Of a stretch of DNA of 63,659 bases, positions 1 to 63,659 are shown piece after piece. The stretch lies in NCBI GenBank assembly GCA_902777125.1, contig CACYSQ010000019.1, positions 1-63,659 of the forward strand. The letters are read 5' to 3'. How positions within the stretch are numbered: the stretch's first letter is position 1; every line of letters begins with the position of its first letter. This DNA is from Ruminococcus flavefaciens (GTDB lineage Bacteria; Bacillota; Clostridia; Oscillospirales; Ruminococcaceae). Made by a program: the position numbers and the translations under genes. The notes beneath the pieces were generated by a model that was given only the letters and a program-made list of their open reading frames with translations, searched no databases and was not told the DNA's origin.

Positions 1-226
1 AAACTAAAGTAAGGCTTAGAATAGCGTTTGAAAGTACTTTCATCAAAAGGGCTTGCCTCAACAATTCTTATAAATACTGCTATATAAGTACCACCGTTAA
101 AGCTTCCGGACATTTTTATACCATTGTGGAAAATACTAAAGAAAAGGCTCTGAATAGAGCTGAAAAGCACTTTCATCAAAACGGTGCTCCGCAATAGTTC
201 TCACAAATACCTCCTTACGAAAACAA
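1..226. repeat. MITE-like repeat, partial/tandem right-end copies (copy D)
   Basis: Two successive copies of the right half of the dispersed repeat seen in full at 35352-35688. The first (1 to about 95) ends in the terminal motif around 85-95; the second restarts with the inner motif ATACCATTGTGG near 121. The element is cut by the window edge, so its full extent is unknown. It lies 3' of the Clp gene, the usual intergenic position of this family here. Confidence 0.7.
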
Positions 227-243
227 CACTTATCCACTGCATT

Positions 244-2580
244 TCAAACGACAACTCCCTTTGTGAAGCGAACGCCGTCGCCGGACACATCGACGCGGAC
301 TTTTTCGCCGCTCGAAATGCTGGAGCTGACTATCATCTGTGCAAGCTCATTTTCGATGAGCTCGGTCACGCGGCGCTTTATTGGTCTTGCGCCGAACCTT
401 TCGGTCTCCCGCGTCTGTGCGACGGCGTTTATAACCTCCGGTGAATAGCTGAGGGCGATACCCACGCTCTCGGCTCTTTTTTTCAGGTTATCGAGTGCGA
501 GACGGCTTATCTTTACAAGGTCCTCCCTTTCGAGCTGACGGAACACGATTATCTCGTCGATACGGTTGATGAATTCCGGCGAAAAACGGCTCCTTATGCG
601 CTCGGTAACTCTTTCCTCGCCGCGGCTGTCAACGCCTGACTCGAATCCCACGGCACCTTTTCCGCAGACCTCCTCCGCACCTATATTCGAGGTCATGATT
701 ATAATGCAGCTTCGGAAGCTCACCCTCCGCATGGACGAATCGGTCAGTATGCCGTCATCGAGTATTTGCAGAAGAATGTTCAGTACCTCGCTGTCCGCTT
801 TTTCTATCTCGTCAAAGAGTATCAGCGAGTAGGGATTTCGCCTTACCTTCTCGCAAAGCGTCATACCGCTGTCGTCATACCCTGCATATCCGGGAGGCGC
901 ACCTATGAGCTTCGAGACGGAATGCTTCTCCATATATTCGGACATATCCAGCCTTATGAGACTGCTTTCCGTGCTGAAAAGACAGTCCGCGAGCGCCTTT
1001 GCAAGCTCGGTCTTGCCCACTCCGGTAGGTCCTGCGAACATGAACGAAGCTGTCGGACGTCCGCAGTCCTTCAGACCCGACCTCGCACGGAGTATCGCCT
1101 GAGTTATTCTTCCGACGGCGTAGGAATGTCCCACAACGCGCTCTGAGAGCCGTTTTTCAAGCTCACTGAGCTCCTGAGCCTCCTCGGCAGTGATACGGCT
1201 GAGAGGTATGCCGGTCTTCATTGATATAACCGCAGCGATGTCGCCTGGAGTCACGGCTGCTTTTCCGCTGTTACCGAGACTTTTCCCTATGTCATGGAGC
1301 TTTTTCCCGTTCATTTTAATGAGCTCCGTGTCCTTTTCGATAAAGCCCGAGCTTCGGCGTATCTTAGCCCTTGCACAAGCCTCGTCGAGCACATCAATTG
1401 CCTTGTCCGGGAGAAAACGCTCCGATATATACCGCACGGACATATTCACTGAAAGCTCTATGACTTCATCGCTTATTTCGACGTCGTGGAAACGTTCGTA
1501 GCTGCTTCTGAGTCCCCTGAGAATACCTATACATGACGCGGTATCAGGCTCATTGACGTAAACAGGCTGAAAACGGCGTTCGAGAGCGCTGTCCTTCTCG
1601 ATAGTCTTACGGTATTCCTCAAAGGTCGTAGCACCGATAAGCTGGAGCTGTCCCCTTGCAAGATGAGGCTTCATAATGTTTGCCGCGTCGATCGCACCCT
1701 CGGCTGCACCTGCACCGACTATTGTGTGTATCTCGTCAATGAAGAGGATAATGTTGCCTGCCTCGGAAGCCTCCTCGATGCAGGCCTTGACCCTTTCCTC
1801 GAAGTCTCCGCGGTATTTTGCTCCGGAAAGCAGCGCTGCTATATCAAGGGAGATAATGTACCGGTTTTTCAGCGTATCGGGAACGAGATTCCGCACAAAC
1901 AGCGCTGCTACGCCCTCCGCAATGGCTGTCTTTCCCACACCTGCCTCGCCGATCAGACAGGGATTGTTCTTGGTCTTGCGTGAAAGTATCTGCAATACAC
2001 GGCGGACTTCGGTCTCGCGTCCGATGAGAGGATCACTCTTTCTGAGAAGCGCAGGGTCCGTGAGGTTTTTGCCGTAGCGCAGAAGATTAGGAAACTGCGA
2101 GGGCTTCGGGAGTACGCTGCTGTAGATGTCGTCCCTCAGGCTCTCATTGTCCGATATGCTCAGTTCAGAGCATATCCCGATGAGGTCGGCACCTATCCTC
2201 CTTATGACCGCGCAGGCACTTCCGGACTGCTCCTGGATTATCGCTGAAAGCAAATGCTCCGGAGCTGCCTGTTTTTTGCCGTCCTCAACGGCGATAGAGT
2301 ATGAGTTCTCAAGTATACGCTTTGCAGCCGCCGTGAAATACCGCTGACTAAGTGCGGAAGGTGTTCCCTGTCCTACAAGCTCTATTATACCGCGTTTCAG
2401 GTCATCGTAAGCCGCACCGTTATCAATAAGTATATCCGCAGCCTTTGACGAACCGCAGTCCGATATCGCCAGAAGAAGATGCTCGCTCCCGACATAGGTG
2501 TGGCCAAGCTCGGAGGCTGAACGCACTGCCCCCTCGATTATCTTCAGAGACTTCTTTGTAAATTTATCTGTGTTAAGCAT
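244..2580 (-). CDS. clpC: Clp-family AAA+ unfoldase, ClpC/ClpA type
   Basis: An ATP-dependent unfoldase that would feed proteins to ClpP in the cytoplasm. The 778-residue product has an N-terminal double Clp_N domain (about 1-140), AAA domain 1 with Walker [10 protein letters not shown] and Walker B ILFIDEIH, and AAA domain 2 with GPTGVGKTE and [12 protein letters not shown] ClpP-docking type loop (GAVGF) follows in D2. The linker between the ATPase domains is short and I see no long ClpB-type coiled-coil M domain, which favours ClpC/ClpA over ClpB. No ctsR, mcsA or mcsB lies beside it, so the specific name is a best fit. The start at 2580 is preceded by an AGGAGGG-type site about 4 nt away. 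Confidence 0.85.
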
Positions 2581-2748
2581 AATACCCTCCTGTTTTTTGT
2601 TCTGATTATATTATGCCACGTTTTTCCTGCGATAACAGTCGAATTTCATTCCCCCGCGAAAAATTGTAACACTTTTTCCGCCATAGCATACTATGTACTA
2701 TGAAGCGACACAAAAGCTTCAAATACATCTATCAAGGAGTGCTCAATT

Positions 2749-2898
2749 ATGTGTAATTCATGCTTCGACGGTAACAACTGCTGGTGGATAATCCTTCTTA
2801 TCCTCCTCTTCATCATCCTCTTCTCAGGCTGCGGCTGCAATAACGGCTGCGGATGCGGATGCGACAACAATAACAACGGCTGTGGCTGCGGCTGCTGA
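2749..2898 (+). CDS. Small Cys/Gly/Asn-rich single-pass membrane protein (49 aa)
   Basis: A 49-residue ORF with AAGGAG (2734-2739) 9 nt before the ATG. It reads as a short Cys-containing head, one very hydrophobic segment (WWIILLILLFIILFS), then a tail made almost only of Cys, Gly and Asn with repeated GCGC units. I count 11 cysteines. The layout, a strong ribosome site and a clean hydrophobic helix suggest a real gene. I do not recognise the family. It recalls the short YjcZ-type and other glycine-rich sporulation or envelope peptides of Firmicutes, but that is only a resemblance. Confidence 0.6.
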   Translation: MCNSCFDGNNCWWIILLILLFIILFSGCGCNNGCGCGCDNNNNGCGCGC

Positions 2899-3053
2899 TA
2901 CTTCCCCTTAAAGTTACCGCATTATCTGCTGAGGGAGATCCTTTGGGAAAAAGGGTCTCCCTCAAATCCCGTTTATCCTGTGAAAAAAGTCCGGAAGCTG
3001 TATAGTTCCCGGTTATTTTTTGCGTCAGCCCCCGCAAAGCCGAACTTCTCTGC

Positions 3054-3082
3054 TTGACATATTCATTCCGGCGTGATATCAT
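3054..3082 (+). promoter_or_regulatory. Sigma-A promoter of the 1-phosphofructokinase gene
   Basis: TTGACA at 3054-3059, a 17-nt spacer and TATCAT at 3077-3082, 32 nt before the ATG. AAGGAGG lies at about 3100. Confidence 0.75.
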
Positions 3083-3113
3083 ATATTCATGAAGATCACA
3101 AGGAGGTTTTTCC

Positions 3114-4013
3114 ATGATTTATACAGTGACTTTCAATCCAGCTATAGACTACGTCGTCCACACTGACAGAATGATACCCGGCGCAGTGAACCGTTCCGCT
3201 TATGAGGAGATATATTTCGGCGGCAAGGGCATAAACGTTTCTGCCGTTCTCGCAGAGCTCGGGATAAAGTCAAAGGCTCTCGGCTTCATCGCAGGCTTTA
3301 CCGGCGATGCTATCGAGGAGGGCGTCCGTGCTATGGGCATTGATACCGATTTCGTCCGTCTCGATGAGGGAAGCTCCCGCATAAACGTCAAGATAAAGGC
3401 TGACACTGAGACCGAGATCAACGGTCAGGGGCCGCATATCCCGAAGGACAAGCTCAATGAGCTTTTCGACAAGCTCAAAAATATCCGCAGCGGCGATACC
3501 CTCATTCTCGCCGGAAGCGTTCCCGGAAGCCTCCCGCGTGATACATACGAACGCATTCTCAGCTCTATCGCTGACAAAAAGGTCAGGACGGTCGTTGACG
3601 CCTCCGGAGAGCTTCTGCTGAACGTGCTGAAATACCGTCCGTTCCTGATAAAGCCAAACCATACCGAGCTCGCCGAGCTTTTCAATACCGAGCTTTCCGG
3701 CGATGAGGATATCTTCCGCCATGCCGGACTCCTTTGCAGCATGGGCGCTCAGAACGTTCTCGTTTCCATGGCTGAAAGCGGCTCGCTCCTCCTTGAAGGG
3801 AACGGCGCTGTTCACAGGTGCGGCGTATGCAGGGGTACCGTCCGCAGCTCAGTAGGCGCAGGCGATTCTATGCTCGCAGGATTTATCGCGGGTCTGACTG
3901 AGGGCGATGCCGAACACGCTCTGAAGCTCGGAACTGCCTGCGGCGGCGCTACCGCCTTTTCAGACGGTCTCGCCAAAAGATACACCATTTTTGAACTGCT
4001 GAAGCAGCTGTAA
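3114..4013 (+). CDS. fruK: 1-phosphofructokinase (PfkB family)
   Basis: Phosphorylates fructose-1-phosphate to fructose-1,6-bisphosphate in the cytoplasm. The 299-residue length is typical. The N-terminal sugar-kinase signature (GGKGINVS near residue 37) and the C-terminal PfkB signature GAGDSMLAGF with its catalytic Asp are intact. It has its own promoter and AAGGAGG site. No fructose PTS or fruR gene adjoins it, so tagatose-6-phosphate kinase activity cannot be excluded by context, although the N-terminus (IYTVTFNPAIDY) is typical of FruK. Confidence 0.85.
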   Translation: MIYTVTFNPAIDYVVHTDRMIPGAVNRSAYEEIYFGGKGINVSAVLAELGIKSKALGFIAGFTGDAIEEGVRAMGIDTDFVRLDEGSSRINVKIKADTETEINGQGPHIPKDKLNELFDKLKNIRSGDTLILAGSVPGSLPRDTYERILSSIADKKVRTVVDASGELLLNVLKYRPFLIKPNHTELAELFNTELSGDEDIFRHAGLLCSMGAQNVLVSMAESGSLLLEGNGAVHRCGVCRGTVRSSVGAGDSMLAGFIAGLTEGDAEHALKLGTACGGATAFSDGLAKRYTIFELLKQL

Positions 4014-4042
4014 TTCAAAGCCTGTTTTTGATTATTATTTGC

Positions 4043-4113
4043 GGGCGCCGGAACGGCGCCCCTACAATTCAGATATTGTTTTATTAGTAAGGGGCGATGC
4101 CCAACATCGCCCC
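4043..4113. repeat. Paired GC-rich hairpins between convergent genes
   Basis: Two perfect hairpins: GGGCGCCG-gaa-CGGCGCCC at 4043-4061 and GGGGCGATG/CATCGCCCC at 4091-4113. Each is followed by a C(T)ACAA motif. A related hairpin (GGAACGCCG/CGGCGTTCC then CTACAA) is at 37857-37885. They lie between the ends of convergent genes and may serve as bidirectional stem-loops or REP-like repeats. Confidence 0.6.
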
Positions 4114-4165
4114 ACAATAAAGAATTATATTGACAAACACAGAGGACGTGAAATATCACGTCCTC

Positions 4166-4705
4166 TTATCTTTTCCTCTTGAATTTCGGGGCAAGGCGGG
4201 TCTTGTAGATATTATACGCGCCGTCAAGGCTGATATCGTACATTATCAGCACTCCATTAGCCATGCCGAGCATGATGTAGGCGCCGTACTTTCCGTATTC
4301 CCCGAACTCGTCAACAAGCTGATCCAGTCCTAAAATATACACCGTAACGTAGAAATAGCCGATAACGCATACGTTGAACACCGCAAGCTTGACTATCCAC
4401 CGCAAGAGCTTGGTCGGGAGCTTCATGATGAACAGCCGCAGTATCGGGTAATGTCCGAACAGCATTATGAAGATCAGTGCCGCTTCCTTGTCGAAGGTTA
4501 TGAACACGGACAGCAGGCTGACCGCGATGTACGTCAGGAAAGCCCAGCTCCGGCTCACCTCCTCGGCTATTATCATCAGCAGAACTCCCGCTATCATCGG
4601 GAGCACCAGATACAGCGCCGGAAGAACTCCGGCAAGGAACATCGTCACAAGGCACAGCGCCGCAACTATCCCTCCGAGAGCGACCCTGTAGCTTACGTCC
4701 CTCAC
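4166..4705 (-). CDS. Predicted integral membrane protein (179 aa), ECF-S-like
   Basis: Five or so hydrophobic helices and a basic C-terminus (KFKRKR). The N-terminal segment (VALGGIVAALCLVTMFLAG) resembles the start of ECF-transporter substrate-binding subunits, but no ECF ATPase or T subunit is nearby, so substrate and function are unknown. It starts inside the stop of the upstream SDR gene (4-nt overlap) and is the last gene of the minus-strand run that begins at alaS. Confidence 0.65.
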   Translation of the reverse strand: MRDVSYRVALGGIVAALCLVTMFLAGVLPALYLVLPMIAGVLLMIIAEEVSRSWAFLTYIAVSLLSVFITFDKEAALIFIMLFGHYPILRLFIMKLPTKLLRWIVKLAVFNVCVIGYFYVTVYILGLDQLVDEFGEYGKYGAYIMLGMANGVLIMYDISLDGAYNIYKTRLAPKFKRKR

Positions 4706-5472
4706 TTTTCTTCCCTTCCGGAGGTACGCTTTTTGGCGTGCTGAACGTGGTAGGTCACGGCAGCAAGCAGCTTATGCGGAATGAAACGCTGTCCTATCGC
4801 ACAAGCCTTGATAGAAAGTCCCGGTATCGCGAAAAGCTTTCCGGCAAGCGCCTTCTTCACAGCATATTCCGCCGCATATTCGGGCGAGATAGGCTTTGCG
4901 CTGAACGTTACACCTGCACGGTTGTTGAAATTCGTGTCAACGGGTCCGGGACAAAGAACGGTTATCGTTACTCCCGGACAGGACCTCCTCAGCTCCTCGT
5001 AAATGGCTATGGAAAGCCTCAGAACGTAGTTCTTGGAGGCGTAGTAGGACGACAGCAGAGGACCTGTCATAAACCCGGCTACGGAGGCTACATTGAGTAT
5101 GCGTCCGCTGCCGCGTCTCTTGAAATCACGGAGAAAGAGCTTGGTAAGGATATGGAGCGCGGTGATGTTGACATTGAGCATATTGAGCTCATCGTCGAGG
5201 TCGGTCTTGTCAAACTCGCCGAAGATGCCATAGCCGGCGTTGTTCACAAGCATATCGACGTTCTTTCCGCGGCAGAATTCATATACCTTCATGACCTCCT
5301 TGCGGTCGGCAAGGTCAGCGCTGACGGTCTCGCAGCCGCCAAGCTCCTCGCTGAGACTGCGGAGTACGCTCTCGTCTCTGCCGGTAAGGATAAGCTCCCA
5401 GCCGCGCCGTCTGAGACTTTTTGCGATACATTTTCCGATACCGGAGGTTGCTCCGGTCACAAGTGCTTTCAT
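4702..5472 (-). CDS. Short-chain dehydrogenase/reductase (SDR), classical type
   Basis: A 256-residue Rossmann oxidoreductase. The NAD(P) motif TGATSGIGK is at the N-terminus, NNAGYG follows near residue 88, and the catalytic YxxxK is YYASK near residue 160 with a Ser upstream. NADP preference is likely for this subgroup but not shown. The substrate cannot be read from sequence; the nearest relatives by motif are DltE/YdfG-like proteins. The gene is translationally coupled to the membrane protein that follows. Confidence 0.85.
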   Translation of the reverse strand: MKALVTGATSGIGKCIAKSLRRRGWELILTGRDESVLRSLSEELGGCETVSADLADRKEVMKVYEFCRGKNVDMLVNNAGYGIFGEFDKTDLDDELNMLNVNITALHILTKLFLRDFKRRGSGRILNVASVAGFMTGPLLSSYYASKNYVLRLSIAIYEELRRSCPGVTITVLCPGPVDTNFNNRAGVTFSAKPISPEYAAEYAVKKALAGKLFAIPGLSIKACAIGQRFIPHKLLAAVTYHVQHAKKRTSGREEK

Positions 5473-5487
5473 AGTATTCCTCCTCTT

Positions 5488-6618
5488 TTATTTTGTAAGA
5501 TTTGAGAGAATGCCTTTCCGGCTGAGGTTCTCAATACCAAAGAGTATCAACGCCTGCTCATAGTCCGAAAGGTCGATATAGTCTCCGATAAAGCCGTCAA
5601 GCTGTTCCGGGGAGACAACGTCTATCTCGCTGTAATGCTGTATCAGGAAGGGAATGAAGCAGTCGGCGTAGCTGTCCTTGATGACGAGCAGCCGGCGTTC
5701 ATTGTTGACATTCGTCCTTATCCTGAGAAGCGGGACGTCCTCGCCGAGATATGCGCTGTACATATAATCCGAGTCAAGCTGTCTTTCATCGTATATCTTC
5801 TTGTCTGCCGAGGTGCCGTCATTGTAGTAGCCCTTGCAGCTCACTACCTCTGCACCGGAGGGATAATGGTAGAAATCAAGTATGTCCGGGTCGGTACCGC
5901 TGTAAAGACTGCGGTTGTAGAGGTTGCCGCGGAAATCCGAGGTAACATGGCGGACCGTGTACTTATCGTAGGTCGTCGGCAGAAAGCCGAGCTTCTGTAT
6001 GACAGTGCGGTAAACACAGTAGGCGCCGTAGCTCGTCCACTTTGTGTCATTGCGGTAGAAGATGTAGTTCTCGTTGAGCATTTTCAGGATATTGAAGGCA
6101 TCTATCCTCTTGATGCCGCTGCTGAGACCCTCGTAGAAATCCGTTATCTGCTGGCTCTCACGGTAACTGTCGAGGTACTCGGGAAGCCTTTCGCGGTAAA
6201 CTCCCGATGAAGTCGGTATCGCCGCAACGTACAGTGCTCCGCTGTATCTCTCGGCAAAGGCATTGACTGCCGCTGCACTTTCCGCTGCCTTTTCCCTTTC
6301 TGAAGCCTTTGCGTCAAGGAGCATATCGTCGGAGATGTACACCCCGTTGACGATGCCCTCCCCTATCTCGGAACGTATCGCAGTATTGACCTTTATCCAT
6401 TTGCTCCTGTAGGGGAAATGATCAGCGATGTAAGTCCCCATGTCAGCCGAGACAGAGCCGTCCAAAACCGACGAAAGGCTGACCGCGGGAAGCTTTGAAA
6501 GCTCCCTGTTCTCGTCGGAGGAACGCTCTGCCTTGCCGCTGAAAACGGTCAGAATGAGAAAATACGCCATATATGCGAGAACAGCTATCGCCGTTATCCT
6601 GCTCGAAAGCTTTGTCAT
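5488..6618 (-). CDS. DHHW-family (AlgJ/AlgX-like) exported protein with an altered DHHW motif
   Basis: A 376-residue protein with an N-terminal membrane anchor and the architecture of the DHHW family, the extracytoplasmic partner of MBOAT O-acyltransferases in polysaccharide O-acetylation. The serine region (VIKDSYAD) near the C-terminus is present. The motif that names the family, normally D-H-H-W-T followed by GAY, reads D-T-K-W-T (about residues 191-195), so both histidines are gone. The ATG at 6618 is preferred over 6624 because GGGAGG is correctly spaced only for the former. It sits 17 nt after its MBOAT partner. Confidence 0.75.
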   Translation of the reverse strand: MTKLSSRITAIAVLAYMAYFLILTVFSGKAERSSDENRELSKLPAVSLSSVLDGSVSADMGTYIADHFPYRSKWIKVNTAIRSEIGEGIVNGVYISDDMLLDAKASEREKAAESAAAVNAFAERYSGALYVAAIPTSSGVYRERLPEYLDSYRESQQITDFYEGLSSGIKRIDAFNILKMLNENYIFYRNDTKWTSYGAYCVYRTVIQKLGFLPTTYDKYTVRHVTSDFRGNLYNRSLYSGTDPDILDFYHYPSGAEVVSCKGYYNDGTSADKKIYDERQLDSDYMYSAYLGEDVPLLRIRTNVNNERRLLVIKDSYADCFIPFLIQHYSEIDVVSPEQLDGFIGDYIDLSDYEQALILFGIENLSRKGILSNLTK

Positions 6619-6635
6619 AGTCATTCCTCCCCGGC

Positions 6636-8015
6636 TCAGAGCCTCATCAGTATCATTCCGGAACTGCCGTCATACGAAATGAGGGCTGTACACAGTATCA
6701 GCAGTCCGAGGACTATCACGGGCGAAGCGGCTGTAACTGCCGTCCTGACGGGATTTTTGCCCGAACGCATCATCATGTTCCGGAAAAGGTCGGTCGCAGC
6801 GTACATGGTTATAAGCAGCACTACAACGTAGGATTTGAGAATATATAACGAGAATGCGTCGGCAAAGCCTCCGCCTCCGCCTATCATGGCAAGGAGGTAT
6901 CTCAGAGAACCGGTGATGTTCTCTCCCGCAAGGAACACTCCGCATACCACTGCCACGAATACCGTGTAAAGCGAACCGGTGCGCTTGAGTATGCCGCCGC
7001 GGCTGAAAATGTTCTCGGCTGTTATCGCTGTTCCTATGAGTATACCCCATATCGCACCGTTTATGCCGAAGGTGTACCAGAAGCCGAATATTCCCCATAC
7101 ACCGATATATATGAGCTTACGCACGACTCTGCTGCTGAAATGTCCCGAAAGCGGCTTCGTGATGTACCTCCTGAACCACTGCACTACCTGTATATGCCAC
7201 CTTGCCGAGAAATAGCGCAGCTTTACGCTGAAAAGCGGATAGTTGAAGCTCTGCGGCATTTTCAGTCCGAAGCAGTAGCCTGCACCTGTTCCCATGTCCG
7301 AGAGTCCGGAAAGCGTAAAGTAGAGGCAGAGAACGTATGCGAGCGCACCGAGCCATGCGGTCAGCACGGACATATTCCGGACAGGTGTATCCCTGACCGC
7401 GTCATAGAGAAGATAGAGTGAATCCGCTGCGAGCACCTTTTTCGCAAGTCCCTTGACGAAGATAGTCATGCCTACGCCTATCTCGGCGAGCTCAGACTTA
7501 CGGCTGTCAACGACCTTGGAGAAGCTGCGGTATCTCAGGAGCGGTCCCATAATAAGGCGCGGGAAGAATATGAAATAGAGCCAGAACCGCAGAAAACTGC
7601 GGTCAGCATCGTCCCTGCCGCTGAAGATGTCGGTGAGCGTTCCTACTGCACCGAGCACCATGAATGAAAGTCCGATCGGGAAAAAGCTCCCCCCGAGACC
7701 GGCAAGTCCTCTGAACGCGGAGAGATATTCCGCACGGAAAAGAAACAGCGAAAATACGTCAAATGCGAGACCTCCGGCGTATACCGCCGCTGCTGCCAGC
7801 CTCTTTTCACGGAAACGTCCGATGCCACGGCAGGCTGCATAGTTCACGGCTGTGAATGCAGTCGTGAACAGGAGGTATCTCAGTCCGAGCATTCCGCAGA
7901 AAATTACGCTCAGAAGCAGGAGAACGAGCGGCTGACGCTTTCTCGGGGAGAGGTGATACGCCAGCAGCGAGATCGGCAGGAAGCCGTAAATGAAGATAAG
8001 ACTGCTATATATCAT
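6636..8015 (-). CDS. MBOAT-family O-acyltransferase (AlgI-like), invariant His replaced
   Basis: A polytopic membrane protein (459 aa) of the AlgI/DltB type, expected to pass acyl groups across the membrane to the adjacent DHHW protein. The conserved RWHIQVVQWFRRYI segment lies near residue 272. The invariant MBOAT histidine, normally in a (L/F)WHG motif, is Tyr314 here (GFWYTFG), read from a TAC codon. The ATG at 8015 is chosen because GGAGGG precedes it; the reading frame stays open further upstream into rnmV. It overlaps the end of rnmV by 11 nt. Acyltransferase activity is therefore doubtful. Confidence 0.8.
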   Translation of the reverse strand: MIYSSLIFIYGFLPISLLAYHLSPRKRQPLVLLLLSVIFCGMLGLRYLLFTTAFTAVNYAACRGIGRFREKRLAAAAVYAGGLAFDVFSLFLFRAEYLSAFRGLAGLGGSFFPIGLSFMVLGAVGTLTDIFSGRDDADRSFLRFWLYFIFFPRLIMGPLLRYRSFSKVVDSRKSELAEIGVGMTIFVKGLAKKVLAADSLYLLYDAVRDTPVRNMSVLTAWLGALAYVLCLYFTLSGLSDMGTGAGYCFGLKMPQSFNYPLFSVKLRYFSARWHIQVVQWFRRYITKPLSGHFSSRVVRKLIYIGVWGIFGFWYTFGINGAIWGILIGTAITAENIFSRGGILKRTGSLYTVFVAVVCGVFLAGENITGSLRYLLAMIGGGGGFADAFSLYILKSYVVVLLITMYAATDLFRNMMMRSGKNPVRTAVTAASPVIVLGLLILCTALISYDGSSGMILMRL

Positions 8016-8607
8016 CGTTTCCCTCCATGAGCGAGGCTGTCCGCTCTGCAAGCTCGTCCGCATTCATCATGGTATTCAGCACCTCAACAAGCGAGGCTGC
8101 GGACATAAGCTCCGGAAGTCCGAGTGAGGCTTGCAGGCGCTTTCTGAGAGAGGCACTGTCCCTGCCGCCGCTGAGACCGTTCTGGTAGAGCGTGAGCTTC
8201 GTGATATCGCCCCTTGTCTGACGTTCGGAGGGCGTTACTCCAGCCTTTGCGAAAGCCTCCTCGATGAGCCTTACGCTTATGCCCTCCACCCCGAGCTTTC
8301 CCTCAGCGGAGGGCTTGGTCTTGCGTTTTTCCTTGCCGAAAACGTCCGGGATATAGACGCATCTCACCTTGCCCTCGGTGACTGCGCCCTTGATATAGCC
8401 TCTTATCCTGCGTCCTGCGCTGTCGGAATCGGTGAGTATGATTATGCCTGTGGTACGGGCGTAGTACCTTATAAGCTCAAGCTTTTCCGCGTCCCTGAAT
8501 ATCCCGAAGCCGTTCGTTACGATGATGACGGCGTCAACAATGGACGAGAGCTTGATCTTATCATATTTTCCTTCGACAACGATAGCTTCGTCTATCCTTA
8601 TCATCAT
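8005..8607 (-). CDS. rnmV: Ribonuclease M5 (TOPRIM)
   Basis: Matures 5S rRNA in Firmicutes. The 200-residue product has the TOPRIM glutamate motif VVEGKYDKIKL at the N-terminus and the DxD motif LTDSDSAGRRIR near residue 60, followed by a typical C-terminal domain. In many Firmicutes this gene is next to ksgA; here it lies between holA and the MBOAT gene, so the context is not the usual one. Confidence 0.85.
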   Translation of the reverse strand: MMIRIDEAIVVEGKYDKIKLSSIVDAVIIVTNGFGIFRDAEKLELIRYYARTTGIIILTDSDSAGRRIRGYIKGAVTEGKVRCVYIPDVFGKEKRKTKPSAEGKLGVEGISVRLIEEAFAKAGVTPSERQTRGDITKLTLYQNGLSGGRDSASLRKRLQASLGLPELMSAASLVEVLNTMMNADELAERTASLMEGNDDI

Positions 8608-8615
8608 TTCCTCCG

Positions 8616-9698
8616 TCAGTTCTTAGTCATCAGCATTTGAGTTATCATCTGTTCAAGGACTATCCTCTCGTCGGACGAGGTGGAATTGAGCCTTGCAGCG
8701 GTGTCCCTGAGTATCGTTATGCAGCTCCTCAGCCGTTTTATGCTCATACGGCTGCTGTCACGGAAGGCGTTGCCGACCTTAAAGCCCCATTTATAGCCGA
8801 AATCAGCGGTCATATCCTCCTGCGTCTTCATCGACCTTTTCGCACAGGCTGCACGGTACATATCAACGAACGATGTCGTGATATTCGCGAGAACAGCTCC
8901 GCGGTTGTCCTTGTCAGCCATGAGCTCACCGAGAGCCTCAAAAGCCTCAGCTTTTCGGAATGCAGCGACCGCGTCCGCAAGCCTGAAAACGTTGGCATTG
9001 CCCTGTCTGTGGACCATGCTCCCGATCGTTTCGCGTGTTATCTCGCTGCTTCCGGAATAGGCACAGAGCTTCTCGATCTCGTTCCTTATCACAAGAGGAT
9101 CGGAAAGGCAGAGCTCTGCAACAAGCCTCGCGTTTTCGAGAGAAATGAGGCTCCCCCTCGCTGAAACCGAAGCGGCTATGTCCTTCGCGAGGCCGTCGAG
9201 CGTCTTAACGGGACACTCCACTGCAACGCCGTTCTTCGCGGCTAAATCGGCAAGCTTCTTGTTCTTGTCGGCAATGACCTGTCCGCCGGCTTTCCTGTCG
9301 TACTTCGTCTTTATCTCAAAGCCGGTGACGTTGAATATAACCACTGTCATCGGCGGAATGTCCTTTATTACCTCGAACAGCTTCTTGTTGAGGTCATCGG
9401 CAGTGTAGCCGCGCATATCCTCACGCGGTCTCTCGCAGTTGTAGTCGTTGATGAGAATGCAGTTGTACTCCGACATCATCGGCACCATCTGTATCATATC
9501 CGAAAGCTCTGAGAATGATATCTCCCTGCCGTTCACGCGGTTGAGGGCGAATTCCTCGTTATCACCTACCGCCGCACGGACGACCTGCTTTGTGAGCTTT
9601 TCCACATCAGCCACGTTCTGACCGTAGATGTAGTAGATATTGGCAAGTCCGCCCTTTTTCAGCTCTGCGGCGGCAGCCTTGAAATTTGTGTATGGCAT
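8616..9698 (-). CDS. holA: DNA polymerase III subunit delta
   Basis: Clamp-loader subunit that opens the sliding clamp. The 360-residue length, the N-terminal IYYIYGQN segment, the middle L..E..K/C region and the C-terminal LEQMITQML helix match the HolA family. The start is GTG 9701 or ATG 9698; AAGGAGG is 5 nt from the ATG and 2 nt from the GTG, so the ATG is chosen. It overlaps the comEC stop, the comEC-holA order being common in Firmicutes. Confidence 0.88.
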   Translation of the reverse strand: MPYTNFKAAAAELKKGGLANIYYIYGQNVADVEKLTKQVVRAAVGDNEEFALNRVNGREISFSELSDMIQMVPMMSEYNCILINDYNCERPREDMRGYTADDLNKKLFEVIKDIPPMTVVIFNVTGFEIKTKYDRKAGGQVIADKNKKLADLAAKNGVAVECPVKTLDGLAKDIAASVSARGSLISLENARLVAELCLSDPLVIRNEIEKLCAYSGSSEITRETIGSMVHRQGNANVFRLADAVAAFRKAEAFEALGELMADKDNRGAVLANITTSFVDMYRAACAKRSMKTQEDMTADFGYKWGFKVGNAFRDSSRMSIKRLRSCITILRDTAARLNSTSSDERIVLEQMITQMLMTKN

Positions 9699-11746
9699 CA
9701 CAGCCTCCTTATCGTGTATCCTCCGCTGCTGCTGAGAATTATCTCGGAATTATTGTCAAAGTTCACGCCTATGTGCTTTCCCTCCGGCGTATCGTCGGAC
9801 TTCTTTCCGCCGTAGTATAGGAGCAGTCCGGACTGCGGGACCTCCTCCGTTCCGGCAGGGACGATACTGACGGTGCAGTCCCCGTATTCAGCGGTGAGGC
9901 TTCCCCTGTCGAAGCTCAACGTGTAGTCTCCGCCGGAGTATGAAAATCCGCGCTCGTCCCAGTCGTTGTATTCCTCGTCCTGAACGAAGATACTGCCGCC
10001 CGCATTGAAGCTTCCCACGGTCATGGACTCAAGAGACTCCCTGTAGGCGGAATACTGCGAGGGAGCGTTCCTTGTCAGATAAAGCGCCCGGACATCGGTG
10101 AAGCCGTTCTGCGAGAGGTACTTCCTGACATAGTCGGGACACTTGTAATTGCCGCTGAGGTCGATGACATCAGCCCTGCCGTGAAATGTCACGACAACAG
10201 CAGTGTTCCTGCCGCTGCCGAGAACGGCGAGTATGAAGCGTTCACTGCGGATATGTCCGCTTATCAGCGAGCCTGCAAGCACAGTGCAGAAAGCCAGTGC
10301 CGAAGCATATGCAGTGAACCTCCTGTTGTGTACGATAATGTGAAAAAGTACGGCTGCTGCTGCTGAGACAAATGCCGTCAGAACGACTGCACCTCCGCCT
10401 GCATTGAAGCATATCCCCCTGATGCCGGCAAGCTTTCCGGAAACGCCCAGTATGAACGCGGAAAGGTACTTCGCGGGTATCAGCAGGAACGTGAGAGCTC
10501 CGCCTGTGAGCGTGAAAACATAGCCTGCAATGAGCAGGACTGCACAAAGCGGCAGCAGCAGCATATTGGTGAGCGGCGCTATGAGGGATATACCGTCAAA
10601 AAATTTCAGACACAGCGGCATTATGCAGAGGTTCGCACAGAGCACGGAAAGAAAGCTCCTTGCCGCAAGCCATTTCAGACCCTTGTCCGGCAGTCCGGCT
10701 GTCATGTACGGCGCAAAAACGCCGATGCCGAACGTTCCGGCGACTGACAGCAGAAAGCCTGCGCTGTATATAGCGTAAGGGTCAACGATGCAGATGATGA
10801 GCACGGCTGCCGAAAGCGAGGTAAAAACGTCGCCCTGACGCCGGAAAAGCCTCGCCGCGCAGATCATGTCAGCCATTATCGCGGCTCTCACGGCTGATAC
10901 AGGCTGATCCGTCATAAGTATGAGCAGCACAAGCACGGCGTTCATGGCGGCAAATGCAGCGAAACGGTTCGCTCTAAGGAACCTCAGCAGCCACATGAGT
11001 GCGGCGGCTGCAATTGAGATGTGAAGTCCCGAAACCGCGAGGATATGCGCTATTCCGCAGCGTGAAAATACCGTTCTCCGCTCGGCGTCAACCGCCCCCG
11101 AGGACTTCCCGAACAGCATACCTGCAAGGAAGCCGCCCTCGTCCTCACCGATTTCATGTCTCAGCTTATCACATATCTCCCCGCGATAGTCCGCAAGGGC
11201 GTTCCGGAGCCGCGATGCACTGCGCTTTTCAACGGTTATTCCCTCCGCGTCTTCAAGCGTGATGTAGACCCTCTCCGACCTCAGACGGTCGGCGGTATTG
11301 TAGAGGTATGTGTTCTCGGGGACGGCAAAAGTGCAGTCCGCGATGCTGACCCTGTCTCCGTATCTGACGCCAAGATCATCGGTATACAGCAAAACTCTCG
11401 CGGAGGTCCTACCGTTTATCCTGCCGCTGAGGATATGCTCCGTCCTGCCGCCGCTGTGCTCGTTTATGCCGGTGACTTTACCGGAAAAGGTGCCTCTTGT
11501 GCCGTCATAGGCAGTGACCGGCTCACGGAAAAGCCTGCCATAAACGGTGATGTACCCCGAAGCAAGCACAAAAACGGCTGCGGCAAGTATGAAGTCCGCA
11601 CGGACAAGTCCCCTGTAACGCCCTATAGCCGCAAAGCACAGGACTGTTCCGGTAAGGACGGCTGCTCCGGATATTCCGCTAAAAAACGAAGCGAAAAACA
11701 ATCCTGCCATATATGCCGCCGCAGCCAAAATCATTTTTCGCTTCAT
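9698..11746 (-). CDS. comEC: ComEC/Rec2-type DNA-uptake channel with a degenerate hydrolase domain
   Basis: Inner-membrane channel for single-stranded DNA in competence. The 682-residue protein has N-terminal membrane helices and an OB-type region, the Competence domain (HILAVSGLHISI near residue 230) and a C-terminal metallo-beta-lactamase-type region. In that last domain the metal-binding HxHxDH block expected after the strand ending in a LxxSH motif reads LTRNAPSQY, so no metal ligands remain. The start has only a weak ribosome site and lies 3 nt from the upstream stop, suggesting coupling. Confidence 0.85.
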   Translation of the reverse strand: MKRKMILAAAAYMAGLFFASFFSGISGAAVLTGTVLCFAAIGRYRGLVRADFILAAAVFVLASGYITVYGRLFREPVTAYDGTRGTFSGKVTGINEHSGGRTEHILSGRINGRTSARVLLYTDDLGVRYGDRVSIADCTFAVPENTYLYNTADRLRSERVYITLEDAEGITVEKRSASRLRNALADYRGEICDKLRHEIGEDEGGFLAGMLFGKSSGAVDAERRTVFSRCGIAHILAVSGLHISIAAAALMWLLRFLRANRFAAFAAMNAVLVLLILMTDQPVSAVRAAIMADMICAARLFRRQGDVFTSLSAAVLIICIVDPYAIYSAGFLLSVAGTFGIGVFAPYMTAGLPDKGLKWLAARSFLSVLCANLCIMPLCLKFFDGISLIAPLTNMLLLPLCAVLLIAGYVFTLTGGALTFLLIPAKYLSAFILGVSGKLAGIRGICFNAGGGAVVLTAFVSAAAAVLFHIIVHNRRFTAYASALAFCTVLAGSLISGHIRSERFILAVLGSGRNTAVVVTFHGRADVIDLSGNYKCPDYVRKYLSQNGFTDVRALYLTRNAPSQYSAYRESLESMTVGSFNAGGSIFVQDEEYNDWDERGFSYSGGDYTLSFDRGSLTAEYGDCTVSIVPAGTEEVPQSGLLLYYGGKKSDDTPEGKHIGVNFDNNSEIILSSSGGYTIRRL

Positions 11747-11749
11747 ATC

Positions 11750-12289
11750 TTATTTGAAGAAAAGCGGGAGCTTTTCAAGGAATACTATGTCTGTTCTGTC
11801 AGCAGCATCGCCCTCCGCGAGCACAGCAGCCTTGCAGGAAACATTTCCGCCGGAAGCCGCCGCGAGCTTTTCAAGTGCGATGAGGGATTCGCCCGTGCTG
11901 ATAACATCGTCCAGCAGAAGGACGTTCTTACCGCGGAGCATGGCTGCCTTTTCGCTTGAAAGGCAGAGCTTCTGCTCATTTGCAGTGGTTATGGACTTGA
12001 CCTTGACCTCGATAGGGTCGGTCATGTAGAGCTTTACGGACTTTCTTGCCACAACGTAGGGCTTTCCGCACTGGCGTGACATCTCGTAGGCAAGCGGTAT
12101 GCCCTTGGACTCTGCTGTGAGGATAACGTCAAAATCTCCGCACTTTTTCAGCAGCTCCTCTGCACAGGCGATCGTCAGTTCAACGTCTGAAAACATGATG
12201 AATGCTGCAATATCCAGCTTTTCATTGAGGGGACACCGGATAAGCTCACGCTCAAGTCCGGCTATCTTCATCTTGTAGGTCTCAGCCAT
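11750..12289 (-). CDS. apt: Purine-type phosphoribosyltransferase (adenine PRT-like)
   Basis: A 179-residue type I PRTase. The PRPP motif VLLLDDVISTGES is intact near residue 125, and the overall size and N-terminal region resemble adenine phosphoribosyltransferase, which salvages adenine to AMP. The apt symbol is likely, not certain: xanthine or orotate PRTases share these features. AGGAGG precedes the ATG, and the HIT gene ends 10 nt upstream. Confidence 0.7.
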   Translation of the reverse strand: MAETYKMKIAGLERELIRCPLNEKLDIAAFIMFSDVELTIACAEELLKKCGDFDVILTAESKGIPLAYEMSRQCGKPYVVARKSVKLYMTDPIEVKVKSITTANEQKLCLSSEKAAMLRGKNVLLLDDVISTGESLIALEKLAAASGGNVSCKAAVLAEGDAADRTDIVFLEKLPLFFK

Positions 12290-12299
12290 GGCGTCCTCC

Positions 12300-12653
12300 T
12301 TATTCGGTCTTGCCGAGGGACTCGGGTCCCCAGCCCATTTTCACGCCTGCGAGCATATGGAAGTGGATATGCTTTACGGTCTGTCCTGCATCGTCGCCGC
12401 AGTTGTTGATGATGCGGAAGCTCTCGATGCCCTCCTGCTTTGCTATCTTTGCAGCAGCCTCGAAAACCTTTGCGATAACTGCGGAATTATCGGGAGTTAT
12501 CTGGTCGGCGCCGCTGATATGCGTCTTGGGAACGATAAGGCAGTGGAAGGGGGCAATGGGAGCGATGTCCTTGAAAGCGAAAACGCTGTCGTCCTCATAT
12601 ACCTTTGTGCTGGGTATATCGCCGTTGATTATCTTGCAGAAAATGCAGTCCAT
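12300..12653 (-). CDS. HIT-family nucleotide hydrolase
   Basis: A 117-residue histidine-triad protein, probably an AMP-lysine or AMP-NH2 hydrolase of the HinT type. The N-terminal CIFCKIINGDIPS and the C-terminal triad VKHIHFHML are intact. The start MDCIFCK at 12653 is supported by AAGGAG 7 nt upstream; the frame is open further upstream but those residues are not family-like. Confidence 0.9.
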   Translation of the reverse strand: MDCIFCKIINGDIPSTKVYEDDSVFAFKDIAPIAPFHCLIVPKTHISGADQITPDNSAVIAKVFEAAAKIAKQEGIESFRIINNCGDDAGQTVKHIHFHMLAGVKMGWGPESLGKTE

Positions 12654-12675
12654 ACTAATTCTCCTTTTTGTTTTA

Positions 12676-12702
12676 TTCAGGGGACGCAAGACGTCCCCCT
12701 TT
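12676..12702 (-). terminator. Stem-loop between alaS and the HIT gene
   Basis: GGGGACG/CGTCCCC hairpin (12679-12698). It lacks a long T-run on the minus strand, so it may stabilise or separate transcripts rather than end them fully. Confidence 0.4.
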
Positions 12703-12708
12703 CAATTA

Positions 12709-15339
12709 TTACTTGATAAGTCCGGAAACGATGCTCTCGAGCTTTGCAAGAGCCTCATCTATCTTTGTGATATCGCCTGCGCCAGCCATTGCGCTGTCGG
12801 GCTTTCCGCCGCCCTTTCCGCCTGTTACGGCTGCTGTCTCACGGACGATAGCGCCTGCATTTGCGCCCTTTGCAACAGCTTCCTTGGTACATACACAGTA
12901 GAATGTTCCCTTTTCGCCGTTGGTTCCTGCGAATACAGCTATCATAGCCTCGTTCCTGTCCTTGACGCTGTCGCCGAGCTTGCGGAGAGCATCGGGGGCT
13001 GAACCGTCCATACGAGCTGAAACGAGCTTAACGCCTGAGACCTCCTTTGCACCGTCGAACAGTGCGGCAGCCTTTGCATTAGCCATCTGCTGTGTGAGGC
13101 TCTCGAGCTTCTTGTCCTTGTCCTTGAGTTCGGCAGCCATTGCAGCGCACTTCTCGGGAAGCTCGGTAACGTTCGCGAGCTTGATAGCCTTTGCAGCCTT
13201 GTTGATAGTGTCCTTGTAGCCGTTGAGGAGCTCGAGGACGCCTGTGCCTGTTACAGCCTCGATACGTCTTACTCCGGCAGCTACAGAGCTCTCGGAAACG
13301 ATCTTGAAAAGTCCGATCTGAGCAGCGTTTGAAACGTGTGTACCGCCGCAGAATTCGATAGAGTCACCGGCAGTTACTACTCTTACGGTATCGCCGTACT
13401 TCTCGCCGAAAAGTGCCATTGCGCCGAGCTTCTTTGCCTCCTCGATAGGCATTTCCTCCATAGTCACGGGAACAGCAGACATAATGGAGGCGTTCACTAT
13501 CTGCTCGACCTCTGCTATCTCCTGCTCAGTCATAGCGGAGAAGTGGTTGAAGTCGAAACGGCAGGCCTTTTCGTTGACGAGCTGACCAGCCTGATGAACG
13601 TGGTCGCCGAGGACCTTGCGGAGTGCATTCTGGAGAAGATGTGCAGATGTATGATTACGCATTATCGAGCTTCTTCTTGCGGTATCGACCGCTGCTGTGA
13701 CCTTGTCGCCCTTTGAGAGGTCGCCCTCAGTGATAGAGGCGATGTGGAGGAAGTGTCCCTCGGACTTGATAGTGTCCTCAACAGCCGCAGCACATGAGGC
13801 AGTGAAAATAGAACCGGTATCGCCTGCCTGTCCGCCGCTCTCAGCGTAGAAGGGAGTCTTGTCAAGAACGATGACAACGTCGTCGCCCTCAACGGCAGTC
13901 TGTATCTCGGCACCGTCCTTATAGATAGCAAGAACACTGACACCCTCCTCTTTCATCGAGGTATAGCCTGTGAAAACGGTCTTGGGAGCGTCTACCTTGA
14001 TGCTGTTGTCAGCCCATGACGAGCCAGCCTTTGCAGCGTGGTCAGCCTTTGCTCTTGCTCTCTGCTCCTTTGCAAGCTCAGTGAAGCGCTCACGGTCAAC
14101 CGTGAAGCCTCTCTCCTCGCATATCTCCTCGGTGAGGTCTATCGGGAAGCCGTATGTATCGGAAAGTCTGAATGCGTCATCGCCGGAGAGGACTGTCTTG
14201 CCCTCAGCCTTGAGAGCGTCTGTATAGCCGTTGAGCATTTCTGTGCCCTTGTCGATAGTCTTGGCGAAAGCCTCCTCCTCAACGGAGATTATCTTCTTGA
14301 TGTAGTCACGCTTCTCGGCAAGCTCCGGGTAAGCGTTCGCATTCTCGTTGATAACGGTGTCGCATACCTCACAGAGGAAAGGTCTTGTGATGCCTAAAAG
14401 TCTGCCGTGACGGGCAGCTCTTCTCAGCAGACGGCGGAGAACATAGCCTCTGCCCTCGTTGGAGGGAAGTATGCCGTCGCCGACCATGAGTGTAGTGCTT
14501 CTGATGTGGTCAGTGATAACACGGAGGGAAACGTCCGTCTTGGCGTCCTTCTTGTACTCAACGCCTGCTATCTTTGAGATGTGCTTCATGATGTTCTGAA
14601 CGGTATCGACCTCGAAGATGTTGTCAACGCCCTGCATTACGCAGGCAAGTCTCTCAAGACCCATACCTGTGTCGATGTTCTTGTTCTTCATCTCAGCGTA
14701 GTGACCCTCACCGTCGCTGTCGAACTGGCTGAAAACGAGGTTCCATATCTCGATGACACGGTCGCAGTCGCTTGCCTGCTCGAAGCTCTCGAACGGACCG
14801 TAAGCCTCGCCGCGGTCAAAGTGTATCTCAGAGCAGGGACCGCACGGACCTGAGCCGTGCTCCCAGAAGTTGTCCTTCTTGCCGAGACGGATTATCCTGT
14901 CATGGGGAATGCCGATCTTGTTCTCCCATATCTGCTCAGCCTCGTCATCGCTCTCGAAAATGGTTATCCAGAGCTTATCAGCCGGGATCTCGAGGGTCTT
15001 TGTAAGGAATTCCCATGCCCACTCGATAGCCTCGTTCTTGAAGTAATCGCCGAACGAGAAGTTTCCGAGCATCTCGAAATATGTACCGTGACGGGCAGTC
15101 TTACCGACGCTCTCGATATCAGGGGTACGGATACACTTCTGACATGTGGTCACTCTCTTGTTGGGAGGAGTAGCCTGTCCGAGGAAGAATTTCTTGAGCG
15201 GTGCCATACCGGAATTGATGAGAAGAAGGCTCTTGTCGCCCTGTGGGACGAGTGAAGCGCTTGCCATACGGGTATGGTTCTTGCTCTCGAAGAAAGATAA
15301 GTACTTTTCGCGTAGATCGTTAAGACCTGTCCACTGCAT
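12709..15339 (-). CDS. alaS: Alanyl-tRNA synthetase
   Basis: Charges tRNA-Ala. The 876-residue enzyme has the class II catalytic core (MQWTGLNDLREKYLSFF onward), the editing-domain zinc motifs HTSAHLL and CGGTHV, and the C-terminal dimerisation region with the glycine-rich end. The start at 15339 is set by AAAGGAG 8 nt upstream; the frame continues 25 codons upstream through the tRNA-like leader element, which is not family sequence. A T-box leader at 15507-15765 controls it. Confidence 0.95.
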   Translation of the reverse strand: MQWTGLNDLREKYLSFFESKNHTRMASASLVPQGDKSLLLINSGMAPLKKFFLGQATPPNKRVTTCQKCIRTPDIESVGKTARHGTYFEMLGNFSFGDYFKNEAIEWAWEFLTKTLEIPADKLWITIFESDDEAEQIWENKIGIPHDRIIRLGKKDNFWEHGSGPCGPCSEIHFDRGEAYGPFESFEQASDCDRVIEIWNLVFSQFDSDGEGHYAEMKNKNIDTGMGLERLACVMQGVDNIFEVDTVQNIMKHISKIAGVEYKKDAKTDVSLRVITDHIRSTTLMVGDGILPSNEGRGYVLRRLLRRAARHGRLLGITRPFLCEVCDTVINENANAYPELAEKRDYIKKIISVEEEAFAKTIDKGTEMLNGYTDALKAEGKTVLSGDDAFRLSDTYGFPIDLTEEICEERGFTVDRERFTELAKEQRARAKADHAAKAGSSWADNSIKVDAPKTVFTGYTSMKEEGVSVLAIYKDGAEIQTAVEGDDVVIVLDKTPFYAESGGQAGDTGSIFTASCAAAVEDTIKSEGHFLHIASITEGDLSKGDKVTAAVDTARRSSIMRNHTSAHLLQNALRKVLGDHVHQAGQLVNEKACRFDFNHFSAMTEQEIAEVEQIVNASIMSAVPVTMEEMPIEEAKKLGAMALFGEKYGDTVRVVTAGDSIEFCGGTHVSNAAQIGLFKIVSESSVAAGVRRIEAVTGTGVLELLNGYKDTINKAAKAIKLANVTELPEKCAAMAAELKDKDKKLESLTQQMANAKAAALFDGAKEVSGVKLVSARMDGSAPDALRKLGDSVKDRNEAMIAVFAGTNGEKGTFYCVCTKEAVAKGANAGAIVRETAAVTGGKGGGKPDSAMAGAGDITKIDEALAKLESIVSGLIK

Positions 15340-15372
15340 AAAAAAGATCTCCTTTAATAATAAATGTAACGG

Positions 15373-15500
15373 TGCGCCGTGCAGGAATCGGACCTGCATC
15401 TCTTTTACCGCCAAGAATAGCGGTAGTCAATTGACAAGAATAATAATTGCTGTTTCTGTCTCATACAAGGCAGCTTGTTCTACCATTGAACTAACGGCGC
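15373..15500 (-). other. tRNA-like element in the alaS leader, with an oversized central region
   Basis: Read on the minus strand, 15500-15494 (GCGCCGT) pairs perfectly with 15380-15374 (ACGGCGC) as a 7-bp acceptor stem. The next bases TA-GTTC-AATGGTA-GAAC form a standard D arm, and GCAGG-TCCGATT-CCTGC forms a T arm (with C in place of the usual second T of the loop). Between the D and T arms lie 79 nt, about twice the normal length, with no clean 5-bp/7-nt anticodon arm; a strong ACCGC/GCGGT hairpin is at 15407-15424. No CCA is encoded. It lies between the T-box terminator and the alaS start codon. It could be a decayed tRNA gene or a leader mimic. Confidence 0.5.
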
Positions 15501-15506
15501 ATAAAT

Positions 15507-15765
15507 ACAAAAAAAGCCCCGCCGCCAAATGGGACGAAGGCTCTCGTGGTACCACCCAAATTCAAAGGGAAGCTTCCCTTTCTCTTGCTCCTTAACGCGG
15601 AAAACGCCGCATTTCTGCGAAAGCTCCGGGTTAGCACCCGCCCTGCACCTGAAAGCTCACACCAGCCGCTCTCTCTCTGAAAGGTACGCCGGACAGTCAG
15701 TCCCTTCAACGCTCATAAAGTGAGAGCCTGCGGACGTCATCATGAAAGCGTCCGCCTGCTCAATG
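15507..15765 (-). promoter_or_regulatory. T-box riboswitch leader of alaS
   Basis: The minus strand carries the T-box core GGGTGGTACCACGAG (15542-15557 region), an upstream Stem I with AGAGAG and a GCTGGTGTGAG segment, and a terminator half ending GGCGGCGGGGC followed by seven T at 15509-15515. GCT at 15633-15635 is a candidate Ala specifier, matching the downstream gene. Uncharged tRNA-Ala would stabilise the antiterminator. Confidence 0.9.
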
Positions 15766-15766
15766 C

Positions 15767-15853
15767 TGGTGCCGCTGACCGGGGTCGAACCGGTACGGAT
15801 TTTACTCCGAGGGATTTTAAGTCCCTTGTGTCTGCCTATTCCACCACAGCGGC
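15767..15853 (-). tRNA. tRNA-Leu (anticodon TAA)
   Basis: An 87-nt class II tRNA with CCA encoded (15767-15769). Acceptor stem GCCGCTG/CAGCGGC, anticodon loop CTTAAAA giving TAA, a long variable arm CGGAG/CTCCG-like stem, and the T loop TTCGACC. It lies directly upstream of the alaS T-box in the same orientation. Confidence 0.95.
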
Positions 15854-15865
15854 ATCAACGTTAAT

Positions 15866-15894
15866 ATTATACCATGTCTGTGCTGTCTTGTCAA
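15866..15894 (-). promoter_or_regulatory. Consensus sigma-A promoter for tRNA-Leu (and probably the alaS leader)
   Basis: TTGACA (15894-15889), a 17-nt spacer and TATAAT (15871-15866) on the minus strand, a perfect match, 12 nt before the tRNA. No separate promoter is obvious between the tRNA and the T-box, so co-transcription is inferred. Confidence 0.85.
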
Positions 15895-15950
15895 GTAAAA
15901 AAGCCCGGAAACAGCAAAATTTTTCCGGAACATTCACTAAAAGCATACAA

Positions 15951-15977
15951 AAAAGAGGGCGTTATATCACGCCCTCA
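15951..15977 (-). terminator. Intrinsic terminator after pncB
   Basis: GAGGGCGT/ACGCCCTC stem-loop (15955-15977) followed on the minus strand by TTTTTT. Confidence 0.8.
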
Positions 15978-15982
15978 ATGTT

Positions 15983-17185
15983 TTATTCTCTTGTGCTCTC
16001 TCTTTTTATCCTGAAATCAACAGAACGCTTCAGGTAGCCGAGGTATTCCTCATCGCGGCACATCGCCTTTCCGATATCGTCGGAGAGCTTCGCAACAGGT
16101 CTGCCGTTGACGTACTGGAGCTTTATAACGATATTGAGTGCCTGCTCCTCGGTGTCGTTCGAGCAGAATGTTCCGATACCGAAGGAAACCTTAGACTTGC
16201 TGCTGAAATAGTCGTAGAGCTTCTGTGCGCGGTCGAAATCGAGGCTGTCGCTGAACAGAAGGAGCTTCGTCTTAGGATCAACCCCGTACTTCTTGTAGTG
16301 CCCGATTATCTTGTCGCCCCATGCGTAGGGGTCACCGCTGTCGTGGCGGACGCCTGTGTAGTTATTGACCATGGAACGGTTGAAATCGAGCAGGAAAAGG
16401 TCAGTAGTCACTGTATCGGTAAGAGCTGTACCGTTATCGCCCTGATACTCGTCGTACCAGTCCTGCATAGCGTAGTGGTTGGTGTAGGCAAGCGGTATAG
16501 AGTCGATGCCCTGATACATCTGGACGAACTCGTGCGCGTATGTTCCTATGGGAGTTACGTTGTACTTCATCGCGAGGTAGACATTGGAGGTTCCGACGCA
16601 GTTCTTGGTCTCGGTAACGAAACGCTTCACGACAACGTCCTCCCACTCGCGGGAAAGTCTTCTGCGGCAGCCGAACTCAGCGAATTTGAAAGTATAGGTG
16701 CCGTCGTTCATTGCCTTTATCTTTGCATCGAGACGTTCCTGTGCCGATCTCAGGAGCCTGTCGTAGTCGTACTTCATGCGGAAGTATACCTCGTTGACTA
16801 TTTCGAGAAGGTATATCTCAAACTGCATCGCGGAAAAGAGCGGTCCGTTGACCTCGATGCTGAGCTGTCCGTTTTCGTCAAGTCCGACTGTAACGTAATC
16901 GCGGATAGGTCTCCACAGTCTGAGGAATTCAACGTAGTCGTCCTTGATGAAGCGTATGGAACGGAGATAATCCAGCTCTTCCTTTTTGAAGCTGAGGGTG
17001 CAGAGGTGGTCTACCTGATCATTGATCTCCTGAACCATTTCGGGAGTGAACACAACGTCCTTATTGCGGCACTTGAAGAAATACTGTCCGCAGAGGTCTG
17101 TGTGCTTGTGGAAGATGACCTGATCCATGTTGAATTTGTAAAGGTCGGTATCGAGAAGTGATACAACGATAGGTTCGAGTTTCAT
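15983..17185 (-). CDS. pncB: Nicotinate phosphoribosyltransferase
   Basis: Converts nicotinate and PRPP to nicotinate mononucleotide in NAD salvage. The 400-residue length, the N-terminal SLLDTDLYKFNM and the GVRHDSGDPYAWG block are typical of the family. It follows pncA by 13 nt in an operon that starts with an NrtR-like regulator, which supports the role. An AAGGAGG site precedes the ATG. Confidence 0.9.
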   Translation of the reverse strand: MKLEPIVVSLLDTDLYKFNMDQVIFHKHTDLCGQYFFKCRNKDVVFTPEMVQEINDQVDHLCTLSFKKEELDYLRSIRFIKDDYVEFLRLWRPIRDYVTVGLDENGQLSIEVNGPLFSAMQFEIYLLEIVNEVYFRMKYDYDRLLRSAQERLDAKIKAMNDGTYTFKFAEFGCRRRLSREWEDVVVKRFVTETKNCVGTSNVYLAMKYNVTPIGTYAHEFVQMYQGIDSIPLAYTNHYAMQDWYDEYQGDNGTALTDTVTTDLFLLDFNRSMVNNYTGVRHDSGDPYAWGDKIIGHYKKYGVDPKTKLLLFSDSLDFDRAQKLYDYFSSKSKVSFGIGTFCSNDTEEQALNIVIKLQYVNGRPVAKLSDDIGKAMCRDEEYLGYLKRSVDFRIKRESTRE

Positions 17186-17198
17186 TGATATTTCCTCC

Positions 17199-17723
17199 TT
17201 ACAGAATGTCTATCTGGCAGCTTCTCATCGTTTCAATAGCTGCATTGTGCTTATCGACCGTAACGCCTGCACAGCACTTTTCGTCCACTGCCAAAGGAGC
17301 CTCCGGGAAGTTAGCTTTCAGCAGGAGAGCGTTGCTTATAACGCAGATATCAGTGCAGAGACCTATCAGCTCGATGCTGAACGGCTCGTCCCCGGCAGCC
17401 TTTTTTATGAGTCCCGGAAGGTCAACAGAGCCGAAGGTAAGCTTCTCAACAGGTGTGAAGCCCTTCTTTTCAAGCGCCGCCTTGATCTTCTTGTCGAGCT
17501 CCCAGCCGGCAGTACCCTTGATGCAGTGCGGTACGGGAAGCTTTCTGCCCTCAGAGGTATTCAGATAATTCTCGAAGTGAGTATCGAACGTTGCGAATAT
17601 CTCTCCGTCAAAGTCCCTGATCTTTTCAACTGCCGCCGGAACTATCGCAACTGCTTCAGCAGAGCCGAGTGCTCCGTCAACAAAGTCCTTCTGCATATCA
17701 ACTACAACTAAAAATTTTTTCAT
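17199..17723 (-). CDS. pncA: Nicotinamidase (isochorismatase-like cysteine hydrolase)
   Basis: Deamidates nicotinamide to nicotinate. The 174-residue protein has the catalytic Asp in LVVVDMQKDF, a conserved Lys in VEKLTFGS and the nucleophile Cys in GLCTDICVISNA. Placement directly before pncB and after an NrtR-like gene supports nicotinamidase rather than another isochorismatase-fold activity. Confidence 0.85.
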   Translation of the reverse strand: MKKFLVVVDMQKDFVDGALGSAEAVAIVPAAVEKIRDFDGEIFATFDTHFENYLNTSEGRKLPVPHCIKGTAGWELDKKIKAALEKKGFTPVEKLTFGSVDLPGLIKKAAGDEPFSIELIGLCTDICVISNALLLKANFPEAPLAVDEKCCAGVTVDKHNAAIETMRSCQIDIL

Positions 17724-17732
17724 ACCATTACC

Positions 17733-18548
17733 TCATTTCTTACGTTTATAAAGCTTCGCGGGACGGTGACCGTGTCCGCGTACATATTCATCGGTCTCCT
17801 CGACATAGCCGCTTACCATGCGCCGGAAATTCGCCGGAAGAATGCTTACGTTCATGATCGTTTCCTGGACCTTTTGCAGTGAGGTGAGCGTGAACCTCTC
17901 CGGCAGGAAATCGAAGATCGTATCGTAATTCTTGGCCGCCTCACGCAGTGCAGTAAGTGCGGCAGCGATTATCGCGGCATGGTCAAACGCAAGCCCTTCG
18001 CTTTCGGTTATACGGAACATCGTCCTTCCGAAGCACGTTTTTTCCTCGGTGAGCAGGGCTCTCAGCTCGGTGTCGCCGTAGTCGAGGGTAAGACGGTAAT
18101 TCCCGGCATCATCGCGGTCGAAGCTCACCCCGAACCACTGTGCATCGTCGGCATCGTCCATACCTTTCTGCTTCACTGATTCCTCGCTGATTATCGAAAC
18201 ATACGCATTTGAGATTATCCAGCCTCTCGGGTCACGGTCCGGAGCGCTGAAAACTCCCACCGGCATTATCGAGACCGGCAGCACGCTTGTTTCCTCCTGT
18301 GTCTCGCGGAGAGCACACTGCTCAACGGTCTCTCCCCTTTGCAGGAAGCCTCCCGGCAGCGCCCACATACCCTTGAACGGGTGTCCGCCGCGCTTGACAA
18401 GAAGCAGTCTCAGGCGGTTCTCAGGGTTTTTGCGGTAGCTCTCCTGGTCGTCCGAGCTTATCATGAAAGCGGCAACGTCCGTAGTGACCGAGGGACGGTC
18501 ATACTTGCTGAGATCGTAGCTTTCGAGGAATTCCTTTTCACTTTCCAA
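17733..18548 (-). CDS. nrtR: NrtR-like Nudix regulator of NAD metabolism
   Basis: A 271-residue protein with an N-terminal Nudix domain and a C-terminal winged helix. The Nudix box (about residues 80-102, GGFLQRGE then RETQEE) keeps its acidic residues, with Ser in place of the last Gly. The tail has the NrtR-type pattern FTLTSLQ, NFRRMV and RPAKLYK. NrtR proteins sense ADP-ribose and repress NAD genes; this gene leads pncA-pncB, which fits. The start is TTG 18548, since AAAGGAGG lies 8 nt upstream and the frame before it lacks a ribosome site. A pure ADP-ribose hydrolase is the alternative. Confidence 0.75.
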   Translation of the reverse strand: MESEKEFLESYDLSKYDRPSVTTDVAAFMISSDDQESYRKNPENRLRLLLVKRGGHPFKGMWALPGGFLQRGETVEQCALRETQEETSVLPVSIMPVGVFSAPDRDPRGWIISNAYVSIISEESVKQKGMDDADDAQWFGVSFDRDDAGNYRLTLDYGDTELRALLTEEKTCFGRTMFRITESEGLAFDHAAIIAAALTALREAAKNYDTIFDFLPERFTLTSLQKVQETIMNVSILPANFRRMVSGYVEETDEYVRGHGHRPAKLYKRKK

Positions 18549-18579
18549 GCCTATCGCCTCCTTTGTTCTTTCTAATATG

Positions 18580-18608
18580 ATAATAACACAAATATAATAA
18601 GATGTCAA
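18580..18608 (-). promoter_or_regulatory. Promoter of the nrtR-pncA-pncB operon
   Basis: TTGACA (18608-18603), 17-nt spacer, TATTAT (18585-18580). The region from 18572 to 18600 is very AT-rich and could hold the regulator's operator, but I see no convincing perfect palindrome. Confidence 0.7.
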
Positions 18609-18636
18609 GGGCTTTGAAATATTTTTTTGTATTAAC

Positions 18637-18666
18637 AAAAAGCACCCGACATTCCTGCCAGGTGCT
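18637..18666 (-). terminator. Intrinsic terminator after the asparagine synthetase gene
   Basis: AGCACC/GGTGCT-based stem (18641-18666) followed by T residues on the minus strand. Confidence 0.75.
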
Positions 18667-18671
18667 TATGC

Positions 18672-20210
18672 TCATCTCTTGATGAAGTATTCCTCGTACC
18701 ACACAAGGAATGTGTATATCGTCCAGACCTTGCGCCAGTTGTCGGAATTTCCGCCGACATATTCGTCGTATATCGCCTTTATCTCAGCCGGATCGAAAAA
18801 CTCCGCCGCGTATTCGCTCGCGAACTTCTCCCTTACGTCAGCGTTATATCTCTCGTCGGCAAGCCATATCCTCACCGGAACGATAAATCCCAGCTTCTTG
18901 CGGAAGGCTATCTCCTCCGGAAGCACCTTTGCTGCCGCAGTCCTGAATGCGACCTTGTTCTGCTCCTCGTTCACCTTGAAGCGCGAGGGCATTCTCGATG
19001 CGATATCGAAGATACGCCTGTCGGTAAGCGGCATTCTTATCTCCAGTCCGGCAGCCGTGCTCATCTTGTCAACGTTGAGGTAGATATCGCCCTCGAGCCA
19101 TATCTGTATGTCAACATCGGACATCTTTGTGAGAGGGTCAAGTCCCTCGGTCTCGTCGTATATGCCCCTGACAAGGTCTATCGGGAGCACATTCGGGTCA
19201 TAGTGGCGGAGAATGCGCTGCTTTTCGTCCTCCTTCATGATGTTGGTATTGCCGACATAGAAGGTCTTGAGGTTCTCACCGTAGCGCTCGGCATTGCGGT
19301 ACATATTGTAGCCGCCGAAAAATTCGTCAGCGCCCTCACCGGAATAACAGAGCTTTGTGTGCTGCGCGGTGGCATTGCAGCCGAGAGTGAAAACTATCGC
19401 GGAGGCATCGCCGAGAGGCTGCTCCATATTGTACATGACGTAGGGTACGATACCGAAAAAGTCCTCCGGGCTTATCTTGGCAACGGAATGCTCAACTCCG
19501 AGAAGCTCCGCGGTCTTTGCCGCAACTCTCGATTCATCGAAACGCTCCTCGTCATAGCCGCAGGAATCCGCTCGCTTTGCATCGCTCATCGCAAGGACGT
19601 AGGAGGAATCAACTCCGCCCGAAAGGAAGGACTCAGCTACCTCGCCTTCCTCCTTGACCTCGGTCATTATGTGGGTCAGGGTCGAATGTATCTCGTCCGC
19701 CCAGTCATCGAGGGACTTGCTCTCATCTGGAGCAAATGTCGGCGTCCAGTAGCGGTGTATCTCGAGCTTTCCGTCCCTGAAGGAGAGCCAGTGTCCGGGC
19801 ATGAGCTTCTTGAGTCCCTTGAAGAAGGTGTTCTCACCTGCAACATAGGTCAGCGACATATATATCTGGAGCATATCGCGGTCGAGCTCCTTGACGAAGC
19901 CCTCCTGAGCCATTATGCTGCGTATAGAAAGGCTGCAAAGAAGTCTGCCGTCGGCTGTCTGATAGTAGTAAAAGGGCTTCGTTCCGAACTGGTCGCGGAC
20001 GCAGAAAAGCTCGTTTGCCGCATCGTCATAGAGTGCAAATGCGAACATACCGTAGATGTGGTCGGCGATATCCCTGCCCCACTTCTCATAAGCCCTGATT
20101 ATCAGCTCCTCCTCCCTTTTCTCACGGGGAAGACCGCTGTCAACTCCGAGCTCTCCGCAGAGAGCCTTCCAGTTGCGTATATGACCTCTGTATTCTCTTA
20201 TCGTTACCAT
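18672..20210 (-). CDS. asnB: Asparagine synthetase homologue lacking the N-terminal glutaminase Cys
   Basis: Makes asparagine from aspartate with ATP. The synthetase domain is intact, with the PP-loop FLSGGVDSSYVLA and the SGEGADEFFGGY motif. The 512-residue protein is about 60-100 residues shorter than usual AsnB: it begins at REYRGHIRNW, equivalent to the family's NGEIYNYxEL region, so the nucleophile Cys2 and the first strands of the Ntn glutaminase domain are missing. There is no room for them, because gpsA stops 15 nt upstream, and a GAGGTG site precedes the ATG. It may use free ammonia, or be inactive. No frameshift is seen. Confidence 0.8.
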   Translation of the reverse strand: MVTIREYRGHIRNWKALCGELGVDSGLPREKREEELIIRAYEKWGRDIADHIYGMFAFALYDDAANELFCVRDQFGTKPFYYYQTADGRLLCSLSIRSIMAQEGFVKELDRDMLQIYMSLTYVAGENTFFKGLKKLMPGHWLSFRDGKLEIHRYWTPTFAPDESKSLDDWADEIHSTLTHIMTEVKEEGEVAESFLSGGVDSSYVLAMSDAKRADSCGYDEERFDESRVAAKTAELLGVEHSVAKISPEDFFGIVPYVMYNMEQPLGDASAIVFTLGCNATAQHTKLCYSGEGADEFFGGYNMYRNAERYGENLKTFYVGNTNIMKEDEKQRILRHYDPNVLPIDLVRGIYDETEGLDPLTKMSDVDIQIWLEGDIYLNVDKMSTAAGLEIRMPLTDRRIFDIASRMPSRFKVNEEQNKVAFRTAAAKVLPEEIAFRKKLGFIVPVRIWLADERYNADVREKFASEYAAEFFDPAEIKAIYDEYVGGNSDNWRKVWTIYTFLVWYEEYFIKR

Positions 20211-20225
20211 ATCACACCTCTTGGA

Positions 20226-21218
20226 TCATATCTCCTCTAATGAAAGCGGACGCTTCATGAGGGCACTGAGGGCTTCCCTGACGTCTCCGCCCTTGAAAAG
20301 CACCTCGTTGAGCTGCTCGGTTATAGGCATCTCTACACCGAGCTGTCTCGAAAGATCATATGCAGCCTTGCAGCAGAAATATCCCTCGACCGTGCCAACT
20401 CTCTCGACAGCCTCCTGCGGGGAAACTCCCTGTCCGATGAGGATACCGGCACGGCGGTTGCGGCTGTGCATACTCGTACAGGTCACGATAAGGTCACCGA
20501 TGCCTGTGAGACCGCTGAACGTATTCACATTCGCACCGAAAGCCTTTCCGAGACGCGCTATCTCGTGTATGCCTCTCGTCATAAGGGCAGCCTTTGTGTT
20601 GTCACCGTAGCCGAGACCGTCGCAGATGCCTGCACAGAGGGCGATGATGTTCTTGAGTGCGCCGCCGAGCTCACAGCCCTTTACGTCCGTGTTGAGGTAT
20701 ATCCTCATGAAGCTGTTCGAGAGCTGGTTCTGAACGTACTCCGCCGCCTTCATATTCTCGGAAGCCGCAACGATAGTCGTCGGTATGCAGCGGGCGACCT
20801 CCTCGGCGTGGGAGGGTCCTGACAGTACAACGAGCTTATCCGTTTTTATCTCCTCGCCGATGACCTGGCTGAGAGTTTTCAGCGAGCCCTCCTCGAGACC
20901 CTTTCCCGTATTCACGACTACCATATGCTCGTCGATATAGGGTGCGGCGAGCTTCGCGACATCGCGGACAAAGGACGAGGGTATGCCGAATATCACCATA
21001 TCGCAGCCCTTTATGCAGGATATGTCACTGGTGAGGGCTATGCTCTCCGAGACCGGTACTCCCGGGAGCTTCTGAACGTGCTCGCCGTGTCTCCTGATAT
21101 CGTCTATCTCGGACTGGAACTTCGACCAAACGGTAACGGTATGGTTTCCGCAGTGCTCAGCCATTATCGCAAGGCTCAGACCAAATCCGCCCGAGCCGAG
21201 TATAGTTATCTTTGCCAT
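20226..21218 (-). CDS. gpsA: Glycerol-3-phosphate dehydrogenase [NAD(P)+]
   Basis: Reduces dihydroxyacetone phosphate to sn-glycerol-3-phosphate for phospholipid synthesis. The 330-residue protein has the dinucleotide motif GSGGFGLSLA at the N-terminus, the catalytic Lys region ALKNIIALCAGICDGLGYGDN and the GLTGIGDLIVTCTS block. It follows plsY by 6 nt; the two gene products act in consecutive steps. Confidence 0.95.
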   Translation of the reverse strand: MAKITILGSGGFGLSLAIMAEHCGNHTVTVWSKFQSEIDDIRRHGEHVQKLPGVPVSESIALTSDISCIKGCDMVIFGIPSSFVRDVAKLAAPYIDEHMVVVNTGKGLEEGSLKTLSQVIGEEIKTDKLVVLSGPSHAEEVARCIPTTIVAASENMKAAEYVQNQLSNSFMRIYLNTDVKGCELGGALKNIIALCAGICDGLGYGDNTKAALMTRGIHEIARLGKAFGANVNTFSGLTGIGDLIVTCTSMHSRNRRAGILIGQGVSPQEAVERVGTVEGYFCCKAAYDLSRQLGVEMPITEQLNEVLFKGGDVREALSALMKRPLSLEEI

Positions 21219-21224
21219 GAACTA

Positions 21225-21908
21225 TCACCTTTCCTTGTCAAGTATTCCTCTTGTTGTGAGCGAGAACTTGCTCTCAGTGCCGTTGAGCAGTCTCTCAATG
21301 TTCGAGCGGTGCATCCACACGATAATGCCCGACATAGGTATCGAGAGGAGCATATACAGGAAGCTCCGCCCGAATGAACAGCCGTCCGCTATCCACGACA
21401 TCAGCAGTGTTGCGATCGGGCAGTAGCTCGAACCGATTATCGAGGCAAGGGAGACGTATTTCGTTATCGCAAGTATCACTATGAATATCGCCATAAGTGC
21501 GATGAAGACCTTGAAATCAACGACTATGAAGGTCGATACGCCGACGAGAACGCCCTTTCCGCCCTTGAAATTGTAGTAAAGCGGGAAGATATGTCCGATA
21601 ACTGCGAAAAATCCGGCTATGTAGCCTATGTAGTGGGTATCGTTGCCCGGTGCGAGACCGGCATCGAGCCAGCCGCAGAACACGCGTGAGAGCCATACTG
21701 CGATGACTCCCTTCATGAGGTCGCCTATGAGGGTCAGGAGAGCGCAGGTCTTTCCGGCGCATCTCAGGGTATTGGTAAGTCCGGCATTGCGGCTTCCCAT
21801 AGTCCTGATGTCCCTGCCCTTCATGAGCTTTACAACGATTATCGAGAAATTGCAGCTTCCGAGAAGATATCCTATCGCAGCTGCTATCAAAAGAGCCAGT
21901 ATCTTCAT
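21225..21908 (-). CDS. plsY: Acyl-phosphate:glycerol-3-phosphate acyltransferase
   Basis: Membrane enzyme that makes lysophosphatidate from acyl-phosphate and the gpsA product. The 227-residue protein has the PlsY motifs GSRNAGLTN and GKGVLVG and several helices. Its ATG overlaps the der stop codon by one base. Confidence 0.93.
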   Translation of the reverse strand: MKILALLIAAAIGYLLGSCNFSIIVVKLMKGRDIRTMGSRNAGLTNTLRCAGKTCALLTLIGDLMKGVIAVWLSRVFCGWLDAGLAPGNDTHYIGYIAGFFAVIGHIFPLYYNFKGGKGVLVGVSTFIVVDFKVFIALMAIFIVILAITKYVSLASIIGSSYCPIATLLMSWIADGCSFGRSFLYMLLSIPMSGIIVWMHRSNIERLLNGTESKFSLTTRGILDKER

Positions 21909-23236
21909 TATTTATCATTTCCTCCCCTCTCGCGGACTATGAAGCGCACCGGAGTGCCCTCCAGCCCGAAAGTCGAGCGTATCTGGTTTTCGATATATCT
22001 TCTGTATGAAAAGTGGAAAAGGTCTGCGCGGTTCACGAAGGTCACGAACGTCGGCGGCTTCGTGGAGGGCTGCGTCATGTAGTATATCTTCAGCCTCCTG
22101 CCCTTGTCGGAGGGCGGCTGCACCCTTGTAGTAGCATATGCAAGAACATCGTTGAGCATACCTGTGGATATCCTCATGCTGTTCTGACCGTAGGTGTACT
22201 TTATCAGTTCGTAGAGCTTGTCTATGCGCTGACCGGTCTTTGCCGATATGAAAACGAACGGCACATACGACATGAAGCTGAAATCATTTTCGAGCCTCGT
22301 CCTGAATTCCTGCATGGTCTTGTCGTCCTTCTCGACGAGGTCCCACTTGTTGACCGCGACCACACAAGCCTTGCCCTGTTCATGGGCATAGCCTGCGACC
22401 TTGGAATCCTGCTCTGTGAAGCCCTCAGTGGCATCGAGCATGATAACGCAGACGTCCGCACGGTCAACAGCCATATACGCCCTGAGAACGCTGTAATGCT
22501 CTATCTTTTCGGTTATCTTGGACTTTTTGCGTATGCCTGCGGTGTCGATGAAGACGAACCTTCCGTACTCGTTCTCAATGACGGTATCCGTTGAATCACG
22601 GGTAGTTCCGGCGATATCCGAAACTATCACTCTCTCCTCGCCTGCTATTTTGTTTATGAGCGAGGATTTTCCGGCATTAGGCTTGCCTATGACCGCGACC
22701 TTGATGTACTCGTCCGAGTATTCCTCCTTGTCGCCGTCGGGGAGGTACTCATATATCTTGTCGAGCATATCGCCTGTACCGTGGCCGTGTACCGAGGATA
22801 TCGGATAGGGGTCCCCCAGTCCGAGATTGTAGAATTCGTAAAGCTCCATAGGCGGCTCGCCGAGGGTATCGCACTTGTTTACGGCAAGCACTACCGGCTT
22901 TCCGCTTTTCAGGAGCATCTGTGCTACGGTATAGTCGTCCGCAGTAACTCCGCAGCGGATATCCGTTACAAAAACTATGACGTCAGCCTTCTCTATCGCA
23001 AGCTCGGACTGTCTCCTCATCTGTGCGAGGATAACATCATCGCTGTCAGGCTCGATGCCTCCTGTATCAACGACCATGAACTCCTTTCCGCGCCATTCGC
23101 ACTTTGAGTAGATGCGATCGCGGGTAACGCCGGGAGTGTCCTCGACAATAGAAAGCCTCTGTCCTATAAGCTTGTTGAAAAGCGTGGACTTTCCGACATT
23201 CGGACGTCCTATAACTGCAACTATAGGTATTGGCAT
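21908..23236 (-). CDS. der: Double-GTPase ribosome assembly factor Der
   Basis: Assembles the 50S subunit. The 442-residue protein has two G domains (GRPNVGKSTLFN near residue 10 and GKPNAGKSSLIN near 185) with DTGG/DTAG and NKCD/NKWD motifs, then a KH-like C-terminal domain. The der-plsY-gpsA order is common in Firmicutes. AAGGAG precedes the start. Confidence 0.95.
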   Translation of the reverse strand: MPIPIVAVIGRPNVGKSTLFNKLIGQRLSIVEDTPGVTRDRIYSKCEWRGKEFMVVDTGGIEPDSDDVILAQMRRQSELAIEKADVIVFVTDIRCGVTADDYTVAQMLLKSGKPVVLAVNKCDTLGEPPMELYEFYNLGLGDPYPISSVHGHGTGDMLDKIYEYLPDGDKEEYSDEYIKVAVIGKPNAGKSSLINKIAGEERVIVSDIAGTTRDSTDTVIENEYGRFVFIDTAGIRKKSKITEKIEHYSVLRAYMAVDRADVCVIMLDATEGFTEQDSKVAGYAHEQGKACVVAVNKWDLVEKDDKTMQEFRTRLENDFSFMSYVPFVFISAKTGQRIDKLYELIKYTYGQNSMRISTGMLNDVLAYATTRVQPPSDKGRRLKIYYMTQPSTKPPTFVTFVNRADLFHFSYRRYIENQIRSTFGLEGTPVRFIVRERGGNDK

Positions 23237-23260
23237 GGCAAGCTCTCCTTTCCTGTATTT

Positions 23261-23905
23261 TTATTTTACTGAATCATTGTCTTTCAGGTAATCAATGAGC
23301 GAAGAACCTTCCTCCTCGCTGTCCTCGCCGAGGAAAATAACCTCCTCGCCCTCGATCTCACCGATAAAGAAGTCCTCACTGTTTACAATTCGTGCAAGGC
23401 GCTCAAAGAACGCGCTGAGGCTTTCGGCAAGCACATACTTCTCGTCCTCGTCCCTGCCGAAGTTTATGACCTGTCCGACCTTGCCTTTCACATCGGGGTC
23501 GAGGTCGATGCCGATGTGATTACCGCTGCCGTCCTCGCTGATCGGGAGCCACAAAACGTCGGCATAGCGGCGCTTTACGGAGCCCTCGGGTACGGACGAA
23601 TTTATGGAAGTATCGGCTACAGCTTCGGGAGTCCAGTCATTGATGATGTCTCGCCAGCCCTCCCAGTTACGGTAAAGCTCATCGAGGTCAAGGAAATGGT
23701 GACCGAGTATCATTCCGCACCATTTCTCGCCGTTGTCGCCGTTGTTTTCGAGGTAGAGCGTTCTGAGAGGTTCGGGAAATACTATCCCCATTTTCTCCTC
23801 GACAGCCCTTATTTCCTCCTCGGAAGCCCCCTCATTGAGAGTTCCGCGAAGCGAGGGCATCTTCCGGAAAAGCGCCTCCTTGTATGTTTCCCATGAATTA
23901 TTCAT
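23261..23905 (-). CDS. SMI1/KNR4-family protein
   Basis: A 214-residue acidic cytoplasmic protein with the SMI1/KNR4 pattern: an N-terminal EEEIRAVEEKMGIVFPEPLR segment, LYLENNGDNG, and PISEDGSGNHIGIDLDP. Such proteins are known as immunity proteins in contact-dependent systems and also as stand-alone proteins. Here it sits inside a housekeeping operon between the DUF512 gene and der with no toxin nearby, so a toxin-immunity role is unlikely. ATG 23905 is chosen for its AGGAG site 8 nt upstream. Confidence 0.75.
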   Translation of the reverse strand: MNNSWETYKEALFRKMPSLRGTLNEGASEEEIRAVEEKMGIVFPEPLRTLYLENNGDNGEKWCGMILGHHFLDLDELYRNWEGWRDIINDWTPEAVADTSINSSVPEGSVKRRYADVLWLPISEDGSGNHIGIDLDPDVKGKVGQVINFGRDEDEKYVLAESLSAFFERLARIVNSEDFFIGEIEGEEVIFLGEDSEEEGSSLIDYLKDNDSVK

Positions 23906-23915
23906 ATACTCACTC

Positions 23916-25217
23916 CTACCACTCAACGCCCATCAAAGCATCGAGGAATTCAAATCCGTCGCGGCTCGATGTGCGTATCTTTATCCCGAGAGCAGCTTCA
24001 ACGTCCGGTATCCTCAGGTCGTCGAGGAAAATATCGCTGTCCCTCATGACCATATTCGAGGATATCAGCAGTTCATCGCCGAGCTCCTTGCCGGAGAGCT
24101 GTGCGATAAGGTCCTGCGCTGTTATAAGTCCGGAAACGGTGATAGTCTCCCCGAAAAAGTCGTTCCTTATACGGTAGACATGGCATCTGAGCTGCGGAAA
24201 TTTCTTCTCGGCAGCCTCCGCGAGCCTCACAACGGTACTGTGCGCTGAGTAGCCGGTCGCTATGGAAACGCACCTGTTTCCGCCCTCCCACTCTGCCATG
24301 TCGAGTGCCTGCATGAACTCGTCTATGAGCGAGCGCAGCATACCGACACCGTTTTCGTACTGCGGATAGTCCTCATAGGCTTCACCCAGAGGAAATTCGC
24401 GTCCGGCGATAAGGTAGAACTCGTCCGAGGCAAAAACAGTCCTCGTTCCGAACTTTTCGAGGAATTCTCTCTGAAAGCCCTCGATGATATCAATGGTCTC
24501 CGCAGCGCCCTCCCGGGTGAAGGTCGTCAGCGGATAAAGTCCCTCGCGGAATTTCGTGAGCCCGACCGGTACTACCGCCATGCTCGTGATATTCGGCATC
24601 AGCGAACCGAGGTCCCGCAGCGATCTCCTGAGCTCGTCGCCGTCGTTGAGACCGGGACAGCACACTATCTGACAGTTGAGCTTGATACCGTTCTGTGCGA
24701 GCTGCCATATGAATTTCAGCTTCTCGCCCGCGAAACGGTTCTTCATCATCTTCACGCGGAGTTCGGGGTTGGTGGTGTGGACGGAGACGTTGATATTGAG
24801 CTTCATCTCGATGATCCTGTCGATGTCAGACTGCTTCATGTTGGTGAGCGTGACGTAATTTCCCTGAAGGAATGAAAGTCTCGCATCGTCGTCCTTGAAA
24901 TAGAGGGTCTCACGCATACCGGGCGGCATCTGGTCGATGAAGCAGAAAACGCACTTATTGCTGCAAGACTGCTTCTTGTCCATGAGGAAGGTGTCGAATT
25001 CGAGACCGAGGTCATCATATTCGTCCTTTTCTATGTGAAGGCAGAACTTCTCCTCGCCGCGCATGATCTCCAGCTCAACCGAAGTCTCAGCAGCATAGTA
25101 CATATAATCAAGGACATCTCTGACGGTATGACCGTTCACGCAGCAAAGCATATCTCCCGCCAGAGCACCGGCTTTATCAGCTGGCGAACCCGGAACTATA
25201 CTGTTTATCCTGACCAT
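23916..25217 (-). CDS. DUF512 radical-SAM/PDZ protein
   Basis: A 433-residue protein with an N-terminal PDZ-like domain (VPGSPADKAGAL), a radical SAM cysteine cluster CSNKCVFC near residue 83, and the C-terminal DUF512 domain. The biochemical function is not established. Adjacency to der is typical for this family. The ATG at 25217 lies 16 nt after the GGAGG site, too far; an in-frame CTG three codons upstream would be at ideal spacing, so the true start is uncertain. Confidence 0.85.
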   Translation of the reverse strand: MVRINSIVPGSPADKAGALAGDMLCCVNGHTVRDVLDYMYYAAETSVELEIMRGEEKFCLHIEKDEYDDLGLEFDTFLMDKKQSCSNKCVFCFIDQMPPGMRETLYFKDDDARLSFLQGNYVTLTNMKQSDIDRIIEMKLNINVSVHTTNPELRVKMMKNRFAGEKLKFIWQLAQNGIKLNCQIVCCPGLNDGDELRRSLRDLGSLMPNITSMAVVPVGLTKFREGLYPLTTFTREGAAETIDIIEGFQREFLEKFGTRTVFASDEFYLIAGREFPLGEAYEDYPQYENGVGMLRSLIDEFMQALDMAEWEGGNRCVSIATGYSAHSTVVRLAEAAEKKFPQLRCHVYRIRNDFFGETITVSGLITAQDLIAQLSGKELGDELLISSNMVMRDSDIFLDDLRIPDVEAALGIKIRTSSRDGFEFLDALMGVEW

Positions 25218-25272
25218 AGCTCTCAGGTCACACCTCCTGACATTACTTTGAAGTATCCTGCGGATAATATAC

Positions 25273-25304
25273 AAAAAGGAGAGAAGGATCACTCCTCCTC
25301 TCCT
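25273..25304 (-). terminator. Intrinsic terminator after rpmF
   Basis: Twelve-pair AGGAGAG.GAGGA / TCCTT.CTCTCCT stem (25277-25304) followed by TTTTT on the minus strand. Confidence 0.85.
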
Positions 25305-25327
25305 TCTCACAGTTCGTGTTCAGACGA

Positions 25328-25513
25328 TTATTCGGCGTCGATCTTAAGGACCTCAACGCCCTTGTAGAATCCGCAGTTCTTGCAGACCTTGTGCGGAGCC
25401 TTGAATGCGCCGCAGTTGTCACACTTGGACATTGCAGGTGCTTCGAGCTTCCATACAGCGCTACGTCTCTTATCACGTCTTGCCTTGGAAGTTTTTCTCT
25501 TCGGTACAGCCAT
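25328..25513 (-). CDS. rpmF: 50S ribosomal protein L32
   Basis: A 61-residue zinc-ribbon ribosomal protein: [17 protein letters not shown] at the N-terminus and two Cys pairs (CDNC and CKNC). It follows yceD, the near-universal pairing in bacteria. Confidence 0.97.
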
Positions 25514-25549
25514 TGTGGCACCTCCTTACAGACGAGCTTCACAGCTCAG

Positions 25550-25996
25550 TTATTTGATACAATTGCATTCGGACTCGTTGAGATCACAGCCGCATACCAT
25601 ACACAGACCCTTGCAGTCTTCTCTGCAAAGTATCTTTGATGGGAGCTGTAAAAGGATATCCGTAACAGCAATATCATTCATATCAATGCTCTCGCCATCT
25701 GCAACGATATACTCATCGTTGTCGCGGCTGACGGAAGGAACGACGATATGGCTGAAATCAAAACTGTAACTCTTCTCAAACTCCCTGAGACACCTGTCGC
25801 AGATGTTGAGGAGTGTGAAACCGGCTGAATAATCGAGATAGACCACATCTGCCTTATTGTAGATGCGTCCCGTCACTTCAACAGGTGAAGCGAACGCAAC
25901 TCCGCGGATATCAGACAATTCATCAGGACTGATGGAATAGCCGATGTCCTTAGATTCTCCGGTAATGTCGAAAAGTTGTTTCAAATTGATCTTCAT
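25550..25996 (-). CDS. yceD: YceD/DUF177 family protein
   Basis: A 148-residue protein with the YceD layout: N-terminal beta domain, CDRCLREF in the middle and a Cys-rich C-terminus (CREDCKGLC, CGCDLN). YceD proteins are tied to 23S rRNA and ribosome assembly, and precede rpmF. The ATG at 25996 is preferred; a longer frame exists upstream but only AAGG weakly marks either start. A consensus promoter lies just upstream. Confidence 0.85.
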   Translation of the reverse strand: MKINLKQLFDITGESKDIGYSISPDELSDIRGVAFASPVEVTGRIYNKADVVYLDYSAGFTLLNICDRCLREFEKSYSFDFSHIVVPSVSRDNDEYIVADGESIDMNDIAVTDILLQLPSKILCREDCKGLCMVCGCDLNESECNCIK

Positions 25997-26026
25997 ATCA
26001 GTAACCTTCAGAGCACTATAAGATAT

Positions 26027-26055
26027 ATTATACACCAACTGACGCTATATGTCAA
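26027..26055 (-). promoter_or_regulatory. Promoter of yceD-rpmF
   Basis: TTGACA (26055-26050), 17-nt spacer, TATAAT (26032-26027) on the minus strand, a perfect consensus match. Confidence 0.85.
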
Positions 26056-26096
26056 TAGTCCGGTGTAAAAAAGCTTGAATTTTTTTGCAGGCTGTC

Positions 26097-26504
26097 TTAC
26101 TTGATGAACTGCTTTACGCTTTCGGGAAGCTCGGATTCATCAGCTGAAACTGTGAACACGATGCAAGCCTCATCGCCTGTGAGCTTGTCCAGCTTCTCAA
26201 AGAGAGTGCCGAGAGCATCGTAATCCCTGCCGCATATCTTGAGGATACCGTCAACAAAAACGTCCTTGATATCGTAGTTGCCTGCGAGCATACCTGCAAC
26301 GAAGCCGTAGAATGCATCAAAGCCCTCGATAGCGAACTTCTCGACATCGCACCATCTTACTCTGAAGCTGATCGAACGTCTGATGTTGTCGCCTTTTTCG
26401 ATGCACACGAGGTTGCCGTTAGTGGACTTTACTGTGTCGTTGATCTGGTCGATAAGGATCTTGGTCTTGCCAGTGCCTTTTTTACCTGTAATAAGTTTTA
26501 TCAT
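26097..26504 (-). CDS. Small P-loop nucleotide-binding protein (135 aa)
   Basis: A short single-domain protein beginning with Walker A ITGKKGTGKTK. A Walker-B-like IVFTVSADE strand end is visible near the C-terminus. I do not recognise a named family; it is the size of a minimal P-loop domain. It stands alone between yceD and pgi on the same strand. Function unknown. Confidence 0.7.
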   Translation of the reverse strand: MIKLITGKKGTGKTKILIDQINDTVKSTNGNLVCIEKGDNIRRSISFRVRWCDVEKFAIEGFDAFYGFVAGMLAGNYDIKDVFVDGILKICGRDYDALGTLFEKLDKLTGDEACIVFTVSADESELPESVKQFIK

Positions 26505-26570
26505 AAGTTTACTCCTTCCATTGCCTTGCGGCAGTGTGAATTATATTCTTGATTTATGCAAAGCAGGCGA

Positions 26571-27905
26571 TCAGCCGAGCTTAGCCTCCAGAGCAGCCTT
26601 TGCGCCCTCATAGCCGGGCTTTCCGAGAAGTGCGAACATATTCGACTTATAGCTCTCAACACCGGGCTGGTTGAAGGGATTTACTCCGAGAACATAGCCT
26701 GAAACAGCGCAGGCCTTCTCGAAGAAGTAGATCATGTAGCCTACACTCTCCTCAGTTGTATCGTCAAGTTCAATAATGATGTTCGGAACTCCGCCCTCTG
26801 TATGTGCGAGAACTGTACCCTCGAATGCCTTCCTGTTGACAACAGACATATTCTGGTTAGTGAGGAAGTTGAGGCCGTCAAGATTCTCAGCATCGGGCTC
26901 GAGGAAGAGATCAGTCTTGGGCTTCTTGATGTCAACAACGGTCTCAAAGAGTATCCTTGCGCCGTCCTGGATATACTGACCCATGGAGTGGAGGTCAGTG
27001 GAGAATACGGCAGCTGACGGGAAGATACCCTTATTGTCCTTGCCTTCGCTTTCGCCGAAGAGCTGCTTGTACCACTCTGACATCATAACGAAGCTCGGAT
27101 CATAGGAAACGAGCATCTCTACGGACTTGCCCTTCCTGTAGAGGATATTTCTGAGAGCAGCATACTTGTAGCAGTCGTTGTTGTCGAAATCAGCGCAGAG
27201 CTCAGCCTGAGCCTTTGCAGCGCCCTTCATGAGAGCGTCGATATCGCAGCCTGCAACAGCAATCGGGAGCAGACCAACGGCAGTGAGGACGGAGAAACGT
27301 CCGCCTACATCGTCCGGGATAACGAAGGTCTCATAGCCTTCTGTATCGGAAAGGCTCTTGAGAGTGCCTCTTGCCTTGTCAGTTGTAGCAAAAATTCTCT
27401 CCTTAGCGCCTTCCTTGCCGTACTTGTCCTCTACCATCTTCTTGAAGATGCGGAAAGCAAGGGCAGGCTCGGTAGTTGTACCGGACTTTGAGATAACGTT
27501 TACGGAGAAGTCCTTACCCTCACAGAGAGCGATTATCTCGTTGAGGTAAGCAGGATTTATGGAATTTCCGACATAGTAGATGTCAGGAGTGTCCTTCTTG
27601 ATATTGTTGTAAAGGGGCGACTTGAGGAGCTCGATAGCAGCTCTTGCGCCGAGGTATGAACCGCCGATACCGATAACGATGAGGATATCGGAATTCTTCT
27701 TGATCCTCTCAGCAGCAGCCTTGATCCTTGCGAACTCGTCCTTGTCGTAGTTTGTAGGGAGCTCTACCCAGCCGAGGAAATCGTTTCCGAGGCCGGTCTT
27801 ATTATGAAGAGCCTCAGCAGCAGCCTCGACCTGAGACTTTATACCAACAAGCTCACCAGCGGCAACATAGTCCTTCAGGTACTTGGTGTTGAGTTTTAAT
27901 GACAT
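26571..27905 (-). CDS. pgi: Glucose-6-phosphate isomerase
   Basis: Interconverts glucose-6-phosphate and fructose-6-phosphate. The 444-residue length is typical of the Firmicutes form. The blocks [22 protein letters not shown] and the C-terminal [11 protein letters not shown] match the family. A single-gene promoter lies upstream. Confidence 0.95.
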
Positions 27906-27959
27906 GAAAAATTACCTCCAATATGCACGGCGAGCCGCACAATATAATTTACCATCTTT

Positions 27960-27988
27960 ATGATACTATATTTTTAAGATTTTTTCAA
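27960..27988 (-). promoter_or_regulatory. Promoter of pgi
   Basis: TTGAAA (27988-27983), 17-nt spacer and TATCAT (27965-27960) on the minus strand. Confidence 0.65.
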
Positions 27989-28043
27989 GTACCTTTAGAC
28001 CATTAATTGCACTTTTGTTTATTTGCAACAATTTCCAACGTTT

Positions 28044-29186
28044 TTATTCTATCATTTTTAACAACATCTGCGCTAAAACATAGCCGAAAGTCAGCTTTCT
28101 GACGCTCCCGACAGTTACTATGTCCGCTTCATACACAAGAGCCTTGCCGTTATAGAACGCCGCCGTGCCGACCCTCTGTCCCTCACGGACAGGAGCTTCA
28201 AGGTAGTACGGCAGCACGACTACCGTCCTCAACTCGCCGGAATCACGCGGTAGTATCAGCTCCCCCTGTCGTTCAAGCCTTATCTCAACGGCTGTGTCAA
28301 CACCGTGCCGCACCTTTACCGGCGCGATCATCTCGTCCGGGAACATCGTCGCCGTGACCTTGTAGCCGCTGAATCCCTTGTCACAGAGCTTCCGGGCTGT
28401 AGTACGGGCAGTCTCATCGTCCTCAGCACCGAGCACAACGGCTATGTAGGAGGTGCCGTCCTCTCCCCTCGCACCCTCGGCGATACAGTACCCGGAACGC
28501 TCCGAATGTGCCGCCTTGAAGCCGCAGTGCTTCTTGTAGGTGTGGGCAAGGTAGTTCTCGCTGACGAGCTCGACCGTGCCGTTCTTAACAAAATCACGCC
28601 ATATCGCAAAATACGGCGTCAGTACCTCCTGCCGCGAAAGCTCCGCGCATATGACCGCAAGGTCTGCCGCAGTGGTATGCTCACGCTCGTCGTCATAGCC
28701 GTAGGGCGAATAGAACGACGTATCCCGCAGTCCGAGGTCAAAAGCCTCCGCGTTCATACGCAGCACGAATTCCTCCGCGCTCCCCTCCGAAGCCTCCGCA
28801 AGAACCGTCATCGCATCATTGGCATTGCCCACAATGACGCTTTTCAGCAGCTCGTCAACAGTCATTCTGTCCCCCGGTTCGAGCCACACGACCGAGCCCT
28901 TCGTGCCGCGGACGCTCTCGGACGCCGTCAGCTCGGTCTCAGGAGTAAATTTGCCGTTACCGATGTCCTCAGCGATAAGAAGCAGGGACATGAGCTTGCT
29001 GAGATAGCCTGCATTCATCGGAATATGGCTGCAATTCTCCTCAAGGACAGTTCCAGTGTCCGCTTCTATAAGGACGTAAGCGGCAGGCTCACCGGCTGCC
29101 GAAGCATCGCGGGAACTCCCCCTCACAACAGCAGCCGGCAGAAGCATCAGAAGTGCCATAAATACGGCAGAAATACGTCTTCTCAT
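28044..29186 (-). CDS. DacF-like D,D-carboxypeptidase homologue with all three active-site motifs changed
   Basis: A 380-residue exported protein (signal peptide 1-32) with the fold pattern of penicillin-binding D-Ala-D-Ala carboxypeptidases, including the C-terminal beta domain. In this family SxxK, SxN and KTG make the active site. Here they read YLSK (61-64), NAN (121-123) and KAA (224-226), so the nucleophile Ser, the second-motif Ser and the KTG Thr/Gly are all lost while the flanking sequence (KLMSLL, ANDAM, SGYC) remains. It is most likely a non-catalytic peptidoglycan-binding protein. The frame is intact and the gene is not a decayed pseudogene. Confidence 0.75.
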   Translation of the reverse strand: MRRRISAVFMALLMLLPAAVVRGSSRDASAAGEPAAYVLIEADTGTVLEENCSHIPMNAGYLSKLMSLLLIAEDIGNGKFTPETELTASESVRGTKGSVVWLEPGDRMTVDELLKSVIVGNANDAMTVLAEASEGSAEEFVLRMNAEAFDLGLRDTSFYSPYGYDDEREHTTAADLAVICAELSRQEVLTPYFAIWRDFVKNGTVELVSENYLAHTYKKHCGFKAAHSERSGYCIAEGARGEDGTSYIAVVLGAEDDETARTTARKLCDKGFSGYKVTATMFPDEMIAPVKVRHGVDTAVEIRLERQGELILPRDSGELRTVVVLPYYLEAPVREGQRVGTAAFYNGKALVYEADIVTVGSVRKLTFGYVLAQMLLKMIE

Positions 29187-29237
29187 GAAATCACCTCACG
29201 GAATTATATGTCCGCAGGACGGAACTTATACAGTAAA

Positions 29238-29265
29238 AAAAGGAGCAGCTGCGCTTGCTGCTCCT
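29238..29265 (-). terminator. Intrinsic terminator after the VanY-like gene
   Basis: AGGAGCAGC/GCTGCTCCT stem (29241-29265) followed by TTTTTTT on the minus strand. Confidence 0.85.
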
Positions 29266-29294
29266 TCGATATACGACGTTTAACCGTTAAACCA

Positions 29295-30257
29295 TTAATT
29301 CTTAATAGTAGTTATTATGTACCTGTCCGAATTATTTCCGGAAATGGTATAGTTGCCGGAAATCGGTACTCTCACCTGTGTGGAGTCGCCAAGTGACACC
29401 GCACTGTAAATCTCATAATTAACCCCGTTTAAGTTGTAGGCAAAGGCATTGTCGAAAGTATAATCCTTCAGGAAGTCGAGGTATTCCTCAAGGCAGAGAT
29501 TTCTCTCAGCCATTATTGCAGAATGAACCTCTCCCACATAGCGAAGATGCCATGGGCAGTATTCCTGTGACGTTTTGTCTTTCTTATTCTTAGGATATCT
29601 CACGATAAATCCGTATCTGGCACAATTCTGTATGATCCACCCCTGCTCGTCATATCCGTCGTAAGAGATCGCGGCACCATAACCGTTAAGGGCGAGATCC
29701 ACAGTAGTCCCCATAGCTGATTCCGGAAAATACTGCGGACACAAAGAACCGCTGCCAGTATATGTATTGGTAGTTCCGTACACAATGAAATCCGCAAGCG
29801 ATGTTGCTTCGTGATAATCAGCCATCATGCGGTTAAGAGCTTCAGCTGCGTCCTTATCGAGCATGACCTTGTCATTCACGAGCGAATAGCAAGCGTTCTG
29901 GATATTGCGTAACGGTACCATTCCCGAAGCGCTGTTCTCCCCTGCCTTATGCTTCTCGTCAACGATCACGAGAGAGCCCGCAGAGAGCCTCGACGAGGGC
30001 AGGCTGAGCTCAGTGATACCCAGATTCTGCACTCCCATGAAAGCAGTTGCAGTCTGAGGCTGATTTCCCAGCTTCTGCTGATTTTCCGTCGGCGCCTCGG
30101 CATACTGAGCCGAGCCTGATTTAAAGTTTCCGCTTACGACCAGTCTTGAGTTTGGGTCAAGCATATCACGTCTGATATGATCAGCACCAAAACCGATGCT
30201 GACGATCATACCCATCGCCAGCAGTACTCTGCCCGGTCTGAGGCGATTTTTAGCCAT
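29295..30257 (-). CDS. VanY-like (M15B) D,D-carboxypeptidase homologue with lost catalytic residues
   Basis: A 320-residue protein with an N-terminal membrane anchor and a VanY-type domain. The C-terminal half keeps the family scaffold (IIQNCARYGFIVRYP, PWHLRYVGEVHS). In the metal motif SxHxxGxAxD the His is Ser180 (PESAMGTTVD), while Asp187 stays. In the ExWH motif the catalytic Glu is Cys234 (YCPWH), while His236 stays. Zinc binding and hydrolysis are therefore unlikely. It lies between two other D,D-carboxypeptidase-type genes on the same strand. Confidence 0.75.
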   Translation of the reverse strand: MAKNRLRPGRVLLAMGMIVSIGFGADHIRRDMLDPNSRLVVSGNFKSGSAQYAEAPTENQQKLGNQPQTATAFMGVQNLGITELSLPSSRLSAGSLVIVDEKHKAGENSASGMVPLRNIQNACYSLVNDKVMLDKDAAEALNRMMADYHEATSLADFIVYGTTNTYTGSGSLCPQYFPESAMGTTVDLALNGYGAAISYDGYDEQGWIIQNCARYGFIVRYPKNKKDKTSQEYCPWHLRYVGEVHSAIMAERNLCLEEYLDFLKDYTFDNAFAYNLNGVNYEIYSAVSLGDSTQVRVPISGNYTISGNNSDRYIITTIKN

Positions 30258-30408
30258 TTTAGTATCCTCCGTTGTTTTGTTCTCACATAATGCGGTCGAG
30301 CCGCTTTTTCTTTAATTATTCTATCTTTATATAGGGTATTAAACGTTTTGTTTCTTGTTGTTCCTTTTCTATTAGATGGGCATGGTTAGCCCTTATTTGC
30401 ATGGTCAG

Positions 30409-31485
30409 TCACGCCGGCGGTTCATATCTTTTTCCGCCCGCGCAGTATACGCTGTAAGCACTCAGCGTATCGTAAATGTTGTTCCAGTTTGTTTTTCCTC
30501 CGCAAATGACGAGGATATATGTTTTTCCGTTTATTTCCGCATAGGTCTCTATGCAGTTCCCGGCTTCATCAGTATAGCCGGTCTTTCCGCCGAGTATCTT
30601 TATTCCGGGCATTTCATCGCCGTACATTCTGCTGAACAGAGTACTGGTAAACGTCAGACCCTCCGGGTGCTGTTCATTCGGAGCTGTTGTATACTCATAT
30701 CTTTCAAGGAACTGTCTGCAGCGGCTGTTACTGAGTGCGTATTCCAGTATCACGGCCATATCTGCGGCAGTTGAGTAGTTCTCCTCGTGATGGAGACCGA
30801 CTACGTTAGTGAAATGAGTATTTTTCAGACCGAGTTCATCAGCCTTCCGGTTCATGAGCTCAACGAATTTCTCCTCAGAGCCCGCTGTATGGACAGCGAC
30901 CGCGAGTGCGGCATCGGCTCCTGATTGAAGTATCATGCCATAGAGTGCGTCCTCCAGTGCAAACGTCTCACCGGGCATGAAGCCTGCCATCGAAGCCTCC
31001 AGCTCATTCAGAGGGTAGACCATATCGTCTGTAACAGTAACGGTTTCAGAAAGATCGCCCGCGTTCTCCGCGGCGACTATCAGCGTCATCACCTTTGCAA
31101 GTGAAGCAGGAAAGATCCGTTCGTTCTCGCTCCTGTAAGCCACGATCTCGTTATCGTCGCAGCATATCAGGACAGCGGACTTCGCGTCATAATCCTCGCT
31201 GAATTCTGATGATTTTTTTGTTTTTTCGGGATAAACGACAAAAGACGCCGCCGATTCCCCTGTCTGAGTTTCTTTTTCGCTTTCAGGGGAGATCTTCGTG
31301 TGCGTTTCAGAAGCTGCAAGAGTGATTGCAGTCATCTCTGCACTCTCACCGTCATTTTTGACGGACGATGATCGGACGAGAACCAACCCGAATGCTATTA
31401 GAACTAAAAGGAAAACAGCTGCGCCGAACAATAAACAACGTTTAAGAACTGCTTGTTTCCTTCCTTTGTTCATTCTACACCTCAA
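30409..31485 (-). CDS. dacF: Serine-type D-Ala-D-Ala carboxypeptidase (PBP5/DacF-like)
   Basis: A 358-residue membrane-anchored enzyme that trims D-Ala from peptidoglycan stem peptides. SxxK (PASLAK) and KTG (GGKTGYT) are intact; the middle motif reads SGAD, with Ala in place of the usual Asn, a change I believe occurs in some Firmicute relatives. It is the only one of the three clustered homologues that looks catalytically competent. It has its own consensus promoter. Confidence 0.82.
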   Translation of the reverse strand: MRCRMNKGRKQAVLKRCLLFGAAVFLLVLIAFGLVLVRSSSVKNDGESAEMTAITLAASETHTKISPESEKETQTGESAASFVVYPEKTKKSSEFSEDYDAKSAVLICCDDNEIVAYRSENERIFPASLAKVMTLIVAAENAGDLSETVTVTDDMVYPLNELEASMAGFMPGETFALEDALYGMILQSGADAALAVAVHTAGSEEKFVELMNRKADELGLKNTHFTNVVGLHHEENYSTAADMAVILEYALSNSRCRQFLERYEYTTAPNEQHPEGLTFTSTLFSRMYGDEMPGIKILGGKTGYTDEAGNCIETYAEINGKTYILVICGGKTNWNNIYDTLSAYSVYCAGGKRYEPPA

Positions 31486-31504
31486 AATTTATATCTCTGT
31501 TTTC

Positions 31505-31533
31505 ATTATATTACAATTTTCAAGGCTTGTCAA
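31505..31533 (-). promoter_or_regulatory. Promoter of the DacF gene
   Basis: TTGACA (31533-31528), 17-nt spacer, TATAAT (31510-31505) on the minus strand, perfect consensus. Confidence 0.85.
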
Positions 31534-31717
31534 CCATTTTCTAAAATCTTCATCATTTCTCTGTATTGCACAAACCATGTGTTCGATTTTTTGATATTAT
31601 TACAAAACAATGTCAGAAAGCATCTCCCACAGCCTGTTTAACTGTTCGTCCATAAACGCAGCAGGCCTACTGTACCGCTCCATATTTGAGTAAATCAGTG
31701 AAATATTTCAAAAGGAC

Positions 31718-31746
31718 TGGAAATTTATTTTCAGATGTGTTATAAT
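31718..31746 (+). promoter_or_regulatory. Probable promoter of the decarboxylase operon
   Basis: TGGAAA (31718-31723), 17-nt spacer, TATAAT (31741-31746). The 110-nt leader that follows has two small hairpins (near 31788-31813 and 31820-31836). The remaining bases from 31547 to 31717 hold nothing I recognise. Confidence 0.55.
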
Positions 31747-31857
31747 TAATTTCGATTGGTTTATTTGCAATGACGCAATGGACCTTTACTGCTATTTAAT
31801 ATGTAGCAGTTGAATTATTACGTCTGCTTTGCAGATTTATTATTAGGAGGCTTGCAT

Positions 31858-33255
31858 ATGAAAAAAGTGCAACTGACAGAAACCGTTCTGCGCGACGCTA
31901 ACCAGTCGCTCATGGCAACCCGCCTTCCCTACAAGGACTACGAGGGTATCCTTGCCGATATGGACAAGGCCGGCTATTACTCCGTAGAGTGCTGGGGCGG
32001 AGCTACGTTTGACTCCTGTCTTCGTTACCTCAACGAGGATCCGTGGGAGAGACTCCGCAATCTCAGAAAGAACCTTCCCAATACCCGTCTCCAGATGCTC
32101 CTGAGAGGTCAGAACCTTCTCGGCTACAAGCACTACCACGATGACGTTGTTGAGAAGTTCATCGAGCTCTCCATCAAGAACGGCATCGACGTTATCCGTA
32201 TCTTCGACGCTCTTAACGATTTCAGAAATATCGAGACTGCCCTCAAGGCTACAAAGCAGTACGCTAACGAGAGAACTATCGCTTCCGGCTGTATTTCCTA
32301 CACCCAGAGCCCTGTTCATACCGTTGAGAAGTACATAGAGATGTGCAAGGAGCTCAAGAGAATGGGCTTCGATACTATCTGCCTCAAGGATATGGCAGGT
32401 ACTATGTCCCCCTATGAGGCAGAGCACCTCATCAAGGGCATCAAGGACGCTATCGGCGACATGACCCTTATCCTCCACACTCACTGCACCACCGGAATGG
32501 CTTACATGACGCTCACTAAGGCTATCGAGTCCGGCATCGACGTTATCGACACCGCTACTTCATGCTTCTCCGGCGGTACTTCACAGCCCTCCACTGAGAC
32601 CATGTTCTACGCTTTCAAGCAGTACGGCATCGACTGCGGTCTCGACGAGGATATCATCAACAAGGTCAACGATTTCTTCAAGCCCGTAAAGCAGAAGTAC
32701 ATCGACAACGGTCAGCTCAACCCCAAGAGCCTTGCAACTGACGCTCAGGCGCTCGTTTACAAGGTTCCCGGCGGTATGCTCTCAAATATGATCGCTAACC
32801 TCACCGATATGCACGCTATGGACAAGTTCGATGCTGCTCTCGCTGAGATCCCGAAGGTAAGAGCCGATCTCGGCTATCCTCCGCTCGTAACTCCCCTTTC
32901 CCAGATGGTAGGAAATCAGGCCGTTACAAACGTTCTCGTCGGCGAGAGATACAAGAACATCTCCAAGGAAGTAAAGAACTACATCAAGGGCGAATACGGT
33001 ATCGCTCCTGCACCTATCGACACGGAACTCAGCGCTAAGGTCCTCGGCGACGCTCAGCCTGTTGACTGCCGCGACGAGGACAAGAAGCGTACAGGCGAGG
33101 AGTTCATCACAGCTAAGGAGGCTCTCGGTGACCTCTGCCGCAGCGAGGAGGATATCATGAGCTATATCTGCTATCCCGACCAGACCCTCAAGTTCCTCAA
33201 GGACCGCAAGGCTCAGGAAGAGAACGAGGCTGTCTACACGATCGAAGAGATGTAA
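31858..33255 (+). CDS. oadA: Biotin-dependent decarboxylase carboxyltransferase subunit (OadA type)
   Basis: Transfers CO2 from oxaloacetate (or a related acid) to biotin. The 465-residue HMG-CoA-lyase-like barrel has the metal motif RDANQS, the lysine block LKDMAG and the metal pair LHTHCTTGMA. The biotinyl domain is not fused but is encoded two genes later. The start is ATG 31858 after AGGAGG; upstream in-frame residues are not family sequence. The downstream membrane subunits imply a sodium-pumping decarboxylase. Pyruvate carboxylase subunit B is a naming alternative. Confidence 0.9.
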   Translation: MKKVQLTETVLRDANQSLMATRLPYKDYEGILADMDKAGYYSVECWGGATFDSCLRYLNEDPWERLRNLRKNLPNTRLQMLLRGQNLLGYKHYHDDVVEKFIELSIKNGIDVIRIFDALNDFRNIETALKATKQYANERTIASGCISYTQSPVHTVEKYIEMCKELKRMGFDTICLKDMAGTMSPYEAEHLIKGIKDAIGDMTLILHTHCTTGMAYMTLTKAIESGIDVIDTATSCFSGGTSQPSTETMFYAFKQYGIDCGLDEDIINKVNDFFKPVKQKYIDNGQLNPKSLATDAQALVYKVPGGMLSNMIANLTDMHAMDKFDAALAEIPKVRADLGYPPLVTPLSQMVGNQAVTNVLVGERYKNISKEVKNYIKGEYGIAPAPIDTELSAKVLGDAQPVDCRDEDKKRTGEEFITAKEALGDLCRSEEDIMSYICYPDQTLKFLKDRKAQEENEAVYTIEEM

Positions 33256-33267
33256 GGAGGCAGAGAT

Positions 33268-33675
33268 ATGATTGAAGATCTTAATCTTGCTGCCGAAGCA
33301 CTCAGTGAGGTCTCAACAGAGGCTACTACCGAAAAGATCAGCATCGGTGAAGCTGCCGGTACGGCTGTGTTCGGTTACGCTGTCGTTTTTGCCGGACTTA
33401 TCGTGCTTATGATACTGCTCTACTGCACAGGTGCTTACTTCAAGTCAAAGGAAGCAAAGCAGAAAGCTGCCGCTGAGGCTGAGAAGAAGGCCGCTCCCGC
33501 AATAGCTGCTCCTGCACCCGCTGCCGAGGTAAAGCTTGCTCCCGGTTCCGCAGGTCATGTAAAGCTCTTTGACGTTCCCGACAAGGAAGCCGCAATGATA
33601 ATGGCTATCGTAGCCGATAAAATGCAGAAGCCCCTTAACGAGCTTCACTTTATTTCCATTAAGGAGGTCAAATAA
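33268..33675 (+). CDS. Decarboxylase gamma subunit (OadG family)
   Basis: A 135-residue protein with one membrane helix (VFGYAVVFAGLIVLMILLY), a charged Ala/Lys stretch and an Ala-Pro linker. The position between the carboxyltransferase and biotin carrier and the single-helix layout match OadG subunits, which hold the pump complex together. The C-terminal part is longer than in short OadG proteins and has no motif that I recognise. Confidence 0.75.
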   Translation: MIEDLNLAAEALSEVSTEATTEKISIGEAAGTAVFGYAVVFAGLIVLMILLYCTGAYFKSKEAKQKAAAEAEKKAAPAIAAPAPAAEVKLAPGSAGHVKLFDVPDKEAAMIMAIVADKMQKPLNELHFISIKEVK

Positions 33676-33677
33676 CA

Positions 33678-34076
33678 ATGAAGTATAAAGTAACTTTAAA
33701 CGGCAAGACCTACGAAGTTGAGGTCGAGCAGGGCAAGGCTGTCCTTCTTGACGAGTATGAGGCTCTTGCTCCTGCACCCGCTCAGGCTGCCGCTCCCGTG
33801 GCTGCACCCGCTGCTGCTCCTGCCGCTGCTCCTGCACCGGCTGCTCCCGTAAACCTCGCAGCCGGCGAGACAGTTGAAGCTCCCATGCCCGGAAATATCA
33901 TCAGAGTTGACGTTAAGCAGGGAGATACCGTAAAGGCTGGTCAGATCCTTATCATACTTGAAGCTATGAAAATGGAGAACGAGATCGTTTCTCCCAAGGA
34001 CGGCACCGTTGCTCAGGTCGTTACAAGCAAGGGTTCAGTTGTAGATACAGGCGCACCTCTTGTGGTAATAGCATAA
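33678..34076 (+). CDS. Biotin carboxyl carrier protein
   Basis: A 132-residue carrier: a short N-terminal beta region, an Ala-Pro linker (residues about 34-58) and a biotinyl domain with the biotinylation motif EAMKMEN. It carries CO2 between OadA and the membrane subunit. Two nucleotides separate it from the OadG gene. Confidence 0.92.
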   Translation: MKYKVTLNGKTYEVEVEQGKAVLLDEYEALAPAPAQAAAPVAAPAAAPAAAPAPAAPVNLAAGETVEAPMPGNIIRVDVKQGDTVKAGQILIILEAMKMENEIVSPKDGTVAQVVTSKGSVVDTGAPLVVIA

Positions 34077-34089
34077 GGAGGTCACCAGA

Positions 34090-35310
34090 ATGGACGTACT
34101 TGATACCCTTGAAACTTTATGGAACAGCTCCGGATTCAAGAGCTTTTTCGTGGGCGAGGGCTGGAAGAACCTTATCATGATATTCGTATCATGCCTTCTC
34201 CTTTACCTCGGAATCAAGAAAAAGTTTGAACCTCTCCTCCTCGTGGGAATCGCATTCGGCTGTCTCCTTGTAAACCTTTCCTATTTCGCCGGCGGTGATA
34301 CCGGAGATGCTCTTTATCATATGGACCTCTGGGATAATTTCCTTGACGAGACCCACCCCGATTATCACAGCTACGGAGCAATTATGGCTCACGGCGGCCT
34401 GCTCGATATCCTCTATATCGGCGTTAAGGCAGGTGTTTACCCGTCACTCATATTCATGGGCGTCGGCGCTATGACGGATTTCGGTCCGCTTATCTCCAAC
34501 CCCAAGAGCCTCCTCCTCGGAGCGGCTGCTCAGATGGGCGTATTCCTTGCGTTCTTCGGCGCTGTTTGCCTCGGATTTACCGGAAATGAAGCCGCTTCTA
34601 TCGGTATCATCGGCGGTGCTGACGGTCCTACGGCTATCTTCCTCACAACAAAGCTCGCTCCTCACCTCCTCGGCGCTATCGCTATCGCGGCTTACTCCTA
34701 CATGGCGCTTATCCCGATGATCCAGCCTCCGCTCATGAGACTCCTCACCACCGAGAAGGAGCGTAAGGTCAAGATGGAGCAGTCCAGAACAGTTTCCAAG
34801 ACCGAGAAGATCATCTTCCCGATAATCGTTGCAATGTTCGTTATCCTCCTCCTCCCCTCGACTGCACCGCTCGTTGGCTGTCTCATGCTCGGCAACCTCT
34901 GGAGAGAGTGCGGCGTTACAGAGAGACTTTCCGATACTGTTCAGAACGCTCTTATGAACATCGTAACTGTTTTCCTCGGCATTTCTGTAGGCGCAACTAC
35001 TGCCGCTTCACGTTTCCTCTCACTGGAAACTATCAAGATCGTTGCTCTCGGACTTACCGCTTTCTGCTTCTCAACGATCGGCGGCCTTCTTGTCGGCAAG
35101 CTCATGTATAAGCTCTCCGGCGGAAAGATCAACCCCCTCATAGGTTCCGCAGGCGTTTCCGCCGTTCCTATGGCAGCGAGAGTTTCGCAGATGGAGGGAC
35201 AAAAGGCTAACCCGAAAAACTTCCTTCTCATGCACGCTATGGGTCCGAATGTTGCCGGCGTTATCGGCTCTGCTATCGCAGCCGGCTTCCTCCTTGCAGT
35301 ATTCAAGTGA
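34090..35310 (+). CDS. oadB: Sodium-pumping decarboxylase beta subunit
   Basis: The 406-residue integral membrane subunit decarboxylates carboxybiotin and exports Na+. The family motif GGADGPTAIFLTTKLAP with the key Asp is intact, and about nine hydrophobic segments are visible. With the three genes upstream it completes an oxaloacetate (or methylmalonyl/glutaconyl-type) decarboxylase. In this context oxaloacetate is favoured by the OadA subunit. Confidence 0.92.
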   Translation: MDVLDTLETLWNSSGFKSFFVGEGWKNLIMIFVSCLLLYLGIKKKFEPLLLVGIAFGCLLVNLSYFAGGDTGDALYHMDLWDNFLDETHPDYHSYGAIMAHGGLLDILYIGVKAGVYPSLIFMGVGAMTDFGPLISNPKSLLLGAAAQMGVFLAFFGAVCLGFTGNEAASIGIIGGADGPTAIFLTTKLAPHLLGAIAIAAYSYMALIPMIQPPLMRLLTTEKERKVKMEQSRTVSKTEKIIFPIIVAMFVILLLPSTAPLVGCLMLGNLWRECGVTERLSDTVQNALMNIVTVFLGISVGATTAASRFLSLETIKIVALGLTAFCFSTIGGLLVGKLMYKLSGGKINPLIGSAGVSAVPMAARVSQMEGQKANPKNFLLMHAMGPNVAGVIGSAIAAGFLLAVFK

Positions 35311-35351
35311 TAATACACCGCATAAACATAAAAATCCGGAAGTTTTTAACT

Positions 35352-35688
35352 GTGATGCTCATATGGCAGTTTTACAGTAACTTACTGGGGAAAACCTTTC
35401 TGAGGAAAGGTTCCCGCTCACAGCGGCGGTCCACTCTGTCAGCTTCGCTGACATCTCCCCGCACTGCGGGGAGTCACCCCAGCCCCCTTTCCAAAGACTT
35501 TATTATGGTTTTTTCCACAATGGTATAATCTTCTTTTTAGAAAAACAAAACCGGAAGCTGTAAAGCTTCCGGTAATTTTTATACCATTGTGGAAAAAACT
35601 AAAACAAGGCTTAGGATAGAGTTTGAAAGCACTTTTATCAAATGGTTCGCCTCAATAAATCCTCACAATACTTCTATATGAGTATCAC
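35352..35688 (+). repeat. MITE-like repeat, full copy A (337 bp)
   Basis: Imperfect terminal inverted repeats of about 35 bp (GTGATGCTCATATGGCAGT at the left; the right end reads GTATCAC in reverse). Inside are the hairpins CTGTCAGCTTCGCTGACA and CCCCGCACTGCGGGG, an inner inverted pair ATACCATTGTGGAAAAA (35508-35526 and 35581-35599) and CCGGAAGC/GCTTCCGG between them. No coding capacity. No clear target duplication. Confidence 0.8.
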
Positions 35689-35745
35689 AATTATACTTCC
35701 GGTTTTTTTACCTATGACTTGCGGCAGTTCGCCGGCATATCACCG

Positions 35746-36951
35746 TCATTTCATGGATTTGAGCTGCCGCTTCCGCTCGTACATCTTCTTGTCCGCTCGT
35801 TCAAATACGTCGGAATAGCCTTCGTCCTCACCGGGAACGAATATGTCCATACCGGTCGATACAACGACCTCGCCATTGACCTGATTTTCCTCGATGATGC
35901 TGTCGAAATCAGCAAGCAGACCTTCCCTTATAAGGTAGTCCGAGCCCTCGAGCAGCACGACGAATTCATCGCCTCCGATACGGAATACAGGGCTGTGGCA
36001 GAACTTCTTGCATATGAGGTCACAGCCAGCCTTGATGTAGCTGTCCCCTGCCTCATGACCGCGGGTATCATTTATCATCTTCAAGCCGTTGAGGTCGAAT
36101 ACTATCACGCCGAACGCCTTGACCTTGCCATCCGCAAGCTCATTCTCAAGCTTCTCTATCGCCTCACGGTAGGCGTGTTTGCTCTTAACGCCGGTAAGCT
36201 GGTCGGTATAAGCAAGATACCTCGCCGAGCCAAGCTCCTGTTCCTGTACCAGCTCGCGCTCGAGAGTCTCCTCCAGCTTCTTCCGGTATTCGTTCTTTTC
36301 GCCCTCGACGCGGAATGCATGGAGTATGAACGCTATGACTATGCACATGGTAACTGCAAACATCGAAAGTGCGATAACTACTATCTTGTGATTGTTCAGC
36401 TCGCCGTCGTACCAGTCAGCATCGAAATCAACACCTACGATGCCGGTTATCTCGCCATTTGAATCGTAAACCGGACTGTAGGCGGAATAGAACCTTCCCC
36501 ATTCGTCAGTGGTCGCGTTCTTGTCAACTCCGGGAGTGCCCTTAGCCGCCTTGCGGAGAGCGTCCGTAGTCTCTATCGGCGCACCGAACTCCTCCGGGTC
36601 CTCCGGATCAGGGTCAATGGTAAAGGTAAAGAGATCGTTCCCCTCGTCACGGATCGCATAGATGTAGTCGAGCTGGATATTTATCTGGAACGAAAGGAGC
36701 GTTTTCATCGCCCGTTCGTACTTTTCTGAGCCGATGTCGTCCGCTGTAAGTCCCTTAAGATCGTCGCCGTTGAGCTGGTACGCAGCGGTATTGGCAACAT
36801 CGAGCATTCGCTGCTCTATCTGCTTCCTGAGCGCGTTCTTGGACATCGTCATGAGCGTTATACCCATGAAGGTATTGGTAAGAAGGAGAAGTATCAGCGC
36901 GATTATGATATTGCGCTTGCTCCTTCTGTATTTGTTGACTGTTGTATTCAT
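35746..36951 (-). CDS. Membrane-bound diguanylate cyclase (GGDEF)
   Basis: Makes cyclic di-GMP. The 401-residue protein has an N-terminal helix (residues 14-35), an extracytoplasmic sensor segment with a Cache-like GRFYSAYSPVYDSNGEITGIVGVD part, a second helix near 200, a short coiled coil and a C-terminal GGDEF domain with RIGGDEFVVLL intact. The RxxD inhibitory site five residues upstream is absent (the position of Asp is Ser). The signal sensed is unknown. Confidence 0.87.
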   Translation of the reverse strand: MNTTVNKYRRSKRNIIIALILLLLTNTFMGITLMTMSKNALRKQIEQRMLDVANTAAYQLNGDDLKGLTADDIGSEKYERAMKTLLSFQINIQLDYIYAIRDEGNDLFTFTIDPDPEDPEEFGAPIETTDALRKAAKGTPGVDKNATTDEWGRFYSAYSPVYDSNGEITGIVGVDFDADWYDGELNNHKIVVIALSMFAVTMCIVIAFILHAFRVEGEKNEYRKKLEETLERELVQEQELGSARYLAYTDQLTGVKSKHAYREAIEKLENELADGKVKAFGVIVFDLNGLKMINDTRGHEAGDSYIKAGCDLICKKFCHSPVFRIGGDEFVVLLEGSDYLIREGLLADFDSIIEENQVNGEVVVSTGMDIFVPGEDEGYSDVFERADKKMYERKRQLKSMK

Positions 36952-37096
36952 ATTTCCCTCTGAGCCGGAAAAAATTGATTTCGTTCATGGTTTTTGCGGG
37001 ATATAAAACTACTGCTAATTATATCATATTTATTCGCAAAAATCAATATCCGAGAATAAAAAATTCGGTTTTACCACTCAGCCGTAAGCTTAACGC

Positions 37097-37125
37097 TTGA
37101 CATTCCCTCCGAATAAATGTATAAT
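37097..37125 (+). promoter_or_regulatory. Promoter of the hexapeptide-transferase gene
   Basis: TTGACA (37097-37102), 17-nt spacer, TATAAT (37120-37125). Confidence 0.85.
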
Positions 37126-37178
37126 ATATAAGTAAATAATCAAACCGCCTTCCCAAAGGCGTTAAAGGAGCGGAATCA

Positions 37179-37847
37179 ATGGACAATGTCAGGATCGGCG
37201 AGCTTTTTGACCTCAGCCACACTATCGCAGCAGATTATCTCAGGGGCTTTGAGTACCCGTGGGAAGCCCTCAAAGGTATCAGTGACCTCATAATCAGGCT
37301 CGGAAACAGCCTAAGTCCCGATGAATACGACAATCCGGCAGAAAATGTCTGGGTACACAAGACCGCAAAGGTATTCCCCAGCGCTTATCTCGGTGCCCCC
37401 TGCATAATAGGTCCGGAAACAGAGGTGCGTCACTGTGCGTTTATCCGCGGCAGTGCTCTTATCGGTGCAGGCTGCGTCATCGGAAACTCGGTCGAGCTCA
37501 AGAACGTCATCATCTTCGACTGCGTTCAGACACCTCACTACAATTACGTCGGAGACAGCATTCTTGGCTATAAATCGCATATGGGTGCCGGCTCGATAAC
37601 ATCAAACGTCAAGTCAGACAAGACCAATGTCGTGATAAAGTCCGGCAGCGAACAGCTCGAGACCGGCATCAAAAAGATCGGCGCTATGCTCGGCGACCAT
37701 GTCGAGGTCGGCTGCAACAGCGTCCTCAATCCCGGTACTATAATAGGAAGAAATTCCAATATCTACCCCACAAGCTGCGTCAGAGGCGTTGTCCCGGCTG
37801 ACAGCATCTGGAAGACCGGCGGCATTGTTGTGAAAAAGAGCTTGTAA
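37179..37847 (+). CDS. Left-handed beta-helix (hexapeptide repeat) acyltransferase-like protein
   Basis: A 222-residue protein with imperfect hexapeptide repeats from about residue 60 to 200 (for example IGPETEVRHCAFIRGSALIG and CVIGNSVELKNVII). It resembles the beta-helix domain of GlmU-type UDP-GlcNAc pyrophosphorylase-related proteins. No nucleotidyltransferase domain is present; the N-terminal 55 residues are of unknown type. The substrate is not readable. AAAGGAG precedes the ATG. Confidence 0.8.
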   Translation: MDNVRIGELFDLSHTIAADYLRGFEYPWEALKGISDLIIRLGNSLSPDEYDNPAENVWVHKTAKVFPSAYLGAPCIIGPETEVRHCAFIRGSALIGAGCVIGNSVELKNVIIFDCVQTPHYNYVGDSILGYKSHMGAGSITSNVKSDKTNVVIKSGSEQLETGIKKIGAMLGDHVEVGCNSVLNPGTIIGRNSNIYPTSCVRGVVPADSIWKTGGIVVKKSL

Positions 37848-37856
37848 AACTGTTGT

Positions 37857-37878
37857 GGAACGCCGAGGGCGGCGTTCC
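37857..37878. terminator. Hairpin after the hexapeptide-transferase gene
   Basis: GGAACGCCG/CGGCGTTCC with a 4-nt loop, followed by CTACAA. Same family as the hairpins at 4043-4113; no T-run. Confidence 0.5.
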
Positions 37879-37927
37879 CTACAAAACAGAAACGTCGGAC
37901 ATCAAAATTACATGGACACTCATAACC

Positions 37928-38259
37928 GTTGTGCTTATATAGAAGTTTTTATCAGAACTATTGAGACAAGCCCTTTTGATGAAAGTGCTTTCAAACTCTA
38001 TTCTGAGCCTTATCTTTAGTTTTTTCCACAATGGTATAAAAATAACCGGAAGCACAATAGCTTCCGGTTTTGTTTTTCTAAAAAGAAGATTATACCATTG
38101 TGAAAAAACCAGAATAAAGTCTTTGGAAGGGGGCTTGGGGGTGACTCCCCGCAGTGCGGGGAGATGTCAGCGAAGCTGACAGAGGGGACCGCCGCCGTCA
38201 TTTCCTCAGAAAGGTTTCCCCCAATAAATTCCCGTAAAAACTGCCCTATGAGTACCACC
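37928..38259 (-). repeat. MITE-like repeat, full copy B, inverted relative to copy A
   Basis: Same element as copy A in the opposite orientation. The stretch between the inner inverted pair is nearly the reverse complement of that in copy A, including the AAAAAGAAGATT tract, so A and B are close relatives. The conserved hairpins are at 38140-38190. Confidence 0.8.
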
Positions 38260-38288
38260 GTTAGTGCGTCCATGTCTTGTTTTCTGCG

Positions 38289-39002
38289 TCATTTTATGCC
38301 CGCGATGTCCTTGATGACCTCGCCTGCGGCTATAAGTCCGGCGACCGAAGGCACAAAGGCTACTGATCCCGGGACAAAGCGTTTATGCGCGTCCGACTGT
38401 GCTTCTCCTGCGGGAAGCCGCGGTTCTTCCCGGGAATACACGACCTTAAGGTGCTCAACTCCCCTTTTCCTAAGCTCCCGGCGCATCACCCTTGCAAGCG
38501 GACAGACCGAGGTGCTGTAGATATCCGCGACCTCAAACGCGGTCGGGTCGAGCTTGTTGCCTGCTCCCATTGAGCTTATGACCGGTACGCCGGCTTCCTT
38601 TGCCTGCATAACGATGCCTATTTTCCCCGAGACCGTGTCGATAGCGTCCACGACATAGTCGTACTGCGTGAAATCAAACTCCGCTGCGTTCTCCGGAAGG
38701 TAGAACTTCCTGTGGACCGTCACCCGGCAATCCGGGTTTATGTCCGCTATCCTCTGCATCGCCGCATCTACCTTATAGCAGTCCACCGTGCTGTGCAGGG
38801 CTATTATCTGTCGGTTGAGGTTCGAGGCGGCGACCCTGTCGCTGTCGATGAGGTCGAGAGCTCCTATCCCGGAACGTGCAAGCGCTTCTGCCGCGTAGCC
38901 TCCGACACCTCCGACTCCGAATACCGCGACCCTTGCAGCCGCAAGCCTTTCCATTGCCTCATCGCCCAAAAGCATGGCAGTGCGCGAAAAGATCTCCTTC
39001 AT
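38289..39002 (-). CDS. tcdA: tRNA threonylcarbamoyladenosine dehydratase
   Basis: Cyclises t6A37 to ct6A in tRNA. A 237-residue E1-like ThiF/MoeB fold with the ATP motif GVGGVGGYAAE, the NLNRQ block and the MGAGNKLDP segment typical of TcdA/YgdL. Its ATG shares one base with the stop of the upstream alcohol dehydrogenase gene. Confidence 0.9.
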   Translation of the reverse strand: MKEIFSRTAMLLGDEAMERLAAARVAVFGVGGVGGYAAEALARSGIGALDLIDSDRVAASNLNRQIIALHSTVDCYKVDAAMQRIADINPDCRVTVHRKFYLPENAAEFDFTQYDYVVDAIDTVSGKIGIVMQAKEAGVPVISSMGAGNKLDPTAFEVADIYSTSVCPLARVMRRELRKRGVEHLKVVYSREEPRLPAGEAQSDAHKRFVPGSVAFVPSVAGLIAAGEVIKDIAGIK

Positions 39003-40183
39003 CAGATAAGCTCCGGTGCTGCGGCTATCCTGTAGATAGCTGCGATGTCCTCAGCGGAAAGCTTTACGAAGCCGCCTGTTCTGCCGTCACCTATCCCGAA
39101 TTTCTCAACGAGTGCCGGGATATCCTCCTCCTTGGCACCAAGCTCGCCGAAATCGAGCGGCATACCTATGCTGCGAAGGAAGTGGCGGAAGCACATGATG
39201 CCCTCACGCGCTGTATTTTCCGGGTCTGAGAAGTCCATGGGACAGCCCCATATCCTTACTGCTGCCTGTGCAAATCTCATGACGTCATGCTTGTATACGA
39301 ACTCCATCCATGCCGGCATGATGACCGCAAGTCCTGCGCCGTGAGCACAGTCGTACAGTGCCGAAAGCTCATGCTCAATGCCGTGGCTGTTCCAGTCCTG
39401 TTCCCTGCCGACGCCAACGATGTTGTTGTGAGCGACCATTCCAGCCCACATTATATTAGCCCTCGCCTGATAGTTGGAAGGGTCAGTTATCACCCTCGGA
39501 GTCTCCTTTATCATGGTCAGGAGCACAGCCTCGCAGAGACGGTCCGTCACCTCGACCTCCGTCGTATTAGTGAAGTAGCGCTCGAAAACGTGCGCCATGA
39601 TATCGGTCGCACCGCAGGCTGTCTGATAAGGCGGAAGCGTACAGGTCAGCTCCGGGTTCAGTATCGAGAAACGCGGACGGATAAGGTCCGAGCCTGCGCC
39701 GCGTTTGAGTCCGCCCTCCTCCTTTGTGATAACAGAATCGCCTGAACCCTCGCTTCCGGCAGCAGCTATGGTGAGGACTGTTCCCACCGGCAGTGCTGCC
39801 TCGGGGTCCTTGCCCGAGTAGAAGTCCCAGAAGTCGCCCTCATAGGGAACGCCCATTGCGACAGCCTTTGCGGAGTCGATAACAGAGCCGCCTCCGACTG
39901 CGAGAATGAAGTCTATCTTCTTCTCACGGCAGAGCCTGATGCCCTCGTAAACGAGAGTGTCCCTCGGGTTTGGCTTGACGCCGCCAAGCTCCGTGTAAGC
40001 TATGCCGGCAGCTTCGAGCGAGGACTTTACCCTGCCGAGCAGACCGCTTTTTACAGCGGAGCCTCCTCCAAAGTGAAGGAGCACGTTAGTACCGCCGTGC
40101 TTGCGGACATAGCGTCCCGCCTCGTTTTCTGTTCCCTTGCCGAAAACGAACTCGGTAGGGCTGTAGAACTGAAAATTATCCAT
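39002..40183 (-). CDS. Iron-containing alcohol dehydrogenase (butanol-dehydrogenase-like)
   Basis: A 393-residue group III alcohol dehydrogenase using NAD(P)H, likely acting in fermentation. The cofactor block GGGSVIDSAKAVA and the metal ligands (DIMAHVFERYF, HGIEHELSAL, CAHGAGLAVIMPAW) are intact. The N-terminal FQFYSPTEFVFGKGTE is typical of the BdhA/YqhD group. Substrate range is not readable. Confidence 0.9.
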   Translation of the reverse strand: MDNFQFYSPTEFVFGKGTENEAGRYVRKHGGTNVLLHFGGGSAVKSGLLGRVKSSLEAAGIAYTELGGVKPNPRDTLVYEGIRLCREKKIDFILAVGGGSVIDSAKAVAMGVPYEGDFWDFYSGKDPEAALPVGTVLTIAAAGSEGSGDSVITKEEGGLKRGAGSDLIRPRFSILNPELTCTLPPYQTACGATDIMAHVFERYFTNTTEVEVTDRLCEAVLLTMIKETPRVITDPSNYQARANIMWAGMVAHNNIVGVGREQDWNSHGIEHELSALYDCAHGAGLAVIMPAWMEFVYKHDVMRFAQAAVRIWGCPMDFSDPENTAREGIMCFRHFLRSIGMPLDFGELGAKEEDIPALVEKFGIGDGRTGGFVKLSAEDIAAIYRIAAAPELI

Positions 40184-40285
40184 TGCATGATCTCTCCTTT
40201 TTATTTGATTTATGTCACGGACTAAAATAACACTTATATTATATCATACATGGAGAGTTTTTTCAAGGGGGTTGGCTCGACAGAA

Positions 40286-40305
40286 AAAAGCTCCCCGAAG
40301 GGAGC
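40286..40305 (-). terminator. Intrinsic terminator after the LRR-dockerin gene
   Basis: GCTCCC-cgaa-GGGAGC stem (40290-40305) followed by TTTTTT on the minus strand. Confidence 0.85.
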
Positions 40306-40311
40306 GAAAAA

Positions 40312-41559
40312 TCAGAGCTCATCAATTATTCCAAGCTTGTACCGCTGGATAAGGAGAGCGTCCATATTTGTGATATCACCGCTGGCGTCAACATCGGCAT
40401 TCTCTGCACCGCATTCACTTAATTTGTACTTGTCCGGCGCTGAGACCGTCTGCATAATAAAAACTGCATCTGCAAGATTGACTTCATCGTCACAATTGGC
40501 ATCGCCTTTCAGTTTTGTTTCACCTATAAAGGCTATATCAACACTGTATTTTCTGAGGCAGCTGATAAGCTCTGTATTTGATTTTCTGCAATGAACGGTC
40601 ACTCCATAAAGTGCAAGCTTCATCACATCGTGTATCTGCGGTCGTTCCGAGGTTTCCTCATAATAATAAACATCTTTCAGTTCCGGACAGGTCTCATAAT
40701 CAATAGTTGAATCCGAGGCAAGAAAACGAGTTACTGCCGTGAGCTTTTCGCAGTCATTCATACTGTACTTCGGCTTCTTTTCACTGTTGAATGAAACCTT
40801 TTCAAGTCCAGACATCGACTCAATATTGACAGAACTGATATCAGCAGATGAAAGGTCAAGCTCCTTGATCTTTCCGCACTTGCTGATCGAAAATACAGCA
40901 TTGTCAACTTGGTTTTTTAAAGGCAGCTGTATCTCAGTAAGCGATGCACAATCTGTCACTACTATGCTGCTTAATGCTGTAGTTTCCGGAAGCTTCAGAT
41001 CCTTCAGCAACGGACACCCTCCGAGCCTGAACTGAGATTCAAGTATGCAGTCTTCCGATATCTCCAATCCCTCGAGTTGACGGCAATCCGAAATATCAAG
41101 AGCAGTCAGCATACCATTCTGCATCGGTCTTGTAAGAGACAAGCTTTTCAGTGCTGTACAGCCTGCTATCGAACTTCCGTGGAATAGCGGAAGCCCTCTT
41201 GAAAATCCGGTAAGCGCTGTACAGTTTCGGAAAGCATTCATTTCTATAACTGAAACGCTTTCCGGTATCGTGACATAAGTTATCCCCTTACACCCGGAAA
41301 ATGCTGATTCTCCGATACGATCAACAGGCTTTCCCTTTATCTTTTCAGGTATAACGACTTCGCCTTCTGCACCAGTGCTGCATTTTATCAGCTCTGCAAA
41401 GTCATCGTATACATGGAACGTGAGATCTCCCTCAACCACCTCGGTGTAAATGTCAACAGCTCCAGCCGTAAGAGCAAAGCCTTCCGTGGAAGCCTGTACA
41501 GCAGAAATTCCGCCGCATACACAGCATATCGCCATTATAGCTGCAATGATCTTCTTCAT
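40312..41559 (-). CDS. Secreted leucine-rich-repeat (BspA-like) protein with C-terminal dockerin
   Basis: A 415-residue protein: signal peptide, a BspA/internalin-type LRR region (RIGESAFSGCKGITYVTIPE and later repeats, about 70-300), and a C-terminal type I dockerin with two EF-hand-like repeats (GDANCDDEVNLADAVFIMQT and NADVDASGDITNMDALLIQR). A dockerin would anchor it to a cellulosomal scaffoldin. Function of the LRR part is unknown; adhesion or carbohydrate contact is a guess. Confidence 0.85.
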   Translation of the reverse strand: MKKIIAAIMAICCVCGGISAVQASTEGFALTAGAVDIYTEVVEGDLTFHVYDDFAELIKCSTGAEGEVVIPEKIKGKPVDRIGESAFSGCKGITYVTIPESVSVIEMNAFRNCTALTGFSRGLPLFHGSSIAGCTALKSLSLTRPMQNGMLTALDISDCRQLEGLEISEDCILESQFRLGGCPLLKDLKLPETTALSSIVVTDCASLTEIQLPLKNQVDNAVFSISKCGKIKELDLSSADISSVNIESMSGLEKVSFNSEKKPKYSMNDCEKLTAVTRFLASDSTIDYETCPELKDVYYYEETSERPQIHDVMKLALYGVTVHCRKSNTELISCLRKYSVDIAFIGETKLKGDANCDDEVNLADAVFIMQTVSAPDKYKLSECGAENADVDASGDITNMDALLIQRYKLGIIDEL

Positions 41560-41651
41560 AGCGCTCCCTCCTTCAAGGTATAATTTTATTATACCGCAAA
41601 AGCAATAATAAAGTCAACGCTTTCCCGCATTTTTCTATATATCGTTCAAAG

Positions 41652-41679
41652 AAAACCGGCTCTGCGGTAACAGAGCCGG
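41652..41679 (-). terminator. Intrinsic terminator after cotJC
   Basis: CCGGCTCTG/CAGAGCCGG stem (41656-41679) followed by a T-rich run on the minus strand. Confidence 0.8.
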
Positions 41680-41686
41680 CGGTATA

Positions 41687-42220
41687 TCACTTCTTTCCGC
41701 AGTTTTTGTCAAACGACGGGTTGCAGGCGTAGAAGTTCTTCGAGTTGAGCTTATCCTGTGTGATGCGGAGAGCTTCGCCAAATCGCTGGAAGTGTACGAT
41801 CTCACGCTGTCTCAGGAAGCGTAAAGGATCGCGGACGTCCGGATCATCGGCAAGTCTCAGGAGGTTGTCGTAGGTGGTGCGGGCTTTCTGCTCCGCTGCC
41901 ATGTTCTCGTGAAGGTCGGTGATTATGTCGCCCTTCGACTGGAAGTAGGTCGCTGTGAAAGGCGCTCCCGATGCGGCGACCGGGTAGATGCCTGTCGTGT
42001 GGTCAACGAAGTAGGTGTCGAAGCCGCTCGCCTTTATCTCGTCGATAGTCAGATCCTTCGTGAGCTGATAGAGTATCGCCGAGATCATTTCAACATGGGC
42101 AAGCTCTTCTGTACCGATGTCTGTAAGCAGTCCCTTGACCTCAGCGTAAGGGGTGGCATAGCGCTGGTCGAGATAGCGGAGAGCCGCTGCGAGTTCTCCG
42201 TCGGGACCGCCCGATGCCAC
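41687..42220 (-). pseudogene. cotJC: cotJC-type manganese catalase lacking its first ~28 residues
   Basis: CotJC is a spore-coat-associated di-manganese catalase of about 190-200 residues. This copy begins at the GGPDGELAAALRYL segment that is about residue 29 of the family; the tail with YEKKLQYPV is absent. The ligand blocks GGPDGEL, TEELAHVEM and the later E and REIVHFQRF are present, so the catalytic core is complete. Upstream the same frame reads Y-I-L-V then the TAG stop of the recombinase gene at 42230, i.e. the break is exactly where the recombinase gene ends. GTG 42220 is the first possible start, with no good ribosome site. Confidence 0.75.
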
Positions 42221-42235
42221 AAGGATATACTAAAG
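42220..42235. other. Candidate attachment-site junction (cotJC/recombinase)
   Basis: The reading frame passes from the recombinase stop (42230-42232) into cotJC codons without a shift. By family logic the crossover lies within a few bases of 42222-42232. The partner junction was not found in this window. Confidence 0.4.
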
Positions 42236-43660
42236 CTCCCTGTATGTTATCTCGACCGTATCCCCGGGACGCACAAGCACTATGCCGGCTATTATCGACC
42301 GCAGGGCTGTATTCTTCGCGTTTTCGCTTATGTCCGGGCTTTCAAGCAGAGCGACCGCTGTGCTCACCCTCCCGGCAGGACGGCTGCTGCTCACCTGCGG
42401 TTCCATTTCAAGCTGACGCTCCAGCTCAGCGATACGCTGTGAAAGCCTCTCCTTATTCTTCCGGTACTCCGCAAGCGTATCGACGCCTGCCTCATAAGCC
42501 TCCCGGACACGCACTAGCTTCCGGCGTTCCCTTTCGAGCATTGCCGCGACCGGTACTTTCAGGACCTCCGGAGGCGTTTCCGGTCTGATGTCAATTATTA
42601 CCTCCCCGCTGCCGAGGTCACTGATAAGCTGTCCGATAACAGCTTCATTGAGCTTCTCTATCCGCGCTGAATGCGAGACTTTGCACCGTCCCTTTGCGTA
42701 GTTGTGGCATTGCAGGCTGTTCCCGGAGGACTGCCGCGTAAGAGTTGCGCCGCACTCCGAGCACCGGACAAGTCCCCTCAGCATGAAATCGGCAGGCTCA
42801 TGACGGGACGTCCTGCTGTAAAGCTCCTTACAGCGCGAACGCTTCTCCTGCACCCTGTCGAAGGTCTCCTGCGTGACAAGCGGCTCATGTCCGCCGTCAA
42901 CGAGAAGTGTATTGCCGCACTGCTCATGGAAACGGTCGCTGCTCTCCCTGCCGTTAAGACTGCGCCGGAGCTTTCCCGTATAGACCGGATTGGTAAGGAT
43001 ATATTCAACTGTGCGATTCTCGAAAGGGTTGCCCTTCGAGGTACACTCTCCCGCTTCATTGAGAGCGGCTGCTATCTGCCGGAAGCTTTTACCTCCGAGG
43101 TAATCGCTGAATATCCCCCGGACGATATCTGCTCTTTCGACGTCCGGAACAAATCCTCCGTCCCCCATACGGTAGCCGAAAGGCGGCTGCGAGACAACAC
43201 CTCCGCGCGAGAATTTCTCCTGCATTCCCCTGCGGACCTCCTCCGCAAGATTAAGGCTGTAATACTCGTCCATTGCCTCGATGAGAGCCTCGATGAGCAC
43301 CGACGTCTTGTCCTCGCTGAGCTGCTCGGAAACCGAAACAACGTCTATCCCGCACTGCTTCCGGAGCATGGATTTATAGACGATGCTGTCCTCGCGATTG
43401 CGGGCGAAACGGCTGAACTTCCACAGAAGTATTGCGTCAAAGGGCTTGGGTCTGAGCTTTGCCGTGCCTATCATTTTCTGGAAAGCCGGACGCTTTTCGG
43501 CACGGCGTCCCGATATGCCCTCGTCAACGAAAACAAATTCCTCCGGCAGCTCAAAGCCGTGGCTCTGAGCGTAGCTGCGTATCGCTTTAAGCTGGGAATC
43601 CGGCGAAAACTCGGTCTGCTCGTCAGTCGATACCCTTATGTAGGCAGCTGCTTTTTTCAT
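42230..43660 (-). CDS. Large serine recombinase (phage/ICE integrase type)
   Basis: A 476-residue site-specific recombinase. The N-terminal resolvase domain has the catalytic Ser in AAYIRVSTDEQ and conserved arginines, followed by the recombinase domain (PPFGYRMGDGGF), a zinc ribbon (CSECGATL, CHNYAKGRCK) and a coiled-coil C-terminus. AAGGAGG is 6 nt from the ATG. The stop codon abuts the truncated cotJC, the position expected for an integrase gene next to its attachment site. No other phage or conjugative gene is recognisable in the surrounding 2 kb. Confidence 0.92.
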   Translation of the reverse strand: MKKAAAYIRVSTDEQTEFSPDSQLKAIRSYAQSHGFELPEEFVFVDEGISGRRAEKRPAFQKMIGTAKLRPKPFDAILLWKFSRFARNREDSIVYKSMLRKQCGIDVVSVSEQLSEDKTSVLIEALIEAMDEYYSLNLAEEVRRGMQEKFSRGGVVSQPPFGYRMGDGGFVPDVERADIVRGIFSDYLGGKSFRQIAAALNEAGECTSKGNPFENRTVEYILTNPVYTGKLRRSLNGRESSDRFHEQCGNTLLVDGGHEPLVTQETFDRVQEKRSRCKELYSRTSRHEPADFMLRGLVRCSECGATLTRQSSGNSLQCHNYAKGRCKVSHSARIEKLNEAVIGQLISDLGSGEVIIDIRPETPPEVLKVPVAAMLERERRKLVRVREAYEAGVDTLAEYRKNKERLSQRIAELERQLEMEPQVSSSRPAGRVSTAVALLESPDISENAKNTALRSIIAGIVLVRPGDTVEITYREL

Positions 43661-43723
43661 AGCGTACCTCCTTGAAATAATGTACAAACTCTGCTGCATA
43701 CTCATTACTGAGGAGGCGGAAAT

Positions 43724-43915
43724 ATGGGAAAGGCAAGAAAGTACAGGGCGGTCAGCTTCATCGGAAATGATAAGCGTGTGCTTCCGGAAGCCGGCTCGGA
43801 CGAAAGGGATATCCTCCGCCGGAAGCTTCTCGATGCGGTCGGGAATGCTCTCAGCGTTTACTATTCTGAGCACCCGGACGAGGCGGATAGGCTGCTGAAA
43901 AAGCCTCCCGGATAA
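43724..43915 (+). CDS. Small protein (63 aa) divergent from the recombinase
   Basis: A charged 63-residue protein with a GAGGAGG site before the ATG, transcribed away from the recombinase gene with 63 nt between the starts. No family is recognised. Small divergent or neighbouring proteins next to serine recombinases can be recombination directionality factors, so that role is a candidate only. Confidence 0.5.
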   Translation: MGKARKYRAVSFIGNDKRVLPEAGSDERDILRRKLLDAVGNALSVYYSEHPDEADRLLKKPPG

Positions 43916-43933
43916 TTATACTGTCCGCGGAGG

Positions 43934-43960
43934 CAAAAAAATGTCCGCTTTCGCGGACAT
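43934..43960 (-). terminator. Intrinsic terminator after the SGNH gene
   Basis: ATGTCCGC-tttc-GCGGACAT (43941-43960) followed by TTTTTTT on the minus strand. Confidence 0.85.
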
Positions 43961-43976
43961 TCGGTCGTTTATGATA

Positions 43977-44867
43977 TTATGCAGTCCCTTCGGCAGCCTG
44001 TATATTCGCCATAACATCGGTCTTGTCAAGGAACATATAGAGCGCGTTGAGGAAATCGGTGTAGCACTCGGTCGAGAGGTGTATACCGTCGCCGGACGTT
44101 CCGCCTGCCCTCATGGACTGCGTTGCAGGGTCAACTATGACTGAATACGCATCAAAGAAGAATATCCTGTCGTTTTTCAGTCCGGTTATCTTGTCTTTGA
44201 GTGCGGCATTGTAGCTGCGGATAGTATCGTTGGAGGTGAAATCCGTTACCGTTGCGTCGATAGGAGTAATGCTTGCGATAACGATGTTGATATCCGGCAC
44301 CTTTCCGATGATATCGAGAGCCGTTTCAGCGTACCTGTCCGCATAAGCCTGCGGATCGCCCATATTGACGTCGTTCATGCCGAGAGACATATAGAGGAGC
44401 TTGGGCTTCATAGCAGCTATCGCGTCCACCATCTGATATGAACCGTAGGGCGTATCGAAGTAGAAGTAGTCGCGGTTCCACATCGAGACAGAACCCTGCG
44501 TTATGCAGTGGTCCTCCGGGACGAAGCCGAAGACATTGAAGCCGTGGCAGATAGAATCGCCGGTAACATAGAGATGATCCTGATAGAAGGACGTATTCGG
44601 CGAGGTGCTGCCCTTGGGAAGTGTCTGGTCAATGGCGTTGCCGGAAGAATCGGTAACTACTATCGAGGGCTTCTGCGGTGCAGTAGTGATAACGCTCGGT
44701 GCTGTTGCCGGAGGCGCTGTTGTGGTGACGGTAGTCATAACAGCCTCGGTGGTCTGTTCAACGGCAGGCGTTGAGGCTTCCTTGACGGTAGTTCCGCATG
44801 AGGTCATAAGTGCGACCGACGCGGCTGCTGCCGTGAGCTTTGTAATAAATGATGATCTGTGATCCAT
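43977..44867 (-). CDS. SGNH/GDSL-type hydrolase, predicted lipoprotein
   Basis: A 296-residue exported esterase-like protein. The N-terminus has a signal peptide ending in a lipobox-like VALMTSC, followed by a Thr/Pro-rich spacer. The SGNH blocks VTGDSICHGFNVFG (Ser), MSLGMNDVNMG (Gly-Asn type) and GDGIHLSTECY (Asp-His) are present, so it is probably active. ATG 44867 is chosen for GGAG 9 nt upstream. It may deacetylate plant polysaccharides, but the substrate is not shown. Confidence 0.85.
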   Translation of the reverse strand: MDHRSSFITKLTAAAASVALMTSCGTTVKEASTPAVEQTTEAVMTTVTTTAPPATAPSVITTAPQKPSIVVTDSSGNAIDQTLPKGSTSPNTSFYQDHLYVTGDSICHGFNVFGFVPEDHCITQGSVSMWNRDYFYFDTPYGSYQMVDAIAAMKPKLLYMSLGMNDVNMGDPQAYADRYAETALDIIGKVPDINIVIASITPIDATVTDFTSNDTIRSYNAALKDKITGLKNDRIFFFDAYSVIVDPATQSMRAGGTSGDGIHLSTECYTDFLNALYMFLDKTDVMANIQAAEGTA

Positions 44868-44966
44868 TATGGTCAACTCCGTAAAATGCCGTAAGCGGTC
44901 GTTTTCTCTGTCTGCCGCTTCCCGGGAAAATAATCCAGTATCACCTGATACTGTACACACTATAGT

Positions 44967-44995
44967 ATTGTATCACTTATTTCCGGAAATGTAAA
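44967..44995 (-). promoter_or_regulatory. Promoter of the SGNH gene
   Basis: TTTACA (44995-44990), 17-nt spacer, TACAAT (44972-44967) on the minus strand. Confidence 0.65.
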
Positions 44996-45043
44996 GGGAT
45001 TTTTCAAATTTTCCTGAAATATCCAAAAAATCAGCCATTAAAC

Positions 45044-45378
45044 GTGATACTTATGTAGCAGTATTTGTTAGGATTATTGAGTGCAGCCCTTTTGATGAAA
45101 GTGCTTTCAAACGCTTTTCTGAGCCTTTTCTTTAGTTTTTTCCACAATGGTAAAAAAATATCCGGAAGCGTAAAAACTTCCGGAACATTATTCGTGCAAG
45201 ACCTTATACCATTGTGGAAAAAACCAGAATAAAGTCTTTGGAAGGGGGCTTGGGGGTGACTCCCCGCAGTGCGGGGAGATGTCAGCGAAGCTGACAGAGG
45301 GGACCGCCGCCGTCAGGAACCTTTCCTCAGAAAGGTTTCCCCCGATAAATCCTCATAATACCGCCATATAAGCATCAC
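45044..45378 (-). repeat. MITE-like repeat, full copy C (335 bp)
   Basis: Terminal inverted repeats GTGATACTTATGTAGCAGT (left) and the reverse complement of GTGATGCTTATATGGCGGT (right), with the same internal hairpins as copies A and B. Its right end is 2 nt from the stop codon of the dockerin-M6 protease gene. Confidence 0.8.
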
Positions 45379-45380
45379 TG

Positions 45381-46919
45381 TTACTGACTCACAGTTATAG
45401 TGTATTTACCGTCAGCAAGCTCGCCGACTGTTACCGTACAGCCTACGTCAACGGTCTGATAGCCGTCGTCGTCGTACCAGTGGAAGCCGCTGACGCTGCC
45501 GTCGATAACGCTGCCTCCGCGGTATAAGAAGCCGCCCTCCTCCTGATTGGCAAGGCGTATGACGCGCTGCTTCTCGTTGGAATCGTCGTAATACTTGGAG
45601 TGGTTGTTCCACAGGAGATACGGTCTCCCCCACTGGTCAATGGAATATTCGGCATTGCAGTGCATCACACGGATACCGCCATCGCCGCAGTAGCCGGTAT
45701 TGTTTTCGCTGCCGGTCGCGTACTCTATCACCATATACTCGCTCAGGCAGGCGTTCAGAGAATCACGCGGTATGATAAGACAGCTGCCGGTCTCCTGCGA
45801 TGAGGAAAGCGTGAATGTCTGCGTACCGCCGCTGTAGAGGTTTACCTGCGAAGGCTTGTACCAGCCGTACATGAGCTTGGAAAATGCACACATATCGCCC
45901 TTTCCGTCGTCCATCATCTCTGTGCCGGCAGTACCCTTCATGCCCTGCGAGCCGTTCTCCGTATTCTTGTACTTGTAGTAGTCCGGAAGTCCCATTGCAT
46001 GACCGAGTTCGTGTATCCATGTGCAGTTGAACTTTGAAGGCTCGCCGGGATTTCTCTTGCTTATGATGATGTTTCCGGGCATTTCGCCGTCGAAGGTCTT
46101 TTTGCCGTTATAGCTTATTGAGAAAGGCCACCAGCCGTCATCGGAAGCGGTATCCGGGGCTGATATCAGGACCGTATCAATGTAACCGTCCGAATTGATG
46201 TCATAGTCCCTGAAATCTATCCCGCTGTCCTTTGCCGAAAGCACCTCGTCGATTATCTTATCCGTGTCAGCCCATGGTTCCCCGTCGCTGTCATAGCAGA
46301 TATAGTCGTCGATAGGATAGCTCATAGAATAGGTGTATATGTCCGCGTCCATTGTCAGCGCACCGTATGACGAACGCTCATAGTAAGCGGAAACGCTCTC
46401 GTAGGGGTAAGCCTCGGACGAGGTATCCGCCGGTCCGAATGCAGCCGCTCTTATCTGGTCAAGGCTGTAGTCCGCGGAGAATTTGCAGTCCGGGAAGTCC
46501 ACGACGAGCATGAGGAGCTTGTTTTTTCCGGTGCTGGGAAGCGTGGGCTTTAAGTAGCTTATCGGCGCTGTCATGAGCTTTTCCTGCTCTATCCATTCGC
46601 GGTCGTCAATTGCAAAAAGAGCACGTTTCAGCTTGATAAGGTCGTAGACGTTTATGACGCCGTCGTGTGTCATGTCGCTGCGGGCAATGACGGTACCCTC
46701 AGGCATGGTCCTCCCGAGCAGCCAGCCCTGAAGCAGCACAACGTCCGATATACCGAGGTCTCCGTCGGCATCAACATCGCCCAGCACATAGCCCTCGTCC
46801 TCATAGTAATAATATGGCTCGCCGGCATTTTCGGCATTTGCAGGCATCGCCGGATAAAGGCACTGCGAGGCAAGCAGGAATGAGAGCATTCCGGCAGCAG
46901 CATTTTTAAGCTTCATCAT
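45381..46919 (-). CDS. Secreted M6-type metalloprotease with an N-terminal dockerin
   Basis: A 512-residue exported zinc protease. After the signal peptide comes a dockerin with two calcium-binding repeats (GDVDADGDLGISDVVLLQGW and DMTHDGVINVYDLIKLKRAL), then an M6-type catalytic domain with HELGHAMGLPDYY holding the HExxH and downstream ligands. Dockerins are usually C-terminal, so the N-terminal position is less common. Its target is unknown. Confidence 0.85.
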   Translation of the reverse strand: MMKLKNAAAGMLSFLLASQCLYPAMPANAENAGEPYYYYEDEGYVLGDVDADGDLGISDVVLLQGWLLGRTMPEGTVIARSDMTHDGVINVYDLIKLKRALFAIDDREWIEQEKLMTAPISYLKPTLPSTGKNKLLMLVVDFPDCKFSADYSLDQIRAAAFGPADTSSEAYPYESVSAYYERSSYGALTMDADIYTYSMSYPIDDYICYDSDGEPWADTDKIIDEVLSAKDSGIDFRDYDINSDGYIDTVLISAPDTASDDGWWPFSISYNGKKTFDGEMPGNIIISKRNPGEPSKFNCTWIHELGHAMGLPDYYKYKNTENGSQGMKGTAGTEMMDDGKGDMCAFSKLMYGWYKPSQVNLYSGGTQTFTLSSSQETGSCLIIPRDSLNACLSEYMVIEYATGSENNTGYCGDGGIRVMHCNAEYSIDQWGRPYLLWNNHSKYYDDSNEKQRVIRLANQEEGGFLYRGGSVIDGSVSGFHWYDDDGYQTVDVGCTVTVGELADGKYTITVSQ

Positions 46920-47050
46920 GATATTCCCCCTTTATAATCGGCAGTCAAGCACGGTATCATTACTTTAATTGTACGGCATAAGCGGCGGTTTGTCAATGCT
47001 TTTCCGGAATATGAACTGCAAATTTTTTGTGCAGATTTGCAAAAAACCTC

Positions 47051-47079
47051 TTGACAAATTCATATTCCTGTGATATAAT
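47051..47079 (+). promoter_or_regulatory. Promoter of the trp operon leader
   Basis: TTGACA (47051-47056), 17-nt spacer, TATAAT (47074-47079), perfect consensus. Confidence 0.88.
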
Positions 47080-47084
47080 ACATT

Positions 47085-47390
47085 CAATACAAACCGTTGA
47101 TGCGGAGATAAAGGTGATCATGCCTCCACAGAGAGCCTGCGGTGCTGAGAGTCAGGTGAAACACAGATCATCAAATGGACCGCTGAGGGTGCAGTCAAAT
47201 GGGTACAGCCGCAAGGCTTTTTGCAATTGTTCGTTCACTTCCCAGAGTATTCTGCAACGTCCGGTGCGCGTTAAGCATCAGGGATATGTTAGTATCCTGT
47301 TAAGTGTGCGGATTTTTCCGTGAATCAAGGTGGTACCGCGGATAGCTATTATTCGTCCTTGACAGAATTTGCTTCTGTCAGGGATTTTTT
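47085..47390 (+). promoter_or_regulatory. T-box riboswitch leader of the trp operon
   Basis: T-box core AGGTGGTACCGCGG at 47328-47341 and a terminator stem CCTTGACAGAA/TTCTGTCAGGG (47357-47383) with a following TTTTTT. AGAGAG in Stem I is at 47130-47135. TGG at 47176-47178 followed by A is a good Trp specifier candidate. The rest of the gap 46920-47420 is AT-rich spacer. Confidence 0.92.
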
Positions 47391-47420
47391 ATTACCTGAC
47401 AGTTACGGAGGTGCTTTTTT

Positions 47421-48887
47421 ATGAATTTCCAGCCCGAGTTTCCGAAGGTCAGAGAGCTTGCAGAATGCGGTAAATACGACATTCTCCCCGTCAGCTGCGA
47501 GATACTCTCCGATATCTGCACTCCTATCGAGGCGGTACGGATCCTCAAAAACGTTTCTACACACTGCTATATGCTCGAATCCGTCGCAGGCAACGAAAAA
47601 TGGGGAAGATACACCTTCCTCGGCTTCGACCCCAAAACGCAGATAACGGCTTCCGGCAGCGACCTGACTATCGGTGACCTGAAACTGACATCAGACGACC
47701 CAAGTATTCAGATAAGACAGATCCTCTCAAAATACAGAAGTCCGAAGTTCGATTATCTCCCGCCTTTTACCGGAGGTTTCGTGGGGTATTTCTCCTACGA
47801 TTTCCTCTCCTACTCCGAGAGCTCGCTCCGGATAAAGACGGACGATTCCGAGAATTTCAAGGACGTTGACCTCATGCTCTTCGACAAGGTCATCGCTTTC
47901 GACAACTTCCGCCAGAAGATAATCCTCATCGCTAATATGCGGCTCAGTGAGGGCGAGGCCGGCTACAACAAGGCTATGCTCGAACTCAGACAGCTCGCAG
48001 AGCTTCTCAGAAACGGTGACCGCAGCTCTGAACCTGCCGGTCACCTCACCTCAGAGGTAACTCCCCTTTTCAATAAGGATCAGTACTGCGGCATGGTCGA
48101 AAAGGCAAAGCACTATATCCATGAGGGCGATATCTTCCAGATAGTCCTCTCGAACCGCCTCAGTGCGGGATTTGAGGGAAGTCTCCTCGACACCTACCGT
48201 GTGCTCAGAACTATCAATCCCTCGCCCTATATGTTCTACTTCTCCGGCACTGACGTCGAGATAGCAGGCGCTTCTCCCGAGACCCTCGTAAAGCTCGAGG
48301 ACGGCGTCCTTCATACCTTCCCGCTCGCAGGAACACGTCCACGCGGCAAGACCGATGAGGAAGACAATGCTCTCGAGGCTGACCTCCTCGCCGATGAAAA
48401 GGAGCTCGCCGAGCACAATATGCTCGTTGACCTCGGCAGGAACGACCTCGGCAGGATAAGTAAATTCGGCAGTGTTGAGGTCGAAAAGCTCCACAGCATC
48501 GAACGCTACTCCCACGTTATGCACATCGGTTCGACAGTCCGCGGCGTGATAAGGGACGAATTTGACGGTCTCGATGCAGTAAGGGCTGTCCTCCCCGCAG
48601 GAACGCTCTCCGGTGCGCCTAAGATAAGAGCCTGCCAGCTCATTGCGGAGCTCGAGAACAACAAGCGCGGCATTTACGGCGGTGCTATCGGATACATCGA
48701 CTTCACCGGCAACCTCGACACCTGCATCGCTATCCGCATCGCTTACAAAAAGAACGGAAAGGTCTTCGTCAGAAGCGGTGCCGGTATCGTCGCCGACTCA
48801 GTTCCCGAAAAGGAATATCAGGAGTGCATCAACAAGGCTGCGGCTGTTGTCAATGCCCTCAAAGCAGCAGAGGAGGCGGACTTATGA
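47421..48887 (+). CDS. trpE: Anthranilate synthase component I
   Basis: Converts chorismate to anthranilate with ammonia from TrpG. The 488-residue length and the C-terminal blocks VLSNRLSAGFEG, LAGTRPRGKT, ELAEHNMLVDLGRND and GAIGYIDF are typical. First gene after the Trp T-box and coupled to trpG by ATGA. Confidence 0.95.
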   Translation: MNFQPEFPKVRELAECGKYDILPVSCEILSDICTPIEAVRILKNVSTHCYMLESVAGNEKWGRYTFLGFDPKTQITASGSDLTIGDLKLTSDDPSIQIRQILSKYRSPKFDYLPPFTGGFVGYFSYDFLSYSESSLRIKTDDSENFKDVDLMLFDKVIAFDNFRQKIILIANMRLSEGEAGYNKAMLELRQLAELLRNGDRSSEPAGHLTSEVTPLFNKDQYCGMVEKAKHYIHEGDIFQIVLSNRLSAGFEGSLLDTYRVLRTINPSPYMFYFSGTDVEIAGASPETLVKLEDGVLHTFPLAGTRPRGKTDEEDNALEADLLADEKELAEHNMLVDLGRNDLGRISKFGSVEVEKLHSIERYSHVMHIGSTVRGVIRDEFDGLDAVRAVLPAGTLSGAPKIRACQLIAELENNKRGIYGGAIGYIDFTGNLDTCIAIRIAYKKNGKVFVRSGAGIVADSVPEKEYQECINKAAAVVNALKAAEEADL

Positions 48888-49453
48888 TCTTGCTTATTGA
48901 TAATTACGACAGCTTTTCATATAATCTTTACCAGCTAATCGGTGAGATACAGCCCGATATCAAGGTCATTCGCAATGACGAGATGACCATTGAGGAGATC
49001 GAAAAGCTCGCACCGGACCACATAATCCTTTCGCCCGGTCCCGGACGTCCCGAGGACGCCGGAATCATCATCGAGGCTGCAAAGACCGTTTGCCGGAAGA
49101 TACCCACACTCGGAGTTTGTCTCGGTCATCAGGCTATCTGCGCCGCATACGGCGCTACAGTCACCTACGCGAAAAAGCTCATGCACGGCAAGCAGTCCGT
49201 CATAAGCTTTCAGGGAAACAGCCCCATTTTCAAGGGCATCGACGAGGGCGCTCCCGTTGCAAGATACCACTCCCTCGCTGCTGACGCTGCCACCCTCCCG
49301 GACTGCCTCGAAGTTACCGCAGTCGCAGACGATGGTGAGGTAATGGCTGTGCAGCACAGGGATTTCCCGATATTCGGCGTGCAGTTCCACCCGGAGTCGA
49401 TAATGACTCCCGACGGCAAGATAATGCTCAGGAACTTCATCAGCCTGAGGTGA
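48884..49453 (+). CDS. trpG: Anthranilate synthase component II (glutamine amidotransferase)
   Basis: Supplies ammonia to TrpE. The 189-residue protein has the class I triad: GVCLGHQAI (Cys) and a C-terminal FHPES (His-Glu). The start is ATG 48884 overlapping the trpE stop; 20 upstream in-frame codons belong to the trpE region. It could also serve p-aminobenzoate synthesis. Confidence 0.95.
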   Translation: MILLIDNYDSFSYNLYQLIGEIQPDIKVIRNDEMTIEEIEKLAPDHIILSPGPGRPEDAGIIIEAAKTVCRKIPTLGVCLGHQAICAAYGATVTYAKKLMHGKQSVISFQGNSPIFKGIDEGAPVARYHSLAADAATLPDCLEVTAVADDGEVMAVQHRDFPIFGVQFHPESIMTPDGKIMLRNFISLR

Positions 49454-49458
49454 CAAAA

Positions 49459-49607
49459 ATGGCAAAGTGTATACAGATGTTTCCGCGCGCAGTCATAACG
49501 GATATCGAGGTTCTGAACGGTCCCGGTACACTCTGAGGCTTCTCGACAAGGACCTTACGCCCGAAAAAGAAGCCGAGATGCAGCGTCTGCTTGACGTAAT
49601 ACCTTGA
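49459..49607 (+). other. Possible frameshifted small ORF between trpG and aroQ
   Basis: ATG at 49459 opens 25 codons (MAKCIQMFPRAVITDIEVLN onward) and then meets TGA. The -1 frame at that point continues for 24 codons (LRLLDKDLTPEKEAEMQRLL) to a TGA at 49605. Together they would give a 48-residue protein. It may be a decayed gene, a sequencing error or a programmed shift. I do not recognise the family. Confidence 0.3.
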
Positions 49608-49641
49608 ACAGAACGCTGAAAACAAACAGGAGGTGTTCAGT

Positions 49642-49926
49642 ATGATCTGCCGCAGTCTTGAGGAAGTCAGAGAAAATATCGACAGTATCGACGACCGGAT
49701 AATAAGTCTTATTGCCGAACGCGCTTCATTTGTGGCACAGGCAGCCGCCTTCAAGAAAAATGAGGAGGGCGTCAGAGCTGCCGGGCGTGTTGAACAGGTG
49801 ATCCTCAGAGTGCGCGAAAAAGCCGGAAAATACGGTGCTCCCCCGGATATCGCGGAGGCTGTGTACAGAACAATGATAAACGGCTTTATCAATATTGAAA
49901 TGAAGGAATTTCATAACAACAAATAA
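49642..49926 (+). CDS. aroQ: Chorismate mutase (AroQ type)
   Basis: Converts chorismate to prephenate for Phe/Tyr synthesis. The 94-residue single domain is helix-rich with [20 protein letters not shown] at the N-terminus, a match to monofunctional AroQ proteins. AGGAGG is 8 nt before ATG 49642. Its place within the trp operon is unusual, because its product competes with TrpE for chorismate. Confidence 0.82.
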
Positions 49927-49942
49927 ACAGGAGGAAAAAGCA

Positions 49943-50962
49943 ATGATAAAAGAAGCAATCGCAAAGATCGTTGACAAGCAGGACCTGACATACGATGAGG
50001 CATACTCAGTCATCACCGAGATAATGTCCGGACAGACTACTCCCACCCAGAACGCAGCTTTCCTCTCAGCCCTCTCGACCAAGAGCACAAAGGCTGAGAC
50101 TATCGACGAGATAACCGGCTGTGCAGCAGCTATGCGCGACGCCGCTACAAAGTTCGAGAACGACCTCGACCTCTTCGAGATAGTCGGCACAGGCGGCGAC
50201 CACTCCAACAGCTTCAATATCTCCACTACCTCCGCTATGGTCATTGCCGCTTCCGGCATACTCGTCGCAAAACACGGAAACCGCGCTGCTTCGTCAGCTT
50301 CCGGTACCGCTGACTGCCTCGAAGCACTCGGCGTGAACATCGACCTCGCCCCTGAAAAGTGCCGCGAGCTTCTCGATAAAGTCGGCTTCTGCTTCTTCTT
50401 CGCGCAGAAGTACCACACTTCAATGAAGTACGTCGGACCGATCCGCAAGGAGCTCGGCTTCCGCACCGTATTCAATATCCTCGGACCGCTCACCAATCCT
50501 TCCTACCCGAAGTATCACCTCCTCGGCGTTTACGACCGTGTCCTCCTCGAACCCGTTGCGGAAGTCCTCATGAAGCTCGGTTCAAAGCGCGGCATGGTAG
50601 TCTTCGGCACCGACAAGCTCGATGAGATATCTCTCTCAGCTCCCACTGCGGTCTGCGAGTACAAGGAAGGCTGGATGAAGAACTACGAGATCACTCCCGA
50701 ACAGTTCGGCTTCGAGCGCTGCACCAAGGACGACCTCAGAGGCGGTACTCCGCAGGAAAATGCCGCTATAACACGCGGTATCCTCTCCGGCGAGATACAG
50801 GGTCACAAGAGGAACGCCGTCCTCCTTAACGCCGGCGCTTCTATCTTCATCGGCGGCAAGGCTGACTCAATGGCTGAAGGCATAAAGCTCGCCGCTCAGC
50901 TCATCGACTCCGGAAAGGCTCTCGCTGTTCTCGACAAGCTCATTGAGGTATCGAACAAGTGA
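49943..50962 (+). CDS. trpD: Anthranilate phosphoribosyltransferase
   Basis: Adds phosphoribose to anthranilate. The 339-residue enzyme has the glycine-rich [14 protein letters not shown] motif and [20 protein letters not shown]. Overlaps trpC by GTGA. Confidence 0.95.
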
Positions 50963-51783
50963 AGCAGTCCATGACCATACTCGACAAGCTCGCCGACCAC
51001 GCAAGGGAACGTGTCGCGGCTGCAAAGCTCAGAGTTCATGCCGGCGAGATAATGGAAAGGGCTCTCGCTCTCCCTGCCGGCGGATTTGAATTTGAAAAGG
51101 CACTGAAAAAGGACGATATTGCTTTCATCTGCGAGTGCAAAAAAGCTTCTCCCTCAAAGGGCATCATTGCGGAGGATTTCCCCTATCTCGATATCGCAAA
51201 AGAGTATGAAGCTGCCGGTGCAGACTGCATCTCTGTCCTGACAGAGCCCAAGTGGTTCCTCGGCAGCGACGCCTATTTACAGGAGATCACAGCCAATGTC
51301 TCCATTCCCTGCATACGCAAGGACTTCACCGTTGACGAGTACATGATATACGAGGCTAAGCTCCTCGGCGCAAAGGCGGTACTGCTCATCTGCTCGATAC
51401 TCACTCAGCAGCAGATATCGGACTATATTGCCGTATGCGACAAGCTCGGGCTCTCGGCTCTTGTGGAAGCCCACGATGAGGCTGAGATAGCTATGGCGGT
51501 AAGCTCAGGAGCCCGTATCATAGGCGTCAACAACCGCAATCTCAAGGACTTTTCAGTCGATACCGGAAACAGCCGCCGTATGCGCGAGCTCGTTCCCGGA
51601 AACATCGCATTCGTCTCGGAAAGCGGCGTGAGCAGCGCCTCCGATATCGAAGCACTAAGACAGGCAGGAGCCGACGCCGTCCTCATCGGTGAGGCGCTCA
51701 TGAAGGCTCCGGACAAACGATCTAAGCTAACAGAATTGAGGGGTAATTATGACAAGGATAAAAATGTGCGGCTTGAAAAGTGA
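50959..51783 (+). CDS. trpC: Indole-3-glycerol phosphate synthase
   Basis: Closes the indole ring. The 274-residue TIM barrel has [15 protein letters not shown], the [20 protein letters not shown] block and [13 protein letters not shown]. The start is GTG 50959 overlapping trpD; an internal ATG at residue 5 is possible. Its 3' end overlaps trpF by 35 nt. Confidence 0.95.
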
Positions 51784-52348
51784 AGCCGATATCGACTACG
51801 CCAACAGGATACGTCCCGAATTTATCGGTTTTGTTTTCGTCCCCGGCAGCAAGCGCTTCATAACTCACCGCGAGGCTGCCTCTCTCCACAGCAATCTCAA
51901 CGAGGGCATTCTCTCGGTCGGAGTTTTTGCTGATGTTCCCCCGGATTATGCCGCAGACCTCGTTTCCTACGGCATCATCGACTTCATACAGCTCCACGGA
52001 CGCGAGAACAACGGCTATATCGCCGATCTCCGCGGTCTTACCACAGCGCCCATTATCCAGGCTTTCAAGGTTAAGAGTGCGGCTGATATCGAGGCTGCCG
52101 AGCATTCGGATGCCGATATCGTTCTGCTCGATTCAGGTGCAGGCTCAGGCGAATTGTTCGACCACAGCCTCATCGGTTCCATAAAGCGTCCCTATATCCT
52201 CGCCGGTGGCCTTTCCCCGGAAAATGTCGGCGGGATAGTAAAGGAGCTCGCCCCCTTCGCAGTTGACGTCAGCACTGCCATTGAGACTGACGGTTCAAAG
52301 GATTACCGCAAAATGAAGGCTTTTGCAGACGCTGTAAGAGACTTCTGA
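51749..52348 (+). CDS. trpF: Phosphoribosylanthranilate isomerase
   Basis: Amadori rearrangement step of tryptophan synthesis. The 199-residue barrel has [24 protein letters not shown] and an AGGLSPENV block. GAGGGG precedes the ATG. The 35-nt overlap with trpC is consistent with translational coupling. Confidence 0.95.
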   Translation: MTRIKMCGLKSEADIDYANRIRPEFIGFVFVPGSKRFITHREAASLHSNLNEGILSVGVFADVPPDYAADLVSYGIIDFIQLHGRENNGYIADLRGLTTAPIIQAFKVKSAADIEAAEHSDADIVLLDSGAGSGELFDHSLIGSIKRPYILAGGLSPENVGGIVKELAPFAVDVSTAIETDGSKDYRKMKAFADAVRDF

Positions 52349-52368
52349 TTCTGAAAGGAATGATATAA

Positions 52369-53559
52369 ATGTCACAATCAAAGGGACGCTTCGGCATTCA
52401 CGGCGGACAGTATATCCCCGAAACGCTCATGAACGCCGTTATCGAGCTCGAAAGCGCCTACGATCACTACAGGAACGATCCGGAGTTCAACCGTGAGCTC
52501 ACCGATCTTCTCAATAATTACGCAGGACGTCCGTCACTGCTCTACCGTGCCGACAAGATGACCGCTGACCTCGGCGGCGCTAAGATATACCTCAAGCGTG
52601 AGGACCTCAACCACACCGGCTCACACAAGATCAACAACGTTCTCGGTCAGGCTCTCCTCGCAAAGAAAATGGGCAAGACCCGTCTCATTGCTGAGACCGG
52701 CGCCGGTCAGCACGGCGTTGCTACTGCTACTGCCGCTGCACTTCTCGGTATGGAGTGCGTCGTATTCATGGGCGAGGAGGACACCCGCCGTCAGGCTCTC
52801 AACGTTTACCGCATGAGACTTCTCGGCGCTGACGTTATCCCCGTCAAGACCGGCACGGCTACCCTCAAGGACGCCGTTTCTGAGGCTATGCGCGAGTGGA
52901 CTACCCGAATCTCCGATACTCATTACTGCCTCGGCTCCGTCATGGGACCGCACCCCTTCCCCACTATCGTCCGCGATTTTCAGGCTGTTATCTCCCGCGA
53001 ATCAAGAGCTCAGATACTTGAAGCTGAGGGCAGACTTCCCGATGCTGTCATCGCCTGCGTTGGCGGCGGCTCTAACGCTATCGGTAGCTTCTACCACTAT
53101 ATTCCCGACGAAAAGGTAAGGCTCATCGGCTGTGAGGCTGCCGGACGCGGTATCGACACCTTCGAGACCGCTGCTACCGTTAACACAGGTCGGCTCGGTA
53201 TCTTCCACGGCATGAAGTCCTACTTCTGTCAGGACGAATACGGTCAGATAGCTCCTGTTTACTCTATCTCAGCCGGTCTGGACTACCCCGGTGTAGGTCC
53301 GGAACACGCCTACCTCCACGATATCGGCAGAGCTGAATACGTTCCCGTTACCGACGACGAGGCTGTGAACGCTTTCGAGTACCTCTCACGCACTGAGGGC
53401 ATAATCCCTGCTATCGAGTCCGCACACGCTGTCGCTTACGCTATGAAGCTCGCACCGACTATGGACAAGGATAAAATAATCATCATCACTATTTCCGGCA
53501 GAGGCGACAAGGACTGCGCCGCCATTGCCCGTTACAGAGGGGAGGATATCTATGAGTGA
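52369..53559 (+). CDS. trpB: Tryptophan synthase beta subunit
   Basis: Joins indole and serine with PLP. The 396-residue protein has the PLP-lysine block [33 protein letters not shown] and [10 protein letters not shown]. Standard TrpB1 length. Confidence 0.96.
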
Positions 53560-54328
53560 TATCAGAACAGCCTTCATGAACGGCAAGGCTTTCATACCTT
53601 TTATAACCTGCGGTGACCCCGACCTCGAAACTACCGGAAAGGTCGTCCGTGCTGCCGCTGAGAACGGCGCCGACCTCATCGAGCTGGGAATACCCTTCTC
53701 GGACCCGACCGCTGAGGGTCCTGTTATACAGGGCGCTAATATCCGCGCTCTCGCAGGCGGTGTCACGACAGACAAGATCTTCGATTTCGTCATGGAACTC
53801 CGCAGAGACGTTAAGATACCTCTCGTTTTCATGACCTACGCAAACGTTGTATTCTCCTACGGCTCTGAACGCTTCATGGCTCGCTGCTGTGAGGCTGGCG
53901 TCGGCGGAATCATACTTCCCGACCTCCCATTCGAGGAAAAGGACGAGTTCAGTGCTGTCGCAAGGCAGTACGGCGTTGACCTCATTTCACTCATCGCTCC
54001 GACCTCCGAGAACCGCGTCGCTATGATCGCAAAGGAGGCTGAGGGCTTTATCTACATCGTTTCAAGCCTCGGCGTTACAGGCATGAGAAGTGAGATAACT
54101 ACCGACCTCCACGGCATTATCAAGGTTATACGCGAGAATACGAACGTTCCGTGTGCTGTCGGCTTCGGTATCTCCAAGCCGGAACAGGCTGCTGAAATGG
54201 CTGGTATGTCCGACGGTGCTATCGTCGGCTCGGCTATCATCAAGCTCCTCGAGAAGTACGGCAGGGACGCTGCCCCGTATGTAGGCGAATTCGTGAAGTC
54301 CATGAAGGACGCCGTAAGAAAAAGCTAA
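53552..54328 (+). CDS. trpA: Tryptophan synthase alpha subunit
   Basis: Releases indole from indole-glycerol phosphate. The 258-residue barrel has [34 protein letters not shown] and [10 protein letters not shown]. The start is ATG 53552 with GGGGAGG upstream; it overlaps trpB by 8 nt. Last gene of the operon. Confidence 0.95.
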
Positions 54329-54462
54329 ATATACTATCATATTTACAGAAGTTTTACAGTATATTAGCATTTGCTTAAAATTTAAGCTGCGATAATCAAT
54401 TACTAATTTTCTCTATCATTATTGTAGAAAATTAACAAACTTTCATTTTATCGCAAAAACTA

Positions 54463-54491
54463 TTGAAAAATCATGTTCTTTGTGCTATAAT
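54463..54491 (+). promoter_or_regulatory. Promoter of the SCIFF locus
   Basis: TTGAAA (54463-54468), 17-nt spacer, TATAAT (54486-54491), 50 nt before the precursor start. Confidence 0.8.
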
Positions 54492-54541
54492 ATTTCCATA
54501 AGTTAACGGCGACGATACCGTTATCAAGGAGGGTATTAAAC

Positions 54542-54679
54542 ATGAAGCACATCCAGACTATCAACAAGGCTAATCTCAAGGAGTCAGCTCAGAAGGGCGG
54601 CTGCGGTAAGTGCCAGGCTTCCTGTCAGTCTGCCTGCAAGACTTCCTGCACAGTTGCTAACCAGAAGTGCGAGAGATAA
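54542..54679 (+). CDS. scfA: SCIFF ranthipeptide precursor (45 aa, six Cys)
   Basis: A 45-residue peptide beginning MKHIQTINKANLKESAQKG with six cysteines at positions 21, 24, 28, 32, 36 and 43, the six-cysteines-in-forty-five pattern. In this RiPP family a radical SAM enzyme makes thioether bridges from Cys to nearby residues. GGAGG is 13 nt upstream of the ATG. The maturase gene follows at 54769. The precursor is shorter than 60 aa and easily missed. Confidence 0.95.
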   Translation: MKHIQTINKANLKESAQKGGCGKCQASCQSACKTSCTVANQKCER

Positions 54680-54711
54680 GTCAATTCCAAGAGAAATCAT
54701 GTATGGTCTGA

Positions 54712-54746
54712 TGAGGCGGTCAATATGCTCCGCCTCAAATTTTTTT
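54712..54746 (+). terminator. Attenuating terminator between SCIFF precursor and maturase
   Basis: TGAGGCGG/CCGCCTCA stem (54712-54737) followed by a T-run to 54746. It would give more precursor than maturase transcript. Confidence 0.8.
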
Positions 54747-54768
54747 AAACTGAAAGAGGGTTGAAGTC

Positions 54769-56139
54769 ATGATCCATAAGTATAAACTAAGCGGATTCAA
54801 TATTGTTCTCGATATCAACAGCGGCGGCGTTCATATTGTGGACGAGCTTACATACGACCTCCTCGATAATGTTGAGCCTCCCTTTGAGGAAAAATGTCCC
54901 GCTAAAGTCGTAGATAAGCTCTCAAAGGTCTACTCCTCCGAGGACATCGAGTCCTGCTATCAGGAGATCGTTGAGCTTTACAATGACAAGATCCTCTTCT
55001 CCGATGACGACTATGAAAAGTACGCAAACGTTTCGGTCGCTTCTCCGGTAAAGGCTATGTGCCTCAATATCGCCCACGACTGCCAGCTCAGATGCAAGTA
55101 CTGCTTCGCCTCGACCGGCGACTTCGGCAAGGGCAGAAAGCTCATGTCCTTCGAGACCGGCAAACACGCGATAGATTTCCTCCTCGAAAAATCCGGCAGC
55201 CGTGAGAACCTCGAGCTCGATTTCTTCGGCGGTGAGCCTCTCATGAACTTCAAGGTCGTAAAGCAGGTCGTTGAGTACGCCCGCTCACGCGAAAAGGAGT
55301 TCAACAAGCACTTCCGCTTCACTATCACGACCAACGGTCTACTCCTCGACGACGAGAAGATCGACTTCATAAACCGCGAGATGTCCAACGTTGTCCTCTC
55401 TATCGACGGAAGAAAGGAAGTCAACGATTATTTCCGCGTCCTCCCCAACGGTCAGGGCTGCTACGATATGATCCTTCCCAAGTACAAGCAGCTCGTCGCA
55501 GGCAGAGGCGACAAGGAGTACTACGTCCGCGGCACCTTCACGAACAAGAACCTCGATTTCTCCAATGACGTTTTCGCCCTCTATGACGCAGGCTTCGACC
55601 AGATCTCGATTGAGCCCGTTGTCGGCGATTCCGATGAGTACGCCCTCACCGAAAGAGACCTCCCGGCTGTTTTCAAGGAGTACGAGATACTCGCACAGAG
55701 GATAATCGACAACGAAAAGACCGGCAAGAAGTTCAACTTCTTCCACTTCATGCTCGACCTCGACCAGGGTCCCTGCGCTATCAAGAGACTTCGCGGCTGC
55801 GGCTGCGGAAACGACTACGTCGCTATCACTCCCGACGGCGATATCTTCCCCTGCCACCAGTTCGTCGGCATAGACGAGTACAAAATGGGCAACATCGACG
55901 AGGGTACCTTCAACCTCGATATGAAAGCCGATTTCGCAAGGGCTCATGTCTACTCCAAACCCGAATGCCGCAAGTGCTGGGCAAAATTCTATTGCAGCGG
56001 CGGCTGTAACGCAAACAATTACCAGTACATGGGCGATATCCATACCGCTCATAAGCTCTCATGTCAGCTCGAAAAGAAGCGTCTTGAGTGCGCTATCATG
56101 ATGAAAGCCGTGAGAATTTTCGGCGAACAGGAAATATAA
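54769..56139 (+). CDS. scfB: SCIFF radical SAM maturase (thioether-forming)
   Basis: A 456-residue radical SAM/SPASM enzyme. The N-terminal RRE-like region binds leader peptides in this family. The SAM cluster motif is CQLRCKYCF; the SPASM cysteines are CGCGNDYV, CHQF and CRKCWAKFYCSGGCN near the C-terminus. The precursor is the preceding gene. No transporter or protease is adjacent. Confidence 0.95.
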   Translation: MIHKYKLSGFNIVLDINSGGVHIVDELTYDLLDNVEPPFEEKCPAKVVDKLSKVYSSEDIESCYQEIVELYNDKILFSDDDYEKYANVSVASPVKAMCLNIAHDCQLRCKYCFASTGDFGKGRKLMSFETGKHAIDFLLEKSGSRENLELDFFGGEPLMNFKVVKQVVEYARSREKEFNKHFRFTITTNGLLLDDEKIDFINREMSNVVLSIDGRKEVNDYFRVLPNGQGCYDMILPKYKQLVAGRGDKEYYVRGTFTNKNLDFSNDVFALYDAGFDQISIEPVVGDSDEYALTERDLPAVFKEYEILAQRIIDNEKTGKKFNFFHFMLDLDQGPCAIKRLRGCGCGNDYVAITPDGDIFPCHQFVGIDEYKMGNIDEGTFNLDMKADFARAHVYSKPECRKCWAKFYCSGGCNANNYQYMGDIHTAHKLSCQLEKKRLECAIMMKAVRIFGEQEI

Positions 56140-56144
56140 CAACT

Positions 56145-56169
56145 AAGGCACAGCGATATGCTGTGCCTT
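56145..56169 (+). terminator. Intrinsic terminator after the SCIFF maturase
   Basis: AAGGCACAGC-gatat-GCTGTGCCTT perfect 10-bp stem. Confidence 0.85.
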
Positions 56170-56182
56170 TCTGATATGTAAA

Positions 56183-56209
56183 AGAGGGCGATCAACCGCC
56201 CTCTTTTTT
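56183..56209. terminator. Bidirectional terminator (SCIFF side and GH9)
   Basis: AGAGGGCG/CGCCCTCT stem (56183-56204) with T on the plus side and A (T on minus) on the other. Confidence 0.8.
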
Positions 56210-56210
56210 C

Positions 56211-58961
56211 TTATTGGATATTATTATTGTTGTTATTGTTATTGTCGTTGTTGTTCTTCTTCATCTGTATGAGCTTGTAGATAAAGAACTCTATCGAGAT
56301 AAGTGCAATGATTATCGCACCGGCAATGAGTGCCACAAGTCCGAGGTCAGCCTTTTTCTTGCTGTCGGACGAACCGCTTGTGGTAGTCTCAGCCTCGTCC
56401 TCAGTGGTATCGTCAGCCTTGGAAGTCACCTCAGACTTTGTGGTTTTCTCCTTTGTGTCAGCCTCTGTTGCCTTCTGCTCCTTCTTCTCAGAAAGGTTGA
56501 CCGCTCCTACCTCGATACCGCCGTTCTCCTGTGCAACAAAGCCTGTCAGCCACGCAAGAGATGCGTTCCAGTTGATAGTACACTCGTTTACCGACCATGC
56601 CTCAATGTGGTCAAGATAGCACTTCTGAGGCGCTATAGTACCCTTTTTCCAACCGCTGCCCTGTACCCACGGGTCCTGCATACCCGAATTCGGACCGCCG
56701 CTCATGACGCCGTTCGGAGCCTTCGGGAAGGTCTTGTCTATGAGCCATGCCCAGAAACGGTGGTGCGGGTACTCGATAGCGTGAGAACCGTAGCCGGTCA
56801 CATAGGAATAATCCATTGCGTTCCTGCCGAGGAGGTAGTCTATACCGCCGATAGCACCGTTGATATGCTCGTCCTTGTTAGTGAGGAGGTAAGCGTAGGC
56901 ACACACGATAGCGTTGTCAGCAACGAAGGAATTCGAGCCCCAGAGGTAGCCCTTGTCCTTGTCATTGTAGCTGATAGTGCTCTGTGCGTAGGGCAGACCG
57001 TAGCCCTGCTTGCCCTCCATTTCGATGTAGTGCTCTGAAGCCTCAACGATGTTCTTCTTTGCATCTTCGAGGTCATCGCTGCTTACAGCCTTGTCGTTTA
57101 TCGCAATGCTCATAGTACCAAGAGCTGCTGTATGTCCCCAGTCGAAGCTTCCGACGGAGTCAACGCTCTCACCGCCGCCGAGGGTGGTCGGGAACTTGAG
57201 GAAATACTTGGAGTCCTTCATATCCTCGTAGTAGCTGTCATCGCCTGTGGAGATGAAAAGCTCACAGGCTGCCCAGTAGAACTCGTCCTCGACATCGTCG
57301 TCACCGTAAGCGCCGCCGCCTATTGATTCGTCAAGGGGTGCGTACATCTTCGGGTGCTGCTTCGCCGCCTCATAGGCATTCTCAGCCGCTTCAAGGCACT
57401 TCTCCGCAAAGCTGCTGTCGTACTTTTCCCAGAGACGGGCTGCCTGTGCAGCGCAGGCTGCAAAGTTGAGGGTAGCCGCAGTCGTCGGAGGCTTTACGAT
57501 ACGCTTCATATCATCGTCAGCAGGCGCAATTCCGAGAGCAGTCCACTTCTCATCGTGAGCCTTGTGGTAAGCCATGTTCTTGTAATCGCCGCTCTCAACG
57601 AGCATTGTGAACATCCACTCCATTTCCCAACGTGCTTCGTCGAGAAGGTCAGGATAGCTGTTGTTGTTCTCGGGAATATTCATAGTTCCGTCAGCGTAGG
57701 CGTCCGCGAAGCCGTACTTCACAGCGGTCTCGTACTGATTCTGCATGAGCCACAGTGAAAAGCCGCCGTTTACGACGTACTTGCCGTGGTCGCCGGCATC
57801 GTACCAGCCGCCTGTAACGTCTATAGTACCGCTTGAACCGCTGTAGCCCCACGTCTGCTCTATCTCAGCCATGTCCTTGGGGTGACCTGCCGCACGGGCA
57901 AGAGCATTCTTGTCGCCGGAGGTTATATACTCGCTCTTTATCTCGATACCGCTGCGGTTCTGGTAGAAATAGTTGAGAGAATCGTAGAGGAGGGCGGAAT
58001 AGCTCAGCGGTTCGCCAATTGTGAACTCGCGGCTCTCAGCACCGTTCTCTGCAGCGATCGTGAACGTTCCCTTTTCATCGAAGTCAGAGAAGTCGATGAT
58101 ATGTACGTCATCGTCGGAATCGTCATCGTGTCCGAAGGGCTCGCTCTTGCCGGAGTAGACCTTCTTGCCGCTGCTGTCCTTTATCTCGAAGTCAACAGCG
58201 CTGCCGGAGGAGCTGAGGAGGGTCGCCTTCTTGGCTCTGCCCTTGAAATAGCCCACCTGATTGGTGATGATGCCCGCACGTTTATACTCGTCTTCATGCA
58301 CATAGTCGTTCTCGTCGCTGGTGAGGTCGATGAGCGACATATTGTCGAACTTTATAACCGTGCCAGCCGGGAAGCAGCCGCCGGGAGTATACTGACCGTC
58401 GCCGCCGAGGTGGAATGCCCATTCTGCCACATCGAGCGACTTATCGGCTGTGAACGTGAGATCGACCTTTTTTGTCTCGTCCTTGCCTATCTGAATGCAG
58501 TCCCAGGTGCTGTTGAAATCGGGGCCGCCGTCAGCCATCATGTTGTGCCATATCTCGACATCGCCGTCGAGGTTGCCTATCTTGGTGTAGTATTTTCCGC
58601 TCTCGGAGGGTGTTATCTCATACGAGACCTTGTACTTGTGTCCCGATACTATCTTGAGACCTCTGTGACGGAACTGGCAGTCCCATCTGTCCTCGCCGCC
58701 CTTTGAAGCTCCGCCGGGATTGACTATAGTTACGCTGTAAACTCCGTTGTCTATCTCGAAATCCATTTCACCGGGCGCTGACTCAACGATGTGCCACGGG
58801 AGACCTACTCCCTCGTTGAAATCAGTCTGTCCGAGCTGCTGACCGGCATTCGCGCTGAGAGGGACGAGCCGGAGTGCAGTTGGTGCAAGAGACGCTGCTG
58901 CGATCATCACGGCAGCTGCAACAGAAGCCGTTCTGTTTCTGAATCTGCTTTTTCTTATCAT
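56211..58961 (-). CDS. GH9 cellulase with CBM4-like domain and C-terminal membrane anchor
   Basis: A 916-residue exported endoglucanase. After a signal peptide come a CBM4/9-like domain (about 45-210), an Ig-like domain (230-320), and a GH9 catalytic domain with TGGWYDAGDHGKYV (catalytic Asp), YPHHRFWAW and NECTINWNA (catalytic Glu). The C-terminus has a Glu/Lys/Thr-rich linker, a membrane helix (LGLVALIAGAIIIALISIEF) and a tail rich in Asn (KKNNNDNNNNNNNN). There is no dockerin, so it is held to the cell by its tail rather than by a scaffoldin. Confidence 0.9.
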   Translation of the reverse strand: MIRKSRFRNRTASVAAAVMIAAASLAPTALRLVPLSANAGQQLGQTDFNEGVGLPWHIVESAPGEMDFEIDNGVYSVTIVNPGGASKGGEDRWDCQFRHRGLKIVSGHKYKVSYEITPSESGKYYTKIGNLDGDVEIWHNMMADGGPDFNSTWDCIQIGKDETKKVDLTFTADKSLDVAEWAFHLGGDGQYTPGGCFPAGTVIKFDNMSLIDLTSDENDYVHEDEYKRAGIITNQVGYFKGRAKKATLLSSSGSAVDFEIKDSSGKKVYSGKSEPFGHDDDSDDDVHIIDFSDFDEKGTFTIAAENGAESREFTIGEPLSYSALLYDSLNYFYQNRSGIEIKSEYITSGDKNALARAAGHPKDMAEIEQTWGYSGSSGTIDVTGGWYDAGDHGKYVVNGGFSLWLMQNQYETAVKYGFADAYADGTMNIPENNNSYPDLLDEARWEMEWMFTMLVESGDYKNMAYHKAHDEKWTALGIAPADDDMKRIVKPPTTAATLNFAACAAQAARLWEKYDSSFAEKCLEAAENAYEAAKQHPKMYAPLDESIGGGAYGDDDVEDEFYWAACELFISTGDDSYYEDMKDSKYFLKFPTTLGGGESVDSVGSFDWGHTAALGTMSIAINDKAVSSDDLEDAKKNIVEASEHYIEMEGKQGYGLPYAQSTISYNDKDKGYLWGSNSFVADNAIVCAYAYLLTNKDEHINGAIGGIDYLLGRNAMDYSYVTGYGSHAIEYPHHRFWAWLIDKTFPKAPNGVMSGGPNSGMQDPWVQGSGWKKGTIAPQKCYLDHIEAWSVNECTINWNASLAWLTGFVAQENGGIEVGAVNLSEKKEQKATEADTKEKTTKSEVTSKADDTTEDEAETTTSGSSDSKKKADLGLVALIAGAIIIALISIEFFIYKLIQMKKNNNDNNNNNNNNIQ

Positions 58962-59127
58962 TTAACAATGACCTCCGTATTTGTAATTTTTTCCAAATTA
59001 TACTTTAATACATTTTTAATGTGTTGTAAAGGATATACACGGAAAATTTACAATTTGTTTTTCAAGTCCTCCGTTTTGACTATATTATCTGCCGGAAACG
59101 CCTGTTTTTAGGTGATTTTTTCCACGC

Positions 59128-59343
59128 TCACCGGCTGACCGCCTTGTTGTTCGTCCTGCCTAAGATGTAGTCAGTCGAGACCTTGTAGAAGTCCGCGAGA
59201 ATGAGCAGATGCTCTACCGGAATGGTCTGAAAGCCCCGCTCATATCGGGAGTAGACCGTCTGGCTCGTGTGGAGGAGCTTTGCTACCTGTGTCTGATTAA
59301 TGTCCATATCCTCGCGAAGGTCTCTCAGCCTTTGAAAATACAT
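59128..59343 (-). CDS. XRE-family transcriptional regulator (71 aa)
   Basis: A single helix-turn-helix domain (LRDLREDMDINQTQVAKLLH, then SQTVYSRYERG). AGGAGG-type site upstream. Divergent from the lipoprotein gene, whose promoter has direct repeats that could be its operators. Confidence 0.85.
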   Translation of the reverse strand: MYFQRLRDLREDMDINQTQVAKLLHTSQTVYSRYERGFQTIPVEHLLILADFYKVSTDYILGRTNNKAVSR

Positions 59344-59384
59344 AAATAATACCTCCTGTGATTGTCGATAATGCCGAAATTATA

Positions 59385-59460
59385 TTAGAACTTATCGGTA
59401 CTATTGACTTTATCACAGTTTTTATGTATAATGTTGTTGTTAGGACTTATTGGTACTAAC
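59385..59460 (+). promoter_or_regulatory. Promoter with flanking direct repeats upstream of the lipoprotein gene
   Basis: TTGACT (59404-59409), 17-nt spacer, TATAAT (59427-59432). A 21-bp repeat lies at 59385-59405 and again at 59440-59460 (TTAGNACTTATNGGTACTA, 17 of 19 match), one just over the -35 and one just after the -10. Confidence 0.7.
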
Positions 59461-59478
59461 AAAGGAGGTTTATATAAC

Positions 59479-60117
59479 ATGAAAAGATTTATAGCAGGCA
59501 CTATGGCTCTCGCTATGGTTATCCCGGCGGTCGGCTGCGGAAGCAAGGGAAGCGAGCCGGACATTCAGATTTTTGAGGAGACAGAAAAGCATAAAACCGG
59601 TACATATACTATCACATCTTTTGATGACCTTAAATTTGAGCAGAAAAAAGGCGCTGTAAAAGCATCAGATATCAATAAAAAAATACCGGATTTCTGCCTT
59701 TATCAATACGGAGACGGCTTTATGGGATTAGCAAACGAAAAGGAAAAGCAGATGAACAAGTACGCTGCTATCGTCCCTGTTGAATTCGGAGACAAGAAGT
59801 TTGAGGTAAACATGGCATTCAGCGAGGATAAAGAACTGAATTCTTGGTACATCATGCCATATGAAACTTTTAGTATAAAAAAAGAATCCGATATTAATTC
59901 TGCAGCAACGGAATTCACCAACCTTAACAAGGATCTTGACAAAATCTATGGTGAGCGTAAAATCAACTCTGAATCTGAGACGAGCAGTAAAAACAGCGGT
60001 CAGGTCTACACAACATGGGAAGACGGAAGCTATACTTTTAATTCAACATTTTCATACTATACGTCCGGAAGCTCTGCAACTGCAATGATATCTCTCAGCT
60101 ACGACAAGAACGAATAA
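59479..60117 (+). CDS. Predicted lipoprotein (212 aa)
   Basis: A type II signal peptide ends in a lipobox (IPAVGCGSKG), then a charged spacer and a beta-rich globular domain with no motif I recognise. AAAGGAGG precedes ATG 59479. The frame opens earlier but the region upstream holds the promoter. Divergent XRE gene suggests regulation. The gene is AT-richer than its neighbours. Confidence 0.8.
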   Translation: MKRFIAGTMALAMVIPAVGCGSKGSEPDIQIFEETEKHKTGTYTITSFDDLKFEQKKGAVKASDINKKIPDFCLYQYGDGFMGLANEKEKQMNKYAAIVPVEFGDKKFEVNMAFSEDKELNSWYIMPYETFSIKKESDINSAATEFTNLNKDLDKIYGERKINSESETSSKNSGQVYTTWEDGSYTFNSTFSYYTSGSSATAMISLSYDKNE

Positions 60118-60128
60118 ATAATATGATA

Positions 60129-60155
60129 AGGGGACGGTCTGAACGTCCCCTTTCC
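60129..60155 (+). terminator. Intrinsic terminator after the lipoprotein gene
   Basis: AAGGGGACG/CGTCCCCTT stem (60128-60152) followed by TTT. Confidence 0.7.
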
Positions 60156-60166
60156 TGTCCCCCTCC

Positions 60167-60195
60167 TTGACAAAACCGCCCGTTTGTGGTATCCT
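60167..60195 (+). promoter_or_regulatory. Promoter of nadE
   Basis: TTGACA (60167-60172), 17-nt spacer, TATCCT (60190-60195). Confidence 0.65.
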
Positions 60196-60268
60196 TAAAT
60201 CAGACCAAGCTGCACTTCACGGCAGGGTCGCATTATTGCTCCCGCGAGCAGTACAAGGAGGAATTATC

Positions 60269-61024
60269 ATGGCATACGTTTTTGATGCACAAAAAGCCGC
60301 TGACGGCGTTATCGAATGGGTCAGGAAGCTCTTCGCTGAGACCGCTTCCCCTGATACCAACGCTGTTATCGGTATCTCCGGAGGCAAGGACAGCTCCATT
60401 GCTGCCGCTGTTTGTGCAAAAGCTCTCGGCAAGGACAGAGTTATCGGCGTTCTCATGCCGCAGGGCGAACAGTCCGACATCTCCTACAGCCACCTTCTCG
60501 TTGACACCCTCGGTATCAGAAGCTACACTATCAATATCGGCGATACTGTCAGCGCTTTTATGTCCGAGCTCGGCAAGCACATGGAGCCTTCCCGTCAGGC
60601 AGTCATCAACACTCCCGCAAGGATTCGCATGACTACGCTCTATGCAGTTGCCGCCTGCAATAACGGTCGTGTTGTCAATACCTGCAATCTCTCCGAGGAC
60701 TGGGTAGGCTACTCAACAAAGTACGGCGATGCTGCCGGTGACTTCTCCCCTCTCTCTGACCTCACCGTTACCGAAGTGCTCCAGATCGGCGACCTCCTCG
60801 GACTTCCGAAGGAGCTCGTCCACAAAACGCCTACCGACGGTCTTTGCGGCAAAACTGACGAGGATAACCTCGGATTTACTTATGCCATGCTCGACAGATA
60901 TATCCGCGGTCTCGATGACCTCAGCAGCGTTCCGGGAATAAAGGAAAAGATCGACCGTATGCACAGGGCGAACCTCCATAAGCTCAGGCTCATGCCCAAA
61001 TTTGAGTTCGATCCCGGAAAATAA
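60269..61024 (+). CDS. nadE: NAD+ synthetase (ammonia-dependent)
   Basis: Last step of NAD synthesis, amidating nicotinate adenine dinucleotide with free ammonia. The 251-residue enzyme has the PP-loop GISGGKDSS and the NLSEDWVGYSTKYGD and PTDGLCGKTDED blocks. There is no N-terminal glutaminase (nitrilase) domain. AAGGAGG precedes ATG 60269. It completes the salvage route begun by the pncA-pncB operon. Confidence 0.95.
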   Translation: MAYVFDAQKAADGVIEWVRKLFAETASPDTNAVIGISGGKDSSIAAAVCAKALGKDRVIGVLMPQGEQSDISYSHLLVDTLGIRSYTINIGDTVSAFMSELGKHMEPSRQAVINTPARIRMTTLYAVAACNNGRVVNTCNLSEDWVGYSTKYGDAAGDFSPLSDLTVTEVLQIGDLLGLPKELVHKTPTDGLCGKTDEDNLGFTYAMLDRYIRGLDDLSSVPGIKEKIDRMHRANLHKLRLMPKFEFDPGK

Positions 61025-61256
61025 ACCAAAGCGGACATTACAGCAGCACGGTCATCGGAAAGCCTTTCCGGTGACTGCAAATATACACGAAAAACAAGTT
61101 TTTGACAAGCCCAAGCGCTGCTTTTTCAAGCAGCGCTGATTTTGTGCCGTCCGTTTGTTCACCGGAGGAAATTTTCCTCCGGCTATTTACTTTCCGGACG
61201 TATTGGTGTATAATAAAAATGTACGAAAATGCAATCTTTCCAAAGAGGTGAACGCA

Positions 61257-62549
61257 ATGAGCTTTTCCCCAAAAGAGATACTGAAATTCGTTGAAGAAAA
61301 CGACGTAAAATTCATCAGACTTACTTTCCCGGATTTCGCCGGCAACCTCAAAAATGTCGCAATAATGCCCGACGAGCTGCCGAGAGCCTGCGAGTACGGC
61401 ATACCCTTTGACGCCTCAAGCATTCTTGGCTGCCGCGAGGATATGCTGCTCGTTCCAGATATATCGACCCTTTCTGTTCTGCCGTGGAGACCGCAGTCCG
61501 GCAGAGTTGTACGCTTCTTCTGCTCTCTCAGAAACGCTGACGGTTCGGATTACCGCGGCGATATGCGTACAGAACTGATAAACTACATCAATACCCTCCG
61601 TCTCGACGGTTTTTCCTGCGAAATGGGTACTAAATGCGAGTTCTACCTCTTTGACCTTGACGGCAGAGGTGAGCCGACCCACACTCCCCACGATTTCGGC
61701 GGCTACCTCGACGTCGCACCGCTCGACAAGTGCGAGAACGCCCGCCGCGAGATCTGCCTTTCGCTGGAGGAAATGGGTATGCACCCCAAAAGCTCCTGCC
61801 ACAAACACGGTCCTGCTCAGAACGAAATTGATTTCCGCGAAAGCGAGCCTGTTACCGCTGCGGACAATATGCTCCACTACAAGACCGTCGTTAAGTCCAT
61901 AGCCGCTCAGAACGGGCTTTTTGCCTCGTTCATGCCGAAGCCTCTCCCCGATGAGCACGGCAGCGCTCTCAGCATTCTCCTCAGCGTCCGCAAGAACGGT
62001 GAGCATATCTTCGGCGGAGACCCGGAGGATATGCCGCTTGAGGGAAAATGCTTCATTTCCGGCGTTCTCGGACGTATCCGCGAGATAACTGCCTTCCTCA
62101 ACCCAACCACGAATTCCTATAAGCGTTTCGGCATAGGATATGCCCCGAAATACGTTGACTGGAGCTACGAGAACCGCTCTCAGCTCATAAGGATACCGCG
62201 TACTGCCGGACTTTCTCCGCGTATCGAGCTGCGTTCCGCTGACGCCTGCTGCAATCCGTACATAACCTTCCGGCTGATACTTGCCGCGGGTATCGAGGGT
62301 ATACGTTCCGGCAAGTGCGACCTGCTCGATTCAACACTGAGCCGCAGTGCGACCGAAGTACGCGAGATGCTTCCGCAGTCGCTCGAGGAAGCCCTCGAGA
62401 TCGCTCAGAACAGCAGCTTTGTGCGCGAGAACCTCCCCGATGTGATACTCGACGACCTCTTTGCACAGCTCAGCAAGCAGGTCCAGGAGTATAAGCTTGC
62501 GCGAAGCAAGGACGAGTTCGAGCAGAATTACTACTTTAAGTATGTCTGA
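61257..62549 (+). CDS. Glutamine synthetase homologue lacking metal ligands (probable pseudoenzyme)
   Basis: A 430-residue GS type I fold, aligning end to end with B. subtilis GlnA (PFDASSILG, NPTTNSYKRFG, RSQLIRIP, RIELRSAD). Compared with the Salmonella and Bacillus residues, metal ligand Glu129 is Lys126, Glu212 is Lys183 and His269 is Ser239, while Glu131, Glu220 and Glu357 (128, 190, 324) remain. The flap Glu in GYEAP is deleted (GYAP, near 295). The Asp of the ammonium site stays (Asp52). Activity is unlikely. AGAGGTG precedes ATG 61257. The ANTAR gene follows by 8 nt. Confidence 0.75.
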   Translation: MSFSPKEILKFVEENDVKFIRLTFPDFAGNLKNVAIMPDELPRACEYGIPFDASSILGCREDMLLVPDISTLSVLPWRPQSGRVVRFFCSLRNADGSDYRGDMRTELINYINTLRLDGFSCEMGTKCEFYLFDLDGRGEPTHTPHDFGGYLDVAPLDKCENARREICLSLEEMGMHPKSSCHKHGPAQNEIDFRESEPVTAADNMLHYKTVVKSIAAQNGLFASFMPKPLPDEHGSALSILLSVRKNGEHIFGGDPEDMPLEGKCFISGVLGRIREITAFLNPTTNSYKRFGIGYAPKYVDWSYENRSQLIRIPRTAGLSPRIELRSADACCNPYITFRLILAAGIEGIRSGKCDLLDSTLSRSATEVREMLPQSLEEALEIAQNSSFVRENLPDVILDDLFAQLSKQVQEYKLARSKDEFEQNYYFKYV

Positions 62550-62557
62550 GGTAGCCG

Positions 62558-63133
62558 ATGATGAACAGAGCATTGATAGTTGACCCTTCATCCGATACCG
62601 CTGAGCTCATTCGTCAGCAGCTCACAGCGGAGGGCTACGGCGTCATTGCGGCAGTCACCTCGGGAAGCGAGGCGCGAAGACTCATCGCAGGCGATGCCGA
62701 GCCGGAGCTTGTGGTCATAAATACGCCTCTGCCGGACGAATTCGGGCAGGAGCTCTCGGTAATGATAGCCGAAAATACCTCCGCCGGGATAATCCTGATA
62801 TGCAGCGGAGACATTGCGGACGACGTCGGTGACAAGGTCTCGGGCAGCGGTGTATGCGTCATATCCAAGCCGCTGAACGTCCACCAGCTAAGCCGTTCGG
62901 TAAAGCTTGTGAGCGCGACACGTTCGCGAATGATGGGACTGAAAAAGGAAAACGCCGACCTCCTGACGAGGATCGACGAGATGCGGCTCATAAACCGTGC
63001 AAAGTGTACGCTTATGCAGTATCTCAAGTTCACCGAGCCGCAGGCGCATAAGTACATCGAGAAGCAGGCGATGAATACCCGTCAGACACGCCGTGAGGTC
63101 GCAATGAGAATACTCGCAACATATGAGCGATAG
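62558..63133 (+). CDS. ANTAR-domain antiterminator with a receiver lacking the phospho-Asp
   Basis: A 191-residue protein: N-terminal CheY-like receiver (1-120), coiled coil, and a C-terminal ANTAR RNA-binding domain (about 135-180). The phosphorylation Asp is Asn55 (VVINTPLPD), and the second acidic pocket residue is Pro10 (IVDPSS); the Lys (ISKPLN) remains. Phosphorylation is unlikely. It resembles the NitR-type antiterminators found next to glnA in clostridia. ATGs at 62558 and 62561 are both possible. Confidence 0.82.
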   Translation: MMNRALIVDPSSDTAELIRQQLTAEGYGVIAAVTSGSEARRLIAGDAEPELVVINTPLPDEFGQELSVMIAENTSAGIILICSGDIADDVGDKVSGSGVCVISKPLNVHQLSRSVKLVSATRSRMMGLKKENADLLTRIDEMRLINRAKCTLMQYLKFTEPQAHKYIEKQAMNTRQTRREVAMRILATYER

Positions 63134-63188
63134 GACTCTCCACTTTATCACACAATGTATGCCTAACAAAAAACCGGAAGCTGTTCGG

Positions 63189-63230
63189 GCGGTACTAATA
63201 TAGAAGTTTTTCAACAACTATTATGTAAAG
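63189..63230. repeat. MITE terminal fragment (copy E)
   Basis: One terminal inverted repeat (GGTACTAATATAGAAGTTTT onward) without the rest of the element. Confidence 0.5.
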
Positions 63231-63256
63231 ACCTATACAGTGAGCTATGAAACAGA

Positions 63257-63297
63257 ACAGGTAGATACTTCAAACGATGTATCTGCCTGTTTTTTTA
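63257..63297 (+). terminator. Intrinsic terminator
   Basis: ACAGGTAGATAC/GTATCTGCCTGT stem (63257-63290) followed by TTTTTTT. It lies after the GS-ANTAR pair. Confidence 0.85.
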
Positions 63298-63343
63298 TAA
63301 TAACGCTCGAACTTCGAGTAATCTGTTTCTTACAGCTGACAGC

Positions 63344-63372
63344 TTGCTTTTTCGACCCAATTATGCTACAAT
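63344..63372 (+). promoter_or_regulatory. Promoter of the terminal partial gene
   Basis: TTGCTT (63344-63349), 17-nt spacer, TACAAT (63367-63372). Confidence 0.55.
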
Positions 63373-63413
63373 ATGTATATACTATTCTATATTTTGATTA
63401 GAGGTGGCAATGT

Positions 63414-63659
63414 ATGAGTAAGCCTAGTAATACACTATATAAAGCATTGCAGGATTTTCCTCGTAAACGGATCACATTGGAGGAACTCAGCAGATTATGC
63501 TCAGATTCGGAACAACTTAACGAACAGATAAAAGAGCTTACCAATCAAGGGGGATTAGTGCCTATCAAGAGCAGTGGAACAAACGGAAATCAGAAAAATC
63601 CTTTGTTTATGCGATACACTATCTGCATTGAAAACACGATACAGGTGTCACCAGATGAG
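63414..63659 (+). CDS. Partial gene, JetD/DUF2220-like N-terminus
   Basis: Open to the window edge (82 codons). GAGGTGG precedes the ATG. The sequence VPIKSSGTNGNQKNPLFMRY resembles the start of JetD/DUF2220-type proteins (Wadjet nuclease subunit) in clostridia, based on memory of the pattern SGTNG...PLYxxYRI. Base composition is lower in GC than neighbours, and codon use is AT-rich (AAA, ATT, TTA). The rest of the gene and any jetABC genes are outside the window. Confidence 0.4.
   Translation, partial: MSKPSNTLYKALQDFPRKRITLEELSRLCSDSEQLNEQIKELTNQGGLVPIKSSGTNGNQKNPLFMRYTICIENTIQVSPDE

Follow-up and report, generated by a model that had tools for sequence, protein, structure and literature searches.

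In C. saccharobutylicum, nitR adjoins glnA and the glutamine synthetase (GS) of this pair is the enzyme under regulation; in B. subtilis and Paenibacillus, GS is an active enzyme and its partners, TnrA and GlnR, bind DNA. The sensors AmiC and NasS, which bind amides or nitrate/nitrite, belong to families other than GS. NitR, an ANTAR protein, induces the GS/GOGAT genes of C. saccharobutylicum on nitrogen limitation, and a review (PMC6316151) describes the role of GS-linked NitR in nitrogen control as not fully understood. In the AmiC-AmiR and NasS-NasT systems the ANTAR protein is kept inactive through contact with a metabolite-binding partner (PMC3795266), and AmiR is a pseudo-receiver (PMC3369936). 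ANTAR leader RNAs, as presented by Ramesh 2012 (PMC3369931), are A1/G4 hexaloop hairpins overlapping an intrinsic terminator, and the targets named there include nitrogen genes, ammonium transporters and glutamate/glutamine synthases.

The locus analysed here lies in a 63,659-nucleotide stretch of Ruminococcus flavefaciens DNA (the window). It resembles a NitR-type pair in that a GS homologue gene (GS_A) adjoins an ANTAR gene (ANTAR_A) on the same strand, with ANTAR-type elements found 5' of gltB, a type III GS gene (GSIII) and amtB. It differs from such a pair in that GS_A has lost catalytic residues and that its own operon has no leader element, the leaders being at GSIII, amtB and gltB. As in AmiC-AmiR and NasS-NasT, the ANTAR protein is predicted to be a non-phosphorylated pseudo-receiver (N55), but the candidate sensor has a GS fold and not that of the AmiC or NasS families, and contact between the two partners would here have to be assumed. 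Precedent for GS as the nitrogen sensor of a regulator comes from the GS-TnrA and GS-GlnR-peptide structures of B. subtilis and Paenibacillus, which are among the listed fold matches of GS_A; unlike these GSs, GS_A does not retain R62.

A glutamine synthetase homologue and its ANTAR partner

The GS_A gene (P0001, 430 aa) occupies positions 61257-62549 of the forward strand, from an ATG at 61257 to a stop codon ending at 62549, with an RBS-like AGAGGTG immediately 5' and a start Met common to GS_A and eight aligned relatives of its type (A-type). Both GS domains, beta-grasp (PF03951, Gln-synt_N, 9.1e-18) and catalytic (PF00120, Gln-synt_C, 3.2e-75), score above their Pfam cut-offs. The AF2 model is confident (pLDDT 91.7, pTM 0.92) and its top folds among the matches listed are type I GSs (TMq 0.88-0.92), the nearest solved folds listed including the type I GSs of M. 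mazei, P. polymyxa and B. subtilis. The complete GS fold proposed by a first-pass annotation of this DNA is thus borne out by domains, model and fold matches alike. GS_A nevertheless scores 312 bits against the active-GlnA equivalog TIGR00653, below the cut-off of 429.15 bits.

Residue numbers follow Salmonella GS and, like the roles assigned to GS positions, are taken from general knowledge; pairwise residue calls refer to M. mazei GlnA (8s59). Three of the six metal ligands are gone in GS_A, E131, E220 and E357 being present. Lysines stand at E129 of the n2 site (K126, codon 61632-61634) and E212 of the n1 site (K183, 61803-61805), and a serine at H269 of the n2 site (S239, 61971-61973). These are the Lys, Lys and Ser of the first-pass annotation; alignment to the GlnA structure does not restore the ligands, and the losses recur in all 46 A-type orthologues examined (Lys or Arg, Lys, and no His, respectively). 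The annotation had also read the catalytic flap Glu as deleted, and this needs correction. Pairwise, the flap GYEAP indeed becomes GY-AP, and the flap is one residue shorter; in the wider, multi-sequence alignment, Glu327 itself is replaced by Tyr295 (codon 62139-62141), and the one-residue deletion is shared with ANTAR-linked GSs whose Glu is intact (e.g. RF-GSFEAP). The Glu is lost on either alignment. The ammonium-site Asp and the substrate-binding arginines were rightly said to remain: D50, R321, R344 and R359 are retained, as is R339 in the window copy. With half of the metal ligands and the flap Glu missing, the earlier argument against activity holds at the level of sequence, and the designation of GS_A as a GS pseudoenzyme is supported. 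Eight cysteines (C89, C121, C127, C159, C167, C181, C265 and C332) are invariant across nine A-type proteins and may have a redox or metal role.

The ANTAR_A gene (P0002, 191 aa; 62558-63133, forward strand) begins 8 bp 3' of GS_A, directly downstream as first described, and matches both Pfam ANTAR (5.8e-16) and Response_reg (2.7e-10). Its AF2 model (pLDDT 95.7) best matches EutV bound to RNA (6ww6, TMq 0.81) and also AmiR from the AmiC-AmiR complex. EutV of the EutV-EutW system is phosphorylated, whereas the acceptor position of ANTAR_A is an Asn (N55, codon 62720-62722). Among 195 ANTAR partners, a sample that leans towards the A type, this position is Asn in 148 and Asp in 18, and one acidic-pocket column is Ser in 165, the window copy having D9. 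Given N55 in ANTAR_A itself and so few partners with an Asp, control of ANTAR_A by phosphorylation seems unlikely and control by contact fits better, as the first-pass annotation had suggested.

The genome (97.5% complete) encodes four GSs according to a PF00120 search: GS_A, a second type I homologue (GS_B, B-type) and two with type III domains, one of them encoded on contig C9 close to an AmtB-PII fusion. Two ANTAR proteins are recovered with PF03861, and both adjoin a GSI homologue. GS_B belongs to a second degenerate pair (G000:C2; L238:11207-13096), in which E129 is Ser and the flap Glu and R339 are gone while E212 and H269 are kept; the gene order there is gltB, gltD, GS_B, ANTAR_B and an amidotransferase (purF-like by eye). 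The active GlnA that the annotation proposed to look for elsewhere was not found by the PF00120 search, which recovered no intact type I GS in this genome; two type III GSs are present.

Conservation of the pair and distribution of the losses

Among 60 genomes of the genus, 48 have an A-type GS like that of the window, in matches free of internal stops, and 43 a B-type GS (approximately 40% identical). Partial genes being left out, 46 of the A-type and 40 of the B-type genes were examined, and an ANTAR gene follows each of these 86. No ANTAR gene was found in the stretches fetched around the five canonical GlnAs of the genus. Named carriers of the A type include R. flavefaciens FD-1, Y1, YAD2003, SAb67, MA2007 and XPD3002, and R. 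callidus has a more distant member. The ANTAR gene is the sole conserved neighbour found for the A-type GS; three other window neighbours of the pair, tested as further candidates, occur at 0/43 A-clade loci (flanks of up to 3 kb).

The replacements are nearly uniform within the A type (n=46): E129 is Lys in 41 and Arg in 5, E212 is always Lys, H269 is always absent (35 Ser, 5 Asn, 3 Cys, 2 Thr, 1 Ala) and the flap Glu is Tyr in 42, Phe in 3 and Asn in 1, with E131, E220, E357, D50, R321 and R359 retained in every case. B-type proteins (n=40) have a different pattern: E129 is gone in all (Ser in 37), the flap residue is Thr or Ser in 39, D50 is gone in all and E357 in 16, and H269 is retained throughout. 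Median dN/dS (Nei-Gojobori) is 0.055 for GS_A over 40 pairs with a large median dS (1.03), 0.076 for ANTAR_A (25 pairs), 0.059 for GS_B (31) and 0.046 for ANTAR_B (39). Judged from these substitution patterns, the residue losses of GS_A are not chance decay, the gene being under purifying selection, and the GS-ANTAR pair as a whole is under strong selection in the genus despite the lost catalytic residues.

In the family sample (60 loci taken from matches), a same-strand ANTAR gene accompanies the GS at 57 loci, and the three exceptions (L153-L155) encode canonical GlnAs whose flap is normal; at named loci the gene is present in 80/80. All six metal ligands are retained by 8/8 distinct GS sequences without ANTAR, out of 203 in total, and by 59 of the 195 with ANTAR, the other 136 missing at least one, although flap and ligand counts in this wider sample lean towards the A type, the loci having been picked by similarity to P0001. 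In a GS tree of 125 rows the ANTAR-linked GSs group into a single clade (SH-aLRT 99), within which the 29 A-clade rows are again strongly supported (SH-aLRT 100). Losses in the A clade are stepwise: L199 lacks only E212, a sister group E129 and E212, and the remainder H269 as well. The fewest intact/lost changes on this tree are 8, which is a minimum on one topology, obtained by a short search with active-site columns included, and not a count of events. The degenerate GS, which the first-pass annotation took to be the new point, is not peculiar to this locus: its orthologues form a group found across the genus, two degenerate pairs occur in the same genome, and it belongs to a set of ANTAR-linked GSs in which ligand loss is recurrent. 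The open-licence literature searched yielded no account of a degenerate GS in partnership with an ANTAR protein, and in that respect the point stands.

E131, G265 and R321 are present in 78/78 A-like proteins and R359 in 77/78. The metal positions are changed in the same proteins: 75 have Lys at E212, 76 have Lys or Arg at E129, and the H269 position is not tied to one residue. The part expected to grip the amino acid has therefore been kept and the part doing the chemistry lost. Pairs were also seen on contigs titled as Alistipes, Treponema and Spirochaetaceae MAGs (L180, L221 and L236); these may reflect mis-binning or transfer.

Leader elements and their link to ANTAR proteins

A scanner for A1/G4 hexaloop hairpins overlapping a terminator was run on loci L238-L241 of the same genome and on the window, and matched only the leaders of amtB, gltB and one type III GS gene (GSIII#1), so that the ANTAR-type leaders of this genome lie 5' of amtB-glnK, of gltB(-gltD-GS_B-ANTAR_B) and of a type III GS. 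Within the 63.7-kb window there was no match, either by the scanner (with a stricter display cut-off) or by the model R1 at E values up to 1, and accordingly none in the region upstream of the pair (61030-61256, forward strand). An Rfam scan of four loci gave just two sub-threshold, irrelevant matches. The short-stemmed hexaloop with its A1 and G4, and the overlap of the hairpin with an intrinsic terminator, are both as described for ANTAR target RNAs by Ramesh 2012. The layout appears to differ: in the published one, P1 and P2 are adjacent and both precede the terminator, whereas here the second hairpin seems to come after the first terminator. Directly after a promoter-like sequence (by eye), the amtB leader carries CAGC[AAGGGA]GCTG, which an intrinsic terminator overlaps, with a second hairpin, CATACAC[AAAGGG]GTGTATG, 3' of that terminator. 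Across the amtB loci (L241-L270) the two hexaloop hairpins are about 60 nt apart with the terminator between them, the first being at the presumed 5' end (start sites by eye).

The element is present 5' of amtB in 29/29 placed loci out of 30 fetched, a count that omits the unplaced L262, whose genome does have the element in its leader. For gltB the figure is 27/29: a loose rule gives 28, one of which (L286) is a chance match in a misplaced start; L293, with 3 nt of upstream sequence, was dropped, and L299 (genome G059) has no hairpin. The 13 GSIII loci closest to the gene on C1 of this genome (L301-L313) include 10 with C[AANGGC]G hairpins. The three others are L307, from a genome with a B pair only (G009), and L310 and L311, from genomes in which no GS-ANTAR pair was found (G034 and G057). 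The other 17 GSIII loci, a less similar group, do not have the C[AANGGC]G loop and include three loose-rule matches.

Pairing in the antiterminator stem reaches 97.9% over 24 aligned leaders, and the stem contains 22 double-change cells, a number reached in 0/500 shuffles, although the shuffles disregard the relatedness of the leaders; the numbers of pairs with a double change (2) and of further pair types (4) are not above shuffles, so that two of five covariation measures fail. Sliding the stem by 1-3 columns lowers pairing to 26-41%, and 7/12 pairs of the terminator stem show a double change. Pairing and covariation thus support both of the predicted, mutually exclusive structures.

A leader before the A-type operon itself was considered and rejected: 1/76 A-like upstream regions has one, and that one (L053) belongs to a B-position gene classed as A-like by its E212K. 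Strict elements do occur 5' of 9/59 intact ANTAR-linked GS genes, versus 1/600 control windows inside GS genes and the 1/76 A-like regions. On this basis the ancestor may plausibly have been a glnA-ANTAR operon that regulated itself, the dead-GS pair now lying outside its own regulon. The A-only genomes G016, G030 and G047, in which no B pair was found, keep the element 5' of an amtB homologue, as do the B-only genomes G009, G058 and G059 at amtB; the gltB region of G047 does not have it. It seems that both pairs, A and B, recognise one kind of element.

In the genome of the window, R1 finds amtB (1.9e-7), gltB (1.6e-6) and GSIII#1 (9.4e-6), the next match being at 0.18; all three were in the training set, and it is the absence of others that is informative. 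Across the genus, 40 of 54 genomes with a GS-ANTAR pair have an R1 match versus 0 of 6 without (p 7.7e-4), a genome being scored as ANTAR-bearing through a GS-ANTAR-type match and not an ANTAR search. Across the family, the match is present in 65 of 156 genomes with an ANTAR protein (absent from 91) and in 2 of the 42 that have none (p 1.9e-6). Both searches used stricter filters, under which one of the three own-genome matches is lost, and the Fisher tests count related genomes as independent.

No strong type I GS match was obtained in 36 of the 156 ANTAR-bearing family genomes, and these have the element in the same share (15/36) as those with a GS (50/120). In eight of them (L370-L377) the 5 kb surrounding the ANTAR gene (about 2 kb on each side) contain no type I GS. 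The ANTAR neighbours at five of the eight (L370, L371, L374, L375 and L376), all from genomes that have the leader element, look by eye like genes of the diaminopimelate pathway (diaminopimelate epimerase/aminotransferase); at L371 a weak, type III-like GS-profile match adjoins the ANTAR gene. As the element is present where ANTAR has no GS homologue beside it, the leaders tie the ANTAR protein, and not the GS, to the targets; judging from these genomes, an ANTAR protein can evidently serve the leaders in the absence of a GS neighbour.

Sixteen matches from outside the training set were fetched, namely three from the genus that are off the known targets, together with 13 of the 14 top-ranking matches from outside it. 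Thirteen lie 5' of nitrogen genes (10 GSIII, 2 AmtB-PII fusion, 1 asparagine synthase), although orthologues of the leaders used in training may be among them; the other three are 5' of a GH53 gene, 5' of a circularly permuted ATP-grasp gene and past the end of an opposite-strand gene. Very probably the ANTAR switch turns on ammonia-assimilation genes, including a GS of another type. The asparagine synthase leader is from a single relative (L354, G001:C10), and the circularly permuted ATP-grasp protein (L366, G127:C5) is a possible nitrogen-regulated ligase.

A proposed sensing mechanism and its alternatives

The reading that we favour, and hold to be probable though well short of secure, is that GS_A is a catalytically dead, fold-intact nitrogen sensor subunit controlling the ANTAR antiterminator by contact, with the contact, its ligand and its sign all being our proposal. 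Since E131, G265, R321 and R359 are kept, residues that presumably hold the alpha-amino and alpha-carboxyl groups of the ligand, the pocket of GS_A may still bind an amino acid reporting nitrogen status, with glutamine as the first candidate and glutamate as the second. Lys126 and Lys183 may substitute for the two metal ions. Glutamine feedback through R62, which we take to be the feedback residue of B. subtilis GS, was discarded as the sensing mode of the A clade: this position is deleted in 78/79 A-like GSs, and any glutamine sensing cannot therefore copy the B. subtilis mode. When nitrogen is plentiful, contact with ligand-bound GS_A would keep the ANTAR protein inactive, much as AmiR is held by AmiC and NasT by NasS. 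When nitrogen falls, the ANTAR protein would be freed, dimerise and bind the hexaloop hairpins, allowing RNA polymerase to pass the terminators. A dead type I GS would in this way gate transcription of a type III GS, an ammonium transporter and glutamate synthase. A broader version, in which a type I GS became a dedicated nitrogen sensor in more than one lineage of Ruminococcus and relatives, lysines replacing one ligand per metal site to leave a metal-free amino-acid pocket, and the dead GS sequestering a pseudo-receiver ANTAR protein that switches on type III GS, amtB-glnK and glutamate synthase, is offered tentatively, as a proposition we would put slightly below even.

The existence of ANTAR-bearing genomes with no strong type I GS match (36 in the family) lowers our confidence in the GS-sensor reading and raises it for two alternatives. 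The ANTAR protein could be regulated otherwise, by a distant kinase or a live type III GS, with the neighbouring GS a mere companion in expression. The same leaders in 15 of those 36 genomes, whose ANTAR protein has no GS neighbour, are what such a scheme would look like, as are the Response_reg match of ANTAR_A, the Asp kept in 18/195 partners and the type III-like GS homologue beside the ANTAR gene of G066. We nonetheless think it improbable, as Asn occupies the acceptor position of ANTAR_A and of 148/195 partners, one acidic-pocket column is Ser in 165/195 (though ANTAR_A has D9), and the GS-ANTAR linkage holds in 86/86 genes while the other surroundings of the A type vary. Alternatively, GS_A might have another enzymatic activity, as a ligase or as a gamma-glutamyl transferase on another substrate, its link to ANTAR being incidental co-expression. 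Strong purifying selection and the kept E131, E220 and E357 would also suit an altered active site, and family ANTAR proteins elsewhere manage without a GS neighbour. The replacement of E212 by Lys in 75/78 and of E129 by Lys or Arg in 76/78 A-like proteins, with H269 unconstrained, looks more like relaxed catalysis, and the ligands lost differ by lineage while the ANTAR neighbour is constant; another activity is accordingly a rather unlikely explanation.

Less likely still is a role for the dead GS as structural subunit or brake of another GS in a mixed oligomer, and not as partner of ANTAR. Type I GSs form dodecamers (titles of 8s59 and 8tfb), which dead subunits could tune, but the 97.5%-complete genome shows no intact type I GS to join, its other members being the degenerate GS_B and two type III GSs. 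That the locus is a decaying pseudogene pair kept through recent common descent would explain the lost catalytic residues, and can hardly be maintained against A-type matches free of internal stops in 48/60 genus genomes and a dN/dS of 0.055.

Under the sensor reading, a GS lineage that should not catalyse separates sensing from catalysis, and binding and regulation can be tested with no enzyme activity to interfere. If that reading is true, a pseudoenzyme controls the replacement enzyme for the same reaction. The system also offers an RNA element that is concrete and covaries, together with a regulon of modest size, in bacteria of the gut and rumen (R. flavefaciens, for example).

Elsewhere in the window, positions 54769-56139 encode a radical SAM protein (Pfam Radical_SAM, 1.3e-12), with C-terminal Cys motifs that we take to be reminiscent of peptide maturases.
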